This document shows, piece after piece, positions 1 to 64,000 of a DNA stretch of 64,000 nt (positions are counted from its first letter, which is position 1; every line of letters starts with the position of its first letter). The notes under the pieces were generated by a model. It was not told the origin of the DNA and ran no database searches. It saw only the letters and a list, made by a program, of their open reading frames with translations. This stretch comes from an uncultured Maribacter sp. (GTDB lineage Bacteria > Bacteroidota > Bacteroidia > Flavobacteriales > Flavobacteriaceae), in NCBI GenBank assembly GCA_947498505.1, contig CANMKG010000004.1, forward strand, positions 241,098 through 305,097, given 5' to 3'. Position numbers and translations under genes: made by a program.

Positions 1-533
1 ACTTTTTTGAGTTTTGGTTCGAAATAATATCCGTAAAACCGTTTGACATAAAAGTCTTTTTCGTGTTCTTTGGTTTTTTGATAAATAACAATTGAATCGT
101 TTCTCCTTGTTGTTTTCGATTCGTAAGGTTGATAACTATAGCTTGTCTCGTAAACAAAACTTCCTAAATTCTTTCGAGACGAAATTAGTTTTCCATTAGT
201 CTCATATTTAAAAGTGGTTGAATCCTGTCCAACTGAATCTATTATTTTAATCATTTGATTTTTATTGTTGTATCGAAATAGTTTGATTTTTTCAATCCGT
301 TTTCTTTTTCGTGTTTTACGATTGTAAGAAGCACTATATTTTGTCGAGCGTATTCTTTTTCCAGTTCGGTCAAATTCTATGATTTCGGACAAGTCTTTCG
401 GAGAATTCATATAAACAAATTTTTTCTTTACTTGTCGGTTTGCATAAATACTGTCAGGTTGCCATTTATTTTCAATTTGTCCAAAACTGCATATTGGAAT
501 AGAAATAAATAATAAAAAAAGAAGTCTGTTCAT
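1..533 (-). CDS. hypothetical secreted protein, partial (C-terminus runs off the window)
   Basis: Open minus-strand frame from ATG (533-531) to the window edge; begins MNRLLFLLFISIPICSFGQIENKWQPDS..., a signal-peptide-like N-terminus. Absent from the ORF track because its stop is outside the window. Confidence 0.6.
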   Translation of the reverse strand, partial: MNRLLFLLFISIPICSFGQIENKWQPDSIYANRQVKKKFVYMNSPKDLSEIIEFDRTGKRIRSTKYSASYNRKTRKRKRIEKIKLFRYNNKNQMIKIIDSVGQDSTTFKYETNGKLISSRKNLGSFVYETSYSYQPYESKTTRRNDSIVIYQKTKEHEKDFYVKRFYGYYFEPKLKK

Positions 534-839
534 TCTATTCAGTTCGGTTTTTCTCAAATGTGTGGCAACAATTGTATATAATCAACTAGTTGATCATATA
601 TCTATTATAGTCTAAATATAGAAATATTACTGCAAATGCCCGTAATTGCTACCCTTTAAAAAGTATTAATCGTATGCTATGCGTATATTATACGTTTGTA
701 AACGGTTGTATGCTCACCTTTTTTTCTCGCTAAAACTATCGATTAATTACGCACAAAATCGGTAAGCTGTTTAGGGTGCTTAAAACAGTTGTCGAACTTT
801 TTTTACACTTCATCTGCAATTTATTCAATAAACGAAAAT

Positions 840-879
840 ATGCTTGTTTTCAGCGACTTAAGTGCTTTTGAACAAGCAT
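840..879. repeat. 9-bp inverted repeat ATGCTTGTT...AACAAGCAT upstream of the 915 ORF
   Basis: Perfect arms at 840-848 and 871-879 with a 22-nt spacer containing the palindrome ACTTAAGT. Confidence 0.6.
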
Positions 880-914
880 TGTAAGGTTACTTTATAGTAT
901 AACAACCCCAAGTT

Positions 915-1172
915 ATGAAAGCTATATTAACCTTATTTTTAGTTCTTTTTTTAGGCTTTAGCGCACTTGCTCAAAACCAAAAAACTTATGATAAAGTGGA
1001 TACATTTAAAATGGATATTGTTCTGGGCACTAGCAATAGTAGTGCTGATACTAATTTTCAAAGTACGCGTACTGTTGAGAAAAAAGTAGCACGTTTATAC
1101 AAGTTTAAAAATACAAGAATTAAAAAAGCCCTAGCTTTTACCACAAAAAGAAACAAAGCCAAAATGGCATAA
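915..1172 (+). CDS. small secreted protein of unknown function
   Basis: 85-aa ORF with clear signal peptide (MKAILTLFLVLFLGFSALAQ) and a basic C-terminus. Confidence 0.65.
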   Translation: MKAILTLFLVLFLGFSALAQNQKTYDKVDTFKMDIVLGTSNSSADTNFQSTRTVEKKVARLYKFKNTRIKKALAFTTKRNKAKMA

Positions 1173-1182
1173 ATTATCGCTT

Positions 1183-1290
1183 ATGATACTATACATTTTA
1201 TTACCGATTGCCGTTATTAGTACTGCTATTTTTTTATCACTGATAAAAAAGCCAACATTGAAACCTATAAAGGTTCGTGTAAAAAAATAA
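1183..1290 (+). CDS. putative 35-aa single-pass membrane microprotein
   Basis: ATG 1183 to TAA 1290: MILYILLPIAVISTAIFLSLIKKPTLKPIKVRVKK; one hydrophobic helix then a basic tail; 10 nt after the 915 ORF stop and before a terminator. Confidence 0.45.
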   Translation: MILYILLPIAVISTAIFLSLIKKPTLKPIKVRVKK

Positions 1291-1316
1291 ATCTATAAAC
1301 CAACTCAACTATACAA

Positions 1317-1348
1317 AAAACACTTTCCAATGGGAAAGTGTTTTTTAT
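1317..1348. terminator. bidirectional intrinsic terminator
   Basis: AAAACACTTTCC-AATG-GGAAAGTGTTTTTT, between convergent genes. Confidence 0.8.
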
Positions 1349-1368
1349 TTTAAATTAAACCAATATGG

Positions 1369-2586
1369 CTATATGGCAGAAAACTCTTTGTCAATTTCTT
1401 GAAACCTAATCACATAATTAGTTCCCTTTTTAGAATTATCTCGTGTAACCGATCCTCGTAATTGTCGCGTAAGGTTGTGTATGAGTTTTAGTCCTAATGA
1501 TTTTGTGTTTTTAAAATCTACAGTTTCTGGAAAGCCAATACCATTATCTCCAATATTTAAAACGTAGTCTTTATTAGGGTCTTTTTTTAAGGCAATATGT
1601 ATTTCTCCTTGGTCTTCATCACAAAAACCATACTTTAAGGAGTTGGTAATGGTTTCGTTTATTAACAATCCTAACGGAATAGCAGTATCAATACCTAACT
1701 TAATATTAGGAATATCTATATCCAACTTAATTTTGTTTTCTATGCCTTTTATAGATTTAATTAAAAACTCACTGAGTTCTTGAACATATGATTTGTATTC
1801 AATTTTAGAAATGTCACTTCGCATATAAAGCATTTCATGAACCATAGACATAGATATTACTCTGTTCTGGGTAGCTTTAATTAATTCTTTTGTTTTTTGG
1901 TCTTCAATGGCTCTAGACTGTAAGCTTAATAAACTAGAAACCGTTTGTAAATTGTTTTTTACTCTGTGGTGAACTTCTTGTAACAACGTTTCTTTTTCAT
2001 TCAACTCTTTTACCAAAGCACTTTTGGTACGGTATAGGTTATGATGGGTGCGTAATAGGTTTTTACCAAAAACATTTCCGAGAAGATAAATGGAAAACAA
2101 AACACTAAACAAGCTAAATACGTTTTGAGATTCTTGAGGTATTACATTGTAGGTAAATGTAAAATCAGGAATGCTTTGTGAGTAGATAGCTATAATGAAT
2201 AAAAAAATAAGATTTAAATAAATTTGACCATACTTTCTAGTGGTAACATAGCCAGCGAACACAATAAGAGGCAGGATAAAAATAAAAGAACTATTGATGC
2301 CTCCACTGTATAAAATAATGATAAAAGCACTTATAACTGCAATTATTGAAGAGGTAGTAAATGTTAGCTCTAAATTTTTATGAGCGTTAAAAGCAAACGT
2401 ATTTATGAGATTTATAACCCCGAATCCTATTAAGGTATGCGGAATTATCTCAGTTATATTGAGAAAAAAATAACAGGCGAGGCCAAAGAGAATGGCAATG
2501 CCTGACGATACGTAATTCACTTTTAAGACAAGTTTTGTTTTGTCCTTTAAGCGCTCTTGATCTATGGTTGGGTTATTTAAATTCAT
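1369..2586 (-). CDS. membrane sensor histidine kinase, HisKA_2 (LytS/HWE-like) type
   Basis: Multi-TM N-terminus; H-box EVHHRVKNNLQTVSSLLSLQSR; N-box NETITNSLKYGF; G-box DNGIGFP. Confidence 0.85.
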   Translation of the reverse strand: MNLNNPTIDQERLKDKTKLVLKVNYVSSGIAILFGLACYFFLNITEIIPHTLIGFGVINLINTFAFNAHKNLELTFTTSSIIAVISAFIIILYSGGINSSFIFILPLIVFAGYVTTRKYGQIYLNLIFLFIIAIYSQSIPDFTFTYNVIPQESQNVFSLFSVLFSIYLLGNVFGKNLLRTHHNLYRTKSALVKELNEKETLLQEVHHRVKNNLQTVSSLLSLQSRAIEDQKTKELIKATQNRVISMSMVHEMLYMRSDISKIEYKSYVQELSEFLIKSIKGIENKIKLDIDIPNIKLGIDTAIPLGLLINETITNSLKYGFCDEDQGEIHIALKKDPNKDYVLNIGDNGIGFPETVDFKNTKSLGLKLIHNLTRQLRGSVTRDNSKKGTNYVIRFQEIDKEFSAI

Positions 2587-2796
2587 AACGTGGTCAGCGT
2601 ATTTAACGGTGTAAAGCTACTTATGTTTTGGCATTAAAACCAAGAACTTTTTTCTAAATATCGCAACTTGTTTTCCAATTTGAAATGGAAGTTAGCTAAA
2701 CTTTTTAAACCTTCACTTGTGAATTTTTAATAGGTTTTAGTGCTTTTGCAACATGTTAGAATCTTAAAGTTAGGGAAATAATTGAAGGCATAAACA

Positions 2797-2825
2797 AAAA
2801 AAGGCAACAGTATTGTTGCCTTTTT
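2797..2825 (-). terminator. intrinsic terminator downstream of secA
   Basis: AAGGCAACA-GTA-TTGTTGCCTT stem with T-tract on the minus strand. Confidence 0.75.
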
Positions 2826-2841
2826 ATTCGTTTTTTGAGCT

Positions 2842-5800
2842 TTATTCTTCAATTAAAACCCATTCTCCCTTGGTAATCAGAGGTTCAGCTTGCTTATACT
2901 TTACAGTTTTACTTTCACCAGACATTACATTTTTGATAGTAACTTTATCGTTTCTACCTATTTTAGGGCGTTCTCTAGTGATCGTTTCTGTAATTTGAGG
3001 TCGTTGACCCTGTGTTTGGCCCGCTGCTCTGTTTTGCGCAGCCAACTCATCGCTATTTGGAATTTCTTCTTTAGAGGTTTTTAAATTTTCTTTTGGTCTT
3101 CTTACATTTCGTGCCTCTTGAATATTGTTTGGATTTTCGGAAGGCAACTCTCCTTTAAACAAAAAGGATACGATTTCTTTATTAACATCATCAATCATAT
3201 TTTTGAAGAGGTTAAAGGCTTCAAACTTATAAATTAACAATGGATCCTTTTGTTCATGTACAGCAAGTTGAACAGATTGTTTCAACTCATCCATTTTACG
3301 TAAATGTGTTTTCCAAGAATCATCAATAATGGCAAGGGAAATATTTTTTTCAAAATCGTTCACCAATTGTTTACCATTACTTTCATAGGCACCTTGCAAA
3401 TCGGTCACCACATTTAAAGTTTTAATACCATCGGTAAAGGGAACCACAATACGTTCGTACGTTGACGATTTGTCTTCGTAAACTTGTTTTATTACTGGAA
3501 AAGCAGAAGCCGCATTGCGCTCCATTTTTTCTTGATACGAGTCGTATGTTATTTTATAAATCGTGCTAGCTATTTCTTGAACACTAAGTTTCTCAAAGTC
3601 TGCTTCAGCAATAGGAGAGGTGATAGAGAAGTACTTGATTAACTCAAACTCAAAGTTTTTAAAATCGTTTGCACCCTTATTGGTTTCAGCGATTACCTCA
3701 CAAGTATCATAAACCATATTGGCAATATCTACTTTAAGACGTTCGCCTTGCAATGCATGTCTTCTTCTTTTGTAAACAACTTCTCTTTGCGCGTTCATTA
3801 CATCGTCATACTCCAATAAACGTTTACGAACACCAAAGTTATTTTCCTCAACTTTTTTCTGCGCACGTTCAATAGATTTTGTCATCATGCTATGTTGGAT
3901 AACTTCACCTTCTTCAAGCCCCATTTTATCCATCATTTTAGCAACTCTGTCTGAACCAAATAAACGCATTAAGTTATCTTCTAAAGAAACATAGAATTGA
4001 GAGCTTCCTGGATCTCCTTGACGACCAGAACGACCTCTTAACTGACGGTCTACACGTCTAGAATCATGACGCTCAGTACCAACAATTGCTAAACCTCCAG
4101 CGGCTTTAACTTCATCTGACAACTTAATATCGGTACCACGACCAGCCATGTTAGTTGCAATAGTTACAATACCACCTTTACCAGCTTCAGCAACTACATC
4201 TGCTTCTTTTTTATGCAGTTTAGCATTTAAGACGTTATGCGGTACTTTACGAATGTTTAACATTCGAGAAAGCAATTCTGAAATTTCTACCGAGGTTGTA
4301 CCAATTAACACAGGTCTGCCAGATTGCGATAGTTTAGTAACTTCATCAATAATGGCATTGTATTTTTCTCTTTTGGTTTTGTAAATTAAATCGTTACGAT
4401 CATCTCTGGCAATAGGTCTGTTGGTTGGAATTTCAACAACATCTAGTTTGTATATTTCCCAGAATTCACCAGCTTCTGTAATTGCAGTACCTGTCATACC
4501 AGACAGTTTGCTATACATTCTAAAGTAATTTTGTAATGTAACGGTTGCAAAGGTTTGGGTTAAGGCTTCAATTTTTACATTTTCCTTTGCTTCAATTGCT
4601 TGGTGCAAACCGTCGGAGTATCTACGACCGTCCATAATACGACCTGTTTGCTCATCAACAATCATTACCTTATTGTCCATTACTACATATTCTACATCTT
4701 TTTCAAAAAGTGTATATGCTTTTAGTAATTGACTCATGGTGTGAATACGTTCACTTTTTACAGCAAAGTCTTTAAACAACTCATCTTTAAGTTCGGCTTC
4801 TTGCTCTATTTCAAGATTTTGCTTTTCAATTTTTGCAATTTCACCACCAATATCCGGCATTACAAAAAAGTCTTTGTTTTGGTCTCCTGAAATATATTCT
4901 ACACCCTTATCGGTAAGCTCTATCTGATTATTTTTTTCGTCAATAACAAAAAGTAAATCTTCATCTACTTTAGGCATTTCACGATTGTTGTCTTGCATGT
5001 AGAAGTTTTCCGTTTTTTGAAGCAATTGTTTAACTCCTTCTTCACTTAAAAATTTAATAAGTGCTTTGTTTTTTGGAAGACCTCTATAAACTCTTAGTAA
5101 AAGAAAACCACCTTCTTTTGTATCTCCTTCTGTAATTAGTTTTTTTGCTTCTGCTAAAACTCCAGTAAGGTGCTGACGTTGTTTTTGCACAATGTCGCCT
5201 ACTTTTGGTTTAAGCTCATTAAATTCGTGACGGTCACCTTCTGGTACAGGTCCAGAGATTATTAAAGGCGTACGCGCATCATCAACAAGTACAGAATCTA
5301 CCTCATCTACAATAGCGTAATTATGTGGCTTTTGAACTAAATCTTTTGGCGTATGCGCCATATTATCTCTTAGATAGTCAAAACCAAATTCGTTATTGGT
5401 TCCGTATGTAATGTCAGCATTATATGCAGCTCTACGTCCTTCGGAGTTTGGTTTGTGGTAATCTATACAATCCACAGAAAGTCCATGAAACTCAAAAAGA
5501 GGTGCCATCCAAGCGCTATCACGTTTTGCCAGATAATCGTTTACCGTTACCAAGTGAACACCATTACCAGTTAAAGCGTTTAGGTATACTGGTAGAGTTG
5601 CCACAAGCGTTTTACCTTCACCCGTTTGCATTTCAGCAATTTTACCTTGGTGAAGTGAAATACCACCAATAAGCTGAACATCATAATGAATCATGTCCCA
5701 GGTTACTTCTTTACCAGCTGCATCCCAAGAGTTTTTCCAAGTAGCACTATCACCATCAAGCGTAACATAATCTTTACTACCCGATATTTCACGGTCAAAA

Positions 5801-6204
5801 GGAGTAGCGGTTACCGTAAGTGTAGTGTTATTTGTGAAACGTTTTGCTGTTTCTTTAACTACAGCAAATGCTTCAGGAAGTATTTCGTTTAAAGTATCTT
5901 CTGATATTTTGTAGGCTTCTTCTTTAAGTTTATCTATTTCGGCATAGATATCCTCGTTTTTATCAATATCGGTAGATTCATTTACTTCTTTAGTAAGTAC
6001 CTCAATTTTATCGGTAATTTCTTTACAGTTATCACTGATTAACTGCTTAAATTGATTTGTTTTGTTTCGAAGTTCATCATGCCCCAGACCTTCTAATTGA
6101 CTTTCAAAAGATTTTATTTTGTCTACTAAGGGCTGAAGTTCCTTTACATCTTTCTTGGATTTATCTCCAACAAAAGCCTTTAGTATTGAATTTATAAAAC
6201 TCAT
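2842..6204 (-). CDS. secA: preprotein translocase ATPase SecA
   Basis: 1120 aa; MQTGEGKTLVATLP Walker A, VDEVDSVLVDDARTPLIISGP, TNMAGRGTDIKL, GRSGRQGDPG. Confidence 0.98.
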   Translation of the reverse strand: MSFINSILKAFVGDKSKKDVKELQPLVDKIKSFESQLEGLGHDELRNKTNQFKQLISDNCKEITDKIEVLTKEVNESTDIDKNEDIYAEIDKLKEEAYKISEDTLNEILPEAFAVVKETAKRFTNNTTLTVTATPFDREISGSKDYVTLDGDSATWKNSWDAAGKEVTWDMIHYDVQLIGGISLHQGKIAEMQTGEGKTLVATLPVYLNALTGNGVHLVTVNDYLAKRDSAWMAPLFEFHGLSVDCIDYHKPNSEGRRAAYNADITYGTNNEFGFDYLRDNMAHTPKDLVQKPHNYAIVDEVDSVLVDDARTPLIISGPVPEGDRHEFNELKPKVGDIVQKQRQHLTGVLAEAKKLITEGDTKEGGFLLLRVYRGLPKNKALIKFLSEEGVKQLLQKTENFYMQDNNREMPKVDEDLLFVIDEKNNQIELTDKGVEYISGDQNKDFFVMPDIGGEIAKIEKQNLEIEQEAELKDELFKDFAVKSERIHTMSQLLKAYTLFEKDVEYVVMDNKVMIVDEQTGRIMDGRRYSDGLHQAIEAKENVKIEALTQTFATVTLQNYFRMYSKLSGMTGTAITEAGEFWEIYKLDVVEIPTNRPIARDDRNDLIYKTKREKYNAIIDEVTKLSQSGRPVLIGTTSVEISELLSRMLNIRKVPHNVLNAKLHKKEADVVAEAGKGGIVTIATNMAGRGTDIKLSDEVKAAGGLAIVGTERHDSRRVDRQLRGRSGRQGDPGSSQFYVSLEDNLMRLFGSDRVAKMMDKMGLEEGEVIQHSMMTKSIERAQKKVEENNFGVRKRLLEYDDVMNAQREVVYKRRRHALQGERLKVDIANMVYDTCEVIAETNKGANDFKNFEFELIKYFSITSPIAEADFEKLSVQEIASTIYKITYDSYQEKMERNAASAFPVIKQVYEDKSSTYERIVVPFTDGIKTLNVVTDLQGAYESNGKQLVNDFEKNISLAIIDDSWKTHLRKMDELKQSVQLAVHEQKDPLLIYKFEAFNLFKNMIDDVNKEIVSFLFKGELPSENPNNIQEARNVRRPKENLKTSKEEIPNSDELAAQNRAAGQTQGQRPQITETITRERPKIGRNDKVTIKNVMSGESKTVKYKQAEPLITKGEWVLIEE

Positions 6205-6356
6205 AATCTATAATATATTTATTTGATTTTTTAAATGGTTTTGTGCTTTAAAAAATCAATGTTTAGGTATGCATTTTTATGCTTTACCAAATATCAAAAG
6301 GTATTCCATAACTCAAAATAGCCAAAAATACCTGTTAGCCTGCCAAAATTACATAA

Positions 6357-6386
6357 AAAAAAAGCCTCCAAGGAGACTTTTTTATA
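6357..6386 (-). terminator. intrinsic terminator
   Basis: AAAGCCTCC-AA-GGAGACTTTTTT; the single mismatch becomes a G-U wobble in the minus-strand RNA. Confidence 0.6.
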
Positions 6387-6404
6387 GCAAATGTGATAAT
6401 ATTA

Positions 6405-6629
6405 TTAATATTCGTCCTCGTTCCAGAGGTAATCTTCTTCAGTGGGATAATCTGGCCAAATTTCTTCAATAGACTCGTATATTTCCCCACCTTCTTCTTC
6501 CATTGATTGTAAATTCTCTACAACTTCAAGCGGAGCTCCTGTTCGTATTGAGTAATCAATTAATTCATCTTTGGTGGCCGGCCATGGTGCATCACTTAAA
6601 TAAGAAGCCAATTCTAATGTCCAGTACAT
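6405..6629 (-). CDS. DUF2795-like acidic protein
   Basis: 74 aa: ELASYLSDAPWPATKDELIDYSIRTGAPLEVVENLQ, resembling the DUF2795 family of Bacteroidota. Confidence 0.7.
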   Translation of the reverse strand: MYWTLELASYLSDAPWPATKDELIDYSIRTGAPLEVVENLQSMEEEGGEIYESIEEIWPDYPTEEDYLWNEDEY

Positions 6630-6762
6630 GTTTATAATTAATTTTAATTTTTTGCAAAAATAATTTTTTAAAGCAAACTGCCAAGTTTTTTCAGTCGTTA
6701 TTGCGTAAAAAACTTAACAATTATGCATTTAATAAATTGATAACGAATAAAAAACGAATTTA

Positions 6763-7338
6763 TTAGCCTTTTTTCTCAGGTATCCACTTTGTTTCTTTCG
6801 CGTTTAAATCTTTAGACAATTTTCGTGCCAATACAAAAATGTAATCCGAAAGCCTATTAATGTATGCGATAACATTATTCTCAAAGGGTTCTACTTCGTT
6901 TAATGCGGTAGCAAGCCTTTCTGCTCTACGACAAACTGTACGAGCAATATGACAGTATGACACCGTGGTGTGTCCGTGAGGTAAAATAAAATGTGTCATT
7001 GGTGGGAGAGAGGCTTCCATGGTATCCATTTCGTTTTCTAAAAAGGATAAATCTTCAGAAGATATTTTTTCGATATTTAACCGACTTTTGCCATTTTTTA
7101 AAATTTCTTTTTCGGGGTCTGTTGCCAGAATCGCTCCAACGGTAAAAAGTTTGGCTTGTATTTTATGTAAAACAGTACTGTAATGCTGGTTTATCTCTTG
7201 GTCACTAATTAACCCCAACCAAGAGTTTAGTTCATCTATAGTGCCATAACTATCAATTCTAATATGATGTTTAGGTACACGAGTGCCTCCAAAAAGAGCC
7301 GTTGTGCCTTTATCTCCTGTTTTGGTATATATTTTCAT
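6763..7338 (-). CDS. cob(I)yrinic acid a,c-diamide / cob(I)alamin adenosyltransferase, PduO type
   Basis: MKIYTKTGDKGTTALFGGTRVPK, DELNSWLG, ICRRAERL-like CRRAERLATAL, YINRLSDYIFVLAR. Confidence 0.93.
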   Translation of the reverse strand: MKIYTKTGDKGTTALFGGTRVPKHHIRIDSYGTIDELNSWLGLISDQEINQHYSTVLHKIQAKLFTVGAILATDPEKEILKNGKSRLNIEKISSEDLSFLENEMDTMEASLPPMTHFILPHGHTTVSYCHIARTVCRRAERLATALNEVEPFENNVIAYINRLSDYIFVLARKLSKDLNAKETKWIPEKKG

Positions 7339-7373
7339 AGCTATAGATAAACCGTGTTAATGGTATATTTAGG

Positions 7374-7514
7374 TTAATCTTTTTTTGTTTTAGATTGATA
7401 GTTGTCCATAAATCGCTTAGATTTTCTTTTTTTAGATTGCCTTCTATTATTCATCGAAATAAAAAGATAAATTACAACCAATACTCCTAAAACTATATAA
7501 ATGGTGTTGTTCAT
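7374..7514 (-). CDS. putative 46-aa single-pass membrane protein
   Basis: ATG 7514-7512 to TAA 7376-7374: MNNTIYIVLGVLVVIYLFISMNNRRQSKKRKSKRFMDNYQSKTKKD. Confidence 0.5.
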   Translation of the reverse strand: MNNTIYIVLGVLVVIYLFISMNNRRQSKKRKSKRFMDNYQSKTKKD

Positions 7515-7579
7515 CTGAAGTATATTTAAGTGGGTTAATGTAACTTCAAAAATACAAAATTTGAATGGGTTCTTTTTTT

Positions 7580-8062
7580 TTAAGAACGAATTACAAAATG
7601 TTGTTTCTCTTGTTCTTTTCTAAAAAATAGGACTCCTTGAGAAAAAAAATCAATGGAAACTGTGACACTATCATCCATTTTTAAGGCGTTCCAACGGCTA
7701 AATTGTTGAGCACTTTTTCGGATATTATTAATAATAACTATGGTGTTTGGGTCTACGATATTAAAATTATGAGATGGGTTTTGCCAGCATATCATGTTGT
7801 AGTTTGATTTTTGGTCTGACAGGTTTTTTATGTTTTTTTGAATATTGTTTTGTAAGCTTGGGGAACATAGGTCTGTATCAATTTGAGAAGGGTTGAAATA
7901 TACATAGCTTTTTAAAACAAGATTCACGAACTTATCTTTATGAAGTTTTTTTTGACCGTAAATGCATTTAGTAATGTAGTTATATACAAAAGGGGAGTGC
8001 ACACCATGACGGTTAGTAGACTTAAGTAGAAATTTGATATAAGAAATTATACGGAATACCAT
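7580..8062 (-). CDS. truncated/degenerate SAM-methyltransferase-like protein
   Basis: N-terminal FLLKSTNRHGVHSPFVYNYITKCIY and C-terminal VTVSIDFFSQGVLFFRKEQEKQHFVIRS resemble the ends of a Bacteroidota class I methyltransferase family; no motif I (E/DxGxGxG-like) in between. Confidence 0.55.
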   Translation of the reverse strand: MVFRIISYIKFLLKSTNRHGVHSPFVYNYITKCIYGQKKLHKDKFVNLVLKSYVYFNPSQIDTDLCSPSLQNNIQKNIKNLSDQKSNYNMICWQNPSHNFNIVDPNTIVIINNIRKSAQQFSRWNALKMDDSVTVSIDFFSQGVLFFRKEQEKQHFVIRS

Positions 8063-8068
8063 TTTTTG

Positions 8069-9940
8069 CTACGCTTCAAGTAATGCGGAAAGTTCAAACC
8101 ATCGTTCCGTTTTTATGTCAATATTGGCGTTAACATCTTCTAAAAGAATAGAAAGCTCTTTAATTTTTTCTACAGATAAAGAGGTGTCTAAAAATTGTTG
8201 TTGAATTTCTTCTTTTTGTTCTTCCAATTTTTGAATTTCTCGTTCTAGTTTTTTATACTCCTTTTGTTCTTCATGAGAGAGTTTATTTCCTTTGTTATTG
8301 GTCTTCCAGTCTTTTTTTACCGCAGAGGTTTGCTCTTTTTGTTCTCTTTTTTCAATAATTTGACTGTCCTCGTAAGTACGATAGTCGGAGTAGTTTCCTG
8401 GGAAATTTTCAATCTCCGCATTTCCTCTAAAAACAAAAAGGTGATCAACAATTTTATCCATAAAATAGCGATCGTGCGAAACCACTATTAAGCAACCAGG
8501 AAAATCTAATAAAAAGCTTTCCAAAACATTTAACGTGACAATGTCTAAATCGTTAGTGGGTTCATCTAAAATTAAAAAATTAGGGTTTTGAATTAAAACG
8601 GTACATAAATACAATCTTTTGCGTTCTCCTCCACTTAATTTTTCAACAAAATCGTATTGTTTTTTACGGTCAAACAAAAAGCGTTCTAGTAATTGTTGCG
8701 CCGAGATTTGTCTACCCTTTGTTAAGGGAATGTAGTCACCAAAATCGCGAATAACATCAATAACCTTTTGTCCTTGTTTAATTTCTATTCCTTTTTGCGT
8801 GTAGTACCCAAATTTAATGGTGTCACCAATAACAACTTTTCCACTATCTGCCTTTGCTTTTCCTGTTAGGATATTTAAAAAAGTAGACTTTCCTGTACCA
8901 TTTTTTCCAATAATACCAACCCGTTCTCCTTTAGTAAAGCTATAGTCAAACTGATTTAAAATGGGTTTGTCTGGAAAAGATTTTGAAAGTTTATGAAGTT
9001 CAAGAATTTTATTTCCCATACGGGTCATATTAATTTCTAACTGAACTTCATGTTCTTTTCTTCGCTTGTGTGCTTTTTCCTTTATTTCGAAAAAATCATC
9101 GATTCTAGATTTAGATTTTGTGGTACGCGCTTTGGGTTGTCTGCGCATCCAATCTAATTCCTTTTTGAATAAAAGTTTTGTTTTATGTTGTTCTACTGCT
9201 TCCTGTTCTTGGCGGGCTTCTTTTTTTTCTAAGTAATAAGAGTAATTGCCTTTGTAAGAATACAAATTACCGTTATCTAATTCTATAATTTCGTTACAAA
9301 CACGTTCTAAAAAATAACGATCGTGGGTAACCATAAATAGTGTCATGTTTTCTTTAGCAAAAAACTTTTCTAACCATTCAATCATTTCTAAATCTAAATG
9401 GTTGGTAGGCTCATCTAATACCAATAAATCGGGTTTATTGATTAGTGCATTTGCTAGCGTTAATCTCTTTTTTTGCCCACCAGAAAGTAAACCTACTTTT
9501 AGGTTTACATCATCTAGCTTTAACTTAAAAAGTATTTGTTTGTATTGCGTTTCAAAATCCCAAGCGTTAAAACGGTCCATAGCTTCAAAAGCTTTTTGAT
9601 ACGCTTCTTCATCCTCAGGGTTATTAAGTGCTTTTTCGTAATTTTTAATCACTTTTAAAACCTCATTATCCGAAGTGAAAATGGTTTCTTCAATGGTTAA
9701 ATCACCATCAAGTTTAGGTTCTTGTTCTAAAAAAGAAACTCGAATACTTTTTCTGTAATTAACTTTGCCAGTATCCGGAGTGTCCGCACCTGATAGGATG
9801 TTTAAAATAGAAGTTTTTCCACTTCCGTTTTTAGCAATTAAGGCAATTTTTTGGTCTTTATTAATTCCAAACGAAAGGTCATTGAAAAGCACTAATTCGC
9901 CATATGACTTGCTGATGTTTTCTACGGTAAGTAAATTCAA
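8069..9940 (-). CDS. ABC-F family ATP-binding protein (Uup-like)
   Basis: Two nucleotide-binding domains (GKNGSGKTS, LSGGQKKRLTLA; GKNGTGKST, LSGGERKRLYL), linker, C-terminal coiled coil. Confidence 0.93.
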   Translation of the reverse strand: MNLLTVENISKSYGELVLFNDLSFGINKDQKIALIAKNGSGKTSILNILSGADTPDTGKVNYRKSIRVSFLEQEPKLDGDLTIEETIFTSDNEVLKVIKNYEKALNNPEDEEAYQKAFEAMDRFNAWDFETQYKQILFKLKLDDVNLKVGLLSGGQKKRLTLANALINKPDLLVLDEPTNHLDLEMIEWLEKFFAKENMTLFMVTHDRYFLERVCNEIIELDNGNLYSYKGNYSYYLEKKEARQEQEAVEQHKTKLLFKKELDWMRRQPKARTTKSKSRIDDFFEIKEKAHKRRKEHEVQLEINMTRMGNKILELHKLSKSFPDKPILNQFDYSFTKGERVGIIGKNGTGKSTFLNILTGKAKADSGKVVIGDTIKFGYYTQKGIEIKQGQKVIDVIRDFGDYIPLTKGRQISAQQLLERFLFDRKKQYDFVEKLSGGERKRLYLCTVLIQNPNFLILDEPTNDLDIVTLNVLESFLLDFPGCLIVVSHDRYFMDKIVDHLFVFRGNAEIENFPGNYSDYRTYEDSQIIEKREQKEQTSAVKKDWKTNNKGNKLSHEEQKEYKKLEREIQKLEEQKEEIQQQFLDTSLSVEKIKELSILLEDVNANIDIKTERWFELSALLEA

Positions 9941-9967
9941 ACTGAAAAGGTTTTTTGATAATAAAAA

Positions 9968-11152
9968 TTACTGCTTATTCTTTACAAGCACAGGTAAACG
10001 CAATAGAAAAACATATCTAATGCCTAAAGCAAGAACCACAAAGATAATCAAAGGAGAGAATATTTGAATTTTTAAAAGTGCTACAATTAGCATAAGAATA
10101 ATAAGCCCTAAAGCTATATAAAGATATTTTTTAATCCAATTAGGGCGTTGATTTTTAACTATATAAAATGCAGCTAACGCGTTTAAAGGAATAGCCCAAA
10201 GCAAATTTAAATTACCAGCGGTAGCAGTATGATCTGTTAAAAACCACAAGAAGAAAATTAATAGCCCTGCTAAACCGCTTACAAAGAATAGTCCAAAATC
10301 TAACCATTTACTTTGTTTTTTGGCAGTATAATCTTTGTAAGTAACCCATAAAACAATACTAAGTAATAGTATTAGCCAAAACAAGGGCGTTATTATAAAA
10401 ATACTGCTTTTGGATTCTTCTGGAACCAAAACAGGCTGATTTTCATCTATCACTAAAGGCTTTCCGTTTTTAGAGGTGTTCTGTAATTGATAATATACAT
10501 AAAGTGGTAAAAATTGATGTTCCCAATGGGTAGCGTCTTTATCTATTACAGAACCAAGGGCTAGGTCTATTCCAAAAGTAGACCAAGAATTTGTTTCTAA
10601 ATTTTGATGAATAAGTTCTCTAAAAGTAAAAGGTTCTTTAATATGGTTGTAGTTGTAAGTTAGTTTATCTCCCAAAACTTGTTTTAAAATTTCGGGTATT
10701 TTGGTAGCGCAATTCTCAAACAGAAAATCGTATTTGTAATCTTTATTTTCGGGTAAATGATTTTGAATTAAAAAATTAAGCAGTTGTTGCTTTTCGGTTT
10801 GCGATAGGTTTAAAACTTGTTCTTTTACCCAACGCCTTTCTATTCTATATCCTTGAACAAAGTTGCTATACCTATGCATAGCTAAAGAGTACAGTAGCTT
10901 TCCGCGTGTGAATTTGGTATAAAATCCAGGTGTATTAAAATCAAAATGACCGTAATTGTAGATAACGTCAATACCTAATGTGTTATCAAGAATACGTATT
11001 GCTGTATGTCCAAATTTAGAGTGCAATTCGTCAGCTGTTCCAATAGTTAAAATGCTAATTTTAGAGTCTGGAGAGAGTTCTACTTTTTTTTGTCCGTATG
11101 AAAGAGAACCAATTAAGAAGGAAAAAATTAAAATTAAATTTTTAAAACGCAT
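9968..11152 (-). CDS. DUF4105 / Lnb N-terminal periplasmic domain membrane protein
   Basis: Signal peptide (start placed at MRFKNLILIFSF), FGHTAIRI, FLFENCATKIPEIL, then C-terminal TM helices. Confidence 0.8.
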   Translation of the reverse strand: MRFKNLILIFSFLIGSLSYGQKKVELSPDSKISILTIGTADELHSKFGHTAIRILDNTLGIDVIYNYGHFDFNTPGFYTKFTRGKLLYSLAMHRYSNFVQGYRIERRWVKEQVLNLSQTEKQQLLNFLIQNHLPENKDYKYDFLFENCATKIPEILKQVLGDKLTYNYNHIKEPFTFRELIHQNLETNSWSTFGIDLALGSVIDKDATHWEHQFLPLYVYYQLQNTSKNGKPLVIDENQPVLVPEESKSSIFIITPLFWLILLLSIVLWVTYKDYTAKKQSKWLDFGLFFVSGLAGLLIFFLWFLTDHTATAGNLNLLWAIPLNALAAFYIVKNQRPNWIKKYLYIALGLIILMLIVALLKIQIFSPLIIFVVLALGIRYVFLLRLPVLVKNKQ

Positions 11153-11317
11153 TTTAAATAGCTTTTGCAGTTTTACAAATATCAGCATAAAAAAAATGTA
11201 TTTGTACTTTAAGATGTTTACTTCTTGTTAAAGTAATCAGACAAAATATACATAGTGTCTGGGTAAATAAGAAAATTAAATTTAAAATTTGTCTTACTTT
11301 TACGCAAAGTACTTGTC

Positions 11318-12061
11318 ATGAAAAAACACATTCCGAATCTTATAACCTTAATGAATTTGTTTTGCGGTTGTGTAGCTGTAATTTTCGCAGTTCTTAATCA
11401 ATTAGAACTCACTGCTTTTTTTGTTTTTTTAGGAGTTTTGTTTGATTTTTTTGATGGGTTTGCCGCAAGAATGTTAAAGGTGCAAAGTCCACTAGGTTTA
11501 CAGTTAGATTCCCTTGCCGATATGGTGACTAGTGGATTGGTTCCGGGGATTGTAATGTTTCAACTACTAGCAATGTCTATGTCAGGCGGATGGAATGTTG
11601 ATTTGTCATCTGAGGCAGCAGGCGACACTTTTTGGGTGGGATTAAAGGTGGCTCCGTTACCCTTTTTAGGCTTTTTAATTACACTTGCTTCTGGTTATAG
11701 GCTGGCTAAATTTAATATTGATGCCGAACAGCAGTCTTCATTTACAGGTTTGCCAACACCTGCAAACACCTTGTTAATTTTATCGTTACCATTAATATTA
11801 CTATACCATAATAACGATTTTTTGAACGGAATAATTCTTAATCAATGGTTTTTAATATCAGTTACTTTGTTGAGCGCCTTTGTATTGAATGCCAATATAA
11901 AATTATTTGCCTTAAAGTTTAAAAATTGGGGGTTTAAAGATAACGCTGTACGTTATATTTTTTTAATAGTGAGTTTGGTTTTGGTAATAACAATGAAATT
12001 TGTCGCTATTCCGGTAATTATTGTGTTTTACATTATTAGCTCTTTACTAAGTAAGCAATAA
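11318..12061 (+). CDS. pssA: CDP-diacylglycerol--serine O-phosphatidyltransferase
   Basis: MKKHIPNLITLMNLFCGC; CDP-alcohol phosphatidyltransferase motif DFFDGFAARML...LDSLADMVTSGLVP. Confidence 0.93.
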   Translation: MKKHIPNLITLMNLFCGCVAVIFAVLNQLELTAFFVFLGVLFDFFDGFAARMLKVQSPLGLQLDSLADMVTSGLVPGIVMFQLLAMSMSGGWNVDLSSEAAGDTFWVGLKVAPLPFLGFLITLASGYRLAKFNIDAEQQSSFTGLPTPANTLLILSLPLILLYHNNDFLNGIILNQWFLISVTLLSAFVLNANIKLFALKFKNWGFKDNAVRYIFLIVSLVLVITMKFVAIPVIIVFYIISSLLSKQ

Positions 12062-12069
12062 TTGTTGAC

Positions 12070-13056
12070 ATGCAACCTCAAAAAAGAAAACATCCAGAGG
12101 AAAAATCATCGTTACATCCCAGAAATAAGCATCGATTAAGATATAACTTTAAGGAGTTAATTAGAGTTGATTCTGATTTGAAGGCATTTGTTAAAGCAAA
12201 TAATTTTGGAGATCAATCTATAGATTTTTTCGACCCAAAAGCAGTAAAAGCCCTTAATAAAGGATTGTTAAGACTACACTATAATATAAATTATTGGGAT
12301 ATTCCTAATGGTTATCTATGTCCACCAATACCTGGACGAGCTGATTACATTCACAATATTGCGGATTTAGTATGTGATAATACAAAAGGTGAGATTCCGA
12401 AAAATATAAAGTGTTTGGATATTGGGGTTGGGGCTAATTGTGTTTATCCAATTATTGGTGTTGCATCATATGGATGGGCTTTTATTGGTGCTGACATTGA
12501 TGAAAAAGCGGTCGCTTCTGCTTTGAAAATTGTGGAAAGTAACCCCTTTTTAGAGAATAACGTAAGAATTAAACATCAAAGCAGTTCCAGAGATTTTTTT
12601 AAAAATGTTATTGATGCAGGAGAAAAGATAGATGTATCTATTTGTAACCCTCCTTTTCACGAATCCCTTGCCGATGCTCAAAAAGGCTCAAGACGTAAAT
12701 TGAAGAATTTAAAGGGAGAGAAATCTGTAACTCCAAAGTTAAATTTTGGAGGTCAAAGTAATGAGTTATGGTGCGATGGGGGAGAGGAACGGTTTGTGAA
12801 AAATATGATTTATCAAAGCAGAAATTATTCAAAACAATGTCTGTGGTTTTCCTCGTTAATCTCTAAAGAATCTAATGTTCGGAAAATGAAAAAAGTGCTA
12901 CAAAAAGTGGATGTCCTTGCTGTTAAGGTAATACCAATGGGGCAAGGAAATAAAAAAAGTAGAATTTTAGCCTGGTCTTTCCTTACGGATAAGGAACAAA
13001 AAAGCTGGAAGCAAAAACGGAATAACAATTCAAAAAGTTCAAGAGTAGCCCCTTAA
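12070..13056 (+). CDS. rlmF: 23S rRNA (adenine(1618)-N(6))-methyltransferase
   Basis: LHPRNKHRLRYNF, CLDIGVGANCVYPIIG, CNPPFHESLADAQKGSRRK. Confidence 0.94.
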   Translation: MQPQKRKHPEEKSSLHPRNKHRLRYNFKELIRVDSDLKAFVKANNFGDQSIDFFDPKAVKALNKGLLRLHYNINYWDIPNGYLCPPIPGRADYIHNIADLVCDNTKGEIPKNIKCLDIGVGANCVYPIIGVASYGWAFIGADIDEKAVASALKIVESNPFLENNVRIKHQSSSRDFFKNVIDAGEKIDVSICNPPFHESLADAQKGSRRKLKNLKGEKSVTPKLNFGGQSNELWCDGGEERFVKNMIYQSRNYSKQCLWFSSLISKESNVRKMKKVLQKVDVLAVKVIPMGQGNKKSRILAWSFLTDKEQKSWKQKRNNNSKSSRVAP

Positions 13057-13063
13057 AGTGTTT

Positions 13064-13804
13064 TTAAAAATCCAACTTCTTTTTACGAAGTTCAAAGTTT
13101 TGTCCCAAATATACTTTACGTACCATTTCATCAGCTGCTAAATCTTCTGGAATACCAGATTTTAAAATGCCCCCTTCAAACATTAAGTACGAACGTTCTG
13201 TAATGGCAAGCGTTTCTTGTACATTATGGTCAGTAATTAAAATTCCAATGTTTTTGTCTTTTAACTGGGCAACAATACGCTGAATGTCTTCAACTGCAAC
13301 AGGGTCTACACCTGCAAAGGGTTCATCAAGAAGAATAAATTTAGGGTCAGTTGCCAAGGCGCGAGCAATTTCAGTACGTCTACGCTCTCCTCCAGAAAGT
13401 AAATCTCCTCGGTTTTTACGAATATGCCCAAGTCCAAACTCTTCTATAAGCGATTCCATTTTCATGAGTTGTTCTTTTTTACTCAGTTTTGTAAGCTGAA
13501 GAACACTCAAAATGTTTTTTTCAATGGTAAGTTTTCTAAAAACTGAAGCTTCTTGAGCCAAGTATCCAATACCATTTTGGGCTCTCTTGTACATTGGAAA
13601 ATTGGTGATTTCCATATCATCTAGGTAGATATGCCCTCCATTTGGTTTCACCAACCCCACAATCATGTAGAACGATGTAGTTTTTCCAGCACCATTTGGT
13701 CCTAATAGTCCAACAATTTCTCCTTGATTAACTTCTAAAGAAATGCCTCGTACTACTTTTCGCCCTCTATAGGCTTTCATTATGTTATCTGCTCTTAGCT
13801 TCAT
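13064..13804 (-). CDS. lptB: LPS export ABC transporter ATP-binding protein
   Basis: [53 protein letters not shown]. Confidence 0.95.
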
Positions 13805-13855
13805 GTTTTCAAATCTAAACCTAATTGGTTTTTAACGAAAGTAATTATATTAATT

Positions 13856-14206
13856 TTAACCTTCTTGTTGTTCTAGCTCCTCCCAATACTCGTACGCTCT
13901 TCGTAAATGTGGAACCACAATTGTGCCTCCAACCAAGGTAGCAATACTTAAGGTTTCCATAACTTCTTCTTTGGAAGCACCTTCGTTGTAAGAACTCTCC
14001 AGGTGGTATTTTACGCAATCATCACATCGCAATACAGCTGAAGCAACAAGGCCTAATAATTCTTTAGTTTTTACATCTAAAGCACCTTTAGCGTAGGCAT
14101 TCGTATCTAAATTAAATATGCGCTTAATAATTTTGTTATTGTCTGCTAACAATTTATCGTTCATTTTGGAACGATAAGCATTAAATTCTTCAATTTGATT
14201 TGGCAT
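13856..14206 (-). CDS. carboxymuconolactone decarboxylase family (AhpD-like) protein
   Basis: LLGLVASAVLRCDDCVKYHLESSYNEGASKEEVMETL. Confidence 0.88.
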   Translation of the reverse strand: MPNQIEEFNAYRSKMNDKLLADNNKIIKRIFNLDTNAYAKGALDVKTKELLGLVASAVLRCDDCVKYHLESSYNEGASKEEVMETLSIATLVGGTIVVPHLRRAYEYWEELEQQEG

Positions 14207-15032
14207 TCTTTTTCAATTTTTTAGCTTCTTTGCGTAGTACGTAGCCCGAAATGTATATACTTACCTGATAAAGGATTAAAATTGGAACCGCAACAACAAT
14301 CTGACTCGCAACATCTGGTGGTGTAATTACAGCAGATAGAATTAATACTATTACGAGTGATATTTTTCGATATTTTTTTAGAATTTCAGGAGTTACTAAA
14401 CCAATTTTAGTTAAAAAGAAAATAATGATTGGTAGTTCAAATATAAGTCCACAAGCTATGACCGAAGCTCGAACGGTTGAAATATAGGAAGCTAAATCAA
14501 TATCATTAAAAACCTCTGCACTTACAGAATATCTGCCTAAGAAATTTAAAGAAAGCGGTGTAACAACATAGTAACCAAACAGCACCCCTAAAAAGAATAA
14601 AATTGAAGCTATAAAAATAAAGCCTTTAGAATTTCTACGTTCCTTTTCATAAAGACCTGGACTTATAAACTTCCAAATCTCATATAATATATATGGGAAA
14701 CCAATAATGAAACCAGCCCAAATAGAGGTCCAAATGTGAGCGGAAAATTGGCCTGCCATTACTCTACTTTGTATTCTAAACATGGGTTCATCACTACAAA
14801 AAGCTTCACTAAAACCTAACATTTTAGAGAGTTTGCAGAAAATATCGTAGGTAGGAAAATCTGGTTTTTTAGGACCAAAAATAACAGTGTCAAAAATAAA
14901 ATCGGGAATACAAAATGCAATACTTCCTATTATTACTACCGCTAAAGTAGCTCGTATTAAATGCCAGCGTAATTCTTCTAAATGGTCTAAAAAAGACATT
15001 TCATTTGGCTCAACAGTATTCTTTTTACCCAT
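14190..15032 (-). CDS. tatC: Sec-independent protein translocase TatC
   Basis: MSFLDHLEELRWHLIRA; six TM helices; overlaps the downstream gene by 17 nt. Confidence 0.95.
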   Translation of the reverse strand: MGKKNTVEPNEMSFLDHLEELRWHLIRATLAVVIIGSIAFCIPDFIFDTVIFGPKKPDFPTYDIFCKLSKMLGFSEAFCSDEPMFRIQSRVMAGQFSAHIWTSIWAGFIIGFPYILYEIWKFISPGLYEKERRNSKGFIFIASILFFLGVLFGYYVVTPLSLNFLGRYSVSAEVFNDIDLASYISTVRASVIACGLIFELPIIIFFLTKIGLVTPEILKKYRKISLVIVLILSAVITPPDVASQIVVAVPILILYQVSIYISGYVLRKEAKKLKKNAKSN

Positions 15033-15997
15033 TATAATATTCCTTCATTAATTAGGTTGTGTAAATGTACAACCCCAACATATTTGTTTTCTTCAACTGC
15101 AAGTAATTGCGAAATCCCCTTAGTTTGCATCGCTTCCAAAGCTTTAATAGCTAAGACATTAGTTTCAATAGTTTGCGGATTTTTCGTCATAATATCTTTT
15201 GCAGTTAAACCATTGATATTATCATATTTGTTAAGCATTCTACGAATATCACCATCGGTAACTATACCTACGATTTTATTGTCTTTAATTACAGCAGTAA
15301 CTCCAAGCATTTTTTCTGAGATTTCTACTATTACCTCTCTAACATCTGAATCTTCATTAACTTGAGGTTTTTCGTTGTTCTCTACAATATTGGAAACCCT
15401 TAAATATAATTTTTTACCTAAAGCACCACCTGGGTGATATTTTGCAAAGTCTGCACTGCTAAAACCTCTGAGCTCTAAAAGAGATATTGCTAGAGCATCT
15501 CCCATTACTAATTGTGCGGTTGTGCTTGTTGTTGGCGCTAAATTATTAGGGCAAGCTTCTTTGTTTACAAAGGTGTTAAGCACATAAGTGGCTTGCTTGC
15601 CTAAAAAAGAATCAGGATTTCCTGTAATGCCAATTAGGTTGTTTTTGCCTCTTTTGATAAGAGGAACCAAGACTTTAATTTCTGGAGTATTTCCACTTTT
15701 AGATAGACATATTACAACATCATCTTTTTGGATGGTTCCTAAGTCTCCATGAATAGCGTCTGCTGCATGCATAAAAATTGCAGGAGTACCGGTAGAATTA
15801 AGCGTAGCTACAATTTTGGTAGCTATTATTGCGCTTTTTCCAATACCTGTAACTACAACTCTACCTTCTGATTTTAGAATGCAATTAACCGCGTCACAAA
15901 AATTGTCATCTAGTAAAGAAATCAAGTTATTAATAGACTCACCTTGTAACTCAATTGTTTTTTTTGCTAATGCTAATATTGTTTTAGTGTTGCTCAA
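15032..15997 (-). CDS. kdsD: KpsF/GutQ-family arabinose-5-phosphate isomerase (SIS + CBS domains)
   Basis: VVVTGIGKSAIIATKIVATLNSTGTPA, SxSGxTxE-like SKSGNTPEI, two CBS domains (GIVTDGDIRRML). Confidence 0.9.
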   Translation of the reverse strand: MSNTKTILALAKKTIELQGESINNLISLLDDNFCDAVNCILKSEGRVVVTGIGKSAIIATKIVATLNSTGTPAIFMHAADAIHGDLGTIQKDDVVICLSKSGNTPEIKVLVPLIKRGKNNLIGITGNPDSFLGKQATYVLNTFVNKEACPNNLAPTTSTTAQLVMGDALAISLLELRGFSSADFAKYHPGGALGKKLYLRVSNIVENNEKPQVNEDSDVREVIVEISEKMLGVTAVIKDNKIVGIVTDGDIRRMLNKYDNINGLTAKDIMTKNPQTIETNVLAIKALEAMQTKGISQLLAVEENKYVGVVHLHNLINEGIL

Positions 15998-16190
15998 TGT
16001 ATTATTTGAATTATAGGTTGAAAACCTAAAAGAATGTATTATATTTAAGTTGACAAAATTACGTAATCTTAATTTTATAAGATATTTATAGGTTAAGAAA
16101 TTGATTTGTTGTTTTAATAAATCAAAAAGTTAGGTTTTATGCGTATTTTTATACGTCTATTTAACCATTAACATTAAATATTATTAAAGT

Positions 16191-18383
16191 TTGAGTGATA
16201 TTGATTTGCACGGGTCTTTGAAAAAATATTTTGGGTTTTCCCAATTCAAAGGTCTTCAAGAAGAGGTAATTGCAAACATTTTAAAAGGAAATAACACCTT
16301 TGTTATTATGCCAACGGGTGGCGGAAAGTCGCTCTGTTACCAATTACCAGCTCTAATGCAAGAAGGAACAGCAATTATTGTTTCTCCACTAATTGCCTTA
16401 ATGAAGAATCAAGTTGATGCTATTAGAGGAGTGTCTTCAGAGTATGGCATTGCTCACGTTTTAAATTCGTCGTTAAACAAAACGGAGGTAAAACGTGTAA
16501 AAGAAGATATCGTTAATGGAGTTACAAAATTGTTATACGTTGCCCCAGAATCTTTAACAAAGGATGAATACGTAGATTTTTTAAAATCGGTTAAATTATC
16601 TTTTGTTGCTGTTGATGAAGCACACTGTATTTCGGAATGGGGGCATGATTTTAGACCGGAGTACCGAAATCTAAAAACTATTGTGGAGCGGTTAGGGGAT
16701 AATATTCCAATGATTGGTCTTACTGCAACGGCAACTCCAAAGGTTCAAGAAGATATTATTAAAAATTTAGGTATAACTGGTGCTAAGGTGTTTAAAGCAT
16801 CTTTTAATAGACCCAATTTATTTTATGAAGTACGAACAAAAACAGCAAACGTTGATGCTGATATTATTCGTTTCATAAAGCAAAACCAGAATAAATCGGG
16901 TGTTATATATTGTCTGAGTAGAAAAAAGGTTGAAGAGTTAGCTCAAGTTTTACAGGTAAACGGAATTAGTGCTGTACCCTATCACGCTGGTTTTGATGCT
17001 AAAACGCGAGCAAAATATCAAGATATGTTCTTGATGGAAGATGTTGATGTTGTGGTGGCAACTATTGCTTTTGGTATGGGAATAGATAAGCCAGACGTTC
17101 GTTTTGTGATACATTACGATATTCCTAAAAGTATAGAAAGTTATTACCAAGAGACAGGAAGAGCAGGAAGAGATGGAGGTGAAGGTCATTGTCTTGCTTT
17201 TTACTCCTATAAAGACATTGAAAAGCTTGAAAAGTTTATGTCTGGTAAGCCTGTTGCTGAACAAGAAATAGGTAATGCATTACTTCAAGAAGTGGTAGCT
17301 TATGCGGAAACATCAATGTCACGAAGAAAATTTATGCTTCATTATTTTGGAGAGAGTTTTGATGAGGTGAATGGTGAAGGGGCCGATATGGATGATAATA
17401 CCCGAAACCCTAAACCTAAACAAGAGGCTAAAGACGATTTGGTGAAACTTATTACGGTGGTTAAAGGCACCGTAGAGAAGTTTAAATCAAAAGAAATTGT
17501 AAAAGCCCTAACAGGTACTACAAATGCACTAATTACCTCGCATAAAACAAACGAAAAACCATTTTTTGGTATAGGTTCCAACCAAAAAGAGGGGCATTGG
17601 ATGGCTTTAATTCGACAATCTCTTGTTGCTGGATATCTTAAAAAGGAAATTGAGCAATACGGTATTTTAAAGTTGACTAAAAAAGGAGAGGCTTATTTGA
17701 AGAATCCCACATCTTTTATGATGACCAAGGATCACGAATATAGCCAAGCTCATAGTGATGCTATTGTAGGGGCAGCTAAAGCAGGAAGAGCAGCAGATGA
17801 AAAACTTTTAAAACAACTTAAAGATTTAAGAAAAAAACAAGCAGATAAATTAGAAGTGCCGCCGTTTGTAGTTTTTCAGGACCCATCTTTAGAAGATATG
17901 GCATTAAAGTATCCCATTACAATGGATGAAATGCTTAATATTCATGGAGTGGGGGAAGGTAAAGCAAAAAAATATGGAAAACCTTTTATAACGTTTATTG
18001 CCTCCTATGTTGAGGAAAATGATATTTTACGACCAGATGATTTGGTAGTAAAAAGTACTGGAGCAAACTCTGGTCTTAAGTTATATATTATTCAAAATGT
18101 AGATAGAAAATTAGCTTTAAGTGATATTGCTTCGGCAAAAGGTTTGGAAACACCAGAACTTATAAAAGCTATGGAGCAAATAGTATTTAGTGGTACTAAA
18201 CTAAATATTGGCTACTGGATAGATGAGGTTTTGGATGAGGATCAGCAGGAAGAGTTACATGACTATTTCTTAGAAGCAGATACGGATAGTATTGAAGCCG
18301 CAATGGAAGAATTTGATGGTGATTACGAAGATGAGGAATTACGGTTGTATCGCCTTAAATTTATGAGTGAAGTTGCACATTAA
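16191..18383 (+). CDS. recQ: ATP-dependent DNA helicase RecQ
   Basis: MPTGGGKSLCYQLPA, DEAHCISEWGHDFRPEY, QETGRAGRDG, HRDC-like region; TTG start. Confidence 0.95.
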   Translation: MSDIDLHGSLKKYFGFSQFKGLQEEVIANILKGNNTFVIMPTGGGKSLCYQLPALMQEGTAIIVSPLIALMKNQVDAIRGVSSEYGIAHVLNSSLNKTEVKRVKEDIVNGVTKLLYVAPESLTKDEYVDFLKSVKLSFVAVDEAHCISEWGHDFRPEYRNLKTIVERLGDNIPMIGLTATATPKVQEDIIKNLGITGAKVFKASFNRPNLFYEVRTKTANVDADIIRFIKQNQNKSGVIYCLSRKKVEELAQVLQVNGISAVPYHAGFDAKTRAKYQDMFLMEDVDVVVATIAFGMGIDKPDVRFVIHYDIPKSIESYYQETGRAGRDGGEGHCLAFYSYKDIEKLEKFMSGKPVAEQEIGNALLQEVVAYAETSMSRRKFMLHYFGESFDEVNGEGADMDDNTRNPKPKQEAKDDLVKLITVVKGTVEKFKSKEIVKALTGTTNALITSHKTNEKPFFGIGSNQKEGHWMALIRQSLVAGYLKKEIEQYGILKLTKKGEAYLKNPTSFMMTKDHEYSQAHSDAIVGAAKAGRAADEKLLKQLKDLRKKQADKLEVPPFVVFQDPSLEDMALKYPITMDEMLNIHGVGEGKAKKYGKPFITFIASYVEENDILRPDDLVVKSTGANSGLKLYIIQNVDRKLALSDIASAKGLETPELIKAMEQIVFSGTKLNIGYWIDEVLDEDQQEELHDYFLEADTDSIEAAMEEFDGDYEDEELRLYRLKFMSEVAH

Positions 18384-18396
18384 TAGTATTTACAGA

Positions 18397-18438
18397 TAAA
18401 AAAAGGGATTTAAACAACTTGTTTAAATCCCTTTTTTT
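18397..18438. terminator. intrinsic terminator (bidirectional)
   Basis: AAAAAAAGGGATTTAAACA-ACT-TGTTTAAATCCCTTTTTTT. Confidence 0.85.
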
Positions 18439-18510
18439 ACGGTTATGTCGAATAATTTATATAATAAAATTCCCTAAAAATATATATTGTTAAGTCTATA
18501 ATATTGGCTT

Positions 18511-19818
18511 TTATGGGTTGGCAGCTTTACTTTTAGACTTTGTACGTTTTAATTGTCGTTGAATTTTTTTAATGGCAGATTCAATCGATTTTTCAGGTTC
18601 TATAATGTTGTATTCTCCCCAAAAATCAGGGTCTGAAAAACCAATTGCTTCATCACTTAATATAATTGTAGATTTTATCCTTTCCTTAGCTTTTGGAAGG
18701 TTGTTTTCAATATTTTTTTCCCAATCAGTAACAGCCATCTCACATGTCATGCTATAAACAGAATTGAATAACCTTTTATCCCAGTTTACCTTAAAGGTTA
18801 ACAAAACATTACTGTAACCATAATACCATTTTCCGCCTTTTTCTCTATAATCTACTCTATAGGCAACTTCGGTAGGCCAAACTTTAGCATTACTAGGCTT
18901 TCTTCGAACAAATAGTCTTGACGCCAATTCGCTATTGGTAATATTTAAAGAATAAATTGCACTTGTTAGTACCTTGTTTTTGGCATCTATATATAACTCT
19001 CCTTTATATAATTGATCAGCAATACCAGGGTATTGTTTAAAGTTGATAATGTAAACAGATTTGTTGTTAACAATAGTAGAGCCACTATATGTAAACATAT
19101 ATTTACCCAACATTTCTTCGGAAAATATAAACTCAGGGTACTTCATAACATCTATGTATAAAGCATTAAATGGACCACCCTGTAGTTTTAATGCTACAGT
19201 ATCTAACTTACTGTAGTCCGTACTTTTTCTAGCTTTGTATAATTGCACGGCGTCTTTTCTATAAGAGGTATACGGTGATTTGTATATGTTAACAACTGCT
19301 TCAGAAAGGGATACGTTTTTTTTTCTTTTTTTGATAGTTTCTCTATAAAATGCAGTCATTAAGGTGGGGTCGTCAAAATAATTATCAGCACGTAGTTTTA
19401 GTGCTTGTTTAACTAAATCTTTGGCATCTTTCGGAATACTAATATTTACTTCTGATAACACTGTAACAGAGACCTCCATAAATATTTTTGAGTTTTTACC
19501 CTTGAACTCCTTTAAAGGTATTGTTCTAGGTTTGTACCCAAGGAAAGAGACATCAACAATAGCGTCAGCAATGTTTTTTGGAACTTTTAAAGCAAATTCA
19601 CCTTCCGAATTGGTAACCGTACTAATATTTGTGCCTTTTACAGTAAGTGTGGCGAAAACTAAAGGTTTTTTAGAGTCCTTATCAAGAACATCTCCTTTAT
19701 ATTCGTTGTAAGCAATTTGTTCGTCTTGTTGAGCGTATGTAGAAACCCCAACAAATAGCAATAAAAATATAGCAAGAACCAGCGATTTTTTTTGATGGAA
19801 TATAATGTTTGGTGTCAT
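18511..19818 (-). CDS. carboxypeptidase-like regulatory domain-containing secreted protein
   Basis: Signal peptide; GDVLDKDSKKPLVFATLTVKGTNISTVTNSEGEFALKVP beta-sandwich domain. Confidence 0.8.
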   Translation of the reverse strand: MTPNIIFHQKKSLVLAIFLLLFVGVSTYAQQDEQIAYNEYKGDVLDKDSKKPLVFATLTVKGTNISTVTNSEGEFALKVPKNIADAIVDVSFLGYKPRTIPLKEFKGKNSKIFMEVSVTVLSEVNISIPKDAKDLVKQALKLRADNYFDDPTLMTAFYRETIKKRKKNVSLSEAVVNIYKSPYTSYRKDAVQLYKARKSTDYSKLDTVALKLQGGPFNALYIDVMKYPEFIFSEEMLGKYMFTYSGSTIVNNKSVYIINFKQYPGIADQLYKGELYIDAKNKVLTSAIYSLNITNSELASRLFVRRKPSNAKVWPTEVAYRVDYREKGGKWYYGYSNVLLTFKVNWDKRLFNSVYSMTCEMAVTDWEKNIENNLPKAKERIKSTIILSDEAIGFSDPDFWGEYNIIEPEKSIESAIKKIQRQLKRTKSKSKAANP

Positions 19819-19926
19819 AACTTTTTGTGTTATAATTAAAATTAAATGTTGTAAAATTCTGCGTGTAACTAAGTTAGTGATTTTAAGGCAGATAATAGTT
19901 GTAATTTTCTTGTTTTTCAGAGAGGC

Positions 19927-20658
19927 TTAATCATGGGTTTTGGATGAATCATATACCAAACGCTTAATTTCATTAAGTTCATCGGAGGTGATGTCTCGCC
20001 ATTTGCCAATAGGAACATCTAATTTGATGTTCATAATACGCGTGCGTTTCAACTTTTTTACATCGTACCCTAAATACTCGCACATACGCCTAATTTGTCT
20101 GTTAAGTCCTTGAGTTAAGATAATTTTAAATTGATACTTGCTAATTTCTTCTACCACACATTTTCTAGTAACGGTGTTTAATATGGGGATGCCATTGCTC
20201 ATTTTAGTAATAAATGTTGACGTTATAGGTTTATCAACGGTAACTATGTATTCTTTTTCATGATGGTTTCGAGCTCTTAGTATTTTGTTTACAATATCAC
20301 CATCGTTGGTTAAAAAAATAAGACCCTCACTAGGTTTGTCTAACCGTCCAATTGGGAAAATTCTTTTAGGGTAATTAATAAAATCAATAATATTATCCTT
20401 TTCAACTCTAGTATCTGTAGTACAAACAATACCTATTGGCTTGTTAAAAGCTAGGTAAACAGGCTGTTCTTTAGGTTCGGTAATAAGTTCCCCGTCCACT
20501 TTAACAATATCACCAACTGCTACTTTGGTTCCCATTTCAGGGACCTTTCCGTTAATAGTAATTCTGCCTTGGTCTAATAGTTTATCAGCTGCTCTGCGCG
20601 AACAATAACCAACTTCACTGAGGTATTTATTAATTCGAGTTGTTTTGGGCTTATTCAT
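19927..20658 (-). CDS. rluF: RluF-like 23S rRNA pseudouridine synthase
   Basis: S4 domain [26 protein letters not shown]; catalytic [44 protein letters not shown]. Confidence 0.92.
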
Positions 20659-20751
20659 TGGGATACAAATTTAGCCTTTTACATTTCTTTTCACAAGGAG
20701 TCTACTTTTTAGAGAGATTAATTTTTAACTAAACTAAGGTTAATTTCTTTC

Positions 20752-21894
20752 CTATTTTTTTCTGTCTAACTCGTAGTTATACATTTCTCTGCCCAGTGCA
20801 GCTAAAAAAGGAAGTCCGATGTTGTTATACTCATAAGTGTCATCATTGAATATTTTATTTTTGTTAACCAGTATTGTAGCGGTTAACATAAAATCAATAT
20901 TGTTTTTAGTATCTCGTATGTAAGCACAATCTGTTAGTGTTCCATACGCAAAACCAACTTTGTTATATATTTTAATATGTTCTGGGATTGTTTCTTTGGA
21001 ATCGCCAAACATAAAAAATTTACAGTATCCATCAGGGTATTCACTAACGCTATAGCCGGCGTTTTTTGGTAAAATACTCATGGAGTTTCTTAAAAAGTTA
21101 AGTTGATTTTCACTAAGATTAAGTTTCTGCGATTTGGAGTATTTTTCAGGAAAAATAATTCGCTTTAATAATTCATGTTGGTCGTGTAGAGGAAAGTAGT
21201 TTTTTAACGAAAAATCAAAAGGCTCGTCTATATATTCGTCGTCTTCATAATAACCTACACCTTTTTTAATTCCTTTTAAATCTAATGGTTTTGGAGAGGT
21301 ATTTATAATAGATTCGGAACTAGATATTGTGGAATCATTTAAATAAATAATAAGGGGCTTTGTAGTAATATCATGTTCTTCAATACCAAGCTGGTGTGAA
21401 ATTCTTGAATTAAGTATTCCAATTTTTTGTAATCTATCATTTATAGCATCTTCCCCTAAGAATTCAAAGAGCCGATTGTTGGCAGTGTTATCACTAACGG
21501 CAAATACTTTGACAATTTCTTTGGCAAAAGTAGTTTCAATAGAATCTCCCTCAATATAAAACTTAGAGTTTCTATTTAGTGTGTCAATACCATTTAGTTT
21601 ATCTAAGGCTAAAGCAGCTACAGGAAATTTTATAGTACTTGCGGGGTAAAAATAGTTGTTAGCGTTTACTTGAAAATCAAAATCCTTAAAGCTAATACTA
21701 TCTTTAATTCGGTTTATTTGGGTGTAACGTATTTGCACTTCATAATCTGCAACACTATCCATTACTTTTTTTATGTAAGGGTTGTTGGTGTTTAAAACGT
21801 GTTTAAGAGGGTTTATGCTTTCTCGATTGGTATTGCAAGAAGTAAGAAACAATACAATACCAAAAAGGTAAAATAGAGGATTTTTTTTATTCAT
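20752..21894 (-). CDS. serine hydrolase, class A beta-lactamase fold lipoprotein
   Basis: Lipobox LFLTSC; SxxK (STIK in PASTIKFPVAAL); SDN (AVSDNTANNRL); KVG. Confidence 0.85.
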   Translation of the reverse strand: MNKKNPLFYLFGIVLFLTSCNTNRESINPLKHVLNTNNPYIKKVMDSVADYEVQIRYTQINRIKDSISFKDFDFQVNANNYFYPASTIKFPVAALALDKLNGIDTLNRNSKFYIEGDSIETTFAKEIVKVFAVSDNTANNRLFEFLGEDAINDRLQKIGILNSRISHQLGIEEHDITTKPLIIYLNDSTISSSESIINTSPKPLDLKGIKKGVGYYEDDEYIDEPFDFSLKNYFPLHDQHELLKRIIFPEKYSKSQKLNLSENQLNFLRNSMSILPKNAGYSVSEYPDGYCKFFMFGDSKETIPEHIKIYNKVGFAYGTLTDCAYIRDTKNNIDFMLTATILVNKNKIFNDDTYEYNNIGLPFLAALGREMYNYELDRKK

Positions 21895-22123
21895 AAACTT
21901 GACCTCTATGTGGCTTTAGTTTATCACGAACGTTAATCATATTACTTTCGTCAACCACCATATATGCAATACTATGCATATCGTTAACATTTTCGTGTCC
22001 AGTAATTTCAGGTGTAATTTTCTCTAAAGTAATATATTCTTTAAGATGAATTTCATGATGTATTGCAGTTTGCGCTGCTGCGGGACCTCTAAAATCCCAA
22101 ATAAGCTTTATTTGTCTTGCCAC
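21887..22123 (-). CDS. conserved hypothetical protein
   Basis: 78 aa, overlaps the following serine hydrolase gene by 8 nt (operon). Confidence 0.6.
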   Translation of the reverse strand: MARQIKLIWDFRGPAAAQTAIHHEIHLKEYITLEKITPEITGHENVNDMHSIAYMVVDESNMINVRDKLKPHRGQVYE

Positions 22124-22239
22124 TATTTAATATATGTTTGTAAGATTAAAGGTAGCCATTTTTTAAGTTTATGACTTAAAAATTGTTAATCAATAAAGGT
22201 AACGTTTGCGAAGCATTAACTAATTGTTACTTTTGTTGG

Positions 22240-23139
22240 ATGTTTAGGTTGAAATTGAATACTTTTTTGAAAATAAAATTACGTTTTTTATTAGCTTTTG
22301 GAATTTTGTTATTGGTGTTTTCCTGTAGTAAATTTTGGAAGAAAAAAGAAGAGGGGAAGCCTTTGGCTAGAGTGGGTGAGTCTTATTTGTATATTGAAGA
22401 TGTTGCTCCTTTTTTAAATAAAGGAATTTCTAAAGAAGACAGCACCACCTTAGTTAATGGATATATAAACAATTGGGCTGCTAAACAAATATTACTTTCA
22501 AAATCCAAAATTAACCTTCCCGAAGAAAAATTAGCAAAATTTGATGCTTTGGTTGATGAGTACAAAACCGATTTGTATACAAGGGCTTATAAAGATGCCT
22601 TAATTCAAAAAGGTACAGATTCTGTGATTACAAACCATCAGCTGAATTCATTTTACGAAACGCAAAAAGAAAATTTTAAGCTTAAAGAAAGGGTTGTAAG
22701 ATTGCGTTTTATTGAGCTTCCAAAACAATTTATTGATAAAGATGTTGTGATTCAGAAATTAAAGGATTTTGAAAAAGAAGATGTTAGGTATTTAGATTCT
22801 GTAGGTGTTCAATTTAAAAAGCTAAATTTTAACGATTCTATTTGGGTAACGGCCTCAAGAGTAATTCAAGAAATAGCACCCTTAACATTTGAAAATCAGG
22901 ATAAGTACTTAAAAAAATCACAATTTTTTGAATTGGAGGATTCAATAGGGGTATATTTGGCAAAAATAGTGGAGGTAAAAGAAGTTAATGATGTAGCACC
23001 GTTATCATTTATTGAACCCACTATTAGACAGGTAATATTGAACCGAAGAAAACTGGCTTACATTAGACAGATAGAAACAGAGGTTATAGACGAAGCCATT
23101 AAAGAAAAAGAATTTGAAGTATATGTTAATGATAAATAA
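22240..23139 (+). CDS. peptidylprolyl isomerase-like (SurA/PrsA-like) lipoprotein
   Basis: Lipobox LLLVFSCSK; SurA-like helical sequence; start chosen at ATG 22240 rather than the TTG at 22183. Confidence 0.7.
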   Translation: MFRLKLNTFLKIKLRFLLAFGILLLVFSCSKFWKKKEEGKPLARVGESYLYIEDVAPFLNKGISKEDSTTLVNGYINNWAAKQILLSKSKINLPEEKLAKFDALVDEYKTDLYTRAYKDALIQKGTDSVITNHQLNSFYETQKENFKLKERVVRLRFIELPKQFIDKDVVIQKLKDFEKEDVRYLDSVGVQFKKLNFNDSIWVTASRVIQEIAPLTFENQDKYLKKSQFFELEDSIGVYLAKIVEVKEVNDVAPLSFIEPTIRQVILNRRKLAYIRQIETEVIDEAIKEKEFEVYVNDK

Positions 23140-24577
23140 AAGAATACTATTCCTGACATTTTTAATGGTGACAGGTTTAATTACAGCGCAGGAGACAGAG
23201 TTGCCGGATACTCAGGTTGAACCACAAGAATCAGTAATGGAGGCTAGCTTGGATATTAAAAAAGACACGGTTAAAAGTACATTCAAAAAAGTAAAACTTG
23301 ATGGTATTTCGGCGGTTATTGGAGACTATGTGATTTTAGAGTCTGATATTGAAAAAACCTTTATAGATTTAAAAAGTCAAGGAGCTTCAACTGAAGATAT
23401 TACTCGTTGTAGTTTGCTAGGTAAGTTAATGGAAGATAGGTTGTATGCTCACCAAGCGGTTCAAGATAGTATATTGGTTTCTGACGATGAAGTAAATGCG
23501 ACAGGAGAAAGACAATTGCAATCTTTAGTACAACAAGTAGGTTCAATGGAAAAAGTACTCAAGTTTTATAAAAAAGAAGACGAGCAAAGTTTTAGAGAGG
23601 AGCTTTTCAAAATAAACAAGCTTCGCATGTTGTCTGAAAAAATGCAGCAAAGCATAGTTGGAGAAATAGAAATAACACCTGAGGAGGTACGCCAGTTTTT
23701 TAGCAAAATACCAGAAAACGAACGACCTGTTTTTGGAGCAGAAATGGAAATTTCTCAAATAGTAAAAGAAGCAAAACCTTCGGAAAAAGAAATTCAAAAA
23801 GTAATTGATAAACTCAACGGAATAAAGTCGGATGTTGAAGATAATGGGTCAAGTTTTAGTGTAAAGGCTATTTTATATTCTCAAGACCCAGGTTCAAAAC
23901 CAAAAGGAGGTTTGTATAATGGTATCACACGACAATCAGGATTCGTAAAAGAATTTAAAGATGTTGCCTTTAGCTTAAAAGAAGGAGAAGTTTCAGAACC
24001 TTTTGAAACGCAATTTGGTTACCATATTATCTATATTGAAAAAATTAGAGGTCAGGAGTTAGATTTAAGGCATATATTACTACAGCCAGAAATATCGGAA
24101 GAGTCATTACTTGAAGCAAAAAATGAGCTTGACAGTATTCGTGTTAAATTACTAAATAACGAGTTTACTTTTGCTGAGGCGGCGCTTAACTTTTCAGATG
24201 AAAAAGAAACTAAATTTGACGGTGGTTTATTAAGAAACCCTGCAACCTTAGACTCTAGGTTTGAGTTAACCAAAATGGAACCCACTTTTTATAATCAAAT
24301 TAGAAATTTAAAAGATAATGAGATTTCTAATCCAATTTTAGAAAAAGATCCGCGTGGAGGGGCAACTAAGTATAAAATTTTAAAAATTACGAATAGGTAT
24401 GATGAGCATACAGCAGATTATGCAAAAGATTATACTAAAATTAAACAATTAGCGCTTACAGAAAAGCAATTTAATGCCATTAAAGAATGGATGGCGGAGC
24501 ATATTAAAGATACTTATGTAAGTGTAGGAGAAACGCATAAAGAGTGTGATTTTTCAAATAATTGGGTTAAGGAATAA
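23123..24577 (+). CDS. SurA-like PpiC-type peptidylprolyl isomerase
   Basis: SurA N-domain (DGISAVIGDYVILESDIEKT), two rotamase units (GGLYNGITRQSGFVKEFKDVAFSLKEGEVSEPFETQFGYHIIYIEK). Confidence 0.9.
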   Translation: MLMINKRILFLTFLMVTGLITAQETELPDTQVEPQESVMEASLDIKKDTVKSTFKKVKLDGISAVIGDYVILESDIEKTFIDLKSQGASTEDITRCSLLGKLMEDRLYAHQAVQDSILVSDDEVNATGERQLQSLVQQVGSMEKVLKFYKKEDEQSFREELFKINKLRMLSEKMQQSIVGEIEITPEEVRQFFSKIPENERPVFGAEMEISQIVKEAKPSEKEIQKVIDKLNGIKSDVEDNGSSFSVKAILYSQDPGSKPKGGLYNGITRQSGFVKEFKDVAFSLKEGEVSEPFETQFGYHIIYIEKIRGQELDLRHILLQPEISEESLLEAKNELDSIRVKLLNNEFTFAEAALNFSDEKETKFDGGLLRNPATLDSRFELTKMEPTFYNQIRNLKDNEISNPILEKDPRGGATKYKILKITNRYDEHTADYAKDYTKIKQLALTEKQFNAIKEWMAEHIKDTYVSVGETHKECDFSNNWVKE

Positions 24578-24586
24578 ATAAAATTC

Positions 24587-25540
24587 ATGTCAGACGTTAC
24601 TGCAGTTCAAAATCTTGTAGCCAAACACAAAGCGCTTAAGCAAGAAATAGGTAAAATTATAATAGGTCAAGAAGCAGTAATAGACCAAATCCTGTTATCA
24701 ATATATACAGGTGGGCACTCATTGTTAATAGGAGTGCCAGGGTTAGCTAAAACCCTTATGGTTAATACTATTGCCCAAACCTTAGGTTTAGATTTTAAAC
24801 GAATTCAGTTTACACCAGACCTTATGCCAAGTGATATTCTTGGTAGTGAGGTTTTAGACCAAAACAGGATGTTTAAATTTATCAAAGGCCCTATTTTTTC
24901 TAATATCATCTTGGCAGATGAAATTAATAGAACCCCTCCAAAAACTCAAGCCGCATTATTGGAGGCTATGCAAGAACGTGCAGTTACTATTGCGGGGCAA
25001 CAACATAAATTAGATTTACCTTATTTTGTTTTGGCAACTCAAAACCCTATTGAGCAAGAAGGAACGTATCCTTTGCCAGAAGCGCAATTAGATAGGTTTA
25101 TGTTTGCTATAGAATTAGAATATCCATCTATTGAAGAAGAAATACAAGTAGTTAAAAGTACTACTAATGATAATTCGGTAACTATAAATGCTCTTTTTAA
25201 CGCAGCGGAAATTCTTGAAGTTCAACATTTAGTACGTCGCATTCCTGTTCCAGATAATGTTGTTGAATATGCGGTTAAACTTGTGAATAGTACAAGACCA
25301 AACTTAGAAACGGCAACAGCATATGTTAAACAATACATAGACTGGGGAGCTGGGCCAAGAGCATCTCAGAATTTAATACTTGGGGCAAAAGCACATGCTG
25401 CCATAAATGGAAAATTTTCTCCTGATATTGAAGATGTAAAAGCTGTTGCAATAGGCATACTTCGTCATCGAATTATTAAAAACTACAAAGCAGAGGCGGA
25501 AGGTATTTCGGAAAATCAAATAATTACAAGCCTTTTTTAG
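24587..25540 (+). CDS. MoxR-family AAA+ ATPase
   Basis: GQEAVIDQILLSIYTGGHSLLIGVPGLAKT, LADEINRTPPKTQAALLEAMQE, ATQNPIEQEGTYPLPEAQLDRFMF. Confidence 0.95.
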   Translation: MSDVTAVQNLVAKHKALKQEIGKIIIGQEAVIDQILLSIYTGGHSLLIGVPGLAKTLMVNTIAQTLGLDFKRIQFTPDLMPSDILGSEVLDQNRMFKFIKGPIFSNIILADEINRTPPKTQAALLEAMQERAVTIAGQQHKLDLPYFVLATQNPIEQEGTYPLPEAQLDRFMFAIELEYPSIEEEIQVVKSTTNDNSVTINALFNAAEILEVQHLVRRIPVPDNVVEYAVKLVNSTRPNLETATAYVKQYIDWGAGPRASQNLILGAKAHAAINGKFSPDIEDVKAVAIGILRHRIIKNYKAEAEGISENQIITSLF

Positions 25541-25969
25541 AGACGTAAAATCTATAATATTTAAGGGAGTACCATTTTGATAACATCGCATGTTTTATTT
25601 GTTGGTTTTTTCTCCTTTAAAAAAAAAGATTTTTTTAGTTCAGCACTTTTGAGTAAATAAACATTTTACAGCATCATATTTTATTAATAATTCAATTTTC
25701 GTCACTTTTTCTGTTAAAAAAGCAATTATTTTATTTAAAAATAGTACTATAATAATTTCATATAATACGTTAATGTATTCTCGTCATTATTTTTAAATCT
25801 TTGCATTAAATTCGTATTTTGCGTCGCTTTTTAGAGCAAAATATAATCACCATTTGGCATTGTAATATTTGATTTAATGAAAGGGAGAATACGCTTGTAA
25901 AAAACGTTAGGACACTGTTCCATTTATAGATTACTTGTCAAGCCAATATAACATTGAAATAATTCTTTT

Positions 25970-28744
25970 ATGAACTACAACGATTACATCAAAGAAATCG
26001 AAGAAAGAAAAGCTCTAGGACTTCATCCTAAGCCAATTGATGGAGCTGAATTATTAAGCGAAATTATTTCGCAAATCAAAGATTCAGGTAACGCCCATCG
26101 CGAAGATTCTCTTAAGTTTTTTATTTATAACACTTTGCCAGGAACTACCAGTGCTGCTGGAGTAAAAGCAAAATTTTTAAAAGAAATTATTCTTGGTGAG
26201 TCTGTTTTAGAAGAAATTACACCAGCTTTTGCATTTGAGCAATTATCTCACATGAAAGGTGGTCCATCAATTGAAGTATTATTAGACTTAGCTTTAGGAA
26301 ATGATGCAGGCATTGCTGTAGAGGCTGCTAAAGTCTTAAAAACTCAGGTATTCCTTTATGAAGCGGATACGGATCGTTTAGAGGAGGCAATGAAAGCAGG
26401 AAGTGCTATTGCTAAAGAAATTATAGAGAGTTACGCGCAAGCAGATTTCTTCACCAAACTTCCAGAAGTAGAAGAAGAAATAGAAATCGTTACTTATATC
26501 GCTGGTGTTGGAGATATTTCTACAGATTTATTATCGCCGGGAGCAGATGCGCACTCAAGATCAGACCGCGAATTACATGGTCAGTGTATGTTTGAGCATA
26601 ATAAAGAAATGCAAAAAGAAGTGTTAGCTTTAAAAGAGCAGCACCCAGATAAGCGTGTAATGTTAATCGCGGAAAAAGGAACCATGGGAGTGGGGTCTTC
26701 AAGAATGTCTGGTGTAAATAACGTAGCCTTATGGACAGGAGTTTCTTCTAGTCCTTATGTGCCGTTCATAAATATAGCACCAGTTATTGCTGGTACTAAT
26801 GGTATTGCGCCAATTTTCTTAACAACAGTTGGGGTAACTGGTGGTATTGGTATTGATCTTAAAAACTGGGTTACTAAAAAAGACGAAAGCGGTAAAACCG
26901 TTTATGATGCAGAAGGAGAACCAGTTTTAGAGCAAGTATATACTGTAGATACAGGCACTGTTCTTACTATTAATACAAAGGAGAAAAAATTATATAAAGA
27001 CGGTAAAGCCGTTAAAGATATTTCTACAGCATTAACACCTCCAAAAATGGAGTTTATTAAAGCTGGAGGGTCATACGCCGTTGTTTTCGGTAAAAAATTA
27101 CAAACTTTTGCATGTAAAGTTTTAGGAATAGATGTTCCTCAAGTATACGCTGCGGCAAAAGAAGTTTCTATAGATGGGCAAGGTTTAACTGCCGTTGAAA
27201 AAATATTCAACAAAAATGCAGTAGGAACCACACCAGGGAAAACATTACACGCTGGATCTAATGTTAGAGTAGAAGTTAATATTGTAGGTTCTCAGGATAC
27301 TACAGGATTAATGACCTCTCAAGAGTTAGAGATGATGGCAGCAACTGTTATTTCTCCAATTGTAGATGCAGGATACCAATCGGGTTGTCATACTGCATCG
27401 GTTTGGGATGATAAGTCTAAAGCTAATATTCCAAGATTAATGTCATTTATGAATGATTTTGGATTAATTACTGGACGTGATCCTAAGGGGAAATACTTTC
27501 CAATGACCGATGTTATTCATAAAGTATTAAATGATATCGCTGTAGATGATTGGGATGTTATTATTGGTGGAGATTCGCATACACGTATGGCGAAAGGAGT
27601 AGCATTTGGAGCCGATTCAGGAACAGTTGCTTTAGCATTAGCAACAGGTGAAGCCACTATGCCAATTCCGCAGTCTGTAAAAGTGACCTTTAAAGGAAAT
27701 ATGAAACCGTACATGGATTTCCGTGATGTGGTACATGCAACGCAAGAGCAGATGTTAAATCAGTTTGGCGGAGAGAATGTATTCCAAGGAAGAATCATTG
27801 AGGTGCATATTGGTACTTTAACTTCAGATGAAGCCTTTACATTTACAGATTGGACGGCAGAGATGAAAGCAAAAGCATCTATCTGTATTTCTGAAGATGC
27901 TACATTAGCAGAGTCCTTAGCAATTTCTAGAGATCGTATCCAAATTATGCTAGATAAGGGTATGGATAACGATAAGAAGGTATTACAAGGTTTAGTAGAT
28001 AAAGCAAACAAGCGTATTGCAGAGTTAAAATCTGGAGAAAGACCAGCTTTAAAACCAGATGCAGATGCAGAGTACCATGCAGAAGTGGTAATTGACTTAG
28101 ATAAGATTGTGGAACCAATGATTGCGGATCCAGATGTAAATAACGAAGATGTATCTAAGCGTTACACACACGATAACATTCAACCATTATCTTTCTACGG
28201 AGGTACTAAAAAAGTAGATTTAGGATTTATTGGGTCTTGTATGATCCATAAAGGAGATATGAAGATTTTAGCGCAAATGCTAAAGAATGTAGAGGCACAA
28301 CAAGGAAAAGTGGAGTTTAATGCACCTTTAGTAGTTGCACCACCAACCTATAACATTGTAGATGAGTTAAAAGAAGAAGGCGATTGGGAAATATTAGAGA
28401 AATACTCAGGTTTTGTATTCGATGATGATGCACCAAAAGGTTTAGCACGTACTAAATATGAAAATATGTTGTATTTAGAGCGTCCAGGTTGTAACCTTTG
28501 TATGGGTAACCAAGAAAAGGCAGAACCAGGAGATACGGTAATGGCAACATCGACACGTTTATTCCAAGGAAGAGTTGTGAGAGATGCAGCTGAGAAAAAA
28601 GGAGAATCTTTGTTATCATCAACACCAGTGGTAGTACTATCTACTATTTTAGGAAGAACTCCTACTATGGAAGAGTATGAAGCAGCTGTAGAAGGTATTG
28701 TATTAACTAAGTTCAAGCCATCACAGAAGCAATTAGTGAGCTAA
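25970..28744 (+). CDS. acnB: bifunctional aconitate hydratase 2 / 2-methylisocitrate dehydratase
   Basis: 924 aa; AcnB N-terminal HEAT-like domain and Fe-S ligands (SGCHTAS, CNLCMGNQ). Confidence 0.95.
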   Translation: MNYNDYIKEIEERKALGLHPKPIDGAELLSEIISQIKDSGNAHREDSLKFFIYNTLPGTTSAAGVKAKFLKEIILGESVLEEITPAFAFEQLSHMKGGPSIEVLLDLALGNDAGIAVEAAKVLKTQVFLYEADTDRLEEAMKAGSAIAKEIIESYAQADFFTKLPEVEEEIEIVTYIAGVGDISTDLLSPGADAHSRSDRELHGQCMFEHNKEMQKEVLALKEQHPDKRVMLIAEKGTMGVGSSRMSGVNNVALWTGVSSSPYVPFINIAPVIAGTNGIAPIFLTTVGVTGGIGIDLKNWVTKKDESGKTVYDAEGEPVLEQVYTVDTGTVLTINTKEKKLYKDGKAVKDISTALTPPKMEFIKAGGSYAVVFGKKLQTFACKVLGIDVPQVYAAAKEVSIDGQGLTAVEKIFNKNAVGTTPGKTLHAGSNVRVEVNIVGSQDTTGLMTSQELEMMAATVISPIVDAGYQSGCHTASVWDDKSKANIPRLMSFMNDFGLITGRDPKGKYFPMTDVIHKVLNDIAVDDWDVIIGGDSHTRMAKGVAFGADSGTVALALATGEATMPIPQSVKVTFKGNMKPYMDFRDVVHATQEQMLNQFGGENVFQGRIIEVHIGTLTSDEAFTFTDWTAEMKAKASICISEDATLAESLAISRDRIQIMLDKGMDNDKKVLQGLVDKANKRIAELKSGERPALKPDADAEYHAEVVIDLDKIVEPMIADPDVNNEDVSKRYTHDNIQPLSFYGGTKKVDLGFIGSCMIHKGDMKILAQMLKNVEAQQGKVEFNAPLVVAPPTYNIVDELKEEGDWEILEKYSGFVFDDDAPKGLARTKYENMLYLERPGCNLCMGNQEKAEPGDTVMATSTRLFQGRVVRDAAEKKGESLLSSTPVVVLSTILGRTPTMEEYEAAVEGIVLTKFKPSQKQLVS

Positions 28745-28770
28745 ATCATGTGATGATTTTATAATATTTT

Positions 28771-28801
28771 AAAAGTCCGAGTTTTAAGCTCGGACTTTTT
28801 G
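28771..28801 (+). terminator. intrinsic terminator after acnB
   Basis: AGTCCGAG-TTTTAAG-CTCGGACTTTTT. Confidence 0.85.
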
Positions 28802-28864
28802 CTTTTTAATGTTACTGGAATCCTTAACGTTTATTTTCCAGAAAGTAATTTATAAAATAAAAAG

Positions 28865-28898
28865 AATAGCGATTTGAATTTTTACTCAAATCGCTATT
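28865..28898 (-). terminator. stem-loop downstream of the 28926 gene
   Basis: AATAGCGATTTGA-8 nt-TCAAATCGCTATT; 13-bp perfect stem. Confidence 0.6.
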
Positions 28899-28925
28899 AT
28901 TGATAAACGTTAATATCAATGGTAT

Positions 28926-29279
28926 TTATATTCTTACCTCTGATTTATGTAAACTCACTACAACTAGAACTGCAATTCCATTTATCCAATAGTAATAGGC
29001 ATCTATTCCCTCGAATGAAAAAATAAACGGTGCAATAATAAACACTATTGCGACAAAAAAATCTACAATTAAATGCATTTTATATGAAATCACTTTAAAT
29101 ACTCCTAAATGATGGTCTGTTAGTAATGTTAAAATAAAAGCAGCTATTCCTGTTGCAACTGAAAGTTGTAAAGCTAAGGGGTTTGTATTTCCTAGCCCAA
29201 GTAGAAAGGGAAGTACAGCTAGTACTATTGCTACAGGATAATCTAAAAATGCGTGTATTCTTTTGGTTATAAATTTCAT
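28926..29279 (-). CDS. SPW-repeat-like 4-TM membrane protein
   Basis: 117 aa with internal two-fold repeat: RIHAFLDYPVAIVLAVLPFLLGLG / KMHLIVDFFVAIVFIIAPFIFSFE. Confidence 0.65.
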   Translation of the reverse strand: MKFITKRIHAFLDYPVAIVLAVLPFLLGLGNTNPLALQLSVATGIAAFILTLLTDHHLGVFKVISYKMHLIVDFFVAIVFIIAPFIFSFEGIDAYYYWINGIAVLVVVSLHKSEVRI

Positions 29280-29290
29280 AATTTCAGTAT

Positions 29291-29764
29291 TTAATTGTGA
29301 GTCTTGCTAAGCTTTTTCCAATTTTTATCAGCAACACTTTTTAATTTAGTATGATTGTTTTCAGCCAACCAAAGTTGTTTTGCATCGAGTTCAACATTGT
29401 TTAAATACAAATAGTATTTTCCATCTTCTACTAAAAATTTGTTTGGGTCAATTCTAAATTTTGCTCCTGCATAACATCCAAATGCACAAAAACCACCATA
29501 CTGAGGGAGATATTTCTCTGGATTATTATCAAATGTTGCTTTTTGTTCTGAAGATGTGAAGTAGTAAACTACTTTATTGTATTCCGATTTATAAGCTTTG
29601 TTGCCTTGTTGAGCTAATTCTAAATCTAGGTATGAAACAGGACTGTAACCTTCTAATGCTATACTACTATTATCAACGTTATTTGCCATTTTATCTTGAG
29701 CAAATACTGCTGAATTCATTATTAATACTAATCCTAAAACTGCTGTTTTTATTAAATTTTTCAT
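29291..29764 (-). CDS. secreted YHS-domain protein
   Basis: Signal peptide; ALEGYSPVSYLDLELAQQGNKAYKSEYNKVVYYFTSSEQKATFDNNPEKYLPQYGGFCAFGCYAG. Confidence 0.85.
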   Translation of the reverse strand: MKNLIKTAVLGLVLIMNSAVFAQDKMANNVDNSSIALEGYSPVSYLDLELAQQGNKAYKSEYNKVVYYFTSSEQKATFDNNPEKYLPQYGGFCAFGCYAGAKFRIDPNKFLVEDGKYYLYLNNVELDAKQLWLAENNHTKLKSVADKNWKKLSKTHN

Positions 29765-29856
29765 TTTACTTTTTTTTTATTGTTATTTATTATCCAAAGC
29801 TTCGTCGCGGGCTTTTCATTAAGATTATCCACAGGACAATTTCTTAACATTCAGCC

Positions 29857-30210
29857 CTATTCTGCGTTGAAGTATTCTTCTTGAATTACTTTTCCTTCAT
29901 CATTCCAAATTCTACGAATGATTTCGTGCCAGTAAATCTTACTGCCGTCTTTCATTTCGAAATCGAATGTAAATTCTGAAGCTGATACATTTCTATCTAC
30001 AATAGAATGATGATGTGTTATACCATTTACTTTTGCAATTGAACTGGCAAAACTTTCCATTTTTGTAATCATTTCTGGTTTGCCTGTGGTTCCTCCATTT
30101 CCGTAATCTGAGGTGTTAGCATTGTCGGCAAAGAATTCTTTTACAGCATCGACAATAGCACCTTGAGAAACTACTGCATCCATTTTTAGTACTTGTTCTT
30201 TAATATCCAT
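29857..30210 (-). CDS. SnoaL/NTF2-like domain protein
   Basis: VVSQGAIVDAVKEFFADNANTSDYGNGG...FTFDFEMKDGSKIYWHEIIRRIWNDEGKVIQEEYF; start likely MDIKEQV. Confidence 0.75.
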   Translation of the reverse strand: MDIKEQVLKMDAVVSQGAIVDAVKEFFADNANTSDYGNGGTTGKPEMITKMESFASSIAKVNGITHHHSIVDRNVSASEFTFDFEMKDGSKIYWHEIIRRIWNDEGKVIQEEYFNAE

Positions 30211-30281
30211 CTTGATTGTTTTTATCATTATACAATGCAAAGATGCGAGAGATAGGAAATTTAAATGCTACAAAAAAAGGA

Positions 30282-31340
30282 CTAAGAATTGTACTTTTTC
30301 AATTTGAATTCCGTGGGCGTGACTTTGGAATAATGTTTAAAGAATCTCGAAAAATGATTTGGTTCTTCAAACCCTAGTTGTCTAGAAATTGACGCAATGG
30401 ACTGTCCTTCTAAAATCATTAATTTAGCAGAATTGATTAATTCTAAACGTATGAGTTGCCCTAAAGTAGTATTCATTTTAGCTTGAACTTTATTAGATAA
30501 CACTTTTATTGAAAGGTTCATTTTATTAGCATAAAACTCAAGTGATCTCTCATGTGTATGATATTTTTGTAGAAGTTCTAAAATATCTTGTGAGAACAAA
30601 TCTCTATTTTTAAAATCGAAATTTTTTCTAAATTGTTTTGGTGTTTGGCCAACTGAGTTTTTAAAAACTCTATTGAAATAAGCGTCATCTTTATATCCTA
30701 AATCATAAGAAATCTCTTGAATATTTTTATTAGTGAAGGCAACTTCTTTAAGACTTTCTTGAAGCCTTTTGGATGTCATTAAATTTTTTACTGTTAAACC
30801 AACTTTATTTTTGATTAATGACTGGGCATTATATCCTCTGTCATTAATAAGGTTTACTAAGTCATTGCTAGTTAAATTATTGTAATATTCTTTGTCAATA
30901 ATATCCTTAGTGTCAAAAATAACTTGGTATTCTTCTTTATTTGCCTTAAAAGGGTTTTGCCAAAACCATTGTTTAGAAGATATATCAATAATATCAGCTG
31001 AATTTTCCGTTAATGCCGATTCAGAAAGAAAAGCGCTACATTCTTCACATTCTAATAAGTCAATGTAACCTAAAGAAATTAGGTGTTTAAACAATACTCT
31101 TACGTCATTATTATAAAACTTGCTTTCATTCGAGAATTCAATTCTCCTGACAATAAAATCATCAGACAAGAATTTAATGTATTGTCCTTTTTCTAAAAAA
31201 ATTGCTTTTTCCTGCCAGTCAAAATAATTTTTAAAATCAACCTGAATGCTTCCTTTTCCAGAAAGAATATGAAATAGAGTATGACGCTCTATAAAGTATA
31301 CTTTATTAATTTCTGGTGTAATTTTTTCTACTTTTTGCAT
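30282..31340 (-). CDS. AraC-family transcriptional regulator with two tandem HTH modules
   Basis: HTH_AraC signatures at aa ~206-241 (NIQEISYDLGYKDDAYFNRVFKNSVGQTPKQFRKNF) and aa ~314-350 (SIASISRQLGFEEPNHFSRFFKHYSKVTPTEFKLKKY). Confidence 0.88.
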   Translation of the reverse strand: MQKVEKITPEINKVYFIERHTLFHILSGKGSIQVDFKNYFDWQEKAIFLEKGQYIKFLSDDFIVRRIEFSNESKFYNNDVRVLFKHLISLGYIDLLECEECSAFLSESALTENSADIIDISSKQWFWQNPFKANKEEYQVIFDTKDIIDKEYYNNLTSNDLVNLINDRGYNAQSLIKNKVGLTVKNLMTSKRLQESLKEVAFTNKNIQEISYDLGYKDDAYFNRVFKNSVGQTPKQFRKNFDFKNRDLFSQDILELLQKYHTHERSLEFYANKMNLSIKVLSNKVQAKMNTTLGQLIRLELINSAKLMILEGQSIASISRQLGFEEPNHFSRFFKHYSKVTPTEFKLKKYNS

Positions 31341-31342
31341 CC

Positions 31343-31387
31343 AGTTTGGTAATATTTACTAACGATTTTTAAACTAAGTTCGGTAAT
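31343..31387. promoter_or_regulatory. direct repeat AGTTTGGTAAT / AGTTCGGTAAT, candidate operator of the AraC regulator
   Basis: Copies at 31343-31353 and 31377-31387 (one mismatch), immediately upstream of the regulator start. Confidence 0.35.
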
Positions 31388-31526
31388 TTTTCTGATAAAT
31401 CTAAGTTATTGGCATGAGCTTAAACAAAACCTATCTCTTGGTAAAACCTCTTAAATTGTGTTTTTCAATCGTATACATATTTCGTATCTTAGAGAGCACT
31501 TAAGCAAAAAATAATAATATACTTTA

Positions 31527-33797
31527 ATGGCATTTGATATTGATGTGATAAAGGGAGTTTATGCACGGATAAAAGAACGTGTAGATGCTGCCCGAGAAGT
31601 TGTTGGTAAACCACTAACACTTTCCGAAAAAATATTGTACAATCATCTTTGGGATGGAAAAGCAACCAAGGCATTTATGCGTGGTAAAGATTATGTAGAT
31701 TTTGCTCCTGATAGAATTGCGTGTCAAGATGCAACCGCCCAAATGGCTTTATTGCAGTTTATGCAAGCAGGAAAAAGCAAGGTAGCTGTGCCAACAACGG
31801 TACACTGCGACCACCTGATTCAGGCAAAAGAAGGTGCTGCTAAAGATTTAAAGCATGCAAACAGTACTAGTAGCGAGGTTTTTAATTTTTTAGAATCGGT
31901 TTCTAATAAATATGGAATTGGATTTTGGAAACCAGGCGCAGGGATTATTCACCAAGTAGTATTAGAAAATTATGCTTTTCCTGGTGGAATGATGATTGGT
32001 ACTGATTCTCATACTGTAAATGCAGGAGGATTAGGAATGGTAGCTATTGGTGTAGGAGGTGCTGATGCGGTTGATGTAATGGCTGGTATGGCTTGGGAGT
32101 TAAAATTCCCTAAACTAATTGGTGTAAAGTTAACAGGTAAATTATCTGGTTGGACAGCCCCTAAAGATGTGATTTTAAAAGTAGCCGAAATTTTAACTGT
32201 AAAGGGAGGAACTGGAGCTATTGTAGAATATTTTGGACCGGGAGCAACAGCAATGTCTTGTAGTGGAAAAGGTACCATTTGTAATATGGGGGCTGAAATT
32301 GGCGCAACTACATCTACTTTTGGTTATGACGAGTCCATGGATCGTTACTTACGCGCAACTGACAGGTCGGATATTGCAGATGCCGCAAATGAGGTTAAAG
32401 ATTACCTAACCGCTGATGCTGATGTGTATTCAAATCCAGAACAGTATTTTGATCAGGTTATTGAAATTAATTTGTCAGAATTAGGACCTTTATTAAATGG
32501 TCCGTTTACTCCAGATTTATCAACGGAAGTTGGTGCTGCAATGACAAAGAAAGCTACAGATAATGAATGGCCGTTGCAAGTAGAGTGGGGATTAATAGGT
32601 TCATGTACCAATTCATCTTACGAAGATTTGTCACGAGCTTCATCTATAGCGCAGCAAGCTTTAGATAAAGGATTAAAGACAAAGGCAGAGTTTGGTATTA
32701 ACCCAGGATCTGAGCAAGTGCGTTATACCGCAGAACGTGATGGAATTCTCGAAGTATTTGAAAAGCTAGACGCTAAAATATTTACAAACGCTTGTGGACC
32801 ATGCATTGGGCAATGGGCAAGATATAATGACCCTAAGAATGCACCTAAAAATAGTATTGTTCATTCTTTCAATAGAAACTTTGCAAAACGTGCTGATGGT
32901 AACCCTAATACCCATGCTTTTGTGGCTTCTCCTGAGTTAACCGCAGCGATAGCTATAGCTGGTCGTTTAGACTTTAATCCGTTAAAAGATGCTCTAATTA
33001 ATGAAAATGGAGAAGAAGTTATGTTAGACGAACCCACAGGGTGGGAATTACCTCCGAAAGGATTTGATGTAAAAGATAATGGATATTTAGAACCACTAGA
33101 AGATGGCAGTGGTGTAAATGTTGTTGTAAAAGACAATTCTGAACGTTTACAACTATTAACGCCTTTTGTTCCCTTAGGAGATTCAATTACTGGGGCTAAA
33201 TTGCTAATTAAAGCTTTTGGAAAATGTACAACTGACCATATTTCCATGGCAGGGCCTTGGTTACGCTTTAGAGGACATTTAGATAATATTGCGAACAATA
33301 CCTTAATCGGAGCCGTAAATGCGTACAACCAAAAAACTAACTTTGTTAAAAATCAATTAACAGGTGAGTATGGTGGTGTGCCAGATGTGCAACGTGCTTA
33401 CAAAGCAGCAGGTGTTAAAACTATTGTTGTTGGTGATCACAACTACGGTGAAGGCTCCTCAAGAGAGCATGCGGCAATGCAACCTCGTCATTTAGGTGTT
33501 GCAGCGGTATTAGTAAAATCTTTTGCTCGTATTCATGAGACTAACCTTAAAAAACAAGGTATGTTAGGTTTAACCTTTGTAAATGAAACCGATTATGATT
33601 TAATTCAAGAAGACGATACATTTAATTTTCTAGATTTAGATGCTTTTGCTCCTGACAAACCGTTAACTATTGAAGCGGTACATGCCGATGGTAGTAAGGA
33701 TGAAATAGTTGCTAATCATACGTACAATCAATCTCAAATAGATTGGTTTAAAGAAGGCTCTGCATTAAACGTAATAAAGAGAGAAAACGCTGTTTAG
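31527..33797 (+). CDS. aconitate hydratase (mitochondrial-type AcnA)
   Basis: 756 aa; [71 protein letters not shown]. Confidence 0.95.
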
Positions 33798-33824
33798 TAA
33801 AGAAGCTTTTCGTAAATAATTAAT

Positions 33825-33855
33825 AAAAACTCCTGATATTCATCAGGAGTTTTTT
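33825..33855 (+). terminator. intrinsic terminator after aconitase
   Basis: ACTCCTGAT-ATTC-ATCAGGAGTTTTTT. Confidence 0.85.
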
Positions 33856-33885
33856 AGTTTTGAAGAACTACTCAATTCTTTCCAA

Positions 33886-34440
33886 ATGCGAAAAAAAACA
33901 ATTCTTAATGTTCTTCTAATTATACTAGTGCTTGCTTTTTTTGTTACTCCACTAGGCTTTTATGGGAAAGTGTTGTTGAACAGGATATTTGCTGCTAAAC
34001 CTGAAGTTATTTTAGCTTCTAATCGGGCGAAACTATCGGATTATGAATGGAAACTTAAAGATGCTGAATGGAATTTTTTTCCATTTGAAAAATCCAAGGG
34101 AAATGTAGTATTTATAAACTTTTGGGCATCATGGAGGTTGCCATGTATTGCAGAACTACAAGGTATACAGGAATTATACGATGTTTATAAAGAAAAAGTA
34201 GATTTCTACATTATTACAAATGAAGAAAGGGCTCCGGTAGAAGAGTTCATGAAAAAAAACAAATTTACGTTTCCGGTAACATATTTAATCATTGGAGAAA
34301 AGGCACCTTTTGAAGTTTTAGAAGCTCCAGGGTCATATCTAATTGATAAAAATGGAGAAATTGTGATAAAGGAAGAGGGGATTTCTGATTGGAATAATAC
34401 TACAATATCTAATTTGCTAGAGAATCTTGTAAGTCAATAA
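33886..34440 (+). CDS. TlpA-like thioredoxin-fold protein with degenerate active site (WRLPC)
   Basis: VVFINFWASWRLPCIAELQGIQELYDVYKEKVDFYIITNEE; N-terminal membrane anchor. Confidence 0.85.
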   Translation: MRKKTILNVLLIILVLAFFVTPLGFYGKVLLNRIFAAKPEVILASNRAKLSDYEWKLKDAEWNFFPFEKSKGNVVFINFWASWRLPCIAELQGIQELYDVYKEKVDFYIITNEERAPVEEFMKKNKFTFPVTYLIIGEKAPFEVLEAPGSYLIDKNGEIVIKEEGISDWNNTTISNLLENLVSQ

Positions 34441-34443
34441 ATT

Positions 34444-35004
34444 GTGAGGTTAAGTAAAAAGCAAATATACAATGCACTGTTTATTATTAGTATTTGCATA
34501 TTACTTTTTACTCCTTTAGGATTTAAAATTAAGGTTCAGGCCTCTAGGTTGCTTGCAATAAGTGCTATAGACGCAAAAGAAGAAGACCAAGTTCTTCTGA
34601 AAAATTATACATGGAAGCTTGTTGATTTAAATGGATTCGATTTTGATTTTGAATCATTGAGAAAAAAAGTTGTTCTCGTAAATTTTTGGGCAACTTGGTG
34701 TCCACCATGTGTTGCAGAAATGCCAAGTATGCAAAATTTGTATAATGATTATAGTGGTAAAATGAGTTTTGTATTTGTTGCAAAAGACGATTATAAAGCA
34801 GTGAACGAATTTTTAAAAAAAGAGGAGTATAATTTTCCTGTTTACTATTCAAAATCTGAAGAACCTAAAGTGTTAAATTCTAAATTGTTACCGACAACTT
34901 ACATAATTGATAAAAAGGGTAAAATAAGAGTTGTAGAAACTGGAGCAGTAAATTGGAACAGTAAAAGTACTCGCGAATTGCTAGACAGACTAATTAATGA
35001 GTAA
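34444..35004 (+). CDS. TlpA-family disulfide reductase (intact CPPC)
   Basis: VVLVNFWATWCPPCVAEMPSMQNLYNDY; GTG start; tandem paralogue of the preceding gene. Confidence 0.9.
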   Translation: MRLSKKQIYNALFIISICILLFTPLGFKIKVQASRLLAISAIDAKEEDQVLLKNYTWKLVDLNGFDFDFESLRKKVVLVNFWATWCPPCVAEMPSMQNLYNDYSGKMSFVFVAKDDYKAVNEFLKKEEYNFPVYYSKSEEPKVLNSKLLPTTYIIDKKGKIRVVETGAVNWNSKSTRELLDRLINE

Positions 35005-35683
35005 ACTTCTTTTTAAAAAATTCAACCAACCATAAATTAGTTAGCACCATTGTAAATGCATAAACAGTATCTTCTATAGGGATGGTGAATAAACGAATGC
35101 CTATAATCTGATTTGGATTATACCATACAACTTCTTCGGGGATAAAACTTCCGGTAAGCAAGCCATTAACAATAAAAAATGGAATTAAAATTACCGAAAA
35201 GGTAACAAAGTACCTTCGAAGTAATGTTGGGTTTGTTTTAATACAGCATAAAATTAAAATTCCTGCGTACAAAAAATTAATAACTGTATACCAGTTAGAA
35301 TGATAAATAAAAGATAAGACAAACAATAAAAAGGCAATACCATAGCTTAATGGTTTCAGAATTTTTTCTGATATACCCAGGTTAGGGAAGTAAAAAAGCA
35401 AAGCGTAATGGGTAAAAATACAAGCATAGGGAATGCATATAAAAAACAACCATTCTTCAATGGGGAGTTTCAGGATTGTTTTTTCTAAATAATACAGTTT
35501 GTTAAAACCCCAAAACCCATTTTGTGTAAAAACAATATCCCAAGGAATATAAAAACACATGGTTAAAGCAATGGCTAAAAAAATAGCTTTCCATTGTTTA
35601 TAAAGCTTTAATTTGGGGTGAAAACTATACAAAAACGGAATAGAAAAAGCGCCAAGGTTAATCCATAAATAAAGAGAATTCAT
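34994..35683 (-). CDS. lycopene beta-cyclase, fused CrtYc/CrtYd type
   Basis: Polytopic; YLEKTILKLPIEEWLFFICIPYACIFTHYAL and IPIEDTVYAFTMVLTNLWLVEFF; in crt operon. Confidence 0.88.
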   Translation of the reverse strand: MNSLYLWINLGAFSIPFLYSFHPKLKLYKQWKAIFLAIALTMCFYIPWDIVFTQNGFWGFNKLYYLEKTILKLPIEEWLFFICIPYACIFTHYALLFYFPNLGISEKILKPLSYGIAFLLFVLSFIYHSNWYTVINFLYAGILILCCIKTNPTLLRRYFVTFSVILIPFFIVNGLLTGSFIPEEVVWYNPNQIIGIRLFTIPIEDTVYAFTMVLTNLWLVEFFKKKFTH

Positions 35684-36135
35684 TTATTTTTTTTGAAATA
35701 TTTAAAGGGAACTATTAACATTCCAAAACATTCTCCATCTTCTTTGTGCACATGTTTATGATGCATTTTATGGGCTCTGCGAACACCTTTAGCATACCAG
35801 TTGTTGGTTTTTTTAAGTATTTTAAACCGTTGGTGTATAAAGATATCATGAACCATAAAATAGGCAATACCGTAAGCCAAAATACCTAGTCCAAGAGGCC
35901 AGCCGTACCAGAAATCGGTATATCTGGCAAACCCAAAAAGCGTCATACAAACTACTGCATAAAAAAGAAAAAAAGCATCATTACGCTCAAACCAAGAGTC
36001 GTGGTCTTTTTTGTGGTGGTCTCTGTGAAGATTCCATAAAAAACCATGCATAACATATTTATGTGTAAACCAAGCCATAAACTCCATGCCCCAAAATGTG
36101 GCTAAAAAAAGTAATATGCCCAATAGTACGTTCAT
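35680..36135 (-). CDS. crtZ: beta-carotene hydroxylase
   Basis: His-box motifs HKYVMHG, HRDHHKKDH, HDIFIHQ, HKMHHKHVH. Confidence 0.92.
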   Translation of the reverse strand: MNVLLGILLFLATFWGMEFMAWFTHKYVMHGFLWNLHRDHHKKDHDSWFERNDAFFLFYAVVCMTLFGFARYTDFWYGWPLGLGILAYGIAYFMVHDIFIHQRFKILKKTNNWYAKGVRRAHKMHHKHVHKEDGECFGMLIVPFKYFKKNK

Positions 36136-36137
36136 AA

Positions 36138-36977
36138 TTATACCAAATTTAGTTTATACTTGATATATGATCTTGCCAGTAAGCTAATTTTTTCGTGATT
36201 AGAAACACGAATTCTTACATTTTGTATCTGCAGAGGGGGCGTTTTTTGAAGTTTAAACAAAAGTCTTTTGTAATATCTATATGCAGTATATACCCCAAAT
36301 TTAGCCTCAGTTGGCAATGCTTTTACACCTTTATATGCCTTTTCAAAGTCCAGTAGAATTTCCTTAACTATTTTTGTTTTAGAAGCTTTGTTTAACTGCT
36401 TTAGATTAACATTAGGAAAATAAGCTCGGTTAAGAATTTCTGAGTCATCCTTTAAATCCCTCAAAAAGTTTACTTTTTGAAAGGCAGAGCCCAGCGCCAT
36501 CGCCGATTGCTTTAGAGTTTCATATTTTTCGCTATCACCCTTTACAAAAACTTTTAAACACATAAGCCCAACTACGTTTGCAGAGCCATGAATATAGGTT
36601 TCATACTCTTCTTTTGTAGTGTATACTTTTTTGGTTAAATCAGCACGCATACTATTCATAAAACACGAAACCAATTCGTACGGTATATCATACTTGTGGT
36701 AGGTTTGTTGAAAGGCGTTTAAAATTGGATTAAGACTAATTTTATGTGTTAAAGCTTCATTTAAATCGGCTTCAAATTTATTGAATAAGGTACTCTTGTC
36801 ATAATCATGAAAAGAGTCTACAATTTCATCAGCAAAACGTACAAATCCGTAAATATTATATATGTCAGTGCGAATTGATGGTGCTAACATTTTTGTAGCT
36901 AAAGAAAAGCTTGTACTATACTTTTCGGTTACTACTTTACTGCATTTATATGACACTGTATCAAAAATCTCTTTCAT
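36138..36977 (-). CDS. crtB: phytoene synthase
   Basis: SLATKMLAPSIRTDIYNIYGFVRFADEIVDSFHD; SAFQKVNFLRDLKDDSEILNRAYFP. Confidence 0.95.
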   Translation of the reverse strand: MKEIFDTVSYKCSKVVTEKYSTSFSLATKMLAPSIRTDIYNIYGFVRFADEIVDSFHDYDKSTLFNKFEADLNEALTHKISLNPILNAFQQTYHKYDIPYELVSCFMNSMRADLTKKVYTTKEEYETYIHGSANVVGLMCLKVFVKGDSEKYETLKQSAMALGSAFQKVNFLRDLKDDSEILNRAYFPNVNLKQLNKASKTKIVKEILLDFEKAYKGVKALPTEAKFGVYTAYRYYKRLLFKLQKTPPLQIQNVRIRVSNHEKISLLARSYIKYKLNLV

Positions 36978-36983
36978 AGCAAT

Positions 36984-38444
36984 TTAGCGTAAAGTGTTAA
37001 TAATAAGTTCAGAAGCTAACTTTCCTGATATTAATGCTGGTGGCACTCCAGGACCAGGAACCGTTAATTGACCCGTAAAAAATAAGTTTTTTACTTTGGA
37101 GCTCTTTAGTTTTGGCCGCAAAAAAGCGGTTTGTGATAACGTATTGGCCATACCATAGGCATTGCCCTTATATGAATTGTATTCAGATTTAAAATCGTTC
37201 ACACAAAATGACTCTTTAAATAAAATGTTGTTTTTTAATGATTGACCAGTCTTTTCTTCCAGTCTGTTTATCAGTATGTTAAAATATTTTTCTCTTAGCT
37301 CAGAAGTATCCTCTAAATCAGGTGCTATTGGTATTAAAAAGAAACCAGTTTCATATCCAGAGGGAGCCATTGTTTCATCAGATATTGATGGAAAATTAGC
37401 ATAAAATAGGGGGGATTTAGGCCATTGTGGTTTGTCGTAAATAGTGTTAACATGATTTTCAAAATTGGTATCAAAAAAAAGATTGTGATGTTCTACTTTT
37501 TCAATTTTTTTATTGAAACCCACGTAGAATAGTAAAGAGGAGGGAGCAAAGGTTTTTTTTGACCAATACGATTCAGAATACTGTTTGTATTGGTTATCTA
37601 AAAGAGTTTCAGCGTGATGGTAATCAGCACCACTTAAGACAATATCTGCAGAAATAAACGCATCATTGCAGGTGATTCCTGTTGTTTTTTTATTTTGAAC
37701 ATGTATTTTACTAACAGAACTGTTTGCGTTAATAACAACACCAAGTTCTTTTGCTAATTTTTGCATAGCAGAGATAACTTGATGCATACCTCCTTTGGGG
37801 TGCCATGTTCCCAACCCGAAATCAGCAAAATTCATAAAACTATAAAATGAAGGAGTTTGTTGAGGTTTGGCTCCAAGAAAAAGTACAGGAAACTCTAAAA
37901 CAGCAATTAGTTTAGGATTTTTGAAAAGCTTTCTTATGCTTTTGCTAATACTTTTGAAAAATTCGTTTACTCTTAAAACCGTGTCTGAACTAACTAACTC
38001 TATGGGGGAAATTCCAGGTTTATAAACCATTTTGTTAATGGCTATATCATAATTTCGTTGCGCCTTTTTTATAAATTTTCTTAGCTTAATTGCGCTTCCT
38101 TTTTCTATACGTTCAAATTCAACGCAAATTTTATCTAGGTGGTCTTCGATTACAACTTGGTCATCAGAAAAAAACACTTTGTAAGCGGGACTTAGTTTTT
38201 CTAGTTCATAGTAGTTAGATGGTGATTTACCAAAGTCGGAAAAAAACTTTTCAAAAATATCTGGCATCCAGTACCAACTTGGTCCCATATCAAAAGTAAA
38301 ACCATCCTTTTTAAATTGGCGAGCGCGTCCACCAATAAAATCGTTTTTTTCATAAATAGAAACATTGTGCCCTTCCTTTGCTAAATAGCACGAAGCTGAT
38401 AGCGAAGAAAACCCTGAGCCAATTATTGCAATGTTTTTTTTCAT
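36984..38444 (-). CDS. crtI: phytoene desaturase
   Basis: IIGSGFSSLSASCYLAKEGHNVSIYEKNDFIGGRARQFKKDGFTFDMGPSWYWMPD; C-terminal LFFTGQLTVPGPGVPPALISGKLASE. Confidence 0.95.
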   Translation of the reverse strand: MKKNIAIIGSGFSSLSASCYLAKEGHNVSIYEKNDFIGGRARQFKKDGFTFDMGPSWYWMPDIFEKFFSDFGKSPSNYYELEKLSPAYKVFFSDDQVVIEDHLDKICVEFERIEKGSAIKLRKFIKKAQRNYDIAINKMVYKPGISPIELVSSDTVLRVNEFFKSISKSIRKLFKNPKLIAVLEFPVLFLGAKPQQTPSFYSFMNFADFGLGTWHPKGGMHQVISAMQKLAKELGVVINANSSVSKIHVQNKKTTGITCNDAFISADIVLSGADYHHAETLLDNQYKQYSESYWSKKTFAPSSLLFYVGFNKKIEKVEHHNLFFDTNFENHVNTIYDKPQWPKSPLFYANFPSISDETMAPSGYETGFFLIPIAPDLEDTSELREKYFNILINRLEEKTGQSLKNNILFKESFCVNDFKSEYNSYKGNAYGMANTLSQTAFLRPKLKSSKVKNLFFTGQLTVPGPGVPPALISGKLASELIINTLR

Positions 38445-38453
38445 GAATGATGG

Positions 38454-39356
38454 TTAAATCAGTTTTTTTGTTAACTCTTCAATAGAAGTGAATGTTTTTA
38501 TGTGTTTAGGTAGTTTTTGTTTTCCCAAGTATTGTGTTTGTTGCCCCAAAAGCCATAGCTGAAAGGTCCCATTGGTGTTTACGATTGTTTCAAAATCGCT
38601 AACATAGCTTTCAATTTGGTCTTTTGTTGGCGAAACTGTAAAATAGGATACAAAGATTAAATTGCTGTAATGCGCTTTTAAATTGGTTAGTATGTCTAAT
38701 GGAACTGCTTGCCCTAAGTAAATAGATTTGTATCCTTTCCGAACTACTTCATAATTTAAAAACAGAAGGCCTATTTCATGTATTTCATTTTCTGGTAAAA
38801 AGAGTACAAAAACTTTGTCATTTTTTGACGGAGTAGTTGTTTGTAGACTTTCGGTTTCTAAAATTATCTTTTGCTTAATTAAATGAGTTATAAAATGTTC
38901 ATGGGCAGGATTTATACTATCTGTTTGCCAAAGTAGACCAAGCTCAGCAAGAAAAGGAAAAAAAACATCAGTAATTACGTTTTCAAAAGTTTCACTGTTT
39001 TTAAGCTCGTTATAAGTATCTATAAATAGTTTTTCATCAAAATTTACCATAGCCATCTTAAAAGCATTCAATGGCTTTAATTTAACGCGACTATGTTCAG
39101 TAATTTGATTTACATGCTCTGCAATTTCGCTTTCGGGGATTTTAGCAATTTTGGAAATTTTTACTCCATTTTCATTTAAAAGAGCAATGTTTAATAATTT
39201 TTGTAAACTACTTAGGCTATATAACCTAATATTGGTTTTAGTACGCTCAGGCGCAAGTAAACCATACCTTTTTTCCCAAATACGGATGGTATGTGCCTTA
39301 ACCCCAGACAAATTTTCCAGGTCTTTAATGCTAAAAGTTTTTTTAACTCTGTTCAT
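38454..39356 (-). CDS. MerR-type HTH + B12-binding domain regulator (CarH/LitR-like)
   Basis: HTH FSIKDLENLSGVKAHTIRIWEKRYGLLAPERTKTNIRLYS; W143-x9-E153-H154; E191-x-H193-x-x-G196; located directly upstream of crtI. Confidence 0.88.
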   Translation of the reverse strand: MNRVKKTFSIKDLENLSGVKAHTIRIWEKRYGLLAPERTKTNIRLYSLSSLQKLLNIALLNENGVKISKIAKIPESEIAEHVNQITEHSRVKLKPLNAFKMAMVNFDEKLFIDTYNELKNSETFENVITDVFFPFLAELGLLWQTDSINPAHEHFITHLIKQKIILETESLQTTTPSKNDKVFVLFLPENEIHEIGLLFLNYEVVRKGYKSIYLGQAVPLDILTNLKAHYSNLIFVSYFTVSPTKDQIESYVSDFETIVNTNGTFQLWLLGQQTQYLGKQKLPKHIKTFTSIEELTKKLI

Positions 39357-39543
39357 TGTTTTTCATAAAACCTTAAACAAATTTAAAATTATATACGAGA
39401 AAGAAGCTATATTTTGCTATTAATTTCTAAAAAGTAGACAAAATTTATATTGTATTTTTTTACGAACTATAAATACCACTGTATTTATTAACATTGAAGT
39501 TTAAAATAAAAACCACTCCTACAACAAAGTAAAAGTGGTTTTG

Positions 39544-39627
39544 TGCCCACGACTGGAGTCGAACCAGCACGTCCATAAGAACACTACCCCCTCAAGGTAG
39601 CGCGTCTACCAATTCCGCCACGTGGGC
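39544..39627 (-). tRNA. tRNA-Leu (anticodon GAG)
   Basis: 84 nt, GCCCACG/CGTGGGC acceptor, anticodon arm CTACC-TTGAGGG-GGTAG, T-arm GCTGG-TTCGACT-CCAGT, long variable arm. Confidence 0.96.
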
Positions 39628-39703
39628 AATTTAAGAGCAGGCAAATATAAAAACGTATTGAAGAATGAAAAAGTTATTTAAGGTAAATAATTTGCACTGA
39701 AAG

Positions 39704-40948
39704 TTAGTCTATTAAATTTACAGGTTTCAATATAGTTTCTGAGTCTGCTAATTTTTCTCTATTTACTTTTTGATTTGTTTTAATGAATTTTGTGCCGATA
39801 ACATAGGCTTTAGCATTATTTACAGCATCTACAGCTAAGAGTGTATCATCATTAAAGTACCAAACCGAAAAACTATCCCCGTAGGTGCCTTCACCAGATT
39901 CCTTTCGTAATACAATTTGATTATATCCTTGAGATAACCCTACCATTTGCAGTTTAACATCATATTGGTCTGACCAAAACCAAGGTACGGTGTTATATTC
40001 TGTCTCTTTATCACATATAGAGGCAGCTGCCACTTTAGCTTGATCTATAGCATTTTGAACGGATTCTAAACGAATGTGTCTATTGTAATGAGGATTGTAA
40101 TGAAAAGAGCAATCACCAATGGCGTAAATATTACTATCATTGGTTTTTGTGGTTTCGTCTACACTTATTCCATTATTACATATAATGGAGGCGTCTTCAG
40201 CAAGTTCTTTATTAACGTAAATACCAACGCCCACAATAATGATATCTGCATTGTACTGTGTGTTATCCTCGCAACTAATTATGTTTTGATTGTTTTTATA
40301 TGAAATAGATATAACATTTTTAGCGGTCAGTACTTCTACATTATTTTTACTATGCAATTCTTGAAAGTAGTTAGACATTTCAGGAGCAGTTACCCTCGCC
40401 AAAATTCGTTTTTCTCTTTCTAGTACAGTAACAGAGGCTCCTAACTTTTTTAGAGAAGCAGCCGTTTCTAACCCAATATAACCACCACCTATTATAACCA
40501 CTTTTTTAGTCTTGCTGAAAGATAGTGCGTTACGAATATCAGTAATGTTAGCAGCAGTTCGAATTGGGAATATGTTTTTTGCAGTTTCTATACCCGAAAT
40601 TGGAGGAATAATTGGTCGTGCCCCTGAAGCAATTACCAACTTATCATAATTTTGTCTAGAGTTATCAGTAAGTACAATACTTTTATTAGCCCTGTCTATT
40701 TTTTTAACCGTTACTCCTAAACGTAACTCAATGTTTTCCGCTTTGTAACTTTCAGCAGATCGTAATCGAATTTTTTGAATATCATCTGAACTGGTTAAAT
40801 AGGCTTTTGATAGAGGAGGGCGGTGATATGGCAGTTCTGGGTCAGAATCAAACAAAATAATATTGTCTTCCCAACCTTCTTTACGAAGATAAAAAGCCAA
40901 GCTAACGCCAGCATGACTTGCTCCAATTACAACACAATTTTTTTTCAC
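39704..40948 (-). CDS. FAD-dependent ferredoxin reductase (P450 electron-transfer partner)
   Basis: CVVIGASHAGVSLAFYLRKEGW, LPYHRPPLSKAYL, VVIIGGGYIGLETAASLKKLGASVTVLE, IYAIGDC; rubredoxin/putidaredoxin reductase-like. Confidence 0.9.
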   Translation of the reverse strand: MKKNCVVIGASHAGVSLAFYLRKEGWEDNIILFDSDPELPYHRPPLSKAYLTSSDDIQKIRLRSAESYKAENIELRLGVTVKKIDRANKSIVLTDNSRQNYDKLVIASGARPIIPPISGIETAKNIFPIRTAANITDIRNALSFSKTKKVVIIGGGYIGLETAASLKKLGASVTVLEREKRILARVTAPEMSNYFQELHSKNNVEVLTAKNVISISYKNNQNIISCEDNTQYNADIIIVGVGIYVNKELAEDASIICNNGISVDETTKTNDSNIYAIGDCSFHYNPHYNRHIRLESVQNAIDQAKVAAASICDKETEYNTVPWFWSDQYDVKLQMVGLSQGYNQIVLRKESGEGTYGDSFSVWYFNDDTLLAVDAVNNAKAYVIGTKFIKTNQKVNREKLADSETILKPVNLID

Positions 40949-40953
40949 AATTG

Positions 40954-41262
40954 TTATTTAGCTACTTGCAATACTATACCATCCAACGCATCAGTAATTT
41001 CAAGTTGACAGCAAAGCCTACTATACTCATTGGTGTTATCATCTAATTCTAGCATATCTAGCTCAATTTCACTTGCTTCCCCAGTTTTTTGAATATCTTC
41101 TGCGGCCACATGAACATGACAAGTTGCGCAAGAACATACTCCACCGCAGTCACCGTCTATACCTTTAACATTGTTTTCTACAGCTAGAGCCATTACGGAG
41201 CCAGATGTGCCTTCCAAGGTTATTTTTTCATCATCACTTGTTATAAATGTAATTTTAGCCAT
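40954..41262 (-). CDS. 2Fe-2S ferredoxin (adrenodoxin/putidaredoxin type)
   Basis: DGDCGGVCSCATCHVHV ... RLCCQLEI (Cx5Cx2C...C). Confidence 0.93.
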   Translation of the reverse strand: MAKITFITSDDEKITLEGTSGSVMALAVENNVKGIDGDCGGVCSCATCHVHVAAEDIQKTGEASEIELDMLELDDNTNEYSRLCCQLEITDALDGIVLQVAK

Positions 41263-41270
41263 TTGTTGTT

Positions 41271-42434
41271 TTAGTTATTTTTTGAATTGAATTTAACATT
41301 TATTTTATGAAAGCCTACCTTTCTTTTAAACTGGTCTAGGTCTTCAATATTTTCTTCGAAATCAATAATGTCAATAGAAGAAACTTTTTCCGCTAAGGTT
41401 TTTAGCAATATTCTCATTAGTTGCCTAGCATGTGTTGCTCCCAAGCAATTATGATGACTAAACCCAAAACCTACATGCGGATTCATTTTTCGGTCTAATA
41501 TAACTTCATTCGGATTTTTAAATACGGCCTCGTCTCTGTTAGCGGAAGCCCAGCACAAACTAATACGAGTATCTGCTTTTGCAGCATGTTCACATACTTG
41601 AGTATCTTGCGTAACTACTCTTCCCATTTGAGTTAAGGGTGAAAAGTACCGTATAAGTTCTTCTACCGCAGAGTTAATAATTTCTGGATTTTCTTTAATT
41701 TGTTGCAACGATTCTGGATGTTCAGCAAAATAGGCAATTGAGTTTGTTACAGTATTAATAACGGTATCTCGACCTCCAGCAAAAGTCAATACCATAATTC
41801 CTTTAATTTCGTCTTTGGTTAGTTTTCGGCCTTCAAATTCAGATTCAACAAGTTTAGAGTACAAATCACCTGAAGGGTTTTTTATGGCTTCTTCAATTTT
41901 TTCATCCAAATAGGTATATAATACTTCTGCTTTATCTCCGTCTAAAGGGTCTCCTTCACTTCTAAAAACATGGGTTCCCCATGAAATCCAGGTTTCCGAT
42001 TCAGAATAAGGGCTGTTCAATAGTACTGTTAACGCCCTAGATTGTAATGGTAGTGCAAATGTATTCACAACTTCAACAGATTCTTGAGTAAGAGCTTCAT
42101 CAATAGCGGTGGTGATGATTTCACTTAATTTTTTAGTGTAGGGCTCTTCCAATGGGCGTCTGAACCAAGGCTCTATTATTGCTCTGTAATCTGCGTGCTG
42201 AGGTGGGTCAACTTCAAAAGGAATTTGACGTAAATCTCGAATATTAACCTCAGAAGGAACTACAATTCTTCCAGGTATCGCTCCAGATTGAAAAGTTTTC
42301 CAATTGTGAGCACCTTTTCTAACATCCTTATGTCGGAGAAACATAGCTACGGGGTCATTTTGGTCATTCATTTTACCAATACCAGTTTCCTCGCGAGCAT
42401 TTTTAAATGGGTCTGGAAGTTCACTTTTTTTCAT
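41271..42434 (-). CDS. cytochrome P450
   Basis: I-helix LTFAGGRDTVINTVT, ExxR (EELIR), heme loop HVGFGFSHHNCLGATHARQLMR. Confidence 0.95.
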   Translation of the reverse strand: MKKSELPDPFKNAREETGIGKMNDQNDPVAMFLRHKDVRKGAHNWKTFQSGAIPGRIVVPSEVNIRDLRQIPFEVDPPQHADYRAIIEPWFRRPLEEPYTKKLSEIITTAIDEALTQESVEVVNTFALPLQSRALTVLLNSPYSESETWISWGTHVFRSEGDPLDGDKAEVLYTYLDEKIEEAIKNPSGDLYSKLVESEFEGRKLTKDEIKGIMVLTFAGGRDTVINTVTNSIAYFAEHPESLQQIKENPEIINSAVEELIRYFSPLTQMGRVVTQDTQVCEHAAKADTRISLCWASANRDEAVFKNPNEVILDRKMNPHVGFGFSHHNCLGATHARQLMRILLKTLAEKVSSIDIIDFEENIEDLDQFKRKVGFHKINVKFNSKNN

Positions 42435-42446
42435 AGTTTCCGCTAT

Positions 42447-42493
42447 TAAAAGTTGATAATTGTCAGCTTTTACAAAATTTGATATAATATCAA
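42447..42493. promoter_or_regulatory. two inverted repeats in the P450-operon leader
   Basis: TTGATAT-A-ATATCAA (42479-42493, perfect 7-bp arms) and TAAAAGTTGA-TAATTG-TCAGCTTTTA (42447-42472, one mismatch). Confidence 0.35.
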
Positions 42494-42618
42494 TATGCTA
42501 ACTAACCTATTTTAACGATTTGTTGTACGTTTTTGTGTATAAATGTGGCTTTTGTTCTTTTTTTGGGTTAAAATAGAGTATTATTTGATGCCTAATCTAA
42601 TTGCAAATAACTTTAGTT

Positions 42619-44646
42619 TTATTTAAGAACAACATTAATGGTATCACCATTTTGAATATGTTTATTAAAAATTAATTTAGAATTCTCATTGGTTATTTTA
42701 ACCTGAAGTTTTTTGCCCTTTCTGGTAACATGTATATTAAAATTACTATCAAAAGCTTTTATATTTTCTAGCGCCATATGGTTCCAATTTTTTGGTAATC
42801 TAGGCGTGCATTTAAAACTATCTAATCCAGTAGGAATAATTCCAAACATTCCCTCGGTAAAAACTCTACAATACAAACCACTTTCGGCAGAAAGGTGTGC
42901 CATACTACCTTCTGGGTAAGCCTCCACAACATATGGTACTCGATTCCCAAGTAGCCTAATTGTAGAAAATTCAATAAGCTTCTGGGTTGATAATTCCTTA
43001 GCTCCTGCTAGGTAAGTTCCTCTCAGCGCATAAAGTGTACCTCTGTCCCAAAAAATTTCTGAATTTGATTTTTTGGGGTGATTTTTTTCCACATGAACAC
43101 CATTTTTTGTCCAAAGGTTTTCAAAGAGAGCTTTTGTTGTTTCTTCGGATCTATTGAATATTCCAACAACTAAAGGTAAACAAATCCAATGTCTAAGCTG
43201 GTTGTGTTCTTTGTAATATTTGTAAGTATCTAGTCCTTCAATATTACTTCCAAAATAGGACTCTATAGCTAAAAAAAGTTTTTGTGCTTGGTCTTTATAT
43301 TTTTGAATGTCGTCTTCAGGTTTTTTTAAGGATTTAGCTAAATCTATAGCTAGGTTAAGTGCCCCGTAATATAGACTGGATGTAGATAAGTTGGCGTTAC
43401 CTGTTTCAATTCGACCTTCCATTTCATCAGACTCAGAAGATACAACACCAAAATTGTTTAAGTTTCTATTATTGTATTCAAGACACCAAGAAATAAGTGG
43501 CCATAGTTTTTTTGCAGTGGTTCCGCTTCCTGAAGTTAGCGCATATTGTAATGCTCCATAGGCTATCATTGCAGCATCTCCACGGTCTAAAGTGTTAATA
43601 GGAGCATCCCCCTCCATTTCAAAAGAATAGCGAATATTTTTATAATCGTCGGTGATTTCTTTGGTATACAAATCGTACATGTTTATTGCAGCCTTGTTTC
43701 CTGTTTCATAACCTAGATACGGGAAAAAGGGGTTAACATACTCTGCCTGATCATTTGCCCAGAAACCCACATAATACCTACCACCTCCAGGGGAGTGTAT
43801 AAGCCCGAGTTTAGATTCGAAAATACTTTCTGAGGCTCTTATTTTAGAAAATTCAAATAGCGTGTTTAGTGTTTTGTTTGGTGTGACTAATGTCAGGGAA
43901 TTTTTTATTTGAGCTAAATAATTGTTACGCTCATTTAAAAATTCATTACTAGTTACGTCTATTTCTTTTTCTTCATTTAAGGTGGCTGATATTCCTATGG
44001 AGAAACTATAAGAAGCACCTTGGTTAATTGTAAAGCTGTTTTTTATGTTGGATGTAGAAATCGCACTGTATTTTCCCTTTACACCTTTGGAGGTTTTTTT
44101 TCTATAGTTATTGTTTCCTAATAGCGTTATGCTTTTTTCCGAAAGGTTCGTAAGTTTCCATTCTTCAATGAAAATTCGCTGTGACATTGAAGGGTAAAAA
44201 GTTCTTGTAAGAGCAATTCCATGAACAGGTGCATGTTTAAATTGCAGCTTTCCATTTATAATAACCTTTTCTACATCTCCAGGAACGTATATTTTATCAT
44301 TAATGATAATATCCGGAAGAATGTCATCATTGTAAACATCTTTAAAATATGCTCTATAATGTTTCCATTCAGGGTCATTTGTTTTTATAAATGTTCTTAG
44401 TTGGGGAAAGAAAATTTCTCTTGAAATAGATAGTTTTTTATTTTCATCAATTTTATATGAGACAATTCCCGCAACCAGCTTACCAGCCATTTCAATGTTG
44501 TCCTCATAAGGTAAATTATCTTCATTGGTGACATCTAAATTTATTTCGGTATTACTTTGTATTGCCCAAAACTCTTTTTGTTGAGCATTAATCATGTTTA
44601 GCATTAGTATTATGCAGAGTAGCGCTTGCGGTAGTTTAAATTTCAT
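42619..44646 (-). CDS. secreted six-hairpin (alpha/alpha)6 glycosidase-like protein
   Basis: Signal peptide; GGGRYYVGFWANDQAEYVNPFFPYLGYETGNKAAINMY, EGDAPINTLDRGDAAMIAYGALQYAL, RIETGNANLSTSSLYYGALNLAIDLA. Confidence 0.65.
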   Translation of the reverse strand: MKFKLPQALLCIILMLNMINAQQKEFWAIQSNTEINLDVTNEDNLPYEDNIEMAGKLVAGIVSYKIDENKKLSISREIFFPQLRTFIKTNDPEWKHYRAYFKDVYNDDILPDIIINDKIYVPGDVEKVIINGKLQFKHAPVHGIALTRTFYPSMSQRIFIEEWKLTNLSEKSITLLGNNNYRKKTSKGVKGKYSAISTSNIKNSFTINQGASYSFSIGISATLNEEKEIDVTSNEFLNERNNYLAQIKNSLTLVTPNKTLNTLFEFSKIRASESIFESKLGLIHSPGGGRYYVGFWANDQAEYVNPFFPYLGYETGNKAAINMYDLYTKEITDDYKNIRYSFEMEGDAPINTLDRGDAAMIAYGALQYALTSGSGTTAKKLWPLISWCLEYNNRNLNNFGVVSSESDEMEGRIETGNANLSTSSLYYGALNLAIDLAKSLKKPEDDIQKYKDQAQKLFLAIESYFGSNIEGLDTYKYYKEHNQLRHWICLPLVVGIFNRSEETTKALFENLWTKNGVHVEKNHPKKSNSEIFWDRGTLYALRGTYLAGAKELSTQKLIEFSTIRLLGNRVPYVVEAYPEGSMAHLSAESGLYCRVFTEGMFGIIPTGLDSFKCTPRLPKNWNHMALENIKAFDSNFNIHVTRKGKKLQVKITNENSKLIFNKHIQNGDTINVVLK

Positions 44647-44742
44647 TTTTTTCGATTGGAATTATTATTGAAATAATCGGAGCAAAAAGGTACAAAAACC
44701 AGTAGGCTATTTAATGCCTCTTAGCATATAAATTTTGGAAAT

Positions 44743-44770
44743 AAAAAAAGCCCCTTAAAAAGGGGCTTTA
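44743..44770 (-). terminator. intrinsic terminator after tRNA-Lys
   Basis: AAAGCCCCTT/AAGGGGCTTT stem with T-tract on the minus strand. Confidence 0.75.
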
Positions 44771-44777
44771 AAAGTGG

Positions 44778-44850
44778 TGACCGGGCTGGGGCTCGAACCC
44801 AGGACCCTCTCCTTAAAAGGGAGATGCTCTACCAACTGAGCTACCAGGTC
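44778..44850 (-). tRNA. tRNA-Lys (anticodon TTT)
   Basis: 73 nt cloverleaf; anticodon arm TCTCC-CTTTTAA-GGAGA; T-arm CTGGG-TTCGAGC-CCCAG; acceptor GACCTGG/CCCGGTC has one mismatch (5:68 U-C). Confidence 0.95.
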
Positions 44851-44991
44851 ATTTAATTTCGCAAAGCATATTGCTGATTGCGGGTGCAAATATAAGAGCA
44901 TTAATTTATTTTACAAGCCAAATTTATAAGAATTTTATTTTTTTTTGATTTAATGACAAATTAGCTCAATTTTGCAGCAAAAGTAAATCAT

Positions 44992-45507
44992 ATGAAAATT
45001 GTTTTAGTGGGATATATGGGGAGTGGAAAAACTACTGTAGGTGAGATACTTGCAAAAAAACTAAATGCAACCTTCATTGATTTAGATGAAAATATTGAGG
45101 AAAAGACGGGAAAAAGTATTCCTGAAATTTTTTCTGAGAAAGGAGAGATTTTTTTTAGAAAAAAGGAAAATGAATGTTTGCTTGATGTGTTAAATACGCA
45201 AAATAACTTTATTTTATCTACTGGTGGAGGAACTCCTTGTTATGGCAATAACATGAACCAAATACTGGAAGCAACGAAAAACGTTTTTTACCTAAAAGTG
45301 AGTATACCAGAATTGGTCCAAAGATTATCAAATGAGAAAGACTCTAGACCTTTGGTTAAAAGTATTTCAGATGAGGAGTTGCCAGACTTTATAGGTAAAC
45401 ATTTATTCGAAAGAAGTTTTTACTATATGCAAGCGCATCATGTTATTGAGAGTAAAAACAGAAATGTAAGCGAAATGGTTGATGAAATAGCAGCCTTGCT
45501 AGTCTAG
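44992..45507 (+). CDS. aroK: shikimate kinase
   Basis: VLVGYMGSGKTTVGEILAKKL, DLDENIEEKTGKSIPEIFSEKGEIFFRKKE, LSTGGGTPC, KDSRPL. Confidence 0.95.
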   Translation: MKIVLVGYMGSGKTTVGEILAKKLNATFIDLDENIEEKTGKSIPEIFSEKGEIFFRKKENECLLDVLNTQNNFILSTGGGTPCYGNNMNQILEATKNVFYLKVSIPELVQRLSNEKDSRPLVKSISDEELPDFIGKHLFERSFYYMQAHHVIESKNRNVSEMVDEIAALLV

Positions 45508-45996
45508 ATAAACCATGTCTTTTTTTGCCTCAAAGTGCACATGAACATGCTCTTGTAAGGAGGTAGATAAAGAAATTCCCTTATAATCCGCTTTAACAGG
45601 ATATTTTTTGTGATTACGGTTAACAAGTACTGCAGTTTTTAAACGTTTAAGTGGTGTTTTTAAAAAATGATGCACGCCGTATATTAATGTTGTTCCAGAG
45701 TTTAATACATCGTCAACTAAAACAATGGATTTATTGGTTAGTTCTTCTAAAGGGATAGAAGTTGAAACTCCACTTTGTAAAGGGTCTTTTTTATCCATAC
45801 TTACTTTACAAAGAACAATATCAGAGTTTGTTACCTCTCTAAGGACAGACTGAATTTTTTTAGCAAATTTTAAGCCACCACCATCAATACCAGCAATAAC
45901 AATTTCTTTTTCATTAACGTTTGCTTCATAAATTTGATAAGCAATTCGTTTAATTTTATGTTGAATTTCTTGATGCGATAAAATTTTATTTTGCAT
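45499..45996 (-). CDS. phosphoribosyltransferase family protein (PyrR-like)
   Basis: PRPP-binding motif SIVLVDDVLNSGTTLIYG. Confidence 0.87.
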   Translation of the reverse strand: MQNKILSHQEIQHKIKRIAYQIYEANVNEKEIVIAGIDGGGLKFAKKIQSVLREVTNSDIVLCKVSMDKKDPLQSGVSTSIPLEELTNKSIVLVDDVLNSGTTLIYGVHHFLKTPLKRLKTAVLVNRNHKKYPVKADYKGISLSTSLQEHVHVHFEAKKDMVYLD

Positions 45997-46039
45997 TTGC
46001 TTGGTGTTTCTTATTCAAATATAGAAAAAGCACAGTACT

Positions 46040-46411
46040 TTATTCTTCTTCATCTAAATAACCATCAATTTCTCTTCGGTCTTTTTTGGTAGGCCTTCCA
46101 GTTCCTTTTTTACGATAATAGTCTTTGGAATACTGCAACAATTCTTGATGCTCAAACTCTGTTTTTGGAGTTTTATCAGTTCTATACAGCCCAACAATTT
46201 TTGCCCCAACTCTATTTGGAGGAATTTCAATAACTGCAAGTTGATAATTAATTTGATTTTTACGAACGATGATGTCATCAGAAGGAAAAACCTCTCGAGA
46301 GGGTTTGACCACCTGATTATTTATTTTTACATGTCCTTTTTTACAGGCCGTTGTTGCTAAATTTCGAGTTTTGAAATAGCGTGTGCACCATAAATATTTA
46401 TCAATACGCAT
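46040..46411 (-). CDS. RNA-binding S4 domain protein (HslR-like)
   Basis: MRIDKYLWCTRYFKTRNLATTACKKGHVKINNQVVKPSREVFPSD. Confidence 0.88.
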   Translation of the reverse strand: MRIDKYLWCTRYFKTRNLATTACKKGHVKINNQVVKPSREVFPSDDIIVRKNQINYQLAVIEIPPNRVGAKIVGLYRTDKTPKTEFEHQELLQYSKDYYRKKGTGRPTKKDRREIDGYLDEEE

Positions 46412-46445
46412 AACAGTGAAAAGTAAAATACAAAAGTAACAAAAA

Positions 46446-46480
46446 AGAAAAGCCCGTTTATTAGTAAACGGGCTTTATAA
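46446..46480 (-). terminator. intrinsic terminator after the outer-membrane protein gene
   Basis: AAAGCCCGTTTA-TTAG-TAAACGGGCTTT. Confidence 0.75.
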
Positions 46481-46495
46481 ATTTTTAAAAATCTT

Positions 46496-47113
46496 TTATA
46501 ACTTAAGGGATAACCCAAAAATAATTTGCGAAGGTCTAGAATCTACTCTACCAGATAATGTATTGGAATTGTCAGCAACAAATTTAGATTCATTTTCGGA
46601 TAATCCTCGCTCATATCTAACATCTAAGCCAAGTTTTCCTAGACTTACACCAACACCAATTTGTAGCCCAAGACTAAAATCGTTTTCTAAATCATTCAAT
46701 GTAGGTACCTTTTCTAAATCAGAATCCAAAATATATTGAAATGAAGGTCCTGCAAAAATTTCAAGTGGACCAATTATTTTAGCGCCAACCAGTATCGGTA
46801 AGTCAATCTTACTAACATCGTAAGCAGCATCACTACCATTAATGGTGTAGTTACTTTTAGTTTTGGTGTATACTAATTCTGGACGTATGTAAATTATAGG
46901 TAACTTAAGTTTGTAAAATACCCCTAGGTGATATCCTATTTTACTTTCAGAACCGTCAATTACATCTTCTCCAGCGTTTCCTATGCTTTCAAGTGTTAAA
47001 TCTCCGTTTTGAGCATAGTTTAAACCGGCTTTTACTCCAAAACCTGATTCCTTTTGCGCAAAAGTCACTGCAGAGGTAAGCGATAATACTAAGATTAAGA
47101 GTGTTTTTTTCAT
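46496..47113 (-). CDS. outer membrane beta-barrel (PorT-like) protein
   Basis: Signal peptide MKKTLLILVLSLTSAVTFAQ; GVKAGLNYAQNG, terminal aromatic/hydrophobic strand IIFGLSLKL. Confidence 0.82.
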   Translation of the reverse strand: MKKTLLILVLSLTSAVTFAQKESGFGVKAGLNYAQNGDLTLESIGNAGEDVIDGSESKIGYHLGVFYKLKLPIIYIRPELVYTKTKSNYTINGSDAAYDVSKIDLPILVGAKIIGPLEIFAGPSFQYILDSDLEKVPTLNDLENDFSLGLQIGVGVSLGKLGLDVRYERGLSENESKFVADNSNTLSGRVDSRPSQIIFGLSLKL

Positions 47114-47257
47114 AACTGTGTTTTTGTTTATTGTCATAAAGTAAAGACAAGTTTACTTTAGGTGTGTTACAGTCTCAACGGTTACACTAAATCTTTATTG
47201 TTTTCTTAAGTTTTTTATGAGGGTGAGTTCATTATCTTTGCGACTTTAAGATAAGAT

Positions 47258-48388
47258 TTGAAATTTACCATACACAACACAGATTCTCAAAGTAAGGCTA
47301 GAGCAGGAACAATGGTTACTGATCATGGTCCAATTGAAACCCCAATATTTATGCCTGTTGGTACAGTGGCTTCCGTAAAGGGAGTTCACCAAAAGGAATT
47401 AAGGGAAGAAATAAATCCTGATATTATTTTAGGAAACACCTATCATTTGTATTTGCGTCCTAAAACGGGAATACTAGAAAAAGCTGGGGGATTACATAAA
47501 TTTATGGGTTGGGATAGAAATATTTTAACCGATAGTGGAGGGTATCAAGTATATTCTCTTTCTGGAAGAAGAAAAATAAAGGAGGAAGGTGTAAAGTTTA
47601 AATCTCATATTGACGGTTCTTACCATATGTTTACGCCTGAAAACGTAATGGAAATACAACGTACTATTGGCGCTGACATTATTATGGCGTTTGATGAGTG
47701 TACTCCTTACCCTTGCGATTACAATTATGCCAAACGTTCAATGCATATGACGCATCGTTGGTTAGATCGTTGTATAGCGCATTTGGAAAAAACACCATAT
47801 TCTTATGATTATGCTCAAACTTTTTTCCCAATTGTACAAGGGTCAACATATAAAGATTTAAGAAGGCAGTCAGCTGAATATATTGCCAATTCAGGCGCAG
47901 AAGGTAATGCTATTGGTGGCTTGTCTGTAGGAGAGCCTGCCGAGGAAATGTATGCAATGACTGAAGTGGTTTGTGAAATTCTTCCTGAAGATAAACCAAG
48001 ATATTTAATGGGAGTAGGTACACCAATAAATATTCTAGAAAACATTGCCTTAGGAATTGATATGTTTGACTGTGTTATGCCAACACGTAATGCAAGAAAC
48101 GGTATGCTTTTTACGGCGCATGGTACTATAAACATCAAAAATAAAAAATGGGAAGATGATTTTTCTCCAATTGACGAAATGGGAACTACGTTCGTCGATA
48201 GAGAATATTCAAAAGCGTATTTACGTCATCTTTTTGCAGCAAATGAATATTTAGGAAAACAAATAGCAACAATTCATAACCTTGGTTTTTATTTGTGGTT
48301 GGTTCGTGAGGCCAGAAAACATATTTTAGCAGGCGATTTTGCTTCTTGGAAAAACGTGATGGTAAAACAAATGGATAAAAGATTATAA
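47258..48388 (+). CDS. tgt: tRNA-guanine transglycosylase
   Basis: ILGNTYHLYLRPKTGILEKAGGLHKFMGWDRNILTDSGGYQVYSL; GGLSVGEP; MGVGTP; TTG start. Confidence 0.96.
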   Translation: MKFTIHNTDSQSKARAGTMVTDHGPIETPIFMPVGTVASVKGVHQKELREEINPDIILGNTYHLYLRPKTGILEKAGGLHKFMGWDRNILTDSGGYQVYSLSGRRKIKEEGVKFKSHIDGSYHMFTPENVMEIQRTIGADIIMAFDECTPYPCDYNYAKRSMHMTHRWLDRCIAHLEKTPYSYDYAQTFFPIVQGSTYKDLRRQSAEYIANSGAEGNAIGGLSVGEPAEEMYAMTEVVCEILPEDKPRYLMGVGTPINILENIALGIDMFDCVMPTRNARNGMLFTAHGTINIKNKKWEDDFSPIDEMGTTFVDREYSKAYLRHLFAANEYLGKQIATIHNLGFYLWLVREARKHILAGDFASWKNVMVKQMDKRL

Positions 48389-49464
48389 TGTTAACCATTT
48401 TAGATAGGTACATATTAAAACGATATTTACTCACATTTGCGGTGATGTTAATGTTGTTTATTCCTATTGGCATAATGGCTAATTTGGCGGAGCAAATTTC
48501 CAAAATCATTGATAACGAAGCTCCCTTAAATGAGGTTGTTCTTTATTATGTTGATTTTACGGTTTATATAGGTAGCCTTTTGTTTCCAATATTCCTTTTT
48601 TTATCGGTTATCTTTTTTACGTCCAAATTAGCTAATAACACTGAGATTGTTGCAATATTAAGTTCAGGTGTTTCTTACGGTCGTTTTTTAAGACCATATT
48701 TTATTGGCGCAACTATTATTGCTATTATTATGTTTGTGTTGAGCATGTTTTTGGTTCCTAGAGCTAGCCAAGGCTTTAATGAATTTAAGTTTAAATACCT
48801 GAAGAAGGGCAGACAAGTAAGAGAAACTACTAACATTTTTAATCAGCTTAATGAGACCGATTTTATTTATGTGAGTAGTTTTGACCCTGCAAGACAAATA
48901 GGGTATAATTTTACATTCGAACGTTTTTCAGAAGATAATCAACTAGAATTTAAAATTTCAGCCTCTAATATTAGATGGGTAGATAGTATATATAGACTAA
49001 CATCGTTCAAGAAAAGAAAAATTGTTGGTGATACTGCAATTTTAGAAGCTAAGCCAAGATTAGATACACTTTTCACATTTAGAATTGATGACCTTACTCC
49101 GGTCTCATATGCCGCAGAGACTAAAAATTTATTTGAATTAAACGATTTTATTGAAGACCAAAAACGAAAGGGAGCTTCTAATTTGAATAAATATATTTTG
49201 GAGAAATATAAAAGGTGGGCTCTACCGTTGGCAGCTTTTATTCTAACCATTATTGGTGTGTCTGTTTCATCGGTGAAACATAGAGGAGGTATGGGAATAA
49301 ACCTCGCCTTTGGAATATTAATTGCATTTATTTACATATTTTTTGATAAGGTATTTAGCACGTTAGCAGAGCAATCTGGTTTCTCACCACTACTTGCAGT
49401 AGTTATTCCTAATGTAATTTTTGGAGCACTTGCTTTTTATTTATTGCAAAATGCAAAACGATAG
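48388..49464 (+). CDS. LptF/LptG family permease
   Basis: MLTILDRYILKRYLLTFAVMLMLF; YjgP/YjgQ topology; overlaps tgt stop by 1 nt (TAATG). Confidence 0.9.
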   Translation: MLTILDRYILKRYLLTFAVMLMLFIPIGIMANLAEQISKIIDNEAPLNEVVLYYVDFTVYIGSLLFPIFLFLSVIFFTSKLANNTEIVAILSSGVSYGRFLRPYFIGATIIAIIMFVLSMFLVPRASQGFNEFKFKYLKKGRQVRETTNIFNQLNETDFIYVSSFDPARQIGYNFTFERFSEDNQLEFKISASNIRWVDSIYRLTSFKKRKIVGDTAILEAKPRLDTLFTFRIDDLTPVSYAAETKNLFELNDFIEDQKRKGASNLNKYILEKYKRWALPLAAFILTIIGVSVSSVKHRGGMGINLAFGILIAFIYIFFDKVFSTLAEQSGFSPLLAVVIPNVIFGALAFYLLQNAKR

Positions 49465-50341
49465 ATTAAAAAATTTACTTCATCTTCATTTTATAGTTTT
49501 TATTTGGGGGTTTACGGCAGTATTAGGTAAGCTTATTACTATAGATGCTGCACCTTTGGTTTGGTATAGAATGCTTATAGCAACGATATTAATTCTAGGA
49601 TATGTTTTAATTCGGAAGGTAAAATTTAAGTTTTCCAAAAAAACCATGTTGTGGATGATAATCGGGGGAGTAATTATTGCTTTGCATTGGGTTACTTTTT
49701 TTATGGCAATAAAAGTATCTAATGTTTCTGTTGCTTTGGCTACAATGTCTATTGGAACGTTTTTTACTGCTTTTTTAGAACCATTATGGTATAAAAGAAA
49801 AATAATTAAGCACGAAGTGATTTTTGGATTGGTTGTTATTCTAGGGCTATATTATATTTTTAAAGTAGATACAACCTATTGGTACGGAATGCTTTTGGCG
49901 GCAGTTTCTGCCTTTTTAGCATCTTGTTTTACCTTAATTAATGGTAACCTCATTAAAGAGGAAATACCATCAGTAATTTCATTATTTGAATTAGGTTTTG
50001 GGGTTTTGTTTTTAACTGTATACTTTTTGTTTAATCAACAATTTACAACTATTGACTTCTTCAAGTTGTCATTTACAGATTTAGTGTATCTCCTAGTTTT
50101 AGCATCAATTTGTACAGCTTATGCTTTTATTGCTTCGGTAAAAGTTATGCGGCATTTGTCTCCATATACCGTTATGTTAACTATTAACCTTGAACCTGTT
50201 TACGGTATAGTTTTGGCGTTTATTGTTTTAGGAGAAAATAAACAAATAACAAGCTCATTTTATATCGGAGCACTTATAATAATTACTGTAGTGGTTCTAA
50301 ACGGAATACTAAAAAGTAGATTAAAATTAAAGAATAAGTAA
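49451..50341 (+). CDS. EamA/DMT family transporter
   Basis: Ten hydrophobic helices with two EamA repeats; start at ATG 49451 overlapping the previous gene by 14 nt. Confidence 0.88.
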   Translation: MQNDRLKNLLHLHFIVFIWGFTAVLGKLITIDAAPLVWYRMLIATILILGYVLIRKVKFKFSKKTMLWMIIGGVIIALHWVTFFMAIKVSNVSVALATMSIGTFFTAFLEPLWYKRKIIKHEVIFGLVVILGLYYIFKVDTTYWYGMLLAAVSAFLASCFTLINGNLIKEEIPSVISLFELGFGVLFLTVYFLFNQQFTTIDFFKLSFTDLVYLLVLASICTAYAFIASVKVMRHLSPYTVMLTINLEPVYGIVLAFIVLGENKQITSSFYIGALIIITVVVLNGILKSRLKLKNK

Positions 50342-50404
50342 ACAATAAGGTTTGCTTTAAAGTTTTATATTTGTGAACTTAAACAAACGAGACCTATTTG
50401 GCTT

Positions 50405-51358
50405 ATGGAATATTTAGATTTTGAACTTCCAATTAAAGAATTGGAAGAGCAGTTGGACAAATGCGTTATTATAGGGGAGGAGAGCGATGTTGATGTTACA
50501 GAAACCTGTAAGCAAATCGAGAAAAAACTTGCCGAAACTAGAAAAGAAATTTATAAAGGACTTACAGCTTGGCAACGTGTTCAGCTTTCAAGACATCCTA
50601 ACAGGCCATATACTTTAGATTATATAAAAGCAATTTGCGGAGATACGTTTTTAGAGCTTCATGGTGATCGTACGGTAAGAGATGATAAAGCTATGATTGG
50701 TGGTCTTGGAAAAATTGGCGACCAAAGTTTTATGCTTATTGGACAGCAAAAAGGTTTTAATACTAAAACACGCCAATATCGCAATTTCGGTATGGCAAAT
50801 CCTGAAGGATATAGAAAAGCATTAAGATTAATGAAATCTGCTGAAAAGTTTGATATTCCTGTGGTGTGTTTTGTGGATACTCCTGGAGCGTATGCTGGTA
50901 TTGAAGCTGAGGAGCGTGGACAAGGAGAGGCAATTGCTCGTAATATTTTAGAAATGACTCGCCTTAAAGTTCCAATTATTGTAGTAATTATTGGAGAAGG
51001 AGCTTCTGGTGGAGCTTTAGGTATAGGAGTTGGAGATAAAGTATTAATGTTAGAAAATACATGGTACTCTGTAATTTCGCCGGAATCATGTTCTTCTATT
51101 TTATGGAGAAGTTGGGAATATAAAGAACAAGCAGCTGAAGCTTTGAAACTTACAGCTCCTGATATGAAAAAACTTAAAATGATCGATGAAATCGTTAAAG
51201 AACCAATTGGAGGAGCACATTCTAATAGGGAAAAAACGTTCGAAACAGTTAAGAACAAAATTGTAACCCATTTTAAGGAATTAGAAAAGTTATCACCAAA
51301 AGAATTGGTGGAGCAACGAATGGAAAAATATTCGAACATGGGTGTTTTTAATGGATAA
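50405..51358 (+). CDS. accA: acetyl-CoA carboxylase carboxyltransferase subunit alpha
   Basis: [56 protein letters not shown]. Confidence 0.96.
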
Positions 51359-51382
51359 CCCTGAATACTAAGAAGTTTCTTA

Positions 51383-51415
51383 AAATCCGGAACATAAAAC
51401 TTCCGGATTTTTTTT
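51383..51415 (+). terminator. intrinsic terminator after accA
   Basis: AAATCCGGAA-CATAAAAC-TTCCGGATTTTTTTT. Confidence 0.85.
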
Positions 51416-51525
51416 GTTATCAACATAAAATCGTAACTTATAAACAGGCTATTGTTAACTAGCAGTTAATATCCAAAATTGGGTATTCTATGTTAACTTA
51501 AGGTTAATTGCATACTTTCGTAACT

Positions 51526-53073
51526 ATGGAGAACACAAACCCGATTGTCGGTCGAAAGATTGATAAATCTACAATTATTAACCTTGAAAAAGGAAAAATA
51601 CCACCTCAAGCAGTTGATTTAGAGGAGGTTGTTCTTGGGGCAATGATGATTGATAAAAAAGGTGTTGATGAGGTTATTGACATTCTCCATCCAGATGTTT
51701 TTTATAAAGAGGCTCATAAATATCTTTATGAAGCTATTTTTAAATTGTTTGAAGCATCAGAACCAATCGATTTATTAACGGTTTCTGCTCAATTAAAAAA
51801 GGATGGCCGTCTTGAATCAGTCGGAGGTGATTTTTATATCATAAAACTTACTCAAAAAGTAGCATCATCAGCGCATATTGAGTTTCACGCAAGAATTATT
51901 CTTCAAAAGTATATTCAACGTAGTTTAATTAAAATTTCAAGTGAGATTATTGAAGAAGCCTATGATGAAGGGACTGATGTTTTTGACCTTTTAGATACTG
52001 CGGAATCTAAGCTGTATGATGTAACGCAGGGCAATCTAAAACGTTCCGCCGAAACCGCTCAGAATTTGGTTATTATGGCCAAAAAGAAGATTGAGGAAAT
52101 CTCTAACAAAGAGGGCTTAAGTGGTATTCCATCAGGTTTTGATAAATTGGATAAACTAACTTCGGGTTGGCAACCTAGTGATTTAATTATTGTTGCTGCA
52201 CGTCCTGGTATGGGTAAAACAGCTTTAACTTTATCCATGGCAAGAAATATGGCTGTTAATTCTGGAATTCCAGTGGCATTCTTTTCGCTGGAGATGTCAT
52301 CTGTACAGTTAATAACCAGACTTATTTCATCGGAAACAGGACTTTCTTCTGAGAAGTTAAGAACAGGAAAACTGGAAAAGCACGAATGGGAACAACTAAA
52401 TGTAAAAGTAAAAGCTTTAGAAAAAGCACCTTTGTTTATTGATGATACACCTTCATTATCCATCTTTGATTTACGTGCAAAGGCAAGAAGGCTTGCTTCG
52501 CAGCACGGTATTAGAATGATAATGATTGATTACCTTCAATTAATGACTGCTGGGGGTACACAAAAAGGAGGTAATCGTGAACAGGAAATTTCTACAATTT
52601 CTAGAAACTTAAAAGCTCTTGCAAAAGAACTTAATGTACCAGTAATAGCATTATCGCAACTTTCTCGAGCGGTAGAAACTCGTGGCGGAAGTAAACGTCC
52701 TGTACTTTCTGATTTGAGGGAATCCGGAGCAATTGAGCAGGATGCAGATATTGTATCCTTCATATATCGTCCAGAATATTATAAAATTGACGAGTGGGAT
52801 GATGAAGAACGATCTCCAACAGCGGGTCAAGGTGAATTTATAGTAGCTAAACACAGGAATGGTGGTCTAGAAAACATTAGGCTTAAATTTATCGGTAGTC
52901 AAGGTAAATTTGATAACTTAGATGACTTTGATTCTCCTTTCGAGTTTCAATCTAAAATGAATGACAACGAGGATAATCCCTTTATCACCAAAAATCTTCC
53001 AAACCCTAACGATGCCTTTGGAAGTTCAATGAATAATGAATCTGATTTGGACGATAGCGATGTTCCTTTTTAA
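51526..53073 (+). CDS. dnaB: replicative DNA helicase
   Basis: PQAVDLEEVVLGAMMID, LIIVAARPGMGKTALTLSMARN, IDYLQLMTAGG, LSQLSRAVETRGGSKRPVLSDLRESGAIEQDADIV; start at ATG 51526. Confidence 0.96.
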   Translation: MENTNPIVGRKIDKSTIINLEKGKIPPQAVDLEEVVLGAMMIDKKGVDEVIDILHPDVFYKEAHKYLYEAIFKLFEASEPIDLLTVSAQLKKDGRLESVGGDFYIIKLTQKVASSAHIEFHARIILQKYIQRSLIKISSEIIEEAYDEGTDVFDLLDTAESKLYDVTQGNLKRSAETAQNLVIMAKKKIEEISNKEGLSGIPSGFDKLDKLTSGWQPSDLIIVAARPGMGKTALTLSMARNMAVNSGIPVAFFSLEMSSVQLITRLISSETGLSSEKLRTGKLEKHEWEQLNVKVKALEKAPLFIDDTPSLSIFDLRAKARRLASQHGIRMIMIDYLQLMTAGGTQKGGNREQEISTISRNLKALAKELNVPVIALSQLSRAVETRGGSKRPVLSDLRESGAIEQDADIVSFIYRPEYYKIDEWDDEERSPTAGQGEFIVAKHRNGGLENIRLKFIGSQGKFDNLDDFDSPFEFQSKMNDNEDNPFITKNLPNPNDAFGSSMNNESDLDDSDVPF

Positions 53074-53083
53074 AGCTTAAAAT

Positions 53084-54382
53084 TTGTTTTTGAAACTAAA
53101 ATCATATTTTAGAAAGTTAACTTTAAGAAACATTTTGATGTTTCTTTTTCTTTTTGCCAGTACTCAAATTTTTGCATCATCAATATTAATTCCGATGGAT
53201 GCGGAAAGTCAAAAAAATCATTTAAAAGCTTACGGAATCACTTATTGGGTGCTATCTCATCAACAAAAAGTGCAATGGTTATTAAACTATCGGGGAGGCT
53301 CTTTTTTATTACCCGACGGAGAGCGTATTCGTAAAGAATGCCAAATAAGAGGAGTGTCCTTTGAGGTGATATCAAATGATGAAGCAGCTTCAATTCTAGA
53401 TAACATAAGTAGCCCCTCTCAAAATCAAGAAGCAGTAATTTTAGAAAAGGCACCTAAAATTGCGGTGTATTCCCCAAAAGGCAATCAACCATGGGATGAT
53501 GCAGTTACAATGGTACTAACATATGCTGAAATTCCATATGTAACTGTTTACGATGAAGAAGTTATTAATGATAAGTTAGCCCTTTATGATTGGTTGCATT
53601 TACATCATGAGGATTTTACGGGACAGTATGGTAAGTTTTATGGAGCGTATAGAGCAGCTCCTTGGTATATTGAAGGAAAACAAAAAGCAGAAGCTTTAGC
53701 AAATGAGTTAGGTTTTACAAAGGTATCGGAAGAGAAACGTGCGGTTGCTTTAAAAATTAGAAACTATGTTATAGGTGGCGGATTTATGTTTGCAATGTGC
53801 TCCGCTACTGATAGTTTTGATATTGCTTTGTCTGCAGATGGAGTAGATATTTGTGAACCCATGTTTGATGGGGATCCTTCTGAACCGAGTTATCAGAGTA
53901 AATTAGACTATAAGAAAACTTTTGCGTTTGCCAATTTTACCTTAGAAAGAAACCCGCTGGAATATGAGTTTTCATCTATAGATATGACTAAAAAAAGGGG
54001 AAGAGTGGCTAAAGAGTCAGATTATTTTTCTTTGATGGATTTCTCTGCGAAATGGGACCCCGTTCCAACCATGTTATGTCAAAACCATACTTCATTAGTA
54101 AAGGGATTCATGGGGCAAACTACAGCATTTAATAGAGATAATATTAAACCAACAGTGTTAATATTAGGTGAAAATAAAATTAATGGGGAGGCAAGATACA
54201 TTCATGGAATACAAGGTAAAGGCTTTTTTACCTTTTATGGAGGTCATGATCCCGAAGATTATCAACATAGAGTGGGGGATCCAAAGACCGAATTGGAATT
54301 GCACCCGACTTCGCCGGGATATCGGTTAATTTTAAACAACGTTTTGTTTCCTGCTGCGCAAAAAAAGAAACAAAAAACATAG
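53084..54382 (+). CDS. conserved secreted protein of unknown function (related proteins are sometimes labelled asparagine synthetase B)
   Basis: TTG start with signal peptide; no N-terminal Cys2 or SGGxDS PP-loop; KIAVYSPKGNQPWDDAVTMVLTYAEIPYVTVYDEEV suggests a GATase-1/ThuA-like fold. Confidence 0.6.
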   Translation: MFLKLKSYFRKLTLRNILMFLFLFASTQIFASSILIPMDAESQKNHLKAYGITYWVLSHQQKVQWLLNYRGGSFLLPDGERIRKECQIRGVSFEVISNDEAASILDNISSPSQNQEAVILEKAPKIAVYSPKGNQPWDDAVTMVLTYAEIPYVTVYDEEVINDKLALYDWLHLHHEDFTGQYGKFYGAYRAAPWYIEGKQKAEALANELGFTKVSEEKRAVALKIRNYVIGGGFMFAMCSATDSFDIALSADGVDICEPMFDGDPSEPSYQSKLDYKKTFAFANFTLERNPLEYEFSSIDMTKKRGRVAKESDYFSLMDFSAKWDPVPTMLCQNHTSLVKGFMGQTTAFNRDNIKPTVLILGENKINGEARYIHGIQGKGFFTFYGGHDPEDYQHRVGDPKTELELHPTSPGYRLILNNVLFPAAQKKKQKT

Positions 54383-54392
54383 TTTTATAAAC

Positions 54393-54812
54393 ATGTGGTA
54401 TCAGAAAGAGATAGCATTAAAACCTAGGTCAAGGGGATTTCATTTAATTACCAATGAAATTTTGAGTAATTTTTTGGAGTTAAAAAGTATTACAACAGGT
54501 TTTTTACAAGTTTTTATAAAACATACTTCTGCAAGCTTAACGATAAACGAAAATGCAGATTCAAGTGTTAGAGTTGATTTTGAAAGTCATATAAACAAAA
54601 TGGTTCCTGAAAATGCACCATATTATACGCATACATATGAAGGAGCAGATGACATGCCAGCTCATATTAAGTCCTCATTAATGGGGGCCTCGGTACAAAT
54701 ACCGATTACAAATGGAAATTTAAATTTAGGAATATGGCAAGGCATTTATCTATGCGAACATAGAAACAATGGAGACTCTAGAAAAGTTGTTATTACTGCT
54801 TACGGAGAATAA
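54393..54812 (+). CDS. YjbQ family protein
   Basis: FIKHTSASLTINENADSSVRVDFE, HIKSSLMGASVQIPITNGNLNLGIWQGIYLCEHR. Confidence 0.92.
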   Translation: MWYQKEIALKPRSRGFHLITNEILSNFLELKSITTGFLQVFIKHTSASLTINENADSSVRVDFESHINKMVPENAPYYTHTYEGADDMPAHIKSSLMGASVQIPITNGNLNLGIWQGIYLCEHRNNGDSRKVVITAYGE

Positions 54813-55610
54813 TTAAGATAATAAAAGCTGTTCTAAAATTTCTTCGACACCATATTCTTCGTTACTTTTTGTTTTGTAATTGGCAGCTTCTATAACATTT
54901 GGGTGTGCATTTGCCATTGCAAAACTATATTTGGCTTTACCAATCATTTCTAAATCATTATTATAATCTCCAAATACCATGGTTTCATCTGGGCTAATGT
55001 TATATTGTTCTTGTAACTTTTCAATAGCGTAGCCTTTGTTTGCATCATTTTCGGAAAGGTCAACCCAATTTTGTCCAGATACTTTTACTTTTAAGTTTTC
55101 ATTAAAATGTTTTACTGCAGGATAAATGTATTTTTCAGAGTCTTCAGGATGATATATGGCTATTTTTAAAATTTCTCCAGAATGACTTTTTAAATCTTCT
55201 AAAATCTCATATTCATTATAAAATTCCTTCAACCGATGTACAAAACCAGAAGAATCGTTCAATAAATAAGCTTTAGTCTTGCTGCATAAAACTGGATTCA
55301 CATTTTCTAGATTAGCAATAGTATCTAAAATTTCGTTTTTAGCTCGCTGGTTTAATGGGGTAGAAAATACTTCATTGTCATTTTTCATTACGAAGCCACC
55401 ATTTTCCGCAACAACAATAATCTCCTTTTTAATGCTATGCAGTTTATCAATAATACTACTGTACTGCCTTCCACTGGCAGCAACAAATAAAATTCCTTTT
55501 TCTTTAAGTTGTTTAAACTGTTCAAAAAAACGGTTACTAACTTGATGCTTGTTGTTTAATAGTGTACCATCCATATCGGTAACCACCATTTTTACTTGAG
55601 ATAAATCCAT
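54813..55610 (-). CDS. Cof-type HAD-IIB family hydrolase
   Basis: VVTDMDGTLLNNKHQVS; NKGYAIEKLQEQYNISPDETMVFGDYNNDLEMI. Confidence 0.93.
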   Translation of the reverse strand: MDLSQVKMVVTDMDGTLLNNKHQVSNRFFEQFKQLKEKGILFVAASGRQYSSIIDKLHSIKKEIIVVAENGGFVMKNDNEVFSTPLNQRAKNEILDTIANLENVNPVLCSKTKAYLLNDSSGFVHRLKEFYNEYEILEDLKSHSGEILKIAIYHPEDSEKYIYPAVKHFNENLKVKVSGQNWVDLSENDANKGYAIEKLQEQYNISPDETMVFGDYNNDLEMIGKAKYSFAMANAHPNVIEAANYKTKSNEEYGVEEILEQLLLS

Positions 55611-55693
55611 ATTGTTGTAGTAAAAACGCTAAAGGTATTGGTTATTGCTAAATAACCGATGCAGAAACAATAAAGTTTATGTTAAGAAGTCTT

Positions 55694-56458
55694 TTATGCG
55701 ATGATTACCTCAATACCTATTTCTTCAAATTTATTTAAAGAATCATTGGTAATATTATTGTCCGTAATTAAAACATCTATTTTAGCCAAAGAAGAAATTC
55801 TTCCAAACCCTCTTTTTCCAATTTTAGAAGAATCAGCTAAAACTATTATTTTATCAGCACTTTCCATCATTTTTTGATTCAGGTGCGCCTCTGCTGCATT
55901 GGAAGTGCTTATACCAAAGTTAACATCAATTCCATCTACGCCTAAAAAAAGCTTGTTGCAAGAGAATTGCTCTAAAACGGATTCAGATATTGCTCCGATA
56001 ACCGAAGTAGAATTTTTTCTGATTTCACCACCAAGCTGAATAACATCAATATTGGGCTTTTGACACAACTCAATGCTAACACTTAATGAAGATGTTAAAA
56101 CCGTAAGTTTTTCAAAATCTTCTAAAATTCTTGCTAAATAATGAATGGTGGTTCCAGAAGAAAGGATAATAAAATCATTATTTTGAATAAGTTTAATTCC
56201 TTCTTTCGAAATTTTTTGTTTCTGTTCGGTATTAATACCTTCTTTTTCGATTACGTTTTTTTCGTAAGCGTAGGTAGAATTTTTACTCGCGCCACCATGC
56301 GTTCGGTATAAAAAACCTTCTTTTTCTAGATAACTTAAGTCCTTTCGAATGGTAACCAGCGAGACATTTAATTTTTGACTCAACTCCTGCACAGATACAA
56401 AACCGCTAGGTTTTATTAGATCTAAAATTTGAGTATGCCGTTCGTTTAGCTTTGCCAT
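55694..56458 (-). CDS. DeoR/GlpR-family transcriptional regulator
   Basis: RHTQILDLIKPSGFVSVQELSQKLNVSLVTIRKDLSYLEKEGFLYRTHGGA; divergent from glpDKF. Confidence 0.92.
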   Translation of the reverse strand: MAKLNERHTQILDLIKPSGFVSVQELSQKLNVSLVTIRKDLSYLEKEGFLYRTHGGASKNSTYAYEKNVIEKEGINTEQKQKISKEGIKLIQNNDFIILSSGTTIHYLARILEDFEKLTVLTSSLSVSIELCQKPNIDVIQLGGEIRKNSTSVIGAISESVLEQFSCNKLFLGVDGIDVNFGISTSNAAEAHLNQKMMESADKIIVLADSSKIGKRGFGRISSLAKIDVLITDNNITNDSLNKFEEIGIEVIIA

Positions 56459-56532
56459 AGATTAAGATAGGTAATATGTTTATGAATTATTACGCAAGGT
56501 ACAAAAAAAGATAGGTTGTGAAAATTATGAAG

Positions 56533-56556
56533 TTTCGTTTTCTTTCGTTATTTTTG
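56533..56556 (+). promoter_or_regulatory. candidate GlpR operator (TTTCGTT x2) abutting a TAnnTTTG-like -7 element
   Basis: TTTCGTT at 56533-56539 and 56543-56549 (10-bp period); TATTTTTG at 56549-56556 matches the Bacteroidota -7 consensus. No well-spaced -33 TTG seen. Confidence 0.45.
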
Positions 56557-56592
56557 AAAAAAGAAAGATAAAGAAATTTAAAAAGAAAATAA

Positions 56593-58215
56593 ATGAAACT
56601 GGTTGAGAAAATAGAAAAGGTAAAAGAAGTTCCAGAATGGGACTTTGTTATTATCGGTGGAGGGGCCAGTGGTTTGGGGGCTGCATTGGATGCTACTACT
56701 AGAGGATACAAAACATTGTTGTTAGAATCTCATGATTTTGCAAAAGGTACTTCAAGTAGAAGTACAAAGCTGGTTCACGGTGGAGTAAGGTACTTGGCTC
56801 AAGGAAATGTTTCTTTGGTTAGAGAAGCTTTAAAAGAACGTGGTTTAATGGCGCAAAATGCTGCTCACTTGGTAAAGAATCAAAAATTCATTATTCCCAA
56901 CTATACATGGTGGGGAGGTCCGTATTATAAATTTGGACTCTCAATTTATGATATGCTTGCGGGTAAGTTAAGTTTAGGAAAAACGAAATACATTAACAGG
57001 AAAAATACAATTTCTAAAATACCAACAATTAACGGTGATAGATTAGTTAGCGGAGTGGTGTATAATGACGGGCAATTCGACGATTCTAGACTTGCAATTA
57101 ATCTGGCTCAAAGTATAGAAGAGCAAGGTGGAAGTGTTCTTAATTATAATAAAGTTGTAGGGTTACTTAAAAATGAAGAGGGAGAAGTAAGTGGTGTAAA
57201 TGTGCTAAGTGTGCTAACCGGTCAAAATTATGAGGTTAAAAGTAAAGTAGTAATTAATGCAACTGGCGTTTTTACAAACAAAATACTAAACATGGATAAT
57301 CCTAAACATGGAAAATTTGTAGTTCCTAGTCAGGGGATACATTTGGTTTTGGATAAATCTTTTTTACCAAGTGATGATGCTCTAATGATTCCCAAAACTA
57401 GTGACGGTAGAGTACTTTTTGCAGTTCCATGGCATGATAAAGTGGTTGTGGGAACAACGGACACCTTGATAGATAATCCTAGTTTTGAACCTAAAGCGTT
57501 AAGCAGTGAGGTAGATTTTGTTTTAGAAACTGCAGGAAGGTTTTTGGTAAAAAAACCAAAACGAGAAGATGTTCTTTCAATGTTTGCCGGGTTAAGGCCT
57601 CTTGCTGCTCCGGAAGGAAAAGGAACCAAAACTAAAGAAGTTTCACGAAGCCATAAGGTAATAGTGTCGGACACGGGACTGGTGACCATAACGGGTGGTA
57701 AATGGACAACTTACAGACAAATGGCAGAAGATGTGGTTGATACAGCTGTAAAAGCTAAAAAACTACCTAAAAAACAATGTGTAACGGAAAATTTTTCAAT
57801 TCATGGTAATATTCCTGTAAATGAAGTGGATAGATCCAATTATCTTTATGTTTATGGTGCAGATATTTCTGCAATAAAGGAGTTGCAAAATAAAAGTATG
57901 GAGTATGGTGAAAAATTACATCCAAGGTATCCTTATACAGCTGCTGAAGTAGTGTGGGCAGTACAAAATGAAATGGCGCAAACCGTTGAAGATGTTTTAG
58001 CAAGAAGAGTACGATTATTGTTTTTAGACGCCAGAGCTGCTATTGACGTTGCTGGTAAAGTGGCCGCTATTATGGCAAAAGAATTGAATAAAGATGGAAG
58101 TTGGATAGAAAGACAAGAAGCAGAATTTATTCAACTAGCAAAGGGTTATTTGCTGGTAGATTATACTTCCATAGATAAAGAAAATAGTGTAACCAATTTA
58201 ATAACTGCAAAATGA
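56593..58215 (+). CDS. glpD: glycerol-3-phosphate dehydrogenase
   Basis: [56 protein letters not shown]. Confidence 0.96.
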
Positions 58216-59708
58216 AAGAGAAATTAATTTTAGCTTTAGATCAAGGGACAACTTCATCCAGAGCAATCTTATTTAATCATAATGGAGAAATTGTTGAAAT
58301 TTCTCAAAAACCATTTGAACAAATTTTTCCGGAACCTGGATTGGTAGAACACAATGCAAACGAAATATGGTCTTCGCAAATATCTGTTGCAGCAGAAGTT
58401 GTGGCAAAATCAGGAATTACTGGTGAAGATATCGCTGCAATTGGAATTACTAATCAACGAGAAACAGTTGTGGTTTGGGATAGAAAAACAAGTGAACCTA
58501 TTTGTAATGCTATTGTTTGGCAAGACCGGAGAACTTCTAAATATTGCGATGAGTTAAAGCAAAAAGGGCATGTTGACCTGATTAAGAAGAAAACAGGATT
58601 GGTTTTAGATGCGTATTTTTCTGGAACCAAGTTAAAATGGATATTAGATAATGTAGAAGGGGCAAGAGAAAAGGCAGAAGCTGGTGAATTGTGTTTTGGT
58701 ACAGTTGATTCTTGGTTGGTTTGGAAACTTACCAGAGGAAATATGTTTATAACCGATGTTACGAATGCATGTAGAACAATGCTTTTTAATATTCATACTA
58801 TGTCATGGGATGATGAATTATTATCATTGTTCAATATTCCAAAATCAATATTGCCCGAAGTAAAAGAGAGTAGTGAAATATATGGAGAAACGGCAACTAC
58901 ACTATTTTCTTCTAAAATTCCAATTTCTGGTATTGCTGGAGATCAGCAGGCTGCACTATTCGGACAAATGTGTACTAAACCCGGTATGGTTAAAAATACG
59001 TATGGAACAGGATGCTTTTTACTAATGAATACAGGGGATGAGGCAGTATACTCAGAAAATAACTTACTTACCACTGTAGCATGGAAAATTAATGGAAAAA
59101 CTACATATGCATTAGAAGGAAGTGTATTTGTTGGTGGAGCTGCTGTTCAATGGTTGAGAGATGGGGCTAAAGTGATTAAAACGGCTCCTGGAATAAATCA
59201 TTTAGCCGAAACCGTTGAAGACAATGGAGGTGTTTACTTTGTTCCAGCGTTAACAGGTTTAGGGGCTCCTTACTGGGATCAATACGCTAGAGGGGTCATT
59301 ATGGGTATTACTAGAGGAACCACCGATGGTCATATTGCTCGTGCTACATTAGAAGGGATTGCTTTTCAGGTATATGATGTTGTAAAATCTATGGAGGCTG
59401 ATGCTAAAGCTAAAAGTTTAGAGTTGAGAGTTGATGGCGGTGCAGCGGCTAGTGATTTGCTAATGCAGATTCAATCAGACTTATTTGGATTTGAAATTGT
59501 TCGCCCAAAAACTATTGAAACAACTGCTTTAGGAGCCGCGTATTTGGCTGGTTTAGCAGTAGGATATTGGGATAGTATCGATGAAATTCAGTCACAATGG
59601 ATTGTAAGTAAGAAATTTTACCCTAAATTAGAGAAGGAAAAAGTGGACAAAATGCTTCATTATTGGCATAAAGCAGTTAAATGTTCACAAAGTTGGATAG
59701 AAGAATAA
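58212..59708 (+). CDS. glpK: glycerol kinase
   Basis: [45 protein letters not shown]; 4-nt overlap with glpD. Confidence 0.97.
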
Positions 59709-59724
59709 TTTAAAAAAACAAAAT

Positions 59725-60459
59725 ATGTCTTTACTAGCAGCAGAAATACTCGGAACAATGTTACTCGTTTTATTAGGAAATGGGGTAGTGGCAAATGTGG
59801 TTTTAAACGGAACTAAAGGCAATAACTCTGGTTGGATTGTTATAACAACTGGCTGGGCATTGGCTGTTTTTGTTGGTGTTGTAGTGGCAGCTCCATATAG
59901 TGGTGCTCATTTGAATCCGGCAGTTACTGTTGGTTTAGCTGTAGCAGGAAAAATAACGTGGGCCGCAGTTCCGGAATATTTGGCTGGTGAAATGATAGGG
60001 GCAATGTTAGGAGCTTTTTTGGTATGGTTGTTTTATAAAGATCATTTTTCTCAAACTCAAGATGAAGCTAGTAAATTGGCATGTTTTAGTACAGGACCTG
60101 CAATAAGAAATCCTTTTTCTAATGTTGTTAGTGAGCTTATAGGAACTTTTGTTTTGGTGTTTGTGATTTTTTATCTCACAGGTTCCGAAATTGAATTAGC
60201 CAATGATGCAAGTGCTAAAATTGGTTTAGGCTCAATTGGAGCTTTACCAGTAGCTTTTTTGGTGTGGGTAATAGGTTTAGCTTTAGGAGGTACCACGGGT
60301 TATGCTATTAATCCAGCCCGTGATTTAGGGCCTCGAATAATGCATGCTATTCTTCCTGTAAAGGGAAGTAGTGATTGGAGTTATGCTTGGATTCCTGTTA
60401 TTGGACCAATTTTAGGTGCTGTAATTGCTGCAGGATTATATATGTTTTTATTAGGCTGA
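59725..60459 (+). CDS. glpF: glycerol uptake facilitator (MIP/aquaglyceroporin)
   Basis: Two NPA motifs: GAHLNPAVTVGLA and GYAINPARDLGPR. Confidence 0.95.
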   Translation: MSLLAAEILGTMLLVLLGNGVVANVVLNGTKGNNSGWIVITTGWALAVFVGVVVAAPYSGAHLNPAVTVGLAVAGKITWAAVPEYLAGEMIGAMLGAFLVWLFYKDHFSQTQDEASKLACFSTGPAIRNPFSNVVSELIGTFVLVFVIFYLTGSEIELANDASAKIGLGSIGALPVAFLVWVIGLALGGTTGYAINPARDLGPRIMHAILPVKGSSDWSYAWIPVIGPILGAVIAAGLYMFLLG

Positions 60460-60484
60460 TTAAAAAAAACAAATATTTAGATAT

Positions 60485-60519
60485 AAAAAAATCCCGATTC
60501 GAAAGAATCGGGATTTTTT
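60485..60519. terminator. bidirectional intrinsic terminator
   Basis: AAAAAATCCCGATTC-GAAA-GAATCGGGATTTTTT between convergent glpF and rplT. Confidence 0.88.
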
Positions 60520-60537
60520 AAGTGAGATATATTGTTA

Positions 60538-60882
60538 TTACTTTACTTTATTTACGATAGCTGAAAAAGCCTCAGGGTGGTTCATAGCTAAGTCAGCAAG
60601 AACTTTTCTGTTAAGTTCTATATTGTTAGCTTTTACTTTACCCATAAACTGTGAGTAAGACATTCCGTGTAATCTGGCTCCCGCATTAATCCGAGTAATC
60701 CATAGAGCACGAAAAGTTCTCTTTTTATTTCTACGGTCTCTATAAGCATATAACATTGCTTTTTCAACCGCATTTTTGGCTACTGTCCAAACGTTTTTAC
60801 GTCTTCCAAAGTAACCTTTGGCTTGCTTCATTACCTTTTTTCTTCTGGCTCTTGAAGCTACTGCATTTACTGATCTTGGCAT
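60538..60882 (-). CDS. rplT: 50S ribosomal protein L20
   Basis: [42 protein letters not shown]. Confidence 0.98.
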
Positions 60883-60973
60883 AATTTTAATGTTTTTTGT
60901 AGTAGGCGGTCAATTTTTTTGACACTTTAAAAGCCTAACTCCAGGGTTAATATTTAATTACCGAAAAAACAAC

Positions 60974-61171
60974 TTACTTCAAACGTAATTGTTCTTTAAT
61001 ACTGTTAACATCTGAATCGTGAACCAATGCAGAATGTGTTAACGCTAGCTTACGCTTTTTAGATTTCTTCGTTAGAATGTGACTCTTAAAAGCGTGCTTT
61101 CTTTTGATTTTACCAGTACCTGTAAGCTTAAAACGCTTTTTAGCACTAGATTTTGTTTTTTGTTTAGGCAT
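60974..61171 (-). CDS. rpmI: 50S ribosomal protein L35
   Basis: [42 protein letters not shown]. Confidence 0.97.
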
Positions 61172-61194
61172 TTTTCCTATTTATTAATTTATCT

Positions 61195-61241
61195 CACTAT
61201 ACTATGCTGAAACTGCCCATATAGTGTAGGCAGAGGTTCAG
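61195..61241 (-). promoter_or_regulatory. potential H-type pseudoknot in the infC-rpmI leader
   Basis: Minus-strand CTGAACCTCTGCC TACACTATATG GGCAGTTTCAG CATAG TATAGTG: stem CTGAA/TTCAG + CTGCC/GGCAG; loop CACTATA (61226-61220) complements downstream TATAGTG (61201-61195). Confidence 0.5.
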
Positions 61242-61284
61242 TATTTTATATTCAAAAGAAACCATATCTGATTTCTCAGTGAAT

Positions 61285-61839
61285 TTATTTTTTTGTTTTA
61301 GGTGCAATAAACATAGTCATTCGTTTTCCTTCAAGTTTAGGCATCTGTTCTACTTTACCTATTTCTTCTAATTCCGAAGCTAAACGCAACAATAATATTT
61401 CACCTTGGTCTTTGTATACAATTGACCGTCCTTTAAAAAACACATATGCTTTTAATTTAGCTCCCTCTTTTAAGAACTTTTCGGCATGTTTCTTTTTAAA
61501 CTCATAATCATGGTCGTCTGTATTTGGACCAAACCTAATTTCTTTTACGACAACTTTAGACGCTTTGGCTTTCATTACCTTTTCACGTTTCTTTTGTTCG
61601 TATAAGAACTTCTTGTAATCTATAATCTTACAAACTGGTGGGTCAGCATTTGGCGAAATTTCAACCAAATCTAATCCTAACTCTTCTGATTTTGCCATTG
61701 CTTGTCGCAATGGATAAACACCTACTTCAACGTTGTCTCCCACCAATCTTACGTTAGGTGCGATAACATTCTCATTGATTTTATGAGGGTTTTTGTTTTC
61801 TCTTCTAGGTTGGGGCCTAAATCTCTTTCGTATTGCTAT
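61285..61839 (-). CDS. infC: translation initiation factor IF-3 (start codon ATA)
   Basis: In-frame N-terminal extension of the listed ORF: (ATA)[43 protein letters not shown]; in-frame TAA five codons upstream of the ATA and no ATG/GTG/TTG between. Confidence 0.9.
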
Positions 61840-61874
61840 GACTTTTGTTTTTTAATTAAACTTAAATTTGTTTT

Positions 61875-63815
61875 CTAAAACGACTTTAAGGTACTATTTA
61901 TTTCGTTAGTGACCAAGTCTGTAAAATCTGTAACGCTCAGAGAACCTAAATCGTCTCCACCATGTCTACGAACAGAAATGGTATTGGCTTCTTCTTCGTT
62001 TTCCCCAACAATCAGCATAAATGGTATTTTATTCATTTCTGCCTCTCGTATTTTCTTTCCAACAGTTTCACTTCTGTTGTCAATGAGGGCGCGAATTTCG
62101 TTATTTTCTAAAGAATTTAAAACTTTTTTAGCATATTTTTCATGTTTCTCACCAACAGGTAGTACTATTGCTTGGTCTGGAATTAGCCAAAGCGGGAAAT
62201 TTCCACCGGTATGCTCCAGTAAAAGTGCAATAAATCTTTCCATACTTCCAAATGGAGCTCTATGGATCATTACTGGTCTGTGCAGCTCATTATCACTGCC
62301 TTTATAGGTAAGATCAAAACGCTCAGGAAGGTTATAATCTACTTGAATAGTTCCTAGTTGCCAGCTTCTTCCTAAGGCATCTTTTACCATGAAATCTAGT
62401 TTAGGGCCATAAAATGCAGCTTCACCACTTTCAACAACAAAATCTAACCCTTTTTCTTTTGCAGCATTAATTATAGCGTTTTCAGCTTTCTCCCAATTTT
62501 CAACTTCCCCAATATATTTCTCTGGCTTTTCTAAATCACGAACCGAAACCTGGGCAGTGAAATTTTCAAAACCTAAAGAACCTAATACATATAAAGAAAG
62601 GTCTATAACGTTTTTAAATTCTTGGTCTAACTGGTCTGGTGTGCAAAAAATATGAGCATCATCTTGGGTAAAGCCTCTTACCCTTGTTAATCCATGAAGC
62701 TCTCCACTTTGTTCATACCTATATACAGTACCAAATTCTGCATATCGCTTTGGGAGTTCTCTGTAGCTAAAAGGTTTGCTGTTGTAAATTTCACAGTGAT
62801 GCGGGCAGTTCATTGGTTTTAACAAGAACTCTTCATCTTCTTTAGGTGTTGTAATTGGTTGAAAGCTATCTTCACCATATTTAGCATAATGCCCTGAAGT
62901 AACATAAAGCTCTTTTTGTCCAATATGAGGCGTAACTACCATTTCATACCCAGCTTTTTTCTGAGCCTTCTTTAAAAACTGTTCCAAACGTTCTCGTAGT
63001 GCAGCGCCTTTAGGAAGCCATAAAGGTAAACCTTGTCCTACCTTTTGCGAAAACGTAAAAAGCTCTAATTCTTTTCCTAGTTTTCTATGGTCGCGTTGTT
63101 TTGCTTGTTCAAGAAGTTCTAAATATTCAGTAAGCTCTTTTTGTTTGGGAAAAGAAATACCATAAACTCTTGTAAGTTGTTTGTTCTTTTCGTCACCTCT
63201 CCAATAAGCTCCTGCAACACTTAATATTTTAATAGCTTTTACAATGCCTGTATTTGGTATGTGTCCACCTCTACACAAATCGGTGAAAGTATCATGGTCA
63301 CAAAAGGTAATTGTGCCATCTTCTAAGCTTTCTATCAGTTCTACCTTAAACTCATTTCCTTGAGATTTGTATAGACTAAGAGCTTCGCTTTTGGAAACAG
63401 CTCTCATTTTAAAATCATGTTTTCCTCTTGCAATCTCCAGAGCTTTCTTTTCTATTATGGGAAAGTCTTTATCTGATATGGGGTTTTCTCCTAAATCCAC
63501 ATCGTAGTAAAAACCATTATCAATAGCGGGTCCAATTGTTAACTTTATTCCTGGATATAACTCTTCTAAAGCTTGCGCGACAATGTGTGATGACGAATGC
63601 CAAAAAGCGGTTTTACCTTCCTTGTCTTTCCATGTGTATAATACTAAAGAACCATCTTCGTGCAATTCGGTTACACTTTCAACGGCAGTATTGTTGAACT
63701 TTGCGGAAATCACATTTCTGGCAAGTCCTTCACTAATACTTTTGGCTACATCTATTACAGCTGTACCTTTATTATATTCTTTAACACTACCATCTGGTAA
63801 AGTAATTTTAATCAT
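61875..63815 (-). CDS. thrS: threonyl-tRNA synthetase
   Basis: TGS domain; [58 protein letters not shown]. Confidence 0.98.
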
Positions 63816-64000
63816 GCTCCTTATTTAAGTTTGCAAAGATAATAAGTAAGCTTGATGCAGACAATATATATAGGTATATGTTTTGTTAAGAGGTATTGAA
63901 TAGGAAAATGAGGTTTAATGTTGGTTTGGAATTTTTTCTCTTGATATTTTGATGTTTGTAAAGTGTTGTGTAGTAGGTGTGTGTGCATGTGGGTTAAAAA

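Follow-up and report, generated by a model that had tools for sequence, protein, structure and literature searches.

L20 leaders are documented in Gammaproteobacteria, Firmicutes and Deltaproteobacteria. In Escherichia coli and Bacillus subtilis, L20 represses its own operon (PMC10931766). The E. coli rpmI operator, composed of an L20 pseudoknot and an irregular hairpin, begins with its pseudoknot at the 3' end of infC (PMC6962249), extends over the infC-rpmI spacer and targets rpmI, to which rplT is coupled. The Bacillus L20_leader (RF00558) likewise acts in cis on the infC operon and is bound by L20, but it precedes infC and its mechanism is transcription attenuation. The L20 r-leader of Deltaproteobacteria has a scaffold of its own, is thought to be an rRNA mimic, and likewise carries the two consecutive G-C pairs and the AA dimer that characterize L20 leaders (Eckert and Weinberg 2020, PMC7247131). 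Bacteroidales-1 (RF01693) is also found near rplT, in a Bacteroidales genome (locus L160:1501-1679); however, it is a suggested 6S RNA situated about 0.7 kb downstream of the gene, and for this reason it was dismissed as a candidate for the phylum's L20 leader. No RF01693 match was detected at the locus described here. In a genome of the Flavobacteriales, a sub-threshold match to the same family adjoins an ORF resembling zapA.

Our analysis of an uncultured Maribacter sp. indicates that the rpmI-rplT spacer of its thrS-infC-rpmI-rplT operon probably contains a compact L20-responsive leader acting on rplT. This candidate resides in the same operon as the E. coli operator, and translational repression is proposed for it as well, but it is local, about 70 nt long and placed directly before rplT. 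It also differs from the Bacillus leader in position and in its proposed mode of action, and from the deltaproteobacterial one in lineage and scaffold, the latter since no Rfam model scores it. Searches of freely accessible literature yielded no description of an L20 leader in Bacteroidia, in agreement with the initial annotation of this DNA, according to which no equivalent is known to be described in Flavobacteriia. The scaffold, the lineage and the gene affected are thus apparently new, with no Rfam family matching the element, although an earlier description is possible.

The thrS-infC-rpmI-rplT operon

The window, that is, the whole 64,000-nt stretch of DNA analysed, ends with this operon on the minus strand; the coordinates of its features are collected in Table 1. 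An in-frame stop lies just 5' of position 61839, and no ATG, GTG or TTG follows it ahead of the conserved part of infC. The AUA at 61839 has the look of a non-canonical start that has been conserved, a counterpart of the AUU start of E. coli infC. In nearly all of the approximately 60 family members shown, an AUA (AUA-GCA-AUW) precedes the conserved N-terminus of the protein. The ends of numerous draft contigs fall about 3 kb upstream of rpmI, and rRNA genes were found upstream of thrS in two of the three complete or near-complete relatives read.

At gathering thresholds, Rfam recognized only two tRNAs in the whole window. At E<=10, the region 60840-61320 gave nothing credible and no match to RF00558; hits such as snoR17 and STnc450 were rejected as chance matches.

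Table 1. Position of the genes and of the observed or proposed RNA features within the window
Feature	Coordinates	Strand	Basis or remark
infC (IF3), 184 residues if translated from the conserved AUA (61839)	61285..61839	minus	
Hairpin CUGAA..CUGCC / GGCAG..UUCAG	61207..61241	minus	RNAfold; covarying arms in about 10 genera
Proposed pseudoknot CACUAUA (61226-61220) / UAUAGUG (61201-61195)	61195..61226	minus	Present, not conserved
Conserved linear motif AGUGAGAU; family consensus AUAAGYGARAU	61191..61198	minus	Counted in 144 spacers
SD-like AGGA before rpmI	61175..61178	minus	Motif count
rpmI (L35)	60974..61171	minus	ORF; PF01632 match
rpmI-rplT leader RNA, proposed L20-binding element	60893..60964	minus	R1 match, 81.4 bits, E 3.4e-14
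Helix P1 GGUAAU (60962-60957) / AUU-A-ACC (60951-60945)	60945..60962	minus	RNAfold of own sequence
Helix P2 GGAGUUAGGC (60942-60933) / GCCUACUAC (60907-60899)	60899..60942	minus	Covariation
AAAGU joining P2 to P3, unpaired and conserved (AA dimer)	60924..60928	minus	
Hairpin P3 GUCAA-AAAAA-UUGAC; its sequence and length vary	60909..60923	minus	Double changes
rplT (L20), proposed ligand and regulated gene	60538..60882	minus	ORF, orthologue matches; AUG at 60882

The infC-rpmI spacer

The initial annotation had proposed for the 113-nt infC-rpmI spacer (61284-61172, minus strand) a hairpin with the geometry of an H-type pseudoknot, through which L20 or L35 might bind and repress rpmI. Spacer and hairpin are found exactly at the coordinates given there. 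RNAfold predicted this hairpin together with a second one, with an MFE of -25.6 (z -2.69) that was equalled by 2 of 200 shuffles. The second stable hairpin occupies positions 61284-61250 (minus), immediately 3' of the infC stop, a place where hairpins unrelated in sequence were seen by eye in many genera.

The rpmI loci sampled came from 7 congeners, about 148 Flavobacteriaceae genera (70 as DNA) and 80 named genomes. In Maribacter and the near genera the spacer follows the pattern ACUGAA-[hairpin]-UUCAGCAUA-nnn-AAGUGAGAU, and a common fold of the hairpin was obtained at the orthologous place in 16 sequences from about 10 genera. The arms of the upper stem vary between genera with compensatory changes: matched arms reached -18.0 kcal/mol versus -10.5 kcal/mol for swapped arms, none of 20,000 permutations being as good, and the helices kept 98.7% and 84% of their pairs (per-pair counting). 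Of 160 Flavobacteriaceae genera, only about 10 gave a strong match to R3, the model built of this hairpin. The hairpin is therefore real and more than chance, but clade-limited. It might have originated as a dispersed REP-like palindrome with no leader function, and palindromes such as ATGCTGAAACAAGTTCAGCAT do occur in the infC-rpmI spacer of other genera (two loci); nevertheless, the genome of origin holds a single strong copy (65 bits; next best 24.9), and the R3 matches above 30 bits are upstream of rpmI with one exception. On account of the single genomic copy this source was rejected, and we regard it as very improbable.

The 7-nt complementarity between CACTATA and TATAGTG proved to be exact, as had been claimed. 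This perfect 7-bp match in the source species, the covarying arms and the L20 pseudoknot that occupies the equivalent spacer of E. coli are all in favor of a regulatory pseudoknot. However, CACTATA is missing from the loop in the eight relatives examined, the nearest congener included; in the latter, whose L35 is 100% identical, TATAGTG is kept, the loop reads ACAAAATG, and the longest match is 3. The pseudoknot helix was 60% paired across 15 sequences (per-pair counting), and about 3% of the shuffled versions of this A+T-rich stretch contain a Watson-Crick match of at least 7 nt between the loop and the downstream segment. The pairing fails the conservation test that the initial annotation had set for it. 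Given its absence in relatives and this background frequency, the pairing is best taken as accidental, and it is apparently private to the source species. A conserved pseudoknot pairing of the E. coli type was not found in the infC-rpmI spacer among the relatives examined. With the hairpin itself so narrowly distributed, we consider repression of rpmI through the pseudoknot highly improbable; the hairpin would be a clade-limited accessory and a secondary site at most.

Two short motifs nearer to rpmI have a wider distribution. AUAAGYGARAU, which is unstructured and family-wide, stands about 20-30 nt before the rpmI AUG; AAGYGAR or AAGTAAG was present in 111 of 144 distinct infC-rpmI spacers, versus 11 expected from shuffles. 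An AGGA no more than 20 nt from the rpmI AUG was counted in 119 of the 144 spacers, and in none of 103 for rplT. AAGYGARAU plus AGGA, with the clade-limited hairpin in front, is a family-wide rpmI initiation element. This AGGA is kept despite the reported lack of SDs in Flavobacteriales r-protein genes other than rpsU (PMC9976891, PMC8710568). Around the rpmI start (61179-61164), CCTA (codon CCU-A) was observed in 66 of 69 sequences with TAGG before the AUG and in 13 of 23 without AGG. The start may accordingly be covered by a UAGG/CCUA hairpin, the association being phylogenetically confounded.

The linear motif raises the question of whether L20 contacts both spacers, as it does the two E. 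coli sites, with the infC-rpmI hairpin and AAGYGARAU serving as a second site. AAGYGARAU resembles both UaAGUGga of 23S rRNA and GCGAAGUGGAAG before rpmI in E. coli, and its retention in most spacers would fit such a role. Still, it is not enclosed by a G-C-capped helix, it was not seen by eye outside Flavobacteriaceae, and purine-rich motifs are common near starts; a second L20 site is for these reasons unlikely in our judgement.

Conservation of the rpmI-rplT spacer

The initial proposal of an L20 leader in this operon is retained here at another place and without the pseudoknot, as the conserved element is in the next spacer, between rpmI and rplT. Its order is P1, P2, an AAAAGU internal loop and P3, with the rplT AUG about 16-17 nt further on, and RNAfold recovered P1-P2-P3 from the window sequence alone. 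P1 is based on this fold and on the recurrence of GGT..AACC in relatives, noted by eye. P2 contains one bulged U and one G.A and surrounds the linker, AAAGU and P3. P3 comes directly after AAG[U/A] and directly before CGCC, with its pairing kept and its sequence free. The stability of the element in the window is not out of the ordinary (z -0.69, RNAfold), which explains why it was missed by a reader of one sequence. At seven loci the linker between P2 and AAAAGU, or P3, bears inserts of about 30-50 nt, often self-complementary, and P2 and P3 are intact.

The rpmI-rplT spacers of nearly every genus contain TAACCCTGGAGTTAGGC ... AAAAGTG ... CGCCTACTACAAAA. R1, the model of the element, matched 99 of the 100 Flavobacteriaceae loci tested, once each and always in the rpmI-rplT spacer; its only strong match in the window is the one in Table 1, and at E<=0.01 it was found once per genome with a match when whole genomes, including that of the source organism, were searched. 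P2 exists in the compensatory variants GUCAGGC/GCCUGC, GUCCGGC/GCCGGC, GUAAGGC/GCCUUC and GUGAGGC/GCCUCC, with all four Watson-Crick types at one position, and an extra pair at its base changes from U-A to A-U. Among 98 distinct sequences of the family, 96.5% of the cells were paired versus 86.9% after column shuffling, double-change cells in P2 and P3 numbered 114 versus 33, and the covariation score was 0.293 versus 0.126; slid registers were 16-46% paired. Three pairs of P3 each showed double changes in 22-40 sequences. Two of the three GGC/GCC pairs of P2 were invariant in the 98 sequences and the third was kept in 96, and in alignment A2 the A-A dimer was invariant and the G reached at least 90%. 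A conserved RNA structure in this spacer is, from these data, practically certain.

Beyond Flavobacteriaceae, we examined 49 loci of other Bacteroidia, most families being represented by a single locus. Of the 49 spacers, 25 conformed to a strict descriptor, versus 3.5% of shuffles, and AAG[U/A] recurred across the class, AAG being required by the descriptor itself. At about E<=0.01, matches to R1 or to R2, a second model, located the element 5' of rplT at 33 or more of the 49 loci, some of which had trained R2; most of the class loci left over from the descriptor were recovered by R2, again before rplT. Class-level pairing was 91.9% versus 65%, with a covariation score of 0.655 versus 0.200. 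Alignments A4 and A5 were fitted to the model, the latter with weak matches among its sequences, and pairing is inflated by this. AGC/GCU variants of the class keep two consecutive G-C pairs, and a minority with AGU/ACU keep one. The element is seemingly absent from about eight of the 49 loci, and R2 gave no match at E<=0.01 in 75 genomes from other classes of the phylum. From its presence in Bacteroidia and the lack of matches in those genomes, the element appears, within these samples and filters, to be ancestral to the class and confined to it.

L20 as candidate ligand and the proposed control of rplT

Both parts of the L20-leader signature, the consecutive G-C pairs and the AA dimer, are present in the rpmI-rplT element, and it lies directly 5' of rplT, the position of an L20 r-leader, across the family and most of the class. 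In the 23S rRNA consensus of Rfam, UaAGUG comes after a helix that ends in gggc and is closed by gccc; AAGGC-CUUC-AAGU ... GCCUU is read in the rpmI leader of E. coli, that is, GGC, 4 nt, AAGU and a distant GCC strand, a long-range pairing that is not in the RNAfold MFE; and the flavobacterial leader reads GGC-linker-AAAAGU-P3-C-GCC. The resemblance of GGC-linker-AAGU-...-GCC to the L20 region of 23S rRNA and to the E. coli leader is suggestive, and only so because AAGU is short and the spacers are A-rich; on the 23S side it concerns one helix of the Rfam consensus with an internal loop, while the rRNA literature puts the C-terminal contact of L20 at helices 40-41 (PMC6962249). Position, signature and likeness together make L20 a very probable ligand, and the element may functionally mimic rRNA.

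The ligand could instead be L35 or another protein, or the element may be real but no L20 switch, acting in RNase processing, in translational coupling or as a site for L35 or another factor. Conservation and position are the support that the element has, and intercistronic spacers commonly host processing; on the other hand, the conservation of GGC/GCC and AAG fits the L20-leader signature, and unpaired nucleotides kept across a class are, as a general judgement, rare in processing hairpins. We therefore hold a function independent of L20 to be quite unlikely.

In the mechanism that we propose for the L20-responsive leader, P2 with its GGC/GCC cap, the AAAAGU loop and P3 would constitute a site similar to the L20 region in domain II of 23S rRNA. 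L20 in excess over free 23S rRNA would bind this site and lock P2/P3, whose 3' strand, at about -26 to -17 from the rplT start, falls inside the 30S footprint; initiation would thus be blocked, since the A-rich initiation region would be closed to 30S subunits, and less L20 would be made. When rRNA is abundant, L20 would be drawn off and rplT translated. Translational repression of rplT by excess L20 is, on balance, the outcome that we favor. Attenuation is unlikely, because a simple consensus scan of 60450-61950 returned no terminator-like site (although it also missed an obvious hairpin-plus-T-run after rplT); by eye, no terminator was visible in the rpmI-rplT spacer, and an intrinsic attenuator of the Bacillus type was rejected.

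Taken as a whole, the idea that a new L20 leader, ancestral to Bacteroidia, controls rplT directly by an rRNA-mimicking scaffold in hosts without SD pairing, with rpmI controlled separately via AGGA and AAGYGARAU, may hold or fail with about equal probability. If true, Bacteroidia, a major gut and marine group, would have their own L20 leader on a further scaffold, and the same minimal contacts on another scaffold would open convergent mimicry of rRNA to direct testing. Such a leader would also illustrate the working of an r-protein repressor where initiation is independent of SD pairing, and would offer both a family ready for Rfam and a target for reporters in Bacteroides and Flavobacterium.
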